From Candidatus Treponema caballi (GTDB lineage Bacteria; Spirochaetota; Spirochaetia; Treponematales; Treponemataceae): a DNA stretch of 39,111 nucleotides. Below, piece by piece: positions 1 through 39,111 of this stretch (positions within the stretch are counted from its first letter, which is position 1; each line of letters opens with the position of its first letter). Location of the stretch: assembly GCA_018066285.1 (NCBI GenBank), contig JAGHRS010000014.1:1-39111 (forward strand), written 5' to 3'. A model generated the notes under the pieces. That model was not told where the DNA came from, made no database searches, and saw nothing but the letters and a program-made list of their open reading frames with translations. The position numbers and the translations under genes were made by a program.

Positions 1-1
1 C

Positions 2-199
2 CTGAAAACTATTCTTGTAAGTAATTCGTTTACTCTTGAAAATAGAAATCAAGATGAATTTTATACTGATAAGATGTTCTCTGGTTGTACAAATCTTGTA
101 GGCGGAAATGGAACTACATTCAGCGCAGCTCATACCGGCCCGGATTACGCCCGCATTGACGCACCTGGAACTCCAGGTTATTTCACTGCAAAGAACTGA
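2..199 (+). CDS. BspA-like surface protein, 3' end only
   Basis: The open frame runs in from the left edge and ends in TGA at 197-199, so only the last 65 residues are visible. They contain the signature MFSGCTNLVGGNGT, then a YARIDAPGTPGYFT ending. This is the usual tail of BspA-like / DUF285 leucine-rich-repeat surface proteins, where each repeat carries an 'MFxxCxxL' motif. Such proteins are normally exported and are common in gut treponemes, mycoplasmas and Firmicutes, where they are thought to act in adhesion. The start, signal sequence and repeat count lie outside the window. A strong terminator follows 27 bases downstream. The family is clear from the motif, but function cannot be judged from this fragment. 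Confidence 0.75.
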   Translation: MKTILVSNSFTLENRNQDEFYTDKMFSGCTNLVGGNGTTFSAAHTGPDYARIDAPGTPGYFTAKN

Positions 200-225
200 T
201 CCTGTTTTATAAGTTGACTGAAAAA

Positions 226-257
226 GCCTTGCACAATCGTGTGCAAGGCTTTTTTTT
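226..257 (+). terminator. Rho-independent terminator of the BspA-like gene
   Basis: A perfect 9-bp stem, GCCTTGCAC pairing with GTGCAAGGC, closes a 6-base loop and is followed by eight T residues. It lies 27 bases after the stop codon of the upstream gene. Confidence 0.9.
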
Positions 258-270
258 GTGCGCACGGTTT

Positions 271-343
271 GCAGACAAGGCCGTTGTGCGCTTTCAAGGC
301 TGGCGCGCTGCCTGCAGATAAGGCATATGTGCGCTTTCAAGGC
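271..343 (+). repeat. Two tandem units of a short interspersed repeat
   Basis: Units at 271-300 and 314-343 read GCAGAyAAGGC, a short variable stretch, then GTGCGCTTTCAAGGC, with a 43-base period. Inverted relatives lie inside the phosphodiesterase gene (1486-1517 and 1708-1739), and another copy is near 3268-3296. The family therefore occurs both between and within genes. Confidence 0.7.
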
Positions 344-380
344 TTGCGAGCGCAGAAAAATGCTTTATTTTTCGGAAACT

Positions 381-417
381 GGTCCCCGCGGCGGCAGAAA
401 AGCGCGTTTCGGGGACC
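381..417. repeat. GGTCCCC/GGGGACC hairpin, copy A
   Basis: GGTCCCC (381-387), 23 bases, then GGGGACC (411-417). It is preceded by CGGAAACT. An inverted copy with the same spacing is at 571-607. Confidence 0.6.
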
Positions 418-570
418 CGCCTTTTGTCTAGATCTGACAAAGCTGTGCTTTTAAAACGGTATATTTCAGCGAAAATGCTTATAATAACTCCAAAAACTCT
501 AATTTAGGATCAGTCTGTCAGGAGTTTTCCGCGAAATCTGCAAAAAAGCCCCTTTTCGCTGCCACCAGCG

Positions 571-607
571 GGTCCCCTTGCAGCGAAAAATCCCCCAAAA
601 GGGGACC
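571..607. repeat. GGTCCCC/GGGGACC hairpin, copy B (inverted)
   Basis: GGTCCCC (571-577), 23 bases, GGGGACC (601-607). Read on the minus strand it is preceded by CGGAAGTCT, matching the CGGAAACT before copy A. The two copies are thus an inverted pair about 150 bases apart with different loops. Confidence 0.6.
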
Positions 608-710
608 AGACTTCCGTTTTTTAACCGAAAACGCGCCTCTCTTTTTGAAAGCACGCGTTCCTATTTGCGCACCCCCGCTCTTGAAAGCAAACCTTTCCAC
701 GCCCGTTCCC

Positions 711-911
711 TAAGAAACGCCAGTTGAACTGTCTTTAGTGATGCATGTGGATAGGCCGTAGGGGGGAAGCTGGCTCGACACGCATCGGCCCCGAGTTCGG
801 CGCTATGCGCCGGACGAGTGAAATACCTTAGCGCCGCAGCGTGGCGGGACAGATTACCCCCGTAAGGCCTATCCACATGCATGTCTGCAGCTTGTTCAGC
901 TGTCGTTTCTA
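711..911. repeat. Structured ~200-bp interspersed element, copy 1
   Basis: The arms ATGCATGTGGATAGGCC (741-757) and its exact complement (866-882) enclose GTA-GGGGG on the left and CCCCC-GTAA on the right. Outside these, AGAAACGCCAGTTGAAC (713-729) is nearly complementary to 894-910, which continues the stem. The inner text (GAAATACC, CTTAGCGCCGCAGC, GGCGGGACAGA) resembles copy 2 at 3364-3553. The right arm ends exactly at the stop codon of the phosphodiesterase gene (909-911). It could be a mobile palindromic element, a structured RNA, or a large bidirectional terminator. The sequence shows the structure but not the role. Confidence 0.75.
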
Positions 912-1916
912 AAGGAAACTCCACCAGTGCGCTATGTTCATGTCACGCGCCGTTTCTTCTCCGTGGTCTCCGGGCGGAATGCCGAATTTTGCGTGGCAGC
1001 CGTGGTCTGGCGCAAACGCGAGCGCTGTTTTGTGCTGCTGCCAGTTTTCAGCAATCGCATCCCGAAGCGTGCAGTATGTGCTGATATTCTCGCGTAACGC
1101 ACGGCGCGCCATGAAGCCTGTCGGCGTGACGCGGTGCATCCAGTAGTCGTAGTCACCGTTATAGAGCACGATCACGTCGTATCTGTCTTCCAGGATGAGT
1201 TCGAGCGCCTTCTCATTGCACTCCTGCTTTGTCTTGTAGATGAAGTAATCGACCGGGCGGTTCAGGAAGATGAGCGATATGCTGTCTCCCGCCGTGCTGA
1301 CGATGGCCACTTTCTTCCCAGCCGCGGGCAGTGCGTCAAAAATAGTCGGCACGGTGAGCACAGGCTTCTCGTACTTTCTGATCCCGTGCTCTTCAGGAGT
1401 GAGCCCGCTGTACATGGAAGCAAAGCACACCGGCGTTTTAGGCGGCACGACCGAGCACATTTCGAGCATGAGTGGCGCGCCGCCTGCCTTGAAAGCGGCA
1501 TCTGCCTTATCAGCGCCTGAATCTTTAGAAAGGGGACGGACCGCCTCTACGCAACCAGTTTCGAGCGGCGCAAAGTACGCCTTGTATTTCTGATAGAGCC
1601 ACCAGGCAATCGCGTCCGGATTGTACATGAAAACGCGGTCACATCGCGCGCCTGAAAAAGCAGAAGACGCTGCAGTAAGCACGGAAGAGAGCGGGCGCGC
1701 CGCCGATGCCTTGAGAGCAGAAGATGCCTTGTCAGCGCCCTCAGCTTCCGAAAGCGAACTTGCGTCACCAGCTTCTGAAAGCGAACTTGCGTCACCAGCT
1801 TCTGAAAGCGAACCCGCGCCGAGCAGCGCACAGATTGTCGCCGCTACCTGCGTGATGCAGTTATCCTTGAAAATGCCGTCGCTCATATCCGCCTGACCAT
1901 GCATATCCGTGCTCAT
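909..1916 (-). CDS. Alkaline-phosphatase-superfamily phosphodiesterase
   Basis: A protein of about 335 residues from the type I phosphodiesterase / nucleotide pyrophosphatase branch of the alkaline phosphatase superfamily. Visible signatures are PPKTPVCFASM followed by YSGLTPEEHGI (the nucleophile Thr/Ser region), NGDYDYWMHR (metal-binding Asp and His), FAPDHGCH, and PGDHGEE near the C-terminus. I chose the ATG at 1914-1916. It overlaps the stop of the upstream permease as ATGA, has AAGG in front, and indicates translational coupling. A longer frame reaches 2000 but lies inside the permease gene. Two segments look inserted between conserved blocks: a Ser/Ala-rich tract from a 27-bp tandem repeat, and two copies of an interspersed repeat encoding ADKA-type peptides. 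The substrate is unknown. No signal peptide is seen, so a cytoplasmic role is likely. Confidence 0.75.
   Translation of the reverse strand: MSTDMHGQADMSDGIFKDNCITQVAATICALLGAGSLSEAGDASSLSEAGDASSLSEAEGADKASSALKASAARPLSSVLTAASSAFSGARCDRVFMYNPDAIAWWLYQKYKAYFAPLETGCVEAVRPLSKDSGADKADAAFKAGGAPLMLEMCSVVPPKTPVCFASMYSGLTPEEHGIRKYEKPVLTVPTIFDALPAAGKKVAIVSTAGDSISLIFLNRPVDYFIYKTKQECNEKALELILEDRYDVIVLYNGDYDYWMHRVTPTGFMARRALRENISTYCTLRDAIAENWQQHKTALAFAPDHGCHAKFGIPPGDHGEETARDMNIAHWWSFL
1486..1517 (-). repeat. Interspersed repeat inside a gene, copy c
   Basis: On the minus strand it reads GGCGCTGATAAGGC, then GCCGCTTTCAAGGC. It is translated in frame as ADKADAAFKA in the phosphodiesterase. It matches 1708-1739 at about 26 of 32 bases, and both are flanked by GGCGCGCCGCC. 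Confidence 0.65.
1708..1739 (-). repeat. Interspersed repeat inside a gene, copy d
   Basis: A second in-frame copy in the phosphodiesterase, giving the peptide ADKASSALKAS. It has the same reading frame and flanking GGCGCGCCGCC as the copy at 1486-1517. Confidence 0.65.
1744..1824 (-). repeat. 27-bp coding tandem repeat, about 2.7 units
   Basis: Units start at 1744, 1771 and 1798. The first two differ by one base (gcttcYgaaagcg), and the third diverges after GCTTCTGAAAGCGAAC. The unit is a multiple of three and encodes GDASSLSEA on the minus strand, so copy number can change without breaking the frame. Confidence 0.85.
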
Positions 1917-3073
1917 CAGCGTACCTTGGCGAGCGCGCCGACTGTGGCGAGCACAGAGCTTATAACGACGATGATCTGGAAGGGCAGAGTGCCGCTCCAT
2001 CCGCAGATAAGGCTTTCGTCCTCGCGCTTACGGCTCCTGTTGTACGACACGATGATGCCGATGCCCGTCACCACCTGGATGACTGACGCAATCCGCGTAA
2101 AGCCGACGAACGTCTGAAGGCCGAAGAGCGCGAGCAGTACGCTCGGTATGCAGGATATGAGATAGGACTTCCGTAAGCCCATGTTCGTCTGTTCGTGAAC
2201 GATGTCGCGCAGGTTGAGCGTGTTTGCCCAGAACGATGTAGCGAGCGCGAGCAGCGAGAAAAAGTAGCCGACGACGCTGACCCATCCGCCAAGATGCGCT
2301 GAAAGGTCGACGAGCGCACCGTTCTGCGTGATGGCGCTTCCAGCTCCAATCAGCGTCATGGTCGTAATCAGGAGAATCAGGCCGACGTTGATGCCCGTGC
2401 CCGTTGCAATCGCTCGTCTGACACGTTTTGCATCTCCGTTCAGGCCTTTCACGACCTGCGGAACTGACATGACGGCGGATAAGCTGAAGCTCACCATGCT
2501 GTAAAGCGCCAGCAAGTTGCTCGATGCGTGGAACTCACATGGAAGTGGAGAAAGTGGAGATTTGAGCGTAGCCACCAGCAGAACGATGATGACGCCAATC
2601 ATCGCCCACACGGAAATCTTTTCCGCAATGCCGACGAGCTTCATCCCGAAAAGGACGACGAGCGCCGCAAGGATGAAGAAAAGGAGCATGCCCGCCCAGT
2701 CTGGAATGCCGAACCATGCGTTGAACACCGCACCCGCGCCAGAAACAAAACTCGAAACGTTCGCAAGCACCGAAAGCCCGAGGAGGCCGAACGCAATCCA
2801 CGTTACGATTTTCTTAGCCTTGCCCGTGAAAAGCTCGTTCTCCAGGCACTTGATGAACTGTGCGCCCGAATTGTTGTATGAAAGCTCAGTAATCATGTAG
2901 TGCATGAGCAGATTGACGAAATAGACGAGTGCGATAATCCAGATGATGTCCCACCACGTGTTGCGTGACGCAAGATACGGTACCGCAAGAATGCCCGAGC
3001 CGACGCCATGTCCGACAATAATGCTCGTCGCCTCCGCAAACGTAAGCCGCGCCTCAGATGTGATTTCTTTCAT
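1916..3073 (-). CDS. Amino-acid permease, aromatic/HAAAP-like
   Basis: A 385-residue polytopic inner-membrane protein with about eleven hydrophobic helices. The N-terminal segment AEATSIIVGHGVGSGILAVP has the glycine-rich first helix typical of APC-superfamily transporters. Overall length and the later SFWANTLNLRD region suggest the HAAAP / Tyr-Trp permease branch, which exchanges or co-transports amino acids with protons or sodium. The start ATG has AGGAG eight bases upstream. Its last codon overlaps the phosphodiesterase start (ATGA), so the two are very probably co-transcribed. Substrate specificity cannot be read from sequence. The start lies about 290 bases downstream (in its reading direction) of structured element copy 2. 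Confidence 0.8.
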   Translation of the reverse strand: MKEITSEARLTFAEATSIIVGHGVGSGILAVPYLASRNTWWDIIWIIALVYFVNLLMHYMITELSYNNSGAQFIKCLENELFTGKAKKIVTWIAFGLLGLSVLANVSSFVSGAGAVFNAWFGIPDWAGMLLFFILAALVVLFGMKLVGIAEKISVWAMIGVIIVLLVATLKSPLSPLPCEFHASSNLLALYSMVSFSLSAVMSVPQVVKGLNGDAKRVRRAIATGTGINVGLILLITTMTLIGAGSAITQNGALVDLSAHLGGWVSVVGYFFSLLALATSFWANTLNLRDIVHEQTNMGLRKSYLISCIPSVLLALFGLQTFVGFTRIASVIQVVTGIGIIVSYNRSRKREDESLICGWSGTLPFQIIVVISSVLATVGALAKVR

Positions 3074-3363
3074 AAATACTCCTGTGCCTCTATTTTACGC
3101 CAGAAAAAGCTAAAACGCCAGCCAGATGATATCATTCTGTGCGTTGCGTGTCCGTCTGCCTCCGGCAGCCTTCCCCGCCGGGCTTTCCGCACTTCGCTCC
3201 CGCTCATCCTCCTCGCTTCGCTGCGGTGGACTGCTCCGCAGGTGCTCCAATCCCTAACGCGGTTCGCTCATAAAGCATATGTTGCGCTTTCAAGGCATGT
3301 GCGCGCAGCGCTTTTGGGCAAGCCCGCTCATCTCGCCGCGTGCAGTTTAAAAGCAGAAAAATC
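3074..3363. other. GC-rich spacer upstream of the permease
   Basis: About 290 bases with no credible gene. It includes an interspersed-repeat copy (about 3268-3296) and a block (3301-3363, beginning GCGCGCAGCGCTTTTGG) that is repeated at 7008-7068 in front of element copy 3. The permease promoter should lie here, but I could not pick one out. Confidence 0.5.
3268..3296 (+). repeat. Interspersed repeat, copy e
   Basis: Contains AAAGCATATGTTGCGCTTTC followed by AAGGC. This matches the 3' half of the units at 271-343 and those embedded in the phosphodiesterase gene. Confidence 0.55.
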
Positions 3364-3553
3364 TGCGTGAGCGGGAGATGGTGAGCATTAGTGTGCGGGA
3401 GTACTGGCCGTAGGGGAGTGGCTGAAACGACTTGCATCGCTCGCGAGCACGAAGTGCGAGTCGAATACCATAGCTGCGCAGCAAGGCGGGGCAGACACAC
3501 CCCGTAAGGCCAGTATTCACGCAGTCTGTTAATCCCCATCTCCCGCTCACGCA
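3364..3553. repeat. Structured ~200-bp interspersed element, copy 2
   Basis: It is bounded by a perfect 18-bp inverted repeat, TGCGTGAGCGGGAGATGG (3364-3381) and its complement (3536-3553). A second stem inside, GCGGGAGTACTGGCC against GGCCAGTATTCACGC, leads to the core GTA-GGGG (3410-3416) facing CCCC-GTAA (3500-3507). Arm sequences differ from copy 1, but the pairing and the core are kept. The flanks on both sides are also shared with copy 3, so copies 2 and 3 belong to a longer repeat of about 300 bp. It lies between the patatin stop and the permease. Confidence 0.8.
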
Positions 3554-3562
3554 CATATGTCT

Positions 3563-3595
3563 TTATTTGAAAATGAACGAGGGGAGCTTGGCGGC
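3563..3595 (-). pseudogene. Remnant of a HAD-hydrolase C-terminus
   Basis: Read on the minus strand this encodes AAKLPSFIFK and a TAA stop. The intact HAD gene at 7277 ends AAKLDAFIFK and TAA. The bases following the stop are also shared, up to and through the structured element. The fragment begins just after the patatin stop codon, has no start, and is too short to function. It looks like a leftover of a duplication or recombination that carried the element plus the end of a neighbouring gene. Confidence 0.6.
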
Positions 3596-3599
3596 GCTT

Positions 3600-5447
3600 C
3601 TACAGCTTGCAGTGAAGCGACGCGTATACGCTTTCATCAGCGAAGTTCCAGCCGGCTCTCAATCTGAACGGAATATTGCGTAGTCCGATAAGGCCGACTG
3701 TCGTTCCAAGCTCGAGACCTGCTGTGAGTGAAAGCGCGTCTTCGCTTCCGGATGAGCCTGAACCGTTTCCAGAAGCGTACTGTGCGGTACAGAACGCTCC
3801 GATGCGTGGGTTCGTCACGATGAGCATTTCAGCAAATCCGCGGGAGAATGAGCGGCTTACGAGGGAAAGTGTAAAATCTCCAAAGTAAGTGAAGTTATCA
3901 ATATCGCCAATATCTGAAAAATCATCAGCGCTTTCTACGGTGCCTGATGAGCGGACGCCCGCCTTCAGATCAAGTGCAACCGGCCCGAAGTTTGCGTCCG
4001 CTGCTGCTGAAACCTGCGCTGCAAAAAGCGAGTCGCTCGTGTATTCAGCGCCAAGACCTATCTCAAGCGCACCGTCCGGCAGCAGGCCTGGAATGCGTAG
4101 TGTGAGTGCGCCGTCCGTGCTCCAGAGTGGATCTGCGTTTCCAGAGTCCGCTCCGCTGTCCTGAGAGCCGGCGGTTGGGAACCATGAGAAGCCTGCTGAA
4201 AGGCGGAGCGGCGGGAGAATGAACCATGCGGCTTCTGCGCCGACAAGTCCCTTGCAATAGGTGTCGTCAGTGGAAAGCGCGATTGCCGCTCCCGCCAGCG
4301 TATCTAAGGTAAAATTGCCGGCCCGGAACGTAGCACCCGCGCCAACGCTGGAATCACTGCGGAGCGCCGTATCTTTTGTGATGCCTGTAATTGATGGATA
4401 AAAGGAGACGACGCTGTTCTTCACGTGCTTGAACGGCGCGTATTCCTTGTGAACGGAAGCGAGCTTATCCTCATACTGCGTGCGGAGTGCGAGTAGTTCT
4501 GCGGACGGGCCCGTAAAAGCTCCTCCGGCACAATCCTTCAGGGATGCAATCGCATCCGCCTGTTCGAGCGCGGAAGCATATCCCCTTTCACACAGTTCCG
4601 TGCATGCTGAGAATTCCATGAAACTGAACTCTTCAACGTCGCAGCGTATCCACACCGCATCCGGGTGGTTGAGCAGGTCGACGACTCCCTGGCGGCGTTT
4701 GCCTACATCAATTGACGTGTTGAGCGCCGTTATCGGGTTGTTCAGGTTCAGGTTCTTGCCTGCGTAAAAGGTCGTCGAGACCATGTTGCAGTTGCTGTAA
4801 TCGTATGCGATGCCGATTGGCGAAATGTTCGCGATGCCGCCATCCACAAGTTTGTGGCCGTTGTAGGATATGCTTGAGAAGTAGACGGGCAGGGCGTAAC
4901 TTGCGTCGAGCACGTCGTAAAAATCGCCCTCACAGATGCGGATCTGCTGTTTGGTGACGAGGTCCTCGCAGACGACCATCACCGGAATGGCGAGGTCTTC
5001 AACACGCAGGTCCTTTCCGAGATAGGCACTGACCAGGCTTCTGAAGCGGTCGGAGTTTATCAGGCCGCGGTTAGCAGGAAGAGCGAGGTCAAACAGACCG
5101 CCGATATCCGTGTCGGTCATGATTTCAAGAATCTGGTCGGGCGAAAGGCCTGCGCCATAGAGCATGCCGATGATGCTTCCCATTGAGTTTGAGACTATGA
5201 AATCGGGAACGATGCCCTGTTCTTCAAGATATTTCAATACGCCGATGTGGGCGAATGCGCGTGCGGAACCGCCTGAAAGCACAAGCCCGACCGGTTCGCG
5301 TGTGCCGCCTGTTTTGGCCTGAATGCGTGCGACGAACTGTTCGCCGCCATACGTAAGAGGAATGTCTGCATCAAGAAGATTTGATTCAGCAAAAAGAGTA
5401 GTGAAGGCGAACCCCGCCAGCATTAAAATAAGCAGTAACTTTCTCAT
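3600..5447 (-). CDS. Patatin-like phospholipase with C-terminal beta-rich domain
   Basis: A predicted 615-residue exported protein. The chosen start gives MRKLLLILMLAGFAFTTLFAES, a clean signal peptide. A frame opening at 5483 adds twelve residues and has a weak GGGGGAT ahead, so the start is not certain. The patatin domain (about 50-330) shows SGGSARAFAHIG (oxyanion loop), the nucleophile serine near 88 in SNSMGS (a variant of GxSxG), and the catalytic Asp near 201 in VDGG. Residues from about 340 to the end are rich in alternating hydrophobic strands and end in an aromatic-containing strand, which suggests an outer-membrane barrel. Patatins hydrolyse acyl esters of phospholipids. The arrangement recalls surface-displayed bacterial patatins, though classical PlpD-type POTRA motifs were not identified. 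Confidence 0.8.
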   Translation of the reverse strand: MRKLLLILMLAGFAFTTLFAESNLLDADIPLTYGGEQFVARIQAKTGGTREPVGLVLSGGSARAFAHIGVLKYLEEQGIVPDFIVSNSMGSIIGMLYGAGLSPDQILEIMTDTDIGGLFDLALPANRGLINSDRFRSLVSAYLGKDLRVEDLAIPVMVVCEDLVTKQQIRICEGDFYDVLDASYALPVYFSSISYNGHKLVDGGIANISPIGIAYDYSNCNMVSTTFYAGKNLNLNNPITALNTSIDVGKRRQGVVDLLNHPDAVWIRCDVEEFSFMEFSACTELCERGYASALEQADAIASLKDCAGGAFTGPSAELLALRTQYEDKLASVHKEYAPFKHVKNSVVSFYPSITGITKDTALRSDSSVGAGATFRAGNFTLDTLAGAAIALSTDDTYCKGLVGAEAAWFILPPLRLSAGFSWFPTAGSQDSGADSGNADPLWSTDGALTLRIPGLLPDGALEIGLGAEYTSDSLFAAQVSAAADANFGPVALDLKAGVRSSGTVESADDFSDIGDIDNFTYFGDFTLSLVSRSFSRGFAEMLIVTNPRIGAFCTAQYASGNGSGSSGSEDALSLTAGLELGTTVGLIGLRNIPFRLRAGWNFADESVYASLHCKL

Positions 5448-5519
5448 GATTTTATTGTACGCGCGATTTACGGAAAAAGCCATACGGCAGAATCCCCCAT
5501 AAATCCAACTTTTCCTCTC

Positions 5520-6158
5520 TTGTTTTCATACCATAAATGTCTGATAATCAAACTGTCCCGGGAACAAGGAGTCATTAGTGACAGCATTTCTTTTTCGGGC
5601 GTTGTTGTTCTGTTTGTTGTTGCAATAATCGGTTCAGGTTATGGAAAGCCTTTCTTCAGAATCTTTTCGTCAAAAAAGAAGTTTCAGTCCCTCAATCTGC
5701 AGGAACTTAGGAAAACGGACCAGGCGCTTGAATTTGCGGGAAAAATACTCTTTTATACAGCTGTTTTGATTCCCTTCCTCGTGTTGATCTATACACTCCG
5801 CAACTTCTACAAAGATGCGGGGACCTACCGCCATCTGGGCCCAAACATGGCTGTACTGCTTCTTTCCATTCTGTATATGGCTCTTATAGAGATGATACTC
5901 TGCACTTTGAAGGCTAAGACACACAAAGCAGTCATCATGTACATGGCGGATGAGAAAATGCTTGATAGGAAAAAGGGAGCGTTCAGCGGCAACGGAATAG
6001 CTGTCAGTCAGAAGCATCTGTATCTGAATGCGGTAAAGCTGACGGTCAGCCTTAACTGGTATGCCGCTTTTTCAGGTGCAGCATGCGGATGGATTGGAAT
6101 GCTGTGTAATCTTGAGGATATCAGCAGCCTGCCTGAATCTGTTCCTGCTGCTTGTTGA
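5520..6158 (+). CDS. Hypothetical membrane protein, possibly part of a broken gene
   Basis: 212 codons with hydrophobic helices near residues 26-42, 78-97, 108-128 and about 170-195. The loop SSKKKFQSLNLQELRK precedes the second helix. I do not recognise the family. The ATG at 5520 has no ribosome site. An AAGGAG lies at 5565-5570, but the GTG it serves (5578) is in another frame that closes after sixteen codons. The next frame downstream (6195-6407) is in the same phase, separated by two in-frame stops, and is again hydrophobic. A LuxR-type DNA-binding domain follows in the next phase. The simplest reading is that all three are pieces of one former membrane-bound regulator, but separate small genes cannot be excluded. 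Confidence 0.45.
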   Translation: MFSYHKCLIIKLSREQGVISDSISFSGVVVLFVVAIIGSGYGKPFFRIFSSKKKFQSLNLQELRKTDQALEFAGKILFYTAVLIPFLVLIYTLRNFYKDAGTYRHLGPNMAVLLLSILYMALIEMILCTLKAKTHKAVIMYMADEKMLDRKKGAFSGNGIAVSQKHLYLNAVKLTVSLNWYAAFSGAACGWIGMLCNLEDISSLPESVPAAC

Positions 6159-6194
6159 ATGCAGAGTCACTGCCAGTTCTGAAGCGGATTAGAA

Positions 6195-6407
6195 ATGATT
6201 GCTGATATTGTGTTTGCTGCGGTTACAACAGTCATCATGACACTGCTGACCGCAGACCTTTTGCTTACGGTAATCCAGCTGATGATTCTTGTAACCCGTC
6301 TGGAATCTGCTTCTGCAGAGCTTCCGGATTGTCCTTTCTGTGGGCGAGGGGATTCATGCAAGAAAGAACGGATGTGCGGAAACGCCGGAAAAAACTTCGG
6401 CGTCTGA
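6195..6407 (+). CDS. Small membrane segment with Cys cluster, upstream of LuxR domain
   Basis: 70 codons starting ATG ATT GCT. One or two hydrophobic helices ([14 protein letters not shown] and [12 protein letters not shown]) are followed by [17 protein letters not shown], which has zinc-ribbon-like cysteine spacing. It shares the reading phase of the 5520 frame. It overlaps the start of the LuxR frame at 6340 in a different phase, so a one-base shift near 6340-6400 would join helices and DNA-binding domain. A weak AGCGGA precedes the start. It could be an independent small membrane protein, but context favours a fragment. Confidence 0.4.
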
Positions 6408-6615
6408 AAATACTGGCGGCCCTGAGCCACGCAGCTTAGATTATTCCCTTTTGTCACGCCGTGAAATTGAAGTTGCCCGCCTGGCTGCCAAAGGCTATAC
6501 AAACGCCCAGATAGCAGATGAGCTTTTCATCAGCACCGAGACCGTAAAAAGCCACATGAACGCCATCTTCGAAAAACTCCACATTTCATCCCGAAAAGAC
6601 CTGATGCTGCAGTAA
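6340..6615 (+). CDS. LuxR-type helix-turn-helix DNA-binding protein
   Basis: 91 codons from a GTG. The last 60 residues are a complete GerE/Lux[22 protein letters not shown], then [18 protein letters not shown] and [12 protein letters not shown]. This domain binds promoter DNA and is normally attached to a receiver, ligand-binding or membrane sensor part. Here the N-terminal ~30 residues are unstructured and no sensor is in frame. The frame is open from 6295 but has no ATG and no ribosome site, which supports its being the C-terminal piece of a larger gene beginning at 5520. If expressed alone it would resemble the small single-domain LuxR regulators. Confidence 0.6.
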
Positions 6616-6626
6616 GCGCGCAGCGA

Positions 6627-6652
6627 AGGGCTTCCTGGAGAGGCTTTTTTTT
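6627..6652 (+). terminator. Possible terminator after LuxR frame
   Basis: GGCTTCCTGGAGAGGC can form a short imperfect stem and is followed by eight T and then a run of G. The T-run is strong but the stem is weak. Confidence 0.45.
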
Positions 6653-6659
6653 TGGGGGG

Positions 6660-6918
6660 GGTAAAATACTAGAATACAGATGATTACCATGACTTTTCCA
6701 GAGTTGCATCATGGTAAACCCTCAAATACTAGTATTTTACCATGAAATTAAGCCTCCTTTTACAGAGATTTCAAAGTAAAATACAAGATAAAGCCTGTTT
6801 ACCATGACATTTTTGTCAAAACTTCATGGTAAAATACTAGAATTCACACATTAACCATGACGCCTGCTTTTATCCGCCAGACTTTTCATGGTAATGGTCA
6901 ACATTCTAGTATTTTACC
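6660..6918. repeat. Cluster of small palindromes with shared 20-base motif
   Basis: The motif CATGGTAAAATACTAGAATT occurs complete at 6825-6844. It is partial at 6660-6675, degenerate at 6776-6788, and inverted at 6729-6744 and 6903-6918. Between copies, TTACCATGA pairs with TCATGGTAA around variable loops: 6684-6717 and 6799-6832, with a looser third at 6852-6893. AAATACTAGTATTT (6724-6737) is a perfect 14-bp palindrome. The outermost copies face each other, so the cluster as a whole is an inverted repeat of about 255 bp. No gene is present. Confidence 0.75.
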
Positions 6919-7007
6919 CTCATTTTTTTCCTCTTTCCTCCGCGCTACGCGCGTCAGAGACCACTCTATTCCTTCTTTGATAAACCCGCAAAAAAAGATC
7001 CCCCTCA

Positions 7008-7068
7008 GCGCGCAGCGCTTTTGGCCAAGCCACCTGATTAACGCGTGCATTTCAAAAGCAGCTACAAC
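7008..7068 (+). repeat. Left flank shared by elements 2 and 3
   Basis: Begins GCGCGCAGCGCTTTTGG and ends near AAAAGCAG. It corresponds to 3301-3363 upstream of element 2, with a few substitutions and a small gap. The homology runs straight into the terminal inverted repeat. Confidence 0.65.
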
Positions 7069-7267
7069 TGCGTGAGCGGGAGCCTTTCGGGGATTCAGTG
7101 TGACTGAGTGTGCCGTAGGGGTGGCTGGCACTGTGAAGCCTCGGCAGGTATTTGCCCGCCTCCCTGCCGCCAGCGAGCAGGGACAGCTGCCCCGAGAGGC
7201 ACACTCAGTCACACCCCGTAAGGCCAGTACTCCCGCAGTCTGTTAATCTCCATCTCCCGCTCACGCA
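7069..7267. repeat. Structured ~200-bp interspersed element, copy 3
   Basis: Terminal inverted repeat TGCGTGAGCGGGAG (7069-7082) against 7254-7267. The core keeps GTA-GGGG (7115-7121) and CCCC-GTAA-GGCC (7214-7225). Unlike the other copies, the 16-base arm TGTGACTGAGTGTGCC (7099-7114) pairs perfectly with a segment at 7198-7213, inside the right half of the core. This leaves the right GGCCAGTACTCCCGC arm without its partner, which suggests a rearranged or hybrid copy. It sits between the LuxR frame and the convergent HAD gene, whose stop is ten bases away. Confidence 0.75.
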
Positions 7268-7276
7268 CAGATGTCT

Positions 7277-7876
7277 TTATTTGAAAATGAACGCGTCAAG
7301 CTTGGCGGCATCTCCGTCGAACAGGTACGTGTTGAGTCCGCAGAACTTCGCGCCCGCTATGTTTATGACGAGGTCGTCAATGAACAGGCACTCATCCGCT
7401 TTAAGGCTGAACTTGGTGAGCAGGTGCTCGTAAATGCGCGGATCAGGCTTCAGGAGCTTCAGGTACGCGGACACGACGAGGCCGTCAAAAGCGTCAGCTG
7501 CCGGCATGCGCGGCCAGTAAATGTTGTGGCGCGCACCTGCGTTTGAAAGCAGGTAAATCTTGTATCCTGCTTTCTTTGCCTTGTAAATGAGGTCAGCCAT
7601 GCCGGGAACGGGCAGAATCGCGGGCTTATCCCAGTCAAAGACGAGCGGCCGCGCGTACTGCTTAAGGTGGTCAGGCAGCTGCTTTTCAGCAAGAGAAGCC
7701 ATTTCTTCTTCGGTGTGGAATCCCCAGTCGGTAAGCGTCCAGTCTGGGGAATCGTATATCACGCGGCGGAGTGTCGCGCGGTCTTCTTTGTCTGTGATGC
7801 CCTTTGCATCGAGAAAGTCTTCAGGGCTCCACTTGAAGATAGTGTTGCCCATATCAAAAATCAGGTTCTTAATCAT
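7277..7876 (-). CDS. HAD-superfamily phosphatase (subfamily IA, YihX-like)
   Basis: 199 residues with all four HAD motifs: FDMGNT with nucleophile Asp8, LLSNAG (Ser111), the LKLLKPDP lysine (Lys143), and FIDD (Asp167/168). The 'DxGN' form of motif I is typical of YihX-like sugar-phosphate phosphatases and some dehalogenase relatives. It starts 12 bases after the stop of the double permease and is probably the last gene of the importer operon. A phosphatase in that position suggests that the imported compound is, or becomes, a phosphate ester; this is inference. The last codons and downstream flank are duplicated as a remnant at 3563-3595. No good ribosome site is seen, consistent with translational coupling. 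Confidence 0.8.
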   Translation of the reverse strand: MIKNLIFDMGNTIFKWSPEDFLDAKGITDKEDRATLRRVIYDSPDWTLTDWGFHTEEEMASLAEKQLPDHLKQYARPLVFDWDKPAILPVPGMADLIYKAKKAGYKIYLLSNAGARHNIYWPRMPAADAFDGLVVSAYLKLLKPDPRIYEHLLTKFSLKADECLFIDDLVINIAGAKFCGLNTYLFDGDAAKLDAFIFK

Positions 7877-7888
7877 AGCGTCGCCAGT

Positions 7889-9826
7889 TTACTTCTTTTC
7901 CGCTTTTTGTGCATCCTTCTTAACGGAAGTTTCAAGGCTTGCAGCCTCTTTCTTTCCGAAAAGCCTGTTGATGCGGTTCCGCCACTTCTTGCGGTTTTCA
8001 AGACGTTCGCTCAGATCGCGCGCGCCGACGCCGTAAACCAGGTACAGCACGATACCGCTTACAATCATGATGAAGACAGTTGAAGCACAGCGCCGTCCTG
8101 ATGCGTTTACGTTGTAGCCGTACAGACCTTCTTCCAGACACATTGCCTGAATGACCATTGCATACGATGTTCCGTAAGACGAAGCGAATGTCGCTGACAT
8201 GTCGTACTCGGTGAACAGCGCGTTGAAGTTGAGCGCGATGACGGCAAGTACGCTTGGCAGGATGATAGGCAGCTTGACCTTGAAGAACGTGAAGATTGGC
8301 GACGCTCCAAGGTTTTTCGCCGCGTCCTCAAGTTCCTCATCTATCGCATAGAACGCCGCCTTTATCATTCGTAAGCTGAACGGCAGTTTCGTCACCGTAT
8401 ACGCGATGATTATCAATAGCCTGACGTTCGGGCCGTAGTACAGGTTGTTGCCTGCAACGTACCAGACTTCACTTGAGTTGAAATATACGCGGTACGAATA
8501 GCAGATGAGGATTGTCGGCAGCAGCCACGGGAACAGCAGCGAGTACTCAAGGACGGCACCTGTCTTTCTGTGCTTGAAGATGTACGAACAGGCGACAACG
8601 ACGATGACAGCCGCAAAGACAGCTGCAATCGCAGAAAGGATGAAGCTTATCTTGATACCGCCGAGTGTTGCGTCGTTGGCGAATACGCCGGAAATTGAGC
8701 CTTCGCGTACCTTGTACGTTCCGCGGCTCGTCAGGTACGAATAGTCCTGCTGGCCGAAGTAGTTGATGAACGTCCAGTTCTTGAAGTCAATCGTCTTCAG
8801 GCGGATGGCGCTGTAGGTCTGGAATGAGAAGATGATGATCATGACGACCGGTGTCATGTAGATGATGAACAGCACGTATGCGTAGATGTGTGCGAACACG
8901 TTTGCCACCGGATTGTTGATCTTCTGCTTCTGAAGCTTTGCCTTCGTCTTTGAGACTGACAGGTAGTGGCCCTTACGCTCGTAAGAAGAGAGAATCGTGA
9001 GCAGTACGATGGTGAACGTAGCCAGGATTATTGAAAGAAGTGCAGCGCGGGCCTGCGGGAACGACTCATCCGCTGAAGAGGAACCTGCGAGGCGGACAAT
9101 CTCCGGATTGATGGAGTCGTATCCGAGCAGGGTAGGGGCAGACATAGCACACAGACCTGTGATGAACGTCATGATGGTCAGGCTGAACAGTGTCGGCAGC
9201 AGTGTTGGAAGAACGACCTTCCACAGTACCTTGAACGGGTTTGCGCCAAGGTTGCGTGCTGCTTCGACCGTGTTGTAGTCAATGCCGCGAAGGGCGTTCC
9301 TAAGGAACAGCATATGGTTGCTCGTACAGGCGAACGTCATCGTGAAGAGGACGGCGTTGAATCCGCTGAACCAGTTCGGGTTCATATCCGGGAACGCGTT
9401 CACGAGCAGCGTCGTTATGATGCCGTCATTGTCGTACAGGAACATGTAGCCGGTAACGAGCGCAACTCCGGAATAAATGAGCGTCGTCATGTAGCCCATG
9501 CGGAGGAAGCGCGCGCCCTTTATGTCGAAGTACTCAGTCAGAAGGACGATGGAGATGCCGACCACGTTTACCGTGATGACAAGACATATTGCAAGCTTGA
9601 GCGAGTTCCAGACGAACGAACCCATGTTGCCTGCAAGGAAAAAGCGGATGACGGCGAACGGGTCGCGTGTGCCATCTGCGTTCTTTACGTTGAAAATGCT
9701 TGTCAGCGTGTTCAGACACGGCAGCAGCATGAAACCGAAGAACAGGTACGCAAAGAAAAGGCCGCCCAGGATGTGGAGCAGGTTCTTTGTGTCAAACTGC
9801 TTTTTTGTGAGTGAATTACTGCTCAT
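7889..9826 (-). CDS. ABC importer double permease (FbpB/AfuB-like)
   Basis: A 645-residue inner-membrane protein containing two fused BPD_transp_1 permease domains. Each has the cytoplasmic EAA loop that docks on the ATPase: VEAARNLGANPFKVL near residue 187 and LEDAAKNLGASPIF near residue 499. The two-in-one form with about twelve helices is usual for iron(III)-type / 2-aminoethylphosphonate / hexose-phosphate importers. The start has AGGAGG six bases upstream and overlaps the end of the ATPase gene by eleven bases. The C-terminal tail after the last helix is Lys-rich (KKWRNRINRLFGKKEA). It works with the ATPase and binding protein encoded just upstream in the same operon. Confidence 0.88.
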   Translation of the reverse strand: MSSNSLTKKQFDTKNLLHILGGLFFAYLFFGFMLLPCLNTLTSIFNVKNADGTRDPFAVIRFFLAGNMGSFVWNSLKLAICLVITVNVVGISIVLLTEYFDIKGARFLRMGYMTTLIYSGVALVTGYMFLYDNDGIITTLLVNAFPDMNPNWFSGFNAVLFTMTFACTSNHMLFLRNALRGIDYNTVEAARNLGANPFKVLWKVVLPTLLPTLFSLTIMTFITGLCAMSAPTLLGYDSINPEIVRLAGSSSADESFPQARAALLSIILATFTIVLLTILSSYERKGHYLSVSKTKAKLQKQKINNPVANVFAHIYAYVLFIIYMTPVVMIIIFSFQTYSAIRLKTIDFKNWTFINYFGQQDYSYLTSRGTYKVREGSISGVFANDATLGGIKISFILSAIAAVFAAVIVVVACSYIFKHRKTGAVLEYSLLFPWLLPTILICYSYRVYFNSSEVWYVAGNNLYYGPNVRLLIIIAYTVTKLPFSLRMIKAAFYAIDEELEDAAKNLGASPIFTFFKVKLPIILPSVLAVIALNFNALFTEYDMSATFASSYGTSYAMVIQAMCLEEGLYGYNVNASGRRCASTVFIMIVSGIVLYLVYGVGARDLSERLENRKKWRNRINRLFGKKEAASLETSVKKDAQKAEKK

Positions 9827-10853
9827 CCGCTGCCTCCTGTGTCGGGACGTAGCTCATGATGTTTGCTGTGCTGAAGTTGATCGTGACGCTGTTGCCAATG
9901 TTGTACGGTGTGCTGCCGTCGTTCTTTTCAATGACCTTGACTGTCTGGTCGCCGATGTTGATGGTGTACTTGATGTACAGACCGTAGTACTCCATGCTTT
10001 CGACAGTGCCCGGGAATACTGCATCATAGGCGCCCTTGTCTGCATTTACGTGAATGCGTTCCAGACGGATGTAATGGTGGTCTTCAGGCTTGAGGGATGC
10101 GCCGTTTGCGTTCAGTTTTGCGACAACGCCGTCAGACAGGCGGTTGATGTCACCGATGAAGTTACAGACGAACTCAGTTGCTGAATGGTTGTAGATTTCG
10201 TTTGGTGTACCGATCTGTTCAATGCTTCCCTTGTTGAAGACTGCAATGCGGTCAGAAAGCGTCAGAGCTTCTTCCTGGTCGTGGGTTACGTAAATAGATG
10301 TGATGCCGAAGTCTTTCTGCATCTTCTTGAGCTCGTTCCTGAGCTGGACACGCAGCTTGGCGTCCAGGTTTGAAAGCGGCTCGTCGAGACAGATGATGCT
10401 CGGGTTTGTGACAAGTGCGCGCGCAATGGCGACACGCTGCTGCTGGCCGCCAGAAAGCTGGCTGACAGCCTTTGCGAGCTGCTCGTCAGAAAGGTCTACT
10501 TTCTTTGCAATCTCGCGGATTTTTGCATCACGCTCTGCTTTAGGCATCTTCTTGATCTTAAGACCGAAATCAATGTTGTCGTAGACAGTCATTGTCGGGA
10601 ACAGGGCGTAACTCTGAAAGACAATGCCGATGTTTCTTTTCTCGATAGGAACATGGGTAATGTCTTCATCCTTCATTTTTACAGTACCGGAAACAGGCTC
10701 AATGAAGCCGGTAATAGTCCTTAATGTTGTCGTTTTTCCACAGCCTGACGGACCGAGAAACGTAAAGAATTCTCCTTCCTTTACATGAACGTTAATGCCG
10801 TGAAGGGCTTCAAAATCATCGAATTTGACTACGATATCGTTAAGTTTGATCAT
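9816..10853 (-). CDS. ABC importer ATPase (FbpC/PotA-like)
   Basis: 345 residues. Walker [10 protein letters not shown] is at 34-42, then the Q-loop in [10 protein letters not shown], signature LSGGQQQR, Walker [13 protein letters not shown] and the switch His in [10 protein letters not shown]-terminal TOBE-like regulatory region follows. It energises import by the adjoining double permease. I placed the start at the ATG in 10851-10853, preceded by AGGAG. The frame extends to 10913, but that stretch covers a terminator hairpin. Sequence class is iron(III)/polyamine/putative phosphonate type, which does not fix the substrate. Confidence 0.9.
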
Positions 10854-10874
10854 TATTTTACTCCTGATACTGTA

Positions 10875-10911
10875 TAAAAACAGGGCGGGCCGATTCTGTT
10901 CCGGCCCGCCC
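10875..10911 (-). terminator. Intra-operon terminator between binding protein and ATPase
   Basis: On the minus strand GGGCGGGCCG (10911-10902) pairs perfectly with CGGCCCGCCC (10892-10883), followed by a short T-run. In this position it would let many transcripts stop after the binding-protein gene, giving the usual excess of binding protein over membrane components. Confidence 0.75.
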
Positions 10912-10956
10912 ATTAACGGCAGTCTTGCCGTTACGGCTTTTCAAAGCCGCGTTAGG

Positions 10957-12189
10957 TTACTTCTTCTGAGTAAGTGTTGCCCAGTCGAGGTTATCCCAGT
11001 CTGGTTCTGCAACAGCCTTAGATGCATCAGCCCAGTAGAAGCCGAGGTTTGTCATGATGTTTGTCCACTCGCTTGAGTGAGCAGCTACGTATGAAGCGTA
11101 GTTCATGCTTGTTCCACGTACTGTGTTGAGGGCGAAGTTCTTGATTGTGTAGATGACTGGTGTCTCATCATAAACGAGAGCAGAAGCCTTTGTGTTGCAA
11201 GGATATGAGTCGAACTCTTCAGCCCATGCAGCCTGGACCTTGTCTGAACCGAACCAGTCTACGAAAGCCTTTACCTGTGCTGTCTGAGCATCAGTACGTC
11301 CAGCCTTGTCTACAACACCAATGTACTCAGCGATGTAGTAAGTACCGTCTTCAATGTCAACGAGCTTCCAGTTGTCAGCTGTGATTGGGTTCTTTGAACC
11401 TTCTGCTGCAGCATCAATCTTTCCATAGAGTGAGCTTGAGTAGAATGTTGCAACCTGAACATCACCTCTGTTGAGTGGGTCAAATCCGTATGAATCACCG
11501 GTGAATACACCGTTTGCACAGTACTTCCAGAGCTTCTTCCAGCCTTCTACAGTGATACCGCCGGCAGGTGAAGTCGGGTCTGTGTAAGGATAGAGCATTG
11601 AGCTGTTGATGTTAGCGTTTGTTGTTCCACCAACTTTACCCTGGCGGTACCATGTGTAACCGCAGTCTGCAATGTCTGACCAGTGCTTGAATGAAAGAGC
11701 CTTTCCGTTTGTTCCGAGAGCGTCTGTTCTGTAGAGCATGAGAACGTTCTGGATGACGAGACCGTATGCCTTGTTGTCAAACTTGAAGTCGCCTACATCG
11801 CCACCCCATGATGGCTTGTACTCAGCGAGCTTGATGTTCTCATACTGACCGTTGATCAGCTGACCCCAGCGTGTTTCGTTAAGACCGAAAATAACGTCTC
11901 CGTCCTTGTTCTCGTTAGCTGCCTGAACAGCTGCTGTATCGCCGGAAATAACGCTGTTATCATCAATTGAAATCTTGAAGCCTGCTTTCTTTGCTTCATT
12001 GATGAGCCATGTTGTTCTCTCTGTTGAGTTAGAGTTTGAATAGATACGGATTGTGTATCCTGTATCAGCCTGAACTGCTGCTGGTGCTGCAGATGCAGCA
12101 GGAGCTGCTGCTGTGTCTTTCTTTCCACCTGCGAATGCGCTTACGCAAACCAGAGAAAGAATCATGAGTGCAAGAATAATCTTCTTCAT
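10957..12189 (-). CDS. Periplasmic substrate-binding protein of ABC importer
   Basis: 410 residues from the ATG at 12187-12189, preceded by GGAGG at good spacing. The signal peptide MKKIILALMILSLVCVSAFA is followed by an Ala/Pro-rich linker. The rest resembles the extracellular solute-binding family 1 / iron-AfuA-like class: residues RIYSNSNSTERTTWLINEA early, and GLNETRWGQLING with TFYSSSLYGKI later. A non-classical lipobox is possible, because spirochete lipoboxes are loose. It would capture the ligand for the permease and ATPase downstream. Proteins of this class are often annotated as iron-binding although some bind hexose phosphates or phosphonates. I do not see a tyrosine set that would argue for ferric iron. 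A chemoreceptor gene is divergent from it. Confidence 0.85.
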   Translation of the reverse strand: MKKIILALMILSLVCVSAFAGGKKDTAAAPAASAAPAAVQADTGYTIRIYSNSNSTERTTWLINEAKKAGFKISIDDNSVISGDTAAVQAANENKDGDVIFGLNETRWGQLINGQYENIKLAEYKPSWGGDVGDFKFDNKAYGLVIQNVLMLYRTDALGTNGKALSFKHWSDIADCGYTWYRQGKVGGTTNANINSSMLYPYTDPTSPAGGITVEGWKKLWKYCANGVFTGDSYGFDPLNRGDVQVATFYSSSLYGKIDAAAEGSKNPITADNWKLVDIEDGTYYIAEYIGVVDKAGRTDAQTAQVKAFVDWFGSDKVQAAWAEEFDSYPCNTKASALVYDETPVIYTIKNFALNTVRGTSMNYASYVAAHSSEWTNIMTNLGFYWADASKAVAEPDWDNLDWATLTQKK

Positions 12190-12232
12190 AAAAAACCTCC
12201 AAAATACTCCTAATGGTCTCAGTATAGGTGGA

Positions 12233-12261
12233 AATAAAACAGTGTGCTCACTTTTGTTCAA
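12233..12261 (-). promoter_or_regulatory. Possible promoter of the importer operon
   Basis: On the minus strand TTGAAC (12261-12256) is 17 bases from TTTATT (12238-12233). A better -10-like TATACT lies at 12226-12221, without a good -35. Either would serve the binding-protein gene. Choice is uncertain. Confidence 0.35.
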
Positions 12262-12435
12262 AAGGTGGGATAAAGAAAAAAAATCATGGATACCCGTATT
12301 GTGTATAGAAACAGAAAATGCATTCTTGTATGGTAGTACACTTTTTCAGTTTTTTGAGCGTTTTTTTTTCTGTCTAAAATCGTTAAAATGTGGTAAACTT
12401 CTAATACTACCAAGTAGAACAATGAGGAGCGTTCT

Positions 12436-14535
12436 ATGAAAAACAAAATATCTATCCGCCGGTTGATGATCAGACTGAGCCTTTTACCGGTTTTCTGTAC
12501 GATCATCATTCTTTCAACAGTTTCCATATATAACCTGAACCTGAGTTTCAGGCGTAATCTTGATGATAACCTGCAGCTTTCGACGAAGTATCTCAATGAA
12601 AGCATCCATAATGTCATGCTTCCGTACATTGAGGATATGAACACCATTGCCTTTACTCTTGAGCAGTGTTATGGAAGAACTGAGGAAATGCTTTTTGCCC
12701 TTCATAACAATCAGGCTCTTCATGCAAATCTGATTGATACCTATTACACGTCAAAAATAGATTTCCGTTCACCGGGAGGTCTGTTCCTTTCTGGTACAGA
12801 CTGGGATCCGGAAGATGGCTGGGATCCGTATTCACGTGACTGGTTCCTCTCTGCCGAAGAGGCGGCTGGTGAAATTGCCTACACACCGCCATATGTCGAC
12901 GCCATGACAGAAGAAATCTGTGTCACCATTTCAAAAGTAATGTTTGATTCAGCAGGAAAGGAACTTGGTGTCCTTGCAATAGACTTTTACGTAACCGACC
13001 TCTATGAGACCATCATGGATGTTTCAGTCTCTGAAAACAGTTCTGTGTATGTTGTTGATGGAGACGGCTACTATGTAATCCATCCTGATGTCAGCAAGGT
13101 TATGGAAACGACGTACTTTGACGAACGTCCTGAACTCAAGGGAACTGCCTTTACTAAAAACGTCCTGAATAATGATGAGATGGATACGTTCATGATTGGG
13201 GACAACTATTACGCTTCAAGTAAGGCGGGACAAACGCCGTGGTATATCATCTGTGAAGGTCCTGTCATGGACTTCAAGAAAGATATCCATGGTATCGTCA
13301 TCTTCATCATCCTGTTCTCATCAATCCTGTACGTTTTTGTATTCATTCTTGATATTTCACTTTCTTTCAAAATAGCAGGTTCGTTCACTGCAATTTCTCA
13401 GGACATTGACCTTATTTCTACCGGAAGCTTCCTTATAGAAAAGAAGTCGTTCGGAAACAGGGAAGCTAGTAACATTTCTGAGGGCCTTGATATTGTGTCC
13501 AATAATATGAGTACAATCATCCGTGATATCAGAAGTTCAGCAGACTCAATTTCCCAGATTTCTGAAAATCTGGCATACAATGTCAACTCAATCGACAACT
13601 CCATTGAATATCTGAATGATTCAATCGGAAAGATGATGAGCAGTGTTTCAACAGAAAACAGCTCTATTTCTGTTGCCTATGAGGCTGTGAACAACATTGC
13701 TGAAGGAGCTGCAAAACTGTTCGGAGAAGTAGAACAGCAGAATCAGCTTATCATAGAGTCTGCCGCCGCCATTGAGCAGATGGCAAACAACGTCATTTCC
13801 CTTGGTGAGCATACGTCAAAGCTCGCCGGAAATGTTGATTCTCTTGTACAGACATCAAATGAAAACCAGTTGCGCCTTAAGAACGCGACGAAGGAAATCC
13901 AGGAAGTCAAGAACCAGTCTGGTGCCATTCTTGAGACTAACAAGGCAATTGCATCTGTTGCATCACAGACAAACCTGCTTGCTATGAACGCTGCTATTGA
14001 GGCTGCACACGCCGGTGAAGCGGGTAGCGGATTCGCTGTCGTTGCTGATGAAATCAGAAAGCTTGCAGAGCAGAGTTCCAAGCAGGCGTCTACATCAAGC
14101 AACACGCTCAAGGAACTGCAGAAGCAGATTGACAGCATTGCCGAGTCTTCTGGTATTGTTGAAAACGGATTCACGCAGACCATTGACGGCATTACGGAAG
14201 TTTCTGAACTTATCAGTAAGCTGAATGCATCACTTACAGAGCAGTCTTCAAACTCATCCATTGTCATCAAGGCGCTTAAGGATATACGCGCTATTTCAGA
14301 GAAGATTTCGGGAAACACAAGTTCCATCAAGAATGATGCGCATGATACGCTTGAGAAGTGTACAGAGCTTACCCAGATTAGTTCTGAAGTAAGCAGCGAG
14401 CTTGAGGAATGCAACAACAAGGCATACGCCCTTAAGTCAAATACCCAGGCAATTGCTGAGAATACGGAAAACGTTGAGACGAACGTTCACGAACTTGCTG
14501 AAAACGTCTCGAAGTTCAAGGTTCGCGACAAATAA
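12436..14535 (+). CDS. Methyl-accepting chemotaxis protein with dCache-type sensor
   Basis: 699 residues. One helix (about 13-33) is followed by a periplasmic region to about 285 with Cache features ([28 protein letters not shown]), a second helix (about 286-310), then a long cytoplasmic coiled coil. The signalling tip [18 protein letters not shown] is near 511, followed by [16 protein letters not shown]. It senses a small extracellular ligand and signals through CheW/CheA to the flagella. A HAMP domain is short or diverged. GAGGAG precedes the start. It is divergent from the importer operon, and a shared ligand is plausible but not shown. The end carries no CheR-binding pentapeptide. Confidence 0.9.
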
Positions 14536-14583
14536 TCAGCCGGATACAGCCTGCAGCTGCTTTCTTAAAATTGCGGGCAAAAA

Positions 14584-14613
14584 AAAGACTGCCATCAGGC
14601 AGTCTTTTTTTTT
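14584..14613. terminator. Bidirectional terminator between chemoreceptor and ABC-F
   Basis: AAAGACTGCC (14584-14593), loop ATCA, GGCAGTCTTT, flanked by A-run and T-run on either side. It can stop both convergent genes. Confidence 0.9.
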
Positions 14614-14628
14614 ATCTTCTGAAAGTCA

Positions 14629-16272
14629 TCAGATGTTGAACTTGATCTTCTTTCCGCAGCCTTCGTAATACTGCTTGCGGAGTTCCTTGACCTGTTCATC
14701 CTTAAGGTAATCTTCGAAGTTCATCATGCGGTCAATGATGCCGCCTGGTGTAATTTCGATGATGCGGTTTGCGATTGATGAGATGAACTCGTGGTCGTGG
14801 CTGTTGAACAGAACAACGCCAGGGAAGCGTACAAGACCTTCGTTGAGTGATGTGATTGCTTCCAGGTCAAGATGGTTCGTAGGTTCATCAAGGATGACAC
14901 AGTTTGCTCCCGAAAGCATAAGCTTAGAAAGCATGCAGCGTACTTTTTCGCCTCCGGAAAGAACCTTTACCGGCTTCAGTGACTCATCGCCACTGAAAAG
15001 CATGCGGCCAAGGAATCCGCGTACGTACGCATCATCCTGTTCCGGTGAGTACTGACGGAGCCAGTCTGTTATGTTCATGTCGTTCTGGAAGTACTTTGAG
15101 TTGTCAATGCCCATGTAGGTGTGCTTGACTGTCTGTCCCCAGAAGACTTCGCCTGAATCAGGCTTTACGTTACCGGTGATGATGTCGAAGAATGCTGACT
15201 TACTCTTGTGCTCAAGACCGACGAACGCAATCTTGTCTGTTCTGTTGACGGTCAGGTTGAAGTTTTTCAGCAGCTGGATGCCTTCAACGGTGTAGTTGAT
15301 GTCCTTTACGGTAAGGACGTTGTTGCCGATTTCGCGCTCCGGCTGGAAGCCGACGAACGGGAACTTTCTGCTTGTGACAGGCAATTCCTCAAGTGCGAGC
15401 TTATCGTAAATCTTCTTGCGGCTTGTAGCCTGCTTACTCTTTGCAGCGTTTGAAGCAAAGCGCAGGATGAACTCCTTCAAGTCCTTCATCTTCTCTTCGC
15501 GCTTCTTCTGCTGGTCCTTAGCCTGGCGCTGCATGATCTGGCTCATCTGATACCAGAAGTCGTAGTTGCCGCTGAACAGGCTGATTTTTCCGTAGTCGAT
15601 ATCGCAGATGTAGGTGCAGACTGTGTTCAGGAAGTGGCGGTCATGGCTTACGACGATGACGGTGTTCGGGAATTCGAGCAGGAAGTCTTCAAGCCAGTTG
15701 ATTGACTCAAGGTCAAGACCGTTCGTAGGCTCATCGAGAAGCAGCAGGTCCGGGTTTCCGAACAGTGCCTGTGCGAGAAGTACGCGGACTTTGCGGCTTT
15801 CATCAAGCTCGCTCATCTGGCGTTCGAAGTACTCTTCCTCAAGACCAAGACCACTGAGCATCTGCTCAATCTGGTTCTCAGCCTCCCATCCACCGAGTTC
15901 GCTGAACTCGCCTTCAAGCTCTGCTGAGCGCAGTCCGTCCTCTTCGGTAAAGTCTTCCTTTGCGTAGATGGCGTCGCGTTCCTTGCTGCATTCATACAGC
16001 TTGGGGTAACCCATGAGGACGGTGTCCTTTACGCTGTATTCATCGTATGCGAAGTGGTCCTGTTTCAGAACGGCCATGCGCTCGCCGGGAGTGATGATGA
16101 CCTGTCCGGCATCATGTTCCTGCTCACCGTCAAGGACTTTCAGAAACGTAGATTTTCCGGCGCCGTTTGCTCCAATAATTCCGTAACAGTTGCCTGGCGT
16201 AAACTTGAGGTTTACGTCTTTGAAAAGTGTGCGTTCGCCGAATTTAAGGCTGACGTCTGATACTGTAATCAC
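14629..16272 (-). CDS. ABC-F family ATPase, YbiT-like
   Basis: 547 residues with two ATP-binding cassettes and no membrane helices, as in ribosome-associated ABC-F proteins. Cassette 1 has Walker A GANGAGKST, a degenerate signature MSELDESRK, and Walker B LLLLDEPTNGLDLES with SHDRHFLNTV. The linker (about 240-300) is rich in Lys/Arg/Gln, as is the P-site tRNA interaction motif. Cassette 2 has signature LSGGEK and DEPTNHLDLEA, but its Walker A is GLEHKSKS rather than GxxGxGKS. The gene starts with GTG, eight bases after AAGGGG. It follows the DEAD-box helicase by twelve bases, so both are probably one transcript dealing with ribosomes or RNA. Closest named subgroup by motif is YbiT. Confidence 0.88.
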   Translation of the reverse strand: MITVSDVSLKFGERTLFKDVNLKFTPGNCYGIIGANGAGKSTFLKVLDGEQEHDAGQVIITPGERMAVLKQDHFAYDEYSVKDTVLMGYPKLYECSKERDAIYAKEDFTEEDGLRSAELEGEFSELGGWEAENQIEQMLSGLGLEEEYFERQMSELDESRKVRVLLAQALFGNPDLLLLDEPTNGLDLESINWLEDFLLEFPNTVIVVSHDRHFLNTVCTYICDIDYGKISLFSGNYDFWYQMSQIMQRQAKDQQKKREEKMKDLKEFILRFASNAAKSKQATSRKKIYDKLALEELPVTSRKFPFVGFQPEREIGNNVLTVKDINYTVEGIQLLKNFNLTVNRTDKIAFVGLEHKSKSAFFDIITGNVKPDSGEVFWGQTVKHTYMGIDNSKYFQNDMNITDWLRQYSPEQDDAYVRGFLGRMLFSGDESLKPVKVLSGGEKVRCMLSKLMLSGANCVILDEPTNHLDLEAITSLNEGLVRFPGVVLFNSHDHEFISSIANRIIEITPGGIIDRMMNFEDYLKDEQVKELRKQYYEGCGKKIKFNI

Positions 16273-16284
16273 GCTTGTATCCCC

Positions 16285-18021
16285 TTACTTGTTCTTCTTT
16301 TTTCCAAAAAGCTTCTGGATGATGCCCAGCATGCCGGCGCTGCCTTTCTTTGCTGCAGGCTTTGCGGCTGGTTTGTTCTGAGCCTTTCCTTTTCTTGAGC
16401 CGTTCTTCTCTGTCTTTGAAGAACCGCCAGAAAGGGAAGTTCCATTTGGTGCTGAAGGATGCTTTGCGCCTGTCTGCTGGTAGTTCTTTCCGCCTTTCCT
16501 GCCGCCCTTACCATTGCGCTTGTTCTGGCTTGATGTATTTGCAGTGCTTGAAGCAGAAGTGCCTTCTGCGCCGTACTTCTCTTTATAAAGCTTCATGCGC
16601 TCTTCAAAAGACATTGCTGAAAGCTCGGCCTCGAACTGCTGACGTTCTGCGCTTCTGTTGTATCCCTTGCGGTCATCACGGCGGTTTCCGTTTCCGCGGC
16701 GTTCTCCGTCGCGTCTCGCACCGTCACGGCGTCCATCACGTCTTCCACCGTCACGTCCACCACGACCATCGCGTCTTCCACCGTCGCGGCCACCGCGGTA
16801 ACCGTCACGGCCACGTCCGCCTCTTGAGTATGGGCGTTCTTCATCGTCATAGCGTTCTGTGTGGATGTACTGACCGGCGCTCTTGTCTTCTGCGAACATT
16901 TCTTCGCTTGCCATGCTTGCAGGAATAGGCTGCTCAATGTAGCGCTCGATTGCTGGCAGGCTGTAGACGTCCTGCTCAGAGCAGAATGTGTATGCTTTTC
17001 CGGACTTTCCTGCGCGTGCCGTTCTTCCGATGCGGTGTACGTAATTCTCTGCCTCGTTAGGCAGGTCGTAGTTGATGACCATTGCGAGGTCGTCAACATC
17101 AATACCGCGGGCTGCAACATCAGTTGCAACGAGGCAGGTGAGGGAACCGCTCTTGAAGCTTTCGAGCACCTGAAGTCTCTTTGACTGTGGCAGGTCACCG
17201 ATGATGAACTCAGCCTCAATGCCGTTAATCTTGAGTCTCTTTGCGATTACTTCGCAGCTTCTCTTTGTGTTGCAGAAAATGATGACGCTTTCAGGCTTCT
17301 CATTCTGCAGGATGCCGAGAAGGAGCTTTGTCTTGTCTTCGCTTCCAACGTGCAGCAGAACCTGATCAATCTCCTCAATGGTGATGTGCTCTGGTTCAAT
17401 AGTGATTTCCTTAGCTTCATCAGTGTATTCCCATGCCAGGTTCTTCACGTATGTGTTGAGCGTAGCGCTGAAGAGCATTGTCTGCCTCATGTTGCAGTCA
17501 GGCAGTACCTTGATGAGCTTTCTGAGGTCTGGGTAGAAACCCATGTCGAACATGCGGTCTGCTTCATCAACGACGAGGAATGCGACCTGTGAAAGGTCCA
17601 TCTTGCCTGATTCCTGCAGGTCGATGACGCGGCCCGGAGTTCCTACGATGATGTCGACGCCGTTCTTAAGGACCTGTGTCTGGCGCTCGTAGCCGACACC
17701 GCCATAGAAGCAGCCTGTCTTAAAGTGTGTTCCTGAAGAAAGGGTGCGGGCCTCTTCCTCAACCTGAACGGCGAGCTCACGTGTCGGAACCATGATGAGG
17801 GCAGTCTTGCCCTTGAGTTCCGGCTTTGTAAGCATCTGCTGAATCATCAGTGTAAGAAATGCTGCTGTTTTACCTGTTCCAGTCTGTGACTGTACATACA
17901 AATCGGCTCCGCTGAGCCCTTCGTTCAGAACCTGTTCCTGAACGGGAGTGCAGGTCTCGTAACCTGCCTGCTGCAGCCCCTTCATGAGGTCTGCATGCAG
18001 ATTGAATTCTGTAAAGTTCAT
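16285..18021 (-). CDS. DEAD-box ATP-dependent RNA helicase
   Basis: 578 residues. The helicase core has the Q motif (F2-T-E-F with TPVQEQ), SQTGTGKT at 45-52, PTRELA, TPGR, DEAD at 152-155, SAT, RGID and HRIGRTAR. The C-terminal third is a disordered Arg/Gly/Asp tail (GGRDGGRRDGRGGRDGG and similar) typical of RNA chaperone tails in RhlE/CsdA-like proteins. It unwinds RNA duplexes in ribosome assembly or RNA decay, often under cold stress. The upstream 175 bases contain a TATTAT-like -10. GGAAGG lies just before the ATG. It is the first gene of a pair with the ABC-F ATPase. Confidence 0.93.
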   Translation of the reverse strand: MNFTEFNLHADLMKGLQQAGYETCTPVQEQVLNEGLSGADLYVQSQTGTGKTAAFLTLMIQQMLTKPELKGKTALIMVPTRELAVQVEEEARTLSSGTHFKTGCFYGGVGYERQTQVLKNGVDIIVGTPGRVIDLQESGKMDLSQVAFLVVDEADRMFDMGFYPDLRKLIKVLPDCNMRQTMLFSATLNTYVKNLAWEYTDEAKEITIEPEHITIEEIDQVLLHVGSEDKTKLLLGILQNEKPESVIIFCNTKRSCEVIAKRLKINGIEAEFIIGDLPQSKRLQVLESFKSGSLTCLVATDVAARGIDVDDLAMVINYDLPNEAENYVHRIGRTARAGKSGKAYTFCSEQDVYSLPAIERYIEQPIPASMASEEMFAEDKSAGQYIHTERYDDEERPYSRGGRGRDGYRGGRDGGRRDGRGGRDGGRRDGRRDGARRDGERRGNGNRRDDRKGYNRSAERQQFEAELSAMSFEERMKLYKEKYGAEGTSASSTANTSSQNKRNGKGGRKGGKNYQQTGAKHPSAPNGTSLSGGSSKTEKNGSRKGKAQNKPAAKPAAKKGSAGMLGIIQKLFGKKKNK

Positions 18022-18196
18022 GTGCCTTCCGGTTGCCTGGCGCCTTAGTCCAGGTCTTTTAATATCTCTATGTCTATAATAGGAAATGCTTGTAAAACGT
18101 TGCTTTAAAGTACACTTTTTTGAGAAAAAAGTAAATATATGAAGGAATTCCGCATGACTACTTCCAAGAAATGACGAAAAAAGCTATATTTCACTC

Positions 18197-19363
18197 ATGA
18201 TAATCCACGAGACGGATAGGATGGATGCCACATATGAAACGCTTGCCATACCCGAAGCAGGTTCAACCTGCGTTGTAGGACTTTCTGGCGGCGTTGATTC
18301 AGCACTGACAGCCATGCTCTTAAAAGAGAAGGGGTGCCGTGTCATCGGTGTCACCATGTCCAAGTGGACCGGCGATCTAGATCTGCCTTCAGGCGTTGAA
18401 GGCATGAAAGGCTCCTGCTACGGACCTGACGAAGAAAAAGACATTGCCGCCTGCAAAGCGTTCTGCGCGGAACAGGGCTTTGAATATCACGTCATTCCGG
18501 TGGGAGAAGCGTATCACCGCGAAGTGCTTGAGTACTTCAAGGATGAGTACCGCGCCGGCCGTACGCCTAATCCGTGCATCCGCTGCAACCCGCTCGTGAA
18601 GTTCGGCGCCATGATTGAGGGTGTCCGCGCTCTCGGCATTCAGTTCGACTACTTCTGCACCGGCCATTACGCACGTATCGTGAAAGACGCAGATGGCGGC
18701 CTTTTCATACAGTCAGCTGAAGACAGCACCAAGGACCAGGCGTACTTCCTGTACCGTCTGCCTCAGGAAACGCTTTCTTTCGTGCGCTTTCCGCTCGGCA
18801 CATACGAGAAAAAGGCTGTCGTCGCCATGGCTCGCGAACGGAACTTAGCCGCCGCCGGCCGTGCTGAAAGCCAGGATTTCGTGCCGCCTGAATACTTGGA
18901 CGTCATCTTCTCAGATAAGCCGCCTGTTCCCGGCGACATAGTTGATCTTGACGGAAAAAAGCTCGGTACGCACCGCGGCATTGAATACTACACGATCGGC
19001 CAGAGAAGGGGACTGGGCGTTTCTTCAAGCAGGCCGCTTTACGTGCATTCAATAGATGCCGCCAATAACCGCGTCGTACTTGCAGACAACGATGACCTTC
19101 TTGAAGCAGGACTCGTTGCAGGTGACTGGATGTGGGGCGGCGGCGCTGCTCCAAAAGAAGCGTTCAGAGCGCTCGTAAAGATACGCCTCGCATCCCGTCC
19201 TGTGGAAGCAACAATCGCGCCGGTTCCTGCTTCTGAAAGCGGATTATGGGAAATCCGCTTCGAAAATAAGCAGCGGGCAGTTGCCCCTGGACAGTCTGCA
19301 GTAGTATATTACAAGGGTATCATTTTGGGAGGCGGGATAATATCCCGTGCAATTCATGAGTAG
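18197..19363 (+). CDS. mnmA: tRNA-specific 2-thiouridylase, variant active site
   Basis: 388 residues. The enzyme transfers sulfur to C2 of U34 in tRNA Lys/Glu/Gln. The PP-loop SGGVDS (about 30-35) activates the uridine with ATP. GRTPNPCIRCN carries Cys127 and Cys130, TGHYARI follows, and YTIGQRRGLGV marks the central domain. The second catalytic cysteine of E. coli MnmA (in GICFIG) is absent: this protein reads AESQDFV, placing Asp227 there. Conversely the Asp of E. coli NPDILCN is Cys127 here. Cys154 in YFCTGHY is an extra candidate. The start is uncertain; an internal ATG at 18221 has GGATAGG ahead. The stop overlaps the nifS start by eight bases. Confidence 0.88.
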   Translation: MIIHETDRMDATYETLAIPEAGSTCVVGLSGGVDSALTAMLLKEKGCRVIGVTMSKWTGDLDLPSGVEGMKGSCYGPDEEKDIAACKAFCAEQGFEYHVIPVGEAYHREVLEYFKDEYRAGRTPNPCIRCNPLVKFGAMIEGVRALGIQFDYFCTGHYARIVKDADGGLFIQSAEDSTKDQAYFLYRLPQETLSFVRFPLGTYEKKAVVAMARERNLAAAGRAESQDFVPPEYLDVIFSDKPPVPGDIVDLDGKKLGTHRGIEYYTIGQRRGLGVSSSRPLYVHSIDAANNRVVLADNDDLLEAGLVAGDWMWGGGAAPKEAFRALVKIRLASRPVEATIAPVPASESGLWEIRFENKQRAVAPGQSAVVYYKGIILGGGIISRAIHE

Positions 19364-20516
19364 AATATATTTTGATTACAATGCAACCACACCGCTTTCA
19401 CCTGAGGTGCTGGGATTCTATACCGAAGAGCTTGCAAAGTACGCAAACGCATCGAGTCTTCATGAAGACGGCCGCGCAGCCTGGAAAGACATTCAGAAGG
19501 CGCGTGAACAGGTTGCTTCCCTGGTCAACGTAAATGCCGATGAAATCTTCTTCACGTCAGGCGGTTCCGAGTCAAACAACACCGTGCTCAACACCATGCT
19601 TGATGAAGGAAAGAAGCGCGGCAGAAACGTCATCGTCACCTCAAAGATAGAACATCCGTGTGTGCTTGAAGCGTCAAAGCGCCTGGCATCTTTCGGCATG
19701 GAAGTCATTTACCTCGGTGTTGACGGCGACGGTGTCATCCTCATGGATGAATACAAGGCCGCCCTTGCAAAGAAGCCGGTCCTCGTTTCCATCATGACCG
19801 CCAACAACGAGATCGGCACCGTTCAGGACATAAAGACGCTGTGCGCCATGGCTCATGAAGCAGGCGCGCTTTTCCATACAGACGCCGTTCAGGCTGCCGG
19901 TAAGATTCCGGTAGACCTTCGCGACTGGGATGTAGACTACGCTACGTTCAGCGGCCACAAGATTTACGGTCCTAAAGGCGTCGGTGGTCTGTTCGTAAAG
20001 GAGGGCAACCCGATTGCGCCGCTTATCCGCGGTGGACATCAGGAAAAGGGTGTCCGCGCCGGTACCTACAACGCACCTGCAATAGCTGCTTACGGCTACG
20101 CAGCAGAGCTTGCAAAAAAGGACATTGAGTTTTACGGAAGCCACACACGCGCACTCCGTAACCGCCTGAGAGACGGCCTTCTTGCAAAGATACCGGACAT
20201 CAAGGTGAACGGACACCCGGAAAACGTACTTCCGAACACGCTCGACGTGTCATTCCCAGGTGCGGAAGGCGAAGCAATCCTGCTTCATCTTGACCTGCTC
20301 GGCGTTGACGTTTCAACAGGATCTGCCTGTGCATCGGGAAGTCTTGAGCCGTCACATGTCCTTATGGCAACAGGCCTTGGCCCGGAACTTGCACACGGCT
20401 CAATCCGCTTCAGTTTCGGCAAGTACAACACAGAAGAAGAAGTTGATTACGTGCTTGAAAAGTTCCCGCCGGTAATCGAAACGCTCAGAAAAATGAGCAC
20501 CGTATATAACGCTTAG
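19356..20516 (+). CDS. nifS: Cysteine desulfurase, NifS/IscS class
   Basis: 386 residues from the ATG at 19356, which gives the family-typical MSRIYFDYNATTPL. A GTG at 19347 is also in frame. The PLP-binding lysine is Lys202 in SGHKIYGPKG, and the sulfur-accepting cysteine is Cys325 in TGSACASGSLEPSH on the mobile loop. It takes sulfur from L-cysteine and passes it as persulfide to partners, here probably both NifU (encoded next) for Fe-S clusters and MnmA (upstream, overlapping) for tRNA thiolation. GGAGGCGGG precedes the start but is part of a small hairpin with TATCCC. Confidence 0.93.
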   Translation: MSRIYFDYNATTPLSPEVLGFYTEELAKYANASSLHEDGRAAWKDIQKAREQVASLVNVNADEIFFTSGGSESNNTVLNTMLDEGKKRGRNVIVTSKIEHPCVLEASKRLASFGMEVIYLGVDGDGVILMDEYKAALAKKPVLVSIMTANNEIGTVQDIKTLCAMAHEAGALFHTDAVQAAGKIPVDLRDWDVDYATFSGHKIYGPKGVGGLFVKEGNPIAPLIRGGHQEKGVRAGTYNAPAIAAYGYAAELAKKDIEFYGSHTRALRNRLRDGLLAKIPDIKVNGHPENVLPNTLDVSFPGAEGEAILLHLDLLGVDVSTGSACASGSLEPSHVLMATGLGPELAHGSIRFSFGKYNTEEEVDYVLEKFPPVIETLRKMSTVYNA

Positions 20517-20549
20517 TAAAGTAAGTTCCATATCAAGGAGTTTTTTTAT

Positions 20550-21152
20550 ATGAATATTGAAGAATGGCTCTACAGCCCTATAGTTAAAGATCACTTCATG
20601 AATCCTAAGAACGTTCTCATGGAAGATGAGGCAAGCTGGCCATGTGACGGCCGCGGAATCGTCGGAAACATCAAGTGCGGCGACCAGATGCTCATCCTTA
20701 TCCGCGTAAAAGACGGAAAAATTACCGACTGCCGCTGGAAGACATACGGCTGTGCAAGTGCAATCGCCTCAACATCAATCCTTTCAGAAGCAATCAAGGG
20801 CATGCCTCTTGAAGAAGCATACTGCTTGAAGCCGCAGGATATCGTCGCAAAGCTCGGCGGTCTTCCTGACAACAAGATTCACTGCTCCGTGCTCGGTGAC
20901 AAGGCTCTGCGCGCTGCAATCGACGATTACACTGAAAAGAACGGACTTCCGTCATACAAGGGAAAGGAGCAGGTCGAAGTCATCTGCACCTGCCTTGGCG
21001 TAACAGACAAAGACCTTGAAGAGGCCTTCAAAGACGGTGCCCGTACCTGGGAAGACCTGCAGTCACGCACAAAGATCGGCTCTGCCTGTGGCGGATGCAA
21101 GGACCGTGCAATGGAAAAGATGCACGAGTTCGAGCACCTGTACGGAGAGTAA
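20550..21152 (+). CDS. nifU: NifU-type Fe-S scaffold (IscU plus BFD-like domain)
   Basis: 200 residues. The N-terminal IscU domain (1-125) carries the scaffold cysteines Cys43, Cys68 and Cys112, with Asp45 next to the first. The C-terminal part (about 140-190) has CTCLGV (Cys146, Cys148) and SACGGC (Cys180, Cys183), the permanent [2Fe-2S] site of NifU proteins. The third, Nfu-like domain of full-length NifU is missing, so this is the two-domain form. AAGGAG lies nine bases before the ATG and the gene follows nifS by 33 bases. It builds clusters from sulfur supplied by NifS. A strong terminator closes the operon. Confidence 0.93.
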   Translation: MNIEEWLYSPIVKDHFMNPKNVLMEDEASWPCDGRGIVGNIKCGDQMLILIRVKDGKITDCRWKTYGCASAIASTSILSEAIKGMPLEEAYCLKPQDIVAKLGGLPDNKIHCSVLGDKALRAAIDDYTEKNGLPSYKGKEQVEVICTCLGVTDKDLEEAFKDGARTWEDLQSRTKIGSACGGCKDRAMEKMHEFEHLYGE

Positions 21153-21157
21153 TTCAC

Positions 21158-21187
21158 AAGGCCCGCAATGATGTGGGCCTTTTTTTT
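21158..21187 (+). terminator. Terminator of mnmA-nifS-nifU
   Basis: AAGGCCCGCA and TGTGGGCCTT form a stem around ATGA, followed by a run of eight T. Confidence 0.9.
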
Positions 21188-21298
21188 GCGGATTCTACCG
21201 CAATTCTACTTCTGAGGGGTGTTAATCCTGTTTCACGGATTATACGCTTGAATCAGAAACGCTGCGGATGACGCAGAGTTTTTTACAGGAGAACACAA

Positions 21299-22237
21299 AT
21301 GGATCAGGTAAAAATCGGAAAATACCTCTCAGAAAAAAGAAAACAACTCGGACTCACTCAGACTCAGCTGGCTGAAAAACTCAACATGAGCGACAAGTCT
21401 GTGTCAAAATGGGAGCGCGGCATCTGCCTGCCGGATGTATCGCTCTATCAGGAACTGTGCTCAATTCTCGGCATAACTGTAAACGAGTTTCTAGCAGGCG
21501 AGGATATCAGTTCTGATAATCTTGGAAAAAAAGCAGAAGACACAATCATACAGGTGGCCGAAGACAGCAAGCAGCGTCAGAAGCAGCTTAAGCGGATAGC
21601 AGGTGTTTTCATTACAGTTGCCGTAATTGCTCTGTGCACATTGCTTATGGTGCTTTGTCTTCCTGAAAAAGACACAGGTCCCCGTAACTATCTTGAACAG
21701 GTCTGTGATTCCAGTGTCGATATGTACTCCCTGCTATCCGGGCAGAATGCATACGTATTCAAATATGTAATCCCGGATGAGTATTATTCCCTGGAACTCT
21801 GCTGTACGGAATATGCTGATGGAAAGGTTGTCAAACAGGAAACACTGTTTGGCATGGGCGAAGACTACAACAATGTTCCCCACGAAGGTACCATCATTTT
21901 GGTGTTTGATCCTGAAGAATATACCATACGTGTACTGATGACGGATGCAGACGGTTCGACATCATTGAATTGGCCTGTTTTACAGGATGTATCCGACAGA
22001 CAATGGTTGATGCGTTCATTTTCTGAGATTGGAATTACTACACCCTCAAAAGGTGAGCCATACAGGAAAAAGGCCGTAAAAATTGGTGAAGAGTGTGGAA
22101 TCGGTGCTTTCGTTTTCGGCAGGCACATATTGCATTCTGTATGTGCTGATGATTTGAACGGTTCTGATTCAATTGGCGTAGAGCATTTAAGGGAAAATGA
22201 TTACGCCTGTTATTTCTCGCTGATTACTGAAAAATAA
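21299..22237 (+). CDS. Membrane-anchored XRE-family regulator
   Basis: 312 residues. An N-terminal XRE HTH (about 6-60) reads IGKYLSEKRKQLGLTQTQL, with NMSDKSVSKWERG as recognition helix. A linker rich in Lys/Gln follows, then one transmembrane helix (about 100-120, VFITVAVIALCTLLMVLC), and a C-terminal extracytoplasmic domain of about 190 residues that I do not recognise. The layout suggests direct signal transfer from outside to DNA. AGGAGA is seven bases before the ATG. It is transcribed alone between two terminators. The regulated genes are unknown. Confidence 0.8.
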   Translation: MDQVKIGKYLSEKRKQLGLTQTQLAEKLNMSDKSVSKWERGICLPDVSLYQELCSILGITVNEFLAGEDISSDNLGKKAEDTIIQVAEDSKQRQKQLKRIAGVFITVAVIALCTLLMVLCLPEKDTGPRNYLEQVCDSSVDMYSLLSGQNAYVFKYVIPDEYYSLELCCTEYADGKVVKQETLFGMGEDYNNVPHEGTIILVFDPEEYTIRVLMTDADGSTSLNWPVLQDVSDRQWLMRSFSEIGITTPSKGEPYRKKAVKIGEECGIGAFVFGRHILHSVCADDLNGSDSIGVEHLRENDYACYFSLITEK

Positions 22238-22269
22238 AAAAAACGCAAATCTGCGGACCTTTTTTCTGA

Positions 22270-22300
22270 AAGCCTGGCTTACACGAGCCGGGCTTTTTTA
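22270..22300. terminator. Bidirectional terminator
   Basis: AAGCCTGGCT and AGCCGGGCTT pair (one G-T wobble) around TACACG, followed by a T-run on the plus strand. It separates the convergent XRE gene and the M23-like gene. A smaller CGCA-AATC-TGCG stem with T-run lies just upstream. Confidence 0.8.
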
Positions 22301-23167
22301 TCAATACACTTCGACGCGGTATGTGGCTGTCTTTGTGTTTCCGAAGATGTCGCTTACGTCAATGCTGACGGTGTTCACGCCTTTTGAGAAGATTACTTCA
22401 GCAACAAGCTGTCTGCTTTCATCAGGGTAGATGTCTTCGTAAGAATAGTTTACGTTGTTGCGCTTTCCGGTAAAGCAGAGTTTGTTGTTGTCCTGAATGA
22501 GCACGTCGTAGGTTATGGTTTCAACAAGCGCACCGTTTATGGAAACGCTTGTCTGATAGGTCATTCCTGATTTCTGTCTGTCAATGTACAGCTTGTACAC
22601 GCCTGCCTGAACACGGACTCCGTTTGCAACTGCAGTTTTCTGTTCCTGCCTGTTGAACACTGCCGGGTTTGTTATTGTCATAGTCCGCTTGAATGATGTC
22701 TGTGACATCAGGACAAAAGGATTGATGATGGTATTCCTGTCACAGTCAATAACCTGGAATTCAAGACAGTTCTTACCTTTCTGCCATCCTGAAAATCCGC
22801 TTACTCCAAGTTCCTTTCCTTTGCTGACGGTTTCGGAATCCTCATTCAGATATATCTCTTCAAGATTTCCGTAAACGGTCATCATGTTGTTTGAATGTTC
22901 CAGGATGACTGCGTTTCCAAGGGTTGACTGAAACCAGCCAAAGTCAACAAGCCCCGCATCTATGGTGATGAGATGGGTTCCGTCATCTGCTGCTGTTATT
23001 GTATCCGGGTTTTCGAAAATGAGGGAATTGATGAACGCTTCATTACGGGATTGTCCGAAAAACTGAGAAAAGTTTTCTTTTTCTGCAGAGAGTTCCTGAG
23101 GCCATTCAAAAGCAAAAAGTGTAACAGCTGTTATCAGTAAAAGGATGATGCTTACAGTCTTTTTCAT
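22301..23167 (-). CDS. Degenerate M23 (LytM)-like exported protein
   Basis: 288 residues with signal peptide MKKTVSIILLLITAVTLFAF. Residues about 50-155 follow the LytM/M23 fold pattern: TITAADDGT, NAVILEHSNNMMTVYGNL, SKGKELGVSGFSG, and LEFQV then NPFVLM. Active enzymes have HxxxD and HxH zinc ligands. Here the first is missing and LHFEV is replaced by LEFQV, so it is probably a non-catalytic binding or regulatory homologue, like EnvC/NlpD-type amidase activators. The C-terminal half is beta-rich and ends SIDVSDIFGNTKTATYRVEV, resembling an Ig-like fold. The start overlaps the preceding gene by four bases, so they are coupled. Confidence 0.65.
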   Translation of the reverse strand: MKKTVSIILLLITAVTLFAFEWPQELSAEKENFSQFFGQSRNEAFINSLIFENPDTITAADDGTHLITIDAGLVDFGWFQSTLGNAVILEHSNNMMTVYGNLEEIYLNEDSETVSKGKELGVSGFSGWQKGKNCLEFQVIDCDRNTIINPFVLMSQTSFKRTMTITNPAVFNRQEQKTAVANGVRVQAGVYKLYIDRQKSGMTYQTSVSINGALVETITYDVLIQDNNKLCFTGKRNNVNYSYEDIYPDESRQLVAEVIFSKGVNTVSIDVSDIFGNTKTATYRVEVY

Positions 23168-24222
23168 TTTGAAATCTCCAGTTTTGTGATTTCGGTATCT
23201 CTTCCAACATACAGGGAATCAGAATCTGTATTGATGCAGGCGTAGGAAGCGTCAAAAGAGAACGAGCCCAGAAGGGAAGCTTTGTCTTCAAATATGTAAA
23301 TGGTGAAAGACGTGCCGTTTCTGACGAGAACGGCAAAAAGATTTGCGTGTTCAAGTTCCTTGATGTCAAGAATCTTTCCTGTTATCGGAATGTGTGTGGA
23401 TGAAAGCTGTTCTGTGTCGACAATGAGCAGACCGTTTTTTTCGTTTGCAAATACCCTGTTCTTGCTGTTGCTGAACTTGACGAATGTCTGTTCACGCAGG
23501 TTTCCCTCAAGATATTCATGGAACACAATCTTTGTCTGGTTTGCGGCTGTCCTGTAAAGAACGAAACGCTGCCTTTCAAGACCGGAAATACATGCTGTGA
23601 AATCACCTGTGCCTGAGACTGCAGAACCGATGATGACTTCATAATCACTGCCTCCCGGATATGTTGAGAAAACAATCTTTCCGTCCGGATTGAACAGAAT
23701 CAGGTGGCCGTCAGCATATCCTGCAGTACAGCCGGCTGGGGAATCTGTAAATGAGGTGATGGGAGACGTGTATTCGTAGCTCCATGCTTTGGAACCATCT
23801 TCGTTAAGCATTGAAAAAGACATTCCCCCCGGCATGAAAAGGAAGCCGTTTGATTCAGTGAAGTAGGGGAATCCTGTCATTGCAATTGTTCCGGCTTCTT
23901 CTCCATCAGTTGTATAAAAGCTGGTGTTTCTTGCAGACTGGGTATATGTTGCCCATTTTGAAGAGGAAACAGTTGCCATGTAAGGAAAACTTTCTGTAAG
24001 CAGGATGTTTCCGTTTTCCGTAAAATAGCCAAGACGCTGTCCAAGCTTGAAAGGAATGGGAGTTCCTGAATCAGAATCAGATGTAACCCTGTCTATTGAT
24101 ACAGTCCATACTGGAGAGATTTTAAGTGAATGATCAACCGGTGAAACGGCAAAAATCAGATATACTATTACAAACAGAACGCAGGATACTGCAATAATGA
24201 TTTGTTTTTTACGCGACGTCAT
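23164..24222 (-). CDS. Membrane-anchored beta-propeller-like protein
   Basis: 352 residues with one N-terminal helix (IIIAVSCVLFVIVYLIFAV, no cleavage site) and a long extracytoplasmic region. That region has repeated short blocks such as TENGNILLTESFP, DGHLILFNPDGKIVFS and NEKNGLLIVDTEQL. These read like PQQ/WD-type propeller blades, as in BamB-like or YncE-like proteins. I do not recognise a named family. It overlaps the M23-like gene by four bases (ATGA), so the two proteins probably act together at the envelope, for example in cell-wall remodelling. This is inference from context. Confidence 0.6.
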   Translation of the reverse strand: MTSRKKQIIIAVSCVLFVIVYLIFAVSPVDHSLKISPVWTVSIDRVTSDSDSGTPIPFKLGQRLGYFTENGNILLTESFPYMATVSSSKWATYTQSARNTSFYTTDGEEAGTIAMTGFPYFTESNGFLFMPGGMSFSMLNEDGSKAWSYEYTSPITSFTDSPAGCTAGYADGHLILFNPDGKIVFSTYPGGSDYEVIIGSAVSGTGDFTACISGLERQRFVLYRTAANQTKIVFHEYLEGNLREQTFVKFSNSKNRVFANEKNGLLIVDTEQLSSTHIPITGKILDIKELEHANLFAVLVRNGTSFTIYIFEDKASLLGSFSFDASYACINTDSDSLYVGRDTEITKLEISK

Positions 24223-24287
24223 GGTTTATATGATATAATAGGAAAATACTATAGTCAATGAATGTGAACCTCAGTTTTGCGTAAGGA

Positions 24288-24338
24288 TTGACGGAGTATT
24301 GCAAGTCTTGACAAAATACCGCAAACAATGCAAAATAT
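24288..24338 (+). promoter_or_regulatory. Promoter with direct repeats upstream of HTH-EIIA gene
   Basis: TTGACGGAGTATTGCAA (24288-24304) and TTGACAAAATACCGCAA (24308-24324) are direct repeats with a 20-base period. The second contains a consensus -35 (TTGACA), with AAATAT/AATATT about 19 bases on as a weak -10. Differences between the copies are transitions only. Two copies on the same face of the helix suggest an operator, perhaps for the HTH protein itself. Confidence 0.5.
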
Positions 24339-24374
24339 TCATAACGCACGCAAAATTTTATGAAGGAGACACTT

Positions 24375-25025
24375 GTGGAAGACGATATCCTTACAATTGA
24401 AGAGGTGGCAAAATACCTTCGTGTTTCTGAACGTACCGTATATGACTGGGCTCAGAAAGGTGATGTTCCTTCTGGAAAGATTGGAACCGTATGGCGGTTC
24501 AAGAAATCTGAGATTGAAAAATGGGTAAATGACAGACTGTCATCAGGTTCAAAGCCAATTCCTCCAGGAACACAGATTCAGGTCAAGAATATTCTTTCTC
24601 CTGACCGCATCGTTTTTCTTAATCATTCAACAAAGCATGATGCTCTTGTGGAGCTTGCAAATAACCTCAGTACAGCACCTCAGGTTAAGATTTCAAACGA
24701 ACTGACTGTTGAAATCCTGAAACGCGAGGAACTCATGTCTACAGCAATTGGCCGTGGCATTGCAATTCCTCATGTACGCCTTTCATCTGTAACTGACCTT
24801 GTCATGTCAGTCGGTATCAGCAAGTGTGACATCATTGACTTCCAGACAATTGATGATACACCGGTACGCCTTCTGTTCATGATTGCAGCTGCATACAACC
24901 AGCATGCATATTATCTGCAGACACTGTCATTCTTCAGTGCCCGCCTCAAGAACAAGGACCTGCGCGATGCACTGCTTTCAGTGGACAACGCAATGGATGC
25001 CTACAACCTGCTTACAAAGGACTAA
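24375..25025 (+). CDS. HTH-PTS EIIA (PtsN-like) fusion protein
   Basis: 216 residues from a GTG at 24375, chosen because AAGGAG (24363-24368) is six bases ahead. An ATG at 24360 would place that site inside the gene. The N-terminus is a MerR/excisionase-type HTH (ILTIEEVAKYLRVSERTVYD, then VWRFKKSEIEKWV). The rest is an EIIA domain of the fructose/nitrogen type with the phosphorylatable His133 in GRGIAIPHVR. The fusion could couple a phosphotransfer signal from EI/HPr-type proteins to DNA binding. It is known in spirochetes as a PtsN-like regulator. It is convergent with the transglutaminase-like gene, overlapping by four bases. Confidence 0.85.
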   Translation: MEDDILTIEEVAKYLRVSERTVYDWAQKGDVPSGKIGTVWRFKKSEIEKWVNDRLSSGSKPIPPGTQIQVKNILSPDRIVFLNHSTKHDALVELANNLSTAPQVKISNELTVEILKREELMSTAIGRGIAIPHVRLSSVTDLVMSVGISKCDIIDFQTIDDTPVRLLFMIAAAYNQHAYYLQTLSFFSARLKNKDLRDALLSVDNAMDAYNLLTKD

Positions 25026-26176
25026 TCATCAGTAACCGAAAGCGGAACTCCAATCCAGTTTTCGGTCTTAGTCATAGTTGCAGCTATCAGCCCCAGTTTT
25101 ACTGGGGCTGTTGTTTCTCCGAGCGTGTACCACGTTCCGTTCATTTCAATTTCAGCTCCCGACACATCCGACACAATTCCGAAAACAGCATGGCTGTACT
25201 CTGCTGACACGAAGATGCACGTCTTCGCGTCCATGTGATGAAGCAGAACGGCAAGCAGCATGGCACGTCCATCACAGTCAGATCCTTCGCCCTGAATGGT
25301 GGCAACGGCCGGTGTGAAATCAGAAGATGTAAGGTTCCTTTCGTACGAAAAGCCCTGTGTCCAGCTGAGCAGCGTCTGCGCAAGCTCATCAGTGGTTTTC
25401 TTTACACCAAGCGCGTTGCGTATTGCAAACGCTGCCTGCTTGAGCCGGCCACATTCGTTTCTGAAAATCTGGCGGTAATAGCGCTGCCATGCTTCAACCC
25501 AGCGTTCAGAAGCCTGATACTGGCAGAGGACGGCGTATTCACGCTCGACGACAAATGTGTCAGCGTCAAGGTCACTTTTATCCAGAGTAAAGGAGATTTT
25601 CTTTCCATCTATCTCAACGCTCGTCTGTGTGCGGCCTTCTTCTGGAAACGCGAACGCTGTTACGGGGCCCGCTTCATACCAGCTGCCTCTGTCTATGCAG
25701 AGAGCGTCGGCACATGATATGACGAACTGGCTGAGTTCAGCACCGCGGGCCTCTGTACACCAGCTTAACATGACGATATGTCCGCCTGTTTCCGGGAGGG
25801 CCGCGGCAACACCCCAGCCAGTCTGAAGCGCACCGTCAAGCTGGAAATCAAAGTTTCCGACAGCGCAGTCTGTGTTCCTCCAGTCGGTAACTGCAACATC
25901 ATATTCTGCGTAAAGCGAGGCAAGGGAAGTCTCAAGCGCATCAGAAGCACTGCTGTAGCGGCCTTCAGGATATGCAGAAAGAATAACGCTGACTGGAAGT
26001 TCCTCATGCTCGAACAGGTAGCGGTCGTTTCCCTGTCTGTCAATGAGGATGAAACCTTCCGGAAGGTCAATGGAGTATCCCCAGGTCGGGGAGTTGAGTA
26101 TATCCGCTGAAAGAGGACTGAGAATGAGAATGAAAAGCAGAATGGATATGACAGTTGTCTTGATGGATGTACGCAT
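25022..26176 (-). CDS. Exported transglutaminase-like protein
   Basis: 384 residues with an N-terminal signal segment (TTVISILLFILILSPLSA). The first half is not recognised. The second half has a transglutaminase-like core: a Cys near 298 in GEGSDCDGRAMLLAVLL, a His near 329 in YSHAVFGIV, and a Glu in WYTLGETT where the third catalytic residue would be. Such domains in bacteria are usually periplasmic cysteine peptidase-like proteins. The stop overlaps the convergent HTH-EIIA gene by four bases. Upstream it is divergent from the pseudouridine synthase gene. Confidence 0.65.
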   Translation of the reverse strand: MRTSIKTTVISILLFILILSPLSADILNSPTWGYSIDLPEGFILIDRQGNDRYLFEHEELPVSVILSAYPEGRYSSASDALETSLASLYAEYDVAVTDWRNTDCAVGNFDFQLDGALQTGWGVAAALPETGGHIVMLSWCTEARGAELSQFVISCADALCIDRGSWYEAGPVTAFAFPEEGRTQTSVEIDGKKISFTLDKSDLDADTFVVEREYAVLCQYQASERWVEAWQRYYRQIFRNECGRLKQAAFAIRNALGVKKTTDELAQTLLSWTQGFSYERNLTSSDFTPAVATIQGEGSDCDGRAMLLAVLLHHMDAKTCIFVSAEYSHAVFGIVSDVSGAEIEMNGTWYTLGETTAPVKLGLIAATMTKTENWIGVPLSVTDD

Positions 26177-26226
26177 GATAACTCCTCTACTTGTACAGTT
26201 ACTGATGTTCCTTTATACTTTTTCGG

Positions 26227-26898
26227 ATGAATGCTGTTCCCGTTATATACGAAAATGATGAAATCCTCATTATAAACAAGCCTTGCGGTCTTGCCGTCCA
26301 GGGAGGGGAGGGAATCGTGCATTCTGTAGACAGAGTGCTGCCTGAACAGCTGGGATATCCCGTGCACCTTGTCCACCGGCTCGATAAAGAGACTTCCGGA
26401 CTTCTTGTTGTGGCAAAAACACCTGCCACTGCGTCAAAATACATAGCGCTTTTGCAGCAGCATGATGTACGCAAAGAATATGCCGCCATTGCTGCAGGAA
26501 AGCCAAAGTCAAAGAAGGGGCAGCTTACCGACAGCATTTCAAAGCGCGGAAGGGAGCAGAACGCGTCTACTTTTTATCAGCTTGAAAATAGTTCTGAAGT
26601 TACTTTTGAAGAGCAGAAACTTTCTTTTTCACTGCTTCACCTGACACTCGGAACAGGCCGCATGCATCAGATCCGCATTCATCTATCTCAGAACGGCTTC
26701 CCTGTAATTGCTGATGACAAGTATGGTAATTTTAAACTGAATAAGCTTTTACAAAAACAGTTCCACATAAAGAAGCTTGCTCTTGCTGCTGTCAGGCTGA
26801 CGCTTCCTGTTGATGGAAAAATGATGACTTTTGAAACAGAACTTCCTCCACACATGACCGCTGCTCTTGACGCCCTCGGTCTTTCCTCTATTGACTAA
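26227..26898 (+). CDS. RluA-family pseudouridine synthase
   Basis: 223 residues. The catalytic motif HRLDKETSGLLVV has Asp53. INKPCGLAVQGG precedes it, and GRMHQIRIHLS and FPVIADDKYG follow, all diagnostic of RluA-type enzymes that isomerise uridine to pseudouridine in rRNA or tRNA. An N-terminal S4 domain is absent, making it a short form (RluA/RluC catalytic part only). The target base cannot be assigned from sequence. It is followed after 32 bases by the DUF4912 gene on the same strand. Confidence 0.9.
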   Translation: MNAVPVIYENDEILIINKPCGLAVQGGEGIVHSVDRVLPEQLGYPVHLVHRLDKETSGLLVVAKTPATASKYIALLQQHDVRKEYAAIAAGKPKSKKGQLTDSISKRGREQNASTFYQLENSSEVTFEEQKLSFSLLHLTLGTGRMHQIRIHLSQNGFPVIADDKYGNFKLNKLLQKQFHIKKLALAAVRLTLPVDGKMMTFETELPPHMTAALDALGLSSID

Positions 26899-26930
26899 AT
26901 TGGAGTTTCTGTTCATGATAATTCCTGTTT

Positions 26931-27593
26931 ATGGATTCAACGTGCATTACGCGCTCTTATCTTGAGACGCTTTCGACCCAGGAACTTCTTTCGCTCGCTG
27001 ATGAGTATGGAATTGATATTCCTGAAGATTTGAACAGACGCTTCGTCATTGGTGAACTGCTTGAAGCTGCTGAAGAAATGAATGATCATCAGCCTGAAAC
27101 AATGCAGGAAGCCGGTGAACTGCCTGACCAGACAGAGTTGCCTGCTACTTATAATGAAACAACCATTACGGCTGTTTTACGGAATCCTGTGTGGTGCTAT
27201 GTCTATTGGGACATCCGCGAAGCAGACAGGGAATCTCTTTCTCATAGTACTTCCTTTGCTTCCCTTAAACTGAAAATTTCCTTCTTCCCTGAAGCAGATG
27301 CCGTAAAAGCAACTGAGTCATTTGAAGTATCCGTAAGTCTTACAGATAAAGACCAGTATGTTTTCATCCCTAATTCAGAAAACTATTTCCGCATTGATCT
27401 TGTTGCGGAATATAAAAATCAGCCGGCAAAACTTCTTGCCTCTTCCCGTGTACTGACAATTCCAAAAGGATGCGCTGAACTTGAAATGGGAACTGCCGCC
27501 ATGGAAGCTGAAGTGCCGCCTGTCTTAAAACTGTCCGGATTCCCTGAACTTATCCGGTCTCACTATACAAATTACCGACAGTCATTCTCGTAA
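26931..27593 (+). CDS. DUF4912 domain protein
   Basis: 220 residues. The N-terminal helix-rich part (LETLSTQELLSLADEYGIDI and RFVIGELLEA) resembles a SAP/Rho-N-like helical motif. LPATYNETTITAVLRNPVWC, then YVYWDI, is the signature of DUF4912, an Ig-like module of unknown function frequently found beside GH57 / DUF1957 proteins. No ribosome site is near this ATG. A GGAG at 26902-26905 better fits an out-of-frame ATG at 26915 with a 16-codon frame, so initiation may be coupled to that short frame. The GH57-like gene follows thirteen bases on. Confidence 0.8.
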   Translation: MDSTCITRSYLETLSTQELLSLADEYGIDIPEDLNRRFVIGELLEAAEEMNDHQPETMQEAGELPDQTELPATYNETTITAVLRNPVWCYVYWDIREADRESLSHSTSFASLKLKISFFPEADAVKATESFEVSVSLTDKDQYVFIPNSENYFRIDLVAEYKNQPAKLLASSRVLTIPKGCAELEMGTAAMEAEVPPVLKLSGFPELIRSHYTNYRQSFS

Positions 27594-27606
27594 TCCGGAG
27601 TTTCAT

Positions 27607-29166
27607 ATGCCAAAAAAAGCATTAGTACTGAATATCGTCGCACATCAGAGTTTCATCCGTCATCTGGAAGGCGAGAATGTGTCAAAGAATTCGCTTCTTT
27701 TTTCAGCAATTTCAGACACATATCTGCCACTTCTGAATATGTTCGCTAATCTTGAGGCAGAAGGTGTGCCGTTCCGCGTCAATATGGTCATGACACCGAC
27801 GCTCTGCTCAATGCTTTCTGATCCGGTCATTCAGGAACAGTATATTGAATGGCTCGATGGCATCATCCTGCTTGGCGAGGCTGAAGTAAACCGCTATCCT
27901 GAAGACAGCACCGAAAGAAAACTTGCTTCTCAGTGCCTCGAGCAGGCAAAAATGAATAAGCACGATTTCCAGGAGACGTTCAATCAGGATATCATCTCCT
28001 CAATCGTCTATTATGCAAAGCATGGTTATATCGAGCTCATGGCAACCGCGGCCACGTACTCATTCCTCCCGCATTATGCAGACATCCCTGAAGCAATTCA
28101 GGCGCAGATAGAGACTGGCTTACGCAGCCACAAGCAGTACTTCGGACTTGCTCCAGAAGGTTTCTGGCTGCCGTATATGGCATATGTTCCAGGTCTTGAG
28201 AACATCATCCGTTCATACGGATTCAACTATACAATCCTTGAAAAGCAGGGTTTCCTTTTTGCAAATCCAAAGCCGGACTGCGGTATTTTTGCACCGGTCC
28301 GCTGTAAGAATGCACTTGCTGTCTTTGCCCGTGAGAAAGATGATCTGGCAGAGCGTACAGGAAATGGCGTATACCGCAACCAGGAAAAGGATATCGGTTT
28401 TGAAGCTGAGGAAAGCTACCTGTCAGAAAACATCAAGGACTGGAATGCCCGTGTTCCAACCGGATACCGCTATTGGAGCAAGTCTTCCGGTGATGCTTTC
28501 TATGATGAAGATGCCGCATATATTCAGACAAAGCAGGATGCCGCAGACTTTATCAGTGCTCAGACTGAAAAGCTGAACAAGGCTGCTGAACTCTGTCCTG
28601 ACAAGGACGTTTCTGTAGTCTGCAGTTTTGATGCATCTCTTTTCGGCGGCAACTGGCACGAGGGCATTACGTGGCTTGAGCAGATATTCCGCCAGCTTTC
28701 AATGCAGGATGCTATTGAACTGTGCACCTGTTCTGACCTTCTTGACAACCAGTTCTCCCTTCAGCAGATTACACCGTTTACCAGTGCATCCGGAGAAAGT
28801 GGCTATGGAGAAGGCTTCCTTGACAATACAAATGCCTGGATGCTCCGTTATTCCCGTAAGGCAACAGAGCGCATGATAGACCTTGCAGCGCGCTTCTCTG
28901 ATGATACAGGACTTAAAGCCCGTTCTCTCAATCTTGCTGCAAAGGAAGTGCTTCTCGCGCAGTCTGGAGACTGGGCGGAGATGATTCACGAGGATGTGTC
29001 ACCTGATTATGCCGAGTTCCGTTTCAAGGAAAGCATTTCTGCGTTCTCGACAATCTATGATTCTCTGGGATCAAACAGCATCAGTACCGAGTGGCTTACC
29101 CGCATGGAAAAGGAGCATCAGCTGTTCCCGAACATGAACTACCACGTTTTCAGTACTAAAAAGTAA
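27607..29166 (+). CDS. GH57 / DUF1957-like protein, probable pseudoenzyme
   Basis: 519 residues with the overall plan of GH57 glucan branching enzymes, but key residues are altered. The N-terminal HxHLP motif reads VAHQSF. The second conserved histidine of ATH is Tyr151 in AATYSFLP. The nucleophile glutamate of WLPE is Tyr190 in GFWLPYMAY. The catalytic Asp is kept (Asp342 in SFDASLFGGNWHEG). The helical C-terminal domain (WMLRYSRKATERM, LAAKEVLLAQSGDW) is complete. Loss of the nucleophile argues against hydrolysis or branching. A glucan-binding or regulatory role with the DUF4912 partner is possible. CGGAG precedes the ATG. Confidence 0.8.
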   Translation: MPKKALVLNIVAHQSFIRHLEGENVSKNSLLFSAISDTYLPLLNMFANLEAEGVPFRVNMVMTPTLCSMLSDPVIQEQYIEWLDGIILLGEAEVNRYPEDSTERKLASQCLEQAKMNKHDFQETFNQDIISSIVYYAKHGYIELMATAATYSFLPHYADIPEAIQAQIETGLRSHKQYFGLAPEGFWLPYMAYVPGLENIIRSYGFNYTILEKQGFLFANPKPDCGIFAPVRCKNALAVFAREKDDLAERTGNGVYRNQEKDIGFEAEESYLSENIKDWNARVPTGYRYWSKSSGDAFYDEDAAYIQTKQDAADFISAQTEKLNKAAELCPDKDVSVVCSFDASLFGGNWHEGITWLEQIFRQLSMQDAIELCTCSDLLDNQFSLQQITPFTSASGESGYGEGFLDNTNAWMLRYSRKATERMIDLAARFSDDTGLKARSLNLAAKEVLLAQSGDWAEMIHEDVSPDYAEFRFKESISAFSTIYDSLGSNSISTEWLTRMEKEHQLFPNMNYHVFSTKK

Positions 29167-29175
29167 TCAGTTTTT

Positions 29176-30501
29176 TCAGTCAAGACTCTGGATATCGATA
29201 ATCTGTTTCTGCAGGCTGGCGGCTTTTTCTGCAACAGCAAGAGCTTCCACTGCAGGAGTGAATGATTTGTCGAGCAGCACTGCCTGGCGCCAGACGTAGG
29301 CTGCTTCCTCAAAATCACCGTTCTTATAGTATTTCAGTCCCTCAATGTACAGCTTATCCACTTCATCCTGCAGTTTCTGCCTTCCCTCATCCCCCAGATT
29401 GAGCTTTGCGGAAATACTGATATGGTTCAATGGATTTATTGAGCTCGTCATATCAAGCGTGTAGTTGACGTTCATCTTGAAATCAAGAACGTCAAACTCT
29501 GCTCCGAGACTCAGACGGGGAGAGGCGCCTTTAAGCATGAATCCTGTTTCAAAGGCAAAAAGACTTGCAATCTGAACTGAAAGTCCTGCGCCTGCAGACC
29601 ATTGTTCGCTGTCGTCTGGATTCAGAAGGTTAACCGGCTGCTGGAACTCGAAACTGAGGAAGACCGGCTTTACCGGCTGCCATGCAATTCCTGCTGCCAG
29701 ACGGGAAGGAAGTGCGTCATCAGGTTCAGGCTCCGTATCAAGTTTTGTGTATGAAACGCCTGCATTTGTAAAAGACAGACCTGCGAAAAAGTTCGGCGTT
29801 CTGGACTGGAAGAATTTCAGAAAGTTGAAACGCATCTGAAGCCCGGCGTCAGCCATGACTGCAACCGCAGACTGGCTTAAGCCTGAACCTGGAATGACGC
29901 GTCCCGTTGCATCGTCACCATAGTCAGGCATGCTTCTGTAAGCTCCTTTCAGGTTTACACCCAGAGCGATGCCCTTGAATCCATAATTGGCGAGAAAATT
30001 GTAAGACAGGTTAAGTACTGCTGTTGATTCAGAATAGTAGCCGGATGTCACCCGGTCGCCAAAAAGGTCATATTCAGTAAATGGAACGTAAAAGCATTTA
30101 AGAAGTGTGCCCCAGCCAAAGTTTCCCTTACGTTTTGTATATGCAATCGTTTCAAGCGCTGAGTCTGAAATCCAGGAATTGTGGAAAACACCGAACTGTG
30201 TTTCATCCATGGTGGAACTTGCCGCTGCGTTGTATTCAAAAAAGCCTATGTCGTTTGAAAGGGCAGTGAAGGCGGTTCCCATAGATTCTGCACGGCCGCC
30301 AGAAGGAATGTAGAGTGAGTGAAATGATGTAGAACCTGCGTTTTCGTCAGTCAGCGAGCTGAACGCTTCTGCAATGGATGCAGCGTAATCCGCTCCATCA
30401 AGACAGAATGCAGGAGAAGTCTGAAAAGCCAGGACAAGCATGGTGAAAAGCAGGCTCTTCAGTGGTGCATGTGATCGTAAAATGGTATGATTTCTACTCA
30501 C
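29176..30501 (-). CDS. UPF0164-family outer-membrane protein (FadL-like) with C-terminal TPR
   Basis: About 441 residues. The signal segment LKSLLFTMLVLAFQTSPAFC is followed by SLYIPSGGRAESMGTAFTAL and NDIGFFEYNAAASS, which mark the spirochete UPF0164 family related to PorV/FadL barrels. Many alternating beta strands follow, to about residue 390. The final 55 residues form a TPR-like helical pair (DKLYIEGLKYYKNGDFEEAA). It is thought to be an outer-membrane porin for hydrophobic compounds. The start is unclear: I used a GTG at 30499-30501 that keeps the signal peptide. The frame is open to 30546, and an internal ATG at 30441 is too short for a signal. A TATACT lies at 30514-30509. Confidence 0.78.
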   Translation of the reverse strand: MSRNHTILRSHAPLKSLLFTMLVLAFQTSPAFCLDGADYAASIAEAFSSLTDENAGSTSFHSLYIPSGGRAESMGTAFTALSNDIGFFEYNAAASSTMDETQFGVFHNSWISDSALETIAYTKRKGNFGWGTLLKCFYVPFTEYDLFGDRVTSGYYSESTAVLNLSYNFLANYGFKGIALGVNLKGAYRSMPDYGDDATGRVIPGSGLSQSAVAVMADAGLQMRFNFLKFFQSRTPNFFAGLSFTNAGVSYTKLDTEPEPDDALPSRLAAGIAWQPVKPVFLSFEFQQPVNLLNPDDSEQWSAGAGLSVQIASLFAFETGFMLKGASPRLSLGAEFDVLDFKMNVNYTLDMTSSINPLNHISISAKLNLGDEGRQKLQDEVDKLYIEGLKYYKNGDFEEAAYVWRQAVLLDKSFTPAVEALAVAEKAASLQKQIIDIQSLD

Positions 30502-30623
30502 GTGATATAGTATACAGCAAGCCGGGGATTTTTCTCTACTCAGCATGAAAAAAAACCGATAATAGTTGAGGAAAACTGTATTATTTTCGGGGTTATCGTA
30601 TCAGAAAGCGTGTTCTTTTTACA

Positions 30624-33590
30624 TTGTTATCCGTTCTCGTTATGGCACCATGCCTTCTGACTGCAAAGGGAAAAAAGGATGAAAACCTCAGCAGCGTGGA
30701 TGATCTCATCGAAAAAGGCGAATACAACGGCGCACTTGAATCCATCACGGATTATCTCAGTAAGAATCCGGATGATTTTGACAACACGGAAGTACGCATA
30801 CGCTCCATTTTTGATGCCCGGAACGAATACATGGAACTCGCGGATGAACTGCTTCATGTTCTCATGAATGAACCTGAAAATGATGAGAAGAAACTTGACA
30901 TCATTGCGCAGCTTGAATCAATGGAGAAAAATCCGTCAGCAGCAACAAGAAACTTCATTGCACAGGCAAAAGCCGCCGCTGAGTTTACCTATTTCCGCTC
31001 GCAGTTTGAGAAGCTCATTGTGCAGGGTGCTGAAGAGACACGAGCCGGTCTGTATGCGGACTCGCTCAATACAAATGAGCAGGGTTTTGCGCTGTACTAT
31101 GACAATTTCCATGAATCAGGCTATTCTGATGAACTGGTGTCATCAGTAGATGCCGTCCTTGATGACATAAGGAATAATATCGACCACTACGAGTCCCTTA
31201 CGGCTGCTGTGGAAACAGCTTTCAACACATACCGTTCAGCCGTTTCCTCTTCAAATCTTGCACAGATCAACTCTGCTTTCAGTACATTCAGTTCAAGCAT
31301 GAATGAGTTCGCTGATATCCGGAACAGCATTGCACAGGATGGCTGGTACCTTCGTGACCAGTTCACCCTTCTTAAGGAGCAGGATCCTGACCTTACCGAA
31401 GCTTCTTTCCTGCCTTTTGCCTACCGCTTTGTTCTGGGACGTGCATCAACTGAAGACTCGGGTATGCTTGCTGCGCTTGATACCCACTGGAATTCTCTTT
31501 TTGATGAACTGGAACCCCGGCTGCTGGCGCTTCTCAGGAAAAACTTCACGGCGTTGAGCGGTTCATTCGATGGTCTCATGCCGGAACAGGTTTCTTCGGC
31601 AGAAACGCGTATAGAAAGCCTTATCGCTGCGGTAAACGGTACGCTGAGCGTGCTTGAGGATTATAACTCCCTTAATGTAAGCCTTATGACTGATGAGGGG
31701 GAAGAAAAGGAAATCAGCCTTGAAGCGAACATTCCGGATACGGCAGCCGTAAAGCATCTGACCGATGGTTTTGATGCCCAGCTTGAAATAAGCATCCGGT
31801 TTACAGAGGCTCTTGCGGCATTCAACCAGATTTCACTTCCTCAGGATATGGCTGGCAGTATTTCTTCAGATGATGTTTCTGTAACAGAACCAAGCCTTGC
31901 TGTTGCATCTGCATTTGAGCTGGTTGGTGCTGATGCAGAAGCGAACATGCTGGCTTCAGGACTTGAAGCTGATTTTTCAGAAGAAATGGCGGATGAATGG
32001 TCTGCTGATGAAGCTATCCTCATTGCAATGTGCCAGCGTACTGCAGATGCGGCCCGTCAATACAACGCATCTTCCTGGCAGAATCTTGCGGATGCACTCC
32101 TGAAGGGAGATCAGACTATTTCCAGCAGCTATATTGAGTTGTGGAATGAAGCGGAGCGCATGGTGAACAGGGATCTGGTTCCTGATGAAAAGTCGTATCC
32201 GTCAGAGCTTATTCCAATCATGCAGGATGCACTTGCTCGTCTTGAAAACGATTATGCTGCCATAGAAAAAACTTCGGAAACGCTTTCACAGTCCACGACT
32301 GATTTGGGCACACAGCTTTTTGGCATAACGTTCTGTCTTTCAGAACTTGACCGGATGCGCAATGGCGTACCGGAACTTCTTGCCCTTGCAGAAGAGCGTG
32401 TTACGCTTTCAAAACGTGCAGAAAACGAGGCTGTCTTAAGGACTTCCCAGGCTCGTGCCGCTCTCCGCTCTGAAGATTTTGAAACAGCACGTGACAACCT
32501 TCAGAAGTCACGTACCAAATATAACGAGGCTCTCCTGTATCAGGAATCAGAGGAACTCCGCCGGAAAAGTGATGAACTTCTTACTGAGCTTGGTAATGAT
32601 ATCCTGAGGGCTGAAAACGAGGTTGTAGTCCGTGAAGTCCGTCAGTTGAAGACACAGGCAAAGAATGCGTACTATCAGAGTGACTTTGAGAGGGCTGAAA
32701 ACCTGCTTGTCCAGGCTCAGAGCCGCTGGGGAACGACAAACGTGGATGATGACCCGGAAATTGTGTCCCTCATGTCTCTTGTCGGCATGGCGCTTTCCAT
32801 CAAAACAGGACGTACCATTCCTGTTACGGCACCGCTGTATCCGGAAATGAGCCAGCTGCTCAATACGGCAAACCAGTATTACAACAGGGCTCAGACTCTT
32901 CTCAAGCAGAATAACCGTGCAGATGCAGTGAGCCTTCTTGAACAGGCGCGGCAGAAACTGCGCGAAGTACAGCTTGTCTATCCGCTCAATCAGGAAGCAA
33001 GCCTTCTTGTTCTTCGTATAGATCAGCTGATAGATCCGGATTCATTCCAGGAGTTCTTTGCACGAAAGGTAGAGACTGCTAAATCGGATTATCTTGATGC
33101 ATCAAAGCGGCAGACGGTTTACACGGATCTTCTTGATCTTCAGGAAATAAACCCAAAGTATCCCGGGCTTGCAGATTTCATATACCAGGTTGAGCTTGCA
33201 ATCGGAATCCGTGTTCTGCCTCCTGATACGACAGCTCTGCGGGAATCCGAACGGCTTACAAAGGAAGCCCAGAGTCTGTTTGATTCAGACAGCAGAAACG
33301 AGATTGTGCTTAACAGTGCGCTTTCCAAGGTTAATCAGGCTCTTGAGAAGAACTCTGATAACGAAACAGCTCAGATTCTGAAAGACCGCATCAATACAGC
33401 ACTTGGTGGTTCCGGAACTACGGTTCTGACTGCTGAGGCTGAAGCAATATATCAGCGGGCAATTCAGGAGCTTCAGAAAGGAAATACTCTGCAGGCTTCT
33501 GTTCTTGTAACTCAGCTGCTGCAGGATCCACAGAACAAAAAAAGTTCGAAAATCCTTGACCTCAAGAAGAAGGTTGATTCATTATTGTGA
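30624..33590 (+). CDS. Large exported helical/TPR-like protein
   Basis: At least 988 residues. A hydrophobic start (RKRVLFTLLSVLVMAPCLLTAKG) is followed by an almost wholly helical protein with repeat-like blocks, including ALRSEDFETARDNLQKSR, YYQSDFERAENLLVQAQSRW and YNRAQTLLKQNNRADAVSLL. These resemble tetratricopeptide units and coiled coil. I recognise no named family. The true start is unclear: the frame is open from 30570 with no ATG, GTG or TTG before the TTG at 30624. The basic RKR of the signal lies upstream of that TTG, so a CTG (30576) or ATC (30600) may be used. It overlaps the phosphatase receptor by four bases and probably works with it. Confidence 0.7.
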   Translation: MLSVLVMAPCLLTAKGKKDENLSSVDDLIEKGEYNGALESITDYLSKNPDDFDNTEVRIRSIFDARNEYMELADELLHVLMNEPENDEKKLDIIAQLESMEKNPSAATRNFIAQAKAAAEFTYFRSQFEKLIVQGAEETRAGLYADSLNTNEQGFALYYDNFHESGYSDELVSSVDAVLDDIRNNIDHYESLTAAVETAFNTYRSAVSSSNLAQINSAFSTFSSSMNEFADIRNSIAQDGWYLRDQFTLLKEQDPDLTEASFLPFAYRFVLGRASTEDSGMLAALDTHWNSLFDELEPRLLALLRKNFTALSGSFDGLMPEQVSSAETRIESLIAAVNGTLSVLEDYNSLNVSLMTDEGEEKEISLEANIPDTAAVKHLTDGFDAQLEISIRFTEALAAFNQISLPQDMAGSISSDDVSVTEPSLAVASAFELVGADAEANMLASGLEADFSEEMADEWSADEAILIAMCQRTADAARQYNASSWQNLADALLKGDQTISSSYIELWNEAERMVNRDLVPDEKSYPSELIPIMQDALARLENDYAAIEKTSETLSQSTTDLGTQLFGITFCLSELDRMRNGVPELLALAEERVTLSKRAENEAVLRTSQARAALRSEDFETARDNLQKSRTKYNEALLYQESEELRRKSDELLTELGNDILRAENEVVVREVRQLKTQAKNAYYQSDFERAENLLVQAQSRWGTTNVDDDPEIVSLMSLVGMALSIKTGRTIPVTAPLYPEMSQLLNTANQYYNRAQTLLKQNNRADAVSLLEQARQKLREVQLVYPLNQEASLLVLRIDQLIDPDSFQEFFARKVETAKSDYLDASKRQTVYTDLLDLQEINPKYPGLADFIYQVELAIGIRVLPPDTTALRESERLTKEAQSLFDSDSRNEIVLNSALSKVNQALEKNSDNETAQILKDRINTALGGSGTTVLTAEAEAIYQRAIQELQKGNTLQASVLVTQLLQDPQNKKSSKILDLKKKVDSLL

Positions 33591-36500
33591 GTATCATGCA
33601 TACGTTCAGGCCAGAAAAGAAAGCTTTCCTCATTCTTCTTGCGTGCATGATGCTCTTTATGCTGCCTGTTTTTGCACAGACAGATTATTATTGGGAATCT
33701 CCTTATACCATAACGAATAAAGACAGCCGTTTCCCTGTTGTTGTAACAAGCAGGAATGGAGGCTCTGTCATCCTTTGGGAGGAAATAGAGGCTGTTTCTT
33801 CTGATTCAGGTAAAATCTGGCTTTCGGGACAGTATTATGAGCGCGACCCGCTTTTCAGAATGTCAGGTACGTCGGGAACCTGGAAATCGCTCAACCGGTT
33901 CGCCGGACCGTTTTCTTATGAGGGAAACGTTCCTAACCTCTATACAGCCGCACTCAGTGATCTGAATAAACTTGTCGTAACCGTCCTGTCAGATTCCCAT
34001 ACGATTTCTGTGTTTACTTCTAATGACAAAGGCGAGTCCTTTACTGAAACGAAACTGTATCAGAGCGAAGGAGAATTAATTGCTCCCCGTGTTTTCTGTA
34101 ATAAGGACAACGAGTTCTATCTTTTTGCGACAGAAGGAAAGGATGACTCTTTCAAGCTTGTGTATTCCACATCCCGTACTGGCCGCGACTGGACGCCCTT
34201 TGTGCCGTTTGCACCTTCAGAAACAGTGACGAATCCGTTCCTTCCATATCTTGTTTCTCTGCCGGATGGAGATATGATCGTTTTCCAGGGCTCCTACACA
34301 ATGGCGTCCCATCTTTCATACCAGCTGTATACTGCAAAACTGACCGAAAACGGCTGGTCTGTTGCAACCTGTATAACGGAACGAAGTATCCTCGGGCAGT
34401 TGTTCTCAAGTTACAACAACCAGCGTGCCAACCTTTGTCTTTCAGATGACGGCAGTCTGTATGTAGCATGGGAGCGGACGAACTACGCTTCTGAAAACTC
34501 TCAGATTTATGTCGGCAAGCTTTCCTTAGACGGCACTTCCCTTTCTGATGTGGAAGCTCTTTCGCCCGAAAACATCAACGCAAGTCAGCCTGTCCTTTTC
34601 AATCTGGATGGCAGCCTGTGCGCATCCTGGTACGATATGCGCCGTGGTGTAAGTACGGTGTATCTTGCTCAGAAAAACGGAATACTCTGGTCTGATTCCC
34701 CTATGAGTTCGAATAAGATTAATGCGACCGCCGGTGTGCCAATTGTCACAACTGACGGATTCCTGCATTTTGTCTGGCAGCAGAATCAGTCAAACGGGAC
34801 TGGCCGCATCGTCCGTCTTTCACCTGACAAGACTGTTTCCCAGCCAAGACTTATTGCGAAAACATACACAACCGGAAAGCGTTCTGCAGCTTCCCGGGTT
34901 GGCTTTCAGGTTTCGCTTCCTGAAGACTCATCCGGTATCGCCGGCTATTCGTACAGCTGGTCTCTGAACAGCAATGAGGAACCGCCCCGTGAGTTTATGA
35001 AACTTCCGGATGATACATCTCTTTCTTTGAATGCAATTGCAGATGGAGACTGGTATTTCAAGGTGCGAGTAATGGACTATGCGGGAAACTGGTCTTCTCC
35101 GTCAACACTTGTCTATACACGTGATACGACGCCGCCTGAAAAGCCTCAAATTATATATCCGTCTCTGGACGACAACGGATTCCTTACATCAAATACGTTT
35201 AACATGAAGTGGAATCCGCCTGCTGATGATGATGTTGCCGGCTATACATACAGCCTCGAGCTGATTTCCGTCCTTCCGGGACTGCGTGATGATGACGGTT
35301 CTCTGCGACTGACGCGTACACCTGCAAAACCGGCGTCCCGCATCCTGACAAAAGGAACGGCAGCGCTTTACAACAACCGTGACAACGGCGTTTATGCGTT
35401 CTCCGTAGCTGCAATCGACAGTGTCGGTAACATTGGAGATGCTGCAACCGTTGTGTTTGCAATGAATAAGTTCATTCCGTATACGGCCATCACTTCTCTT
35501 GATTCATCTGTTGATGACTTTGGAACGTATTCGCTTTCAATCATCGGCCGCGGATACCAGGAAGAAGGCCTCATTACTGAAATATACATTTCGCGTTCAA
35601 TTGACGGAACGCCGGACCGTGTGCTTCGTCTTGCGGATGGTGACTATACCATTACGTCAGACCGGCGGATAAACGGCATAAAAGTATCTGACCTTGAAGA
35701 AGGCAAATACCGCATAGGTCTCAATCATTCGTCACGCGGAATGTACTGGTCCTCCTCCGCGCTTCTTACGGCACGGGAGTTTGGTACCGTCAAGATGGGG
35801 GACTATACCCATTCATTCAAGCCGTTCCTGGAGCGCCTGACCGGTACAGAACTGTTCTCAGTGAACGCGTCTGATCTGCTTATAGTGTTTATAATGGTCT
35901 TCCTTGCGGGAGGACTCTGGATTTCTGCCAGGGGCCTTGTTTCGACCGCAAAGGATGGCGTCATCATACAAAAGGAAGTTCGGGCTCTTATAGAAGGAGA
36001 TTATATGCCTCTCGAAAAGAAACATCAGCTTGATGCCATGAAGCATCGGGGCGTAAGCTTGAAGTACAAGCTTTTGGGCTTTACTGCAAGCCTGTGCCTT
36101 ATCGTCGTATTACTAGTCTCAGTCCCTCTGGGGTACATCATGCTCCAGAATCAGGAAGAAACGCTTGCAACGGGTCTCCGTCAGCGTGTTGAAGTTCTTC
36201 TCGAAAGTATCTCGTCGGGTGTCAAGGCATATCTCCCGTCTCAGAACGTACTCGAGCTCAGCTTCCTTCCCAAGCAGTCATCAGCTGTCGCCGAAACAGA
36301 CAGCGTAACCATCGTCGGACTTTCAGGCGATGCTTCAGCTACAGGCATGGAGTATGTCTGGGCTACCAACCGGGATGACATCCTTTCTGTCATAGATTCA
36401 GAATCACTCGCATACGGTCAGTCACGCATCACGGATGAGCGGGTTACTTTAATAACGGAGTTGTGTTCCAGCCTTAATGATGAGGCTGTAGAAACTGTCG

Positions 36501-38206
36501 CAGACATGGCATCCGGCATTGCAGAGCTGAACGCAGAAGGTGTTTCTCTTGCCCTTAAGACAGATGCAGATTCTGTTGCCCGTCTCGAAGAAATCCAGTC
36601 TGTCACCAGTCAGCTTACACAGAAAATCACCACAGAACTTTCTTCGCTGGCGGAGAAGGGTGCGGGGTCGTATCCGGAATATAACGACACAACTTTTGAC
36701 CGTGAAAACACATCATATCTTTTCTATAAGCCTGTTCTCTACCGCCAGGGATCTGAACAGAACTTCGTCCGCGCTGTCGTCGTTATAGAAGTTCACACGG
36801 ATACGCTTCTCCAGCAGCTCGATGCAGAAAAGCAGAACATCATAAAAGTTGCGGGCGTCATTGCTGTTGCAGCCATAATCATCAGTCTGTTCGGCTCCCT
36901 CATACTCGCGTCCGTCATCATCCAGCCAGTCAAGAAACTCGCCGCACACGTCGCTATGATCCGTGATACGGAAGATAAGGAAGAGCTTGACGGCAAGGAT
37001 ATCAAGATAAAAGCCCGTGATGAAATCGGCCTTCTCGGTGATACGGTCAACGACATGACGCACGGCCTTATAAAAGCTGCGGCTGCGGCTAAAGACCTGA
37101 CCATGGGTAAAGACCTGCAGAAGATGTTCATCCCTCTTGAAGCGGATGAGCGGGGCCGTAAGCTTACAACCGGAAAGATGGAAGATGACAGGGTGCAGTT
37201 CTTCGGCTACTACGAAGGTGCAAAGGGCGTTTCCGGTGACTATTTTGACTACATGAAGCTCGATGACAAGCATTACGCCATCATAAAGTGCGACGTTTCC
37301 GGAAAGGGAGTTCCTGCCGCTCTCATCATGGTTGAGGTTGCCACGCTTTTCCTGAATTACTTCCGCGACTGGTCCTTCAAGAAAAACGGATGGAACCTGA
37401 ACGGAATCGTTTCCCAGATTAACGACCTGCTTGAATCCCGCGGCTTCAAGGGCCGTTTTGCCGCCTTCACGCTCTGTCTTTACAATGCAGAAAACGGTGA
37501 GCTTCACTGCTGCAACGCCGGTGATAACCTGCTGCACATTTACGAAGCTGCCAGCGGTAAAAAGAAGACTATTGTCATGCCGGAAACAGCTGCGGCCGGC
37601 GTTTTCCCGTCCTTCATGATAGACATGAAAGGCGGCTTCAAGGAATACGTCATCCGTCTCCAGCAAGGCGACGTCCTCTTTATGTATACTGACGGTATTG
37701 AAGAAGCAAAACGCATGTTCCGTAACGAAAAGTACGAGAATATCCTCTGTTCTGTGCCGGGACTTAAAGAAGGTGATGAGCATGAAACGCACACTGTCGG
37801 TCAGGAAAGTGAGGAAATGACTCCTGAGCGTGTAAATGCCATCATAGAGGCTGTTTTCCATCAGCAGGTATATACACTTAAAAAGTATCATTCTCCAGAA
37901 GAAAACGATGTGTTTGAGTTTGATTTCACCAACCTGGAACCTTCTGCAGAGTCAGTCATCATGGCTCTGGTGTCAGTTGAAAAAATCTTCCGTATGTACT
38001 CAAAACCGGGCGCCAGTGAGCTCGACAGGGTGCAGGTTGACTGTAAGATCGATGCATTCCTGAATGAACATTTCCGGCAGTATAACGATTACTGCTCACA
38101 TCGCAAGCCTCATCCGCAGCTTCCTGAGTACATGTACTATACGGAAGTATTTGAGGATCCTCAGTATGATGATCTGACTTTAATTGCCTTGAAGCGGAAA
38201 AAATAG
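33587..38206 (+). CDS. RsbU-like receptor: propeller sensor fused to SpoIIE phosphatase
   Basis: 1539 residues from a GTG overlapping the preceding stop (GTGA). Order: signal segment (1-31); a beta-propeller of sialidase/BNR-like repeats (about 35-430); two Ig/FN3-like modules (about 450-740); helix 763-785; a short cytoplasmic loop; helix 828-852; a second extracytoplasmic region (853-1085); helix 1088-1113; HAMP (about 1110-1160); and a PP2C-type SpoIIE/RsbU phosphatase from about 1190. The phosphatase has GVSGDYFDY, CDVSGKGVPAAL, YTDGIEEAK and DDLTLIAL, including the metal-binding Asp residues. Such phosphatases dephosphorylate anti-sigma-factor antagonists in partner-switching systems. 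About 80 residues are inserted between YTDG and the final DDLT. It is the central gene of a three-gene unit. Confidence 0.88.
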   Translation: MSIMHTFRPEKKAFLILLACMMLFMLPVFAQTDYYWESPYTITNKDSRFPVVVTSRNGGSVILWEEIEAVSSDSGKIWLSGQYYERDPLFRMSGTSGTWKSLNRFAGPFSYEGNVPNLYTAALSDLNKLVVTVLSDSHTISVFTSNDKGESFTETKLYQSEGELIAPRVFCNKDNEFYLFATEGKDDSFKLVYSTSRTGRDWTPFVPFAPSETVTNPFLPYLVSLPDGDMIVFQGSYTMASHLSYQLYTAKLTENGWSVATCITERSILGQLFSSYNNQRANLCLSDDGSLYVAWERTNYASENSQIYVGKLSLDGTSLSDVEALSPENINASQPVLFNLDGSLCASWYDMRRGVSTVYLAQKNGILWSDSPMSSNKINATAGVPIVTTDGFLHFVWQQNQSNGTGRIVRLSPDKTVSQPRLIAKTYTTGKRSAASRVGFQVSLPEDSSGIAGYSYSWSLNSNEEPPREFMKLPDDTSLSLNAIADGDWYFKVRVMDYAGNWSSPSTLVYTRDTTPPEKPQIIYPSLDDNGFLTSNTFNMKWNPPADDDVAGYTYSLELISVLPGLRDDDGSLRLTRTPAKPASRILTKGTAALYNNRDNGVYAFSVAAIDSVGNIGDAATVVFAMNKFIPYTAITSLDSSVDDFGTYSLSIIGRGYQEEGLITEIYISRSIDGTPDRVLRLADGDYTITSDRRINGIKVSDLEEGKYRIGLNHSSRGMYWSSSALLTAREFGTVKMGDYTHSFKPFLERLTGTELFSVNASDLLIVFIMVFLAGGLWISARGLVSTAKDGVIIQKEVRALIEGDYMPLEKKHQLDAMKHRGVSLKYKLLGFTASLCLIVVLLVSVPLGYIMLQNQEETLATGLRQRVEVLLESISSGVKAYLPSQNVLELSFLPKQSSAVAETDSVTIVGLSGDASATGMEYVWATNRDDILSVIDSESLAYGQSRITDERVTLITELCSSLNDEAVETVADMASGIAELNAEGVSLALKTDADSVARLEEIQSVTSQLTQKITTELSSLAEKGAGSYPEYNDTTFDRENTSYLFYKPVLYRQGSEQNFVRAVVVIEVHTDTLLQQLDAEKQNIIKVAGVIAVAAIIISLFGSLILASVIIQPVKKLAAHVAMIRDTEDKEELDGKDIKIKARDEIGLLGDTVNDMTHGLIKAAAAAKDLTMGKDLQKMFIPLEADERGRKLTTGKMEDDRVQFFGYYEGAKGVSGDYFDYMKLDDKHYAIIKCDVSGKGVPAALIMVEVATLFLNYFRDWSFKKNGWNLNGIVSQINDLLESRGFKGRFAAFTLCLYNAENGELHCCNAGDNLLHIYEAASGKKKTIVMPETAAAGVFPSFMIDMKGGFKEYVIRLQQGDVLFMYTDGIEEAKRMFRNEKYENILCSVPGLKEGDEHETHTVGQESEEMTPERVNAIIEAVFHQQVYTLKKYHSPEENDVFEFDFTNLEPSAESVIMALVSVEKIFRMYSKPGASELDRVQVDCKIDAFLNEHFRQYNDYCSHRKPHPQLPEYMYYTEVFEDPQYDDLTLIALKRKK

Positions 38207-38232
38207 TATTTTTGTTGATAAGGAGAGTTACT

Positions 38233-38553
38233 GTGAACGATTTTTTAGAAAGAATGAAAGAATATCTGGATAAAGGTGTGGAAGTTTCCAGAGAAGCTGT
38301 GAAGACAGCTGGTGTGAAAGTGCAGAATTTAGGCGATAAAAGTATGACACTTATCGAAGTAAAACAGCTTGAAAACCGGATTCAGCAGGAACTTCAGAAG
38401 CTTGGACTCCTTGTTTACGATATTTTTAAGGATGATGCAGAGAAAAAAATAGCATCAGATGATGAAGTAATAAAAAAATGTCTGAATGATATTTCTTATC
38501 TGAATAAAGAAATAGATAAGAGAAATGCTCAGCTGGGAAAGGACAAACAATAA
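38233..38553 (+). CDS. Small helical protein downstream of RsbU-like receptor
   Basis: 106 residues. The GTG at 38233 is chosen because AAGGAG lies nine bases upstream; a TTG at 38212 in frame has no such site. The whole protein is predicted helical: NDFLERMKEYLDKGVEVSRE, then VKQLENRIQQELQKLGLLVY and ISYLNKEIDKRNAQL, with coiled-coil character. No family is recognised. It begins 26 bases after the receptor gene, so it is probably co-transcribed and may be an accessory of the phosphatase. The rRNA promoter P1 lies 47 bases past its stop. Confidence 0.6.
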   Translation: MNDFLERMKEYLDKGVEVSREAVKTAGVKVQNLGDKSMTLIEVKQLENRIQQELQKLGLLVYDIFKDDAEKKIASDDEVIKKCLNDISYLNKEIDKRNAQLGKDKQ

Positions 38554-38600
38554 AAAAACAAAAAAGTTACAAAAAAATACAAAAAAGTTTTTAAAAGCAG

Positions 38601-38630
38601 TTGACAGAAAAAAGGATGTTATGATATATT
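38601..38630 (+). promoter_or_regulatory. rRNA promoter P1
   Basis: TTGACA (38601-38606), 18 bases, TATATT (38625-38630), followed by CATTCTCGCC. An A/T-rich stretch of about 60 bases with A-runs lies upstream, as in UP elements of rRNA promoters. Confidence 0.75.
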
Positions 38631-38759
38631 CATTCTCGCCGCTGATAAGCACCGACACAGTGAATATCGCGGATGACAGAAAAGAGATGAAAACGGTTGC
38701 GGATTTCGCAGCTGTGAAAAAAAAGTTTGAAAATGTTTTGAAAAACTTTGAAACACCTC

Positions 38760-38789
38760 TTGACACAAAGAAATGAAATGTGATACAGT
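38760..38789 (+). promoter_or_regulatory. rRNA promoter P2
   Basis: TTGACA (38760-38765), 18 bases, TACAGT (38784-38789), then TCATTTCGCTCGCC. The downstream text resembles that of P1 (TTCATT...CTCGCC), which suggests a shared discriminator and initial transcript. A-rich DNA precedes it. Confidence 0.7.
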
Positions 38790-38888
38790 TCATTTCGCTC
38801 GCCACTAAGGCTGAGCACGAAGCGAAGGTTGAAAAGCCGGGACTTCAAAGTTCTAAACAAGATTATAAGGGAAGGAAAGAAAGAACGA

Positions 38889-39077
38889 CATACTGAAAAG
38901 TATGAACGTGCAGTGAGGTTCAATAGTACAGTTTTTGAACTGTACGTGACAGGAGTTAAATCGTCAGGAAACTGACAACCGTCACTTCTTTTTCATGAAG
39001 AAGTGACAATTCCTTAAGTAGAAGCTTAGGAAAACTTAACATGATCATTTACCCTTCGGGGTTTATGAATAAATGAT
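38889..39077 (+). ncRNA. Hairpin-rich rRNA leader
   Basis: Successive stems before 16S: CATACT-GAAA-AGTATG (38889-38904), GTACAGTT/AACTGTAC (38926-38945), GTCAG-GAAA-CTGAC (38963-38976), and GTCACTTCTT/AAGAAGTGAC (38981-39007). An imperfect CCTTAAG/CTTAGG stem follows (39012-39031), then ATCATTTA/TAAATGAT (39044-39077), which closes over CCC-TTC-GGG. Two loops are GNRA type. They are likely processing or antitermination structures of the precursor. No protein-coding gene is credible here. Confidence 0.6.
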
Positions 39078-39111
39078 GGAGAGTTTGATCCTGGCTCAGA
39101 ACGAACGCTGG
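39073..39111 (+). rRNA. rrs: 16S ribosomal RNA, 5' end only
   Basis: The sequence GAGTTTGATCCTGGCTCAG (39081-39099) is the universal start of 16S rRNA. ACGAACGCTGG follows, in agreement with spirochetes. The boundary at 39073 is set by analogy to E. coli, where this motif begins at base 9. The gene runs out of the window. Confidence 0.95.

Follow-up and report, generated by a model that had tools for sequence, protein, structure and literature searches.

A family of short dispersed repeats lying between genes and in frame within genes of Candidatus Treponema caballi

Can a bacterial repeat settle inside conserved proteins without forming a hairpin, and do so in a spirochaete? This question is raised by a 39,111-nt stretch of the Candidatus Treponema caballi genome (contig JAGHRS010000014.1, labelled C36 in our genome-wide coordinates), which was analysed whole and is called the window. 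Near its start, short similar units lie between genes and, inverted, twice inside a phosphodiesterase gene. Repeats embedded in proteins have been described chiefly in a handful of lineages, Rickettsia and Wolbachia foremost, and the usual explanation is a mobile element that folds into a hairpin. A hairpin-less family in a 2.9-Mb genome would show that the palindrome and the reduced intracellular genome are both dispensable. Moreover, enzymes as well characterized as MnmE, RsmG, RimO, Lon, ClpB and chorismate synthase would supply dozens of naturally occurring insertions with which to study how a protein copes with a foreign segment and perhaps takes it into use.

The repeat unit in the window and in the genome

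All five units of a preliminary description of the window are present (table 1). The core GCTTTCAAGGC occurs at 290-300, 333-343 and 3286-3296 on the forward strand and at 1486-1496 on the reverse strand, and GCTCTCAAGGC occurs at 1708-1718 (reverse strand). The second intergenic unit follows 43 nt downstream of the first. The partner motif ascribed to every unit holds in four of them, which carry GAYAAGGC before the core; at 3268 a degenerate version, ATAAAGC, takes its place. The ADKA...FKA/LKA peptides were read correctly, as the phosphodiesterase segments spell ADKASSALKA and ADKADAAFKA, and the first insert of this gene also holds a 27-nt tandem array. Allowing at most one mismatch, GCTTTCAAGGC has six matches in the window against 1.15 expected, a count reached by none of 100 shuffles.

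Table 1. Repeat units and their host gene in the window
Feature	Position	Strand	Details
Intergenic unit 1	268..307	+	16-nt spacing class, GACAAGGC...GCTTTCAAGGC; model R1 E=3.5e-7
Intergenic unit 2	311..349	+	16-nt spacing class; R1 E=7e-8; exact GATAAGGC/GCTTTCAAGGC pair
Host gene, type I phosphodiesterase-like, 336 aa, two units	909..1919	-	Pfam PF01663 E=3.2e-6; orthologues
In-gene unit A, ADKADAAFKA	1477..1533	-	15-nt spacing class; R1 E=1e-8
In-gene unit B, LSEAEGADKASSALKA	1699..1755	-	15-nt spacing class; R1 E=3.6e-6
27-nt tandem array of upstream sub-module, SLSEAGDAS peptides, adjoining unit B	1735..1818	-	Repeat family D7
Intergenic unit 3	3268..3303	+	Left half degenerate; R1 E=0.0027 for 3280-3303

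The same region carries a different, larger family, with intergenic units of ~200 bp at 706-917, 3346-3571 and 7042-7286. These have inverted arms of 60-70 nt around a GGCCGTAGGGG...CCCCGTAAGGCC core (D1, D9, D18 and I1-I3). At 6659-6928, an array of some five short units, alternately inverted and based on GGTAAAATACTAG...ACCATGA, is followed by one large repeat. In positions 1-8000 of the window, Rfam gave no known RNA family at E<=1 and no match to the ~200-bp family.

The preliminary description had made its family depend on further copies, and these are plentiful in the genome (2.9 Mb in 75 contigs, 99.8% complete, 0.6% contaminated). The 11-mer GCTTTCAAGGC has 58 exact matches (27 forward and 31 reverse), where ~1.4 would be expected by length and the reversed-letter control gives one. 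A sequence-only model of 42 positions (R1) has 64 matches at E<0.01.

When copies are stacked, conservation extends well past the 11-mer. In the alignment of copies whose GATAAGGC and GCTTTC starts lie 15 nt apart, it runs from -22 to +34. The full unit is ~57 nt (19 codons), GCTTTCnGAAGCn6-7GCAGATAAGGCATCAnCCGCTTTCAAGGCATCGGGCGC; that is, GCTTTCnGAAGC, then 6-7 variable bases, then GCAGATAAGGCATCAnCCGCTTTCAAGGCATCGGGCGC. Its sense frame reads LSEAxxADKAxxAFKAxGA. The extent first given was thus too short, the actual unit having the upstream GCTTTCnGAAGC block. This block is not part of the search model and emerges all the same, which gives independent support for the unit as a real entity. 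A profile of the 57 nt finds 29 matches at E<0.1 in 400 kb of sampled stretches, against one in the same DNA reversed. We estimate a total of ~60-100 copies in 2.9 Mb, a figure resting on pattern searches, model searches and sampled stretches, with matches ascertained by a model built mainly from gene copies. The copies are diverged: mean pairwise identity is 54% over 43 units (including two weakly aligned), and no two of these 43 qualify as recent duplicates in pairwise comparison.

Relatives carry next to nothing of this family. Model R1 has 0-1 matches in each of 39 relatives, six of them of the same genus, against 64 here, and the count of GCTTTCAAGGC is at or near control level in 58 relatives. 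None of the 394 further genomes searched within the class contains the paired motif, and the exact GATAAGGC/GCTTTCAAGGC pair is absent from the viral contig collection searched. In the open-licence literature, we found no earlier report of such a family in treponemes. Within the genome, copies are spread over 20 contigs, in unrelated genes, and cluster on C24, C61, C33 and C36 (each P<0.01). Some long contigs, C57 (149 kb) and C47 (125 kb) among them, have no copies, and several 100-kb contigs are empty. Sampled stretches bearing copies tend towards higher G+C.

Host genes and sites of insertion

The family is dispersed both between genes and in frame within them, as had been proposed. The majority of copies lie within long genes, where both orientations and several frames occur; non-coding copies were found at 268-349 of the window and at C24:62655. 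Hosts identified with NCBIfam and Pfam are MnmE (three units), RsmG, RimO, Lon, ClpB, chorismate synthase AroC (two segments), the NAD(P)H-hydrate epimerase/dehydratase NnrD (at least five units), a PfkB kinase (four), EarP, HrpB, a dihydroorotase-type amidohydrolase, an RluA-type pseudouridine synthase, an EF-G-like protein, ribokinase, a D-2-hydroxyacid dehydrogenase, ThrE and others. Orientation is unconstrained, as the antisense units of MnmE, ClpB, AroC and HrpB demonstrate.

Copies fall into two spacing classes. The 41 copies of the 15-nt class are all in long open frames, and about half of the 15 copies of the 16-nt class are intergenic. This association between class and coding location has a Fisher P of order 1e-6, an approximate value because coding was called by frame length. 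The confinement of the 15-nt class to genes hints at one subfamily specialised for coding DNA. In genes, copies of the 15-nt class read ADKAxxAFKA, or ALKADxALSA in antisense, and those of the 16-nt class mostly read GLESxxxPS. The frames used are largely those that the sequence leaves open. At L013:1006-2715, a single frame of 570 residues apparently unites an oxidoreductase with ribonuclease HI, and a repeat unit lies where the two meet, as though it had helped to join the genes.

In every gene compared with congeners or solved structures, the unit is an insertion or a lengthened loop. Whether the phosphodiesterase segments are missing from orthologues had been named as a check: none of four related orthologues has either segment, nor does a fifth, at locus L033. 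In particular, unit A lies within a 25-residue insertion that none of the five has, and unit B lies in a loop of variable length among the same proteins. Insertions or longer loops also mark the units of AroC, PfkB, NnrD, RsmG and MnmE relative to their orthologues. Shared segments in distant species, which would have spoken against embedded elements, were not seen in the phosphodiesterase or in the solved RsmG, AroC and MnmE structures; alignment with the latter opens gaps where the units lie (11-12 residues at the clearest sites, in AroC and MnmE). Net length gain is uneven, ~7 to 31 residues across sites compared at the protein level with congeners of which the nearest are ~50-80% identical in protein, so that not every site shows a clean insertion of 57 nt. 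RsmG has gained only 7 residues net over most congeners because the loop itself varies.

Rickettsia elements insert at surface, non-structured positions of their host proteins, and models of two hosts bear on such placement here. In the predicted structure of RsmG (pLDDT 86; Z 22 against solved RsmG), the unit occupies the end of helix 66-82 and the loop before the first strand (92-96), as would be expected if it were an extension that the protein tolerates outside its core. The phosphodiesterase model (pLDDT 45) is uninterpretable.

Two further observations concern these comparisons. One congener (G005; loci L123, L143 and L161) has its own, unrelated Ala/Ser-rich insertions where PfkB, phosphodiesterase and MnmE carry the units here, as though loops often grew longer in this genus, each species using a different sequence. 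Additionally, the phosphodiesterase gene and the neighbouring Trp/Tyr-permease-like gene (909-3073) are paired also at L033:2760-4786, with 53% identity. The contig of L033 is labelled Lachnospiraceae, and the shared gene pair suggests either that the genes passed between distant lineages or that the bin is wrongly labelled.

Origin of the family and rival explanations

Sense copies differ from the consensus by 76, 59 and 74 changes at codon positions 1, 2 and 3, and this count reveals no excess of silent change among them. The even spread, together with the antisense and intergenic copies, argues that the repeated thing is DNA and not a selected peptide; peptide selection finds no support in this spread, with its lack of synonymous preference. 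It is also hardly credible that the likeness arose by convergence, with Ala/Ser/Lys/Asp-rich linkers written in the genome's favoured codons coming to look alike by chance. In its favour, the peptides resemble linkers, and the corresponding loops of one congener hold unrelated inserts rich in Ala and Ser (L123, L143). Yet antisense, other-frame and non-coding copies contradict convergence, as do the invariant AAG codons, the evenness of change over codon positions and the contrast of 58 copies with one in the reversed control.

Direct signs of movement were not found in the DNA. No hairpin beyond shuffles was found (mean folding z +0.12 over 43 units, one of them below -2), and the alignment fold has only four pairs and no covariation; a conserved hairpin was rejected on these two results. 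The units have no terminal inverted repeats, since the 5' end of the profile (GCTTTC) and its 3' end (GGGCGC) are not complementary. A scan of the flanks, with unit ends placed provisionally, gave no offset with recurrent direct repeats, so that no target-site duplication was detected. With none of the three features found, movement by transposition stays hypothetical.

Taken together, the copies probably form a species-level family of ~57-nt non-autonomous DNA repeats of the selfish type, copied into intergenic DNA and genes. The unit would be copied around the genome as a non-autonomous dispersed repeat, with insertion roughly blind to frame. Selection would then favour copies whose frame remains open and whose residues are small and hydrophilic (ADKAxxAFKA, ALKADxALSA or GLESxxxPS), and retained copies would sit in permissive loops of the host proteins, so that the protein keeps working. 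A more specific proposal, which we advance tentatively, is that of a very short, non-palindromic mobile repeat without terminal repeats or target duplication, living mainly in protein-coding genes and lengthening loops of essential enzymes through an undescribed copying mechanism.

The copying step is where the selfish-repeat explanation overlaps with its closest rival. It is possible, if somewhat doubtful, that units spread by error-prone copying and not by a transposase, through template switching or slippage wherever short blocks (GCTTTC, AAGGC) are shared, with repair or replication building new units in existing loops from units already there. The missing target duplications and terminal repeats agree with this, as do the variable insert length, the clustering on four contigs noted above, the 27-nt array in the phosphodiesterase and the tandem pairs 41-65 nt apart (C33:51443/51506, C24:104118/104183, C4:90286/90346 and C36:268/311). 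Tandem pairs and uneven insert lengths, in particular, leave room for template switching or slippage. On the other hand, the scatter of copies over 20 contigs, among unrelated genes and in either orientation, speaks against such copying, as does the recurrence of the three-block order and the 57-nt length. An explanation by function, in which the unit is a DNA site (e.g. an uptake signal, a methylation site or a chromosome-organising site) and its coding effect is tolerated, seems improbable. The cores, GCTTTCnGAAGC and GCTTTCAAGGC, are short near-dyads and vary less than the flanking bases, although this constancy is partly ascertainment, and copies lie on both strands, in and between genes. 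Against this, there are only ~60-100 copies in 2.9 Mb, absent from all congeners and tied to insertions, not to point changes. A DNA uptake sequence would be expected to be spread genome-wide in high copy, whereas the 64 matches are clustered, with several 100-kb contigs, C57 and C47 among the long ones, left empty. A true Rickettsia-type palindromic element or a classical MITE family is very unlikely. The family shares the habitat of the Rickettsia elements, being both intergenic and in frame within housekeeping genes, and the copy number is similar, but there is neither a hairpin beyond shuffles nor a terminal inverted repeat, and the unit measures ~57 nt against 105-146 bp (PMC2229807).

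Comparison with known repeat families

The preliminary description had likened the units to the protein-embedded palindromic elements of Rickettsia. The protein-embedded habit and the absence from orthologues bear this out; the palindromic nature does not, given a folding z of +0.12. As summarized in PMC2229807 and PMC10969869, the Rickettsia elements (Ogata et al. 2000) are 105-146 bp long, with terminal inverted repeats and a long stem-loop. The treponeme family resembles them in being dispersed, intergenic and in frame in conserved housekeeping proteins, with a recurrent extra peptide that the host tolerates. It differs in its ~57-nt unit, its lack of a stem-loop or terminal repeats, its sequence and, apparently, its phylum. 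In other words, in-frame presence in conserved genes alongside intergenic copies is found here, whereas two defining features, the long-stem-loop palindrome and the length of 105-146 bp, are not, so the family works like the Rickettsia elements without being one of them.

Other small repeats offer partial parallels. Bacterial MITEs with open frames (ERIC, the 107-bp Correia element and YPAL) are also small, non-autonomous and able to fuse in frame to genes; they are ~100-200 bp long, with stable stem-loops and usually target duplications, and mostly intergenic (PMC2229807), whereas most recognized copies here are in genes. The cyanobacterial SDR repeats (Elhai et al. 2008, cited in PMC4390886 and PMC3116915) are very small mobile repeats and share with this family the form of very short dispersed units without a transposase of their own. 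SDR5 is reported to insert at HIP1 sites (PMC4390886), and no target of this kind is seen for the repeat here. PARCEL repeats likewise place a repeated coding unit across diverse genes, but as palindromic, widely distributed tandem tracts in membrane and surface proteins (PMC2996958), in contrast to the mostly single or paired units in cytosolic enzymes of one species.

The sampled genome loci contain other over-represented 12-mers (e.g. AGGGGACGGTTC and GGGGCGCCTGCC), which point to further dispersed repeat families.
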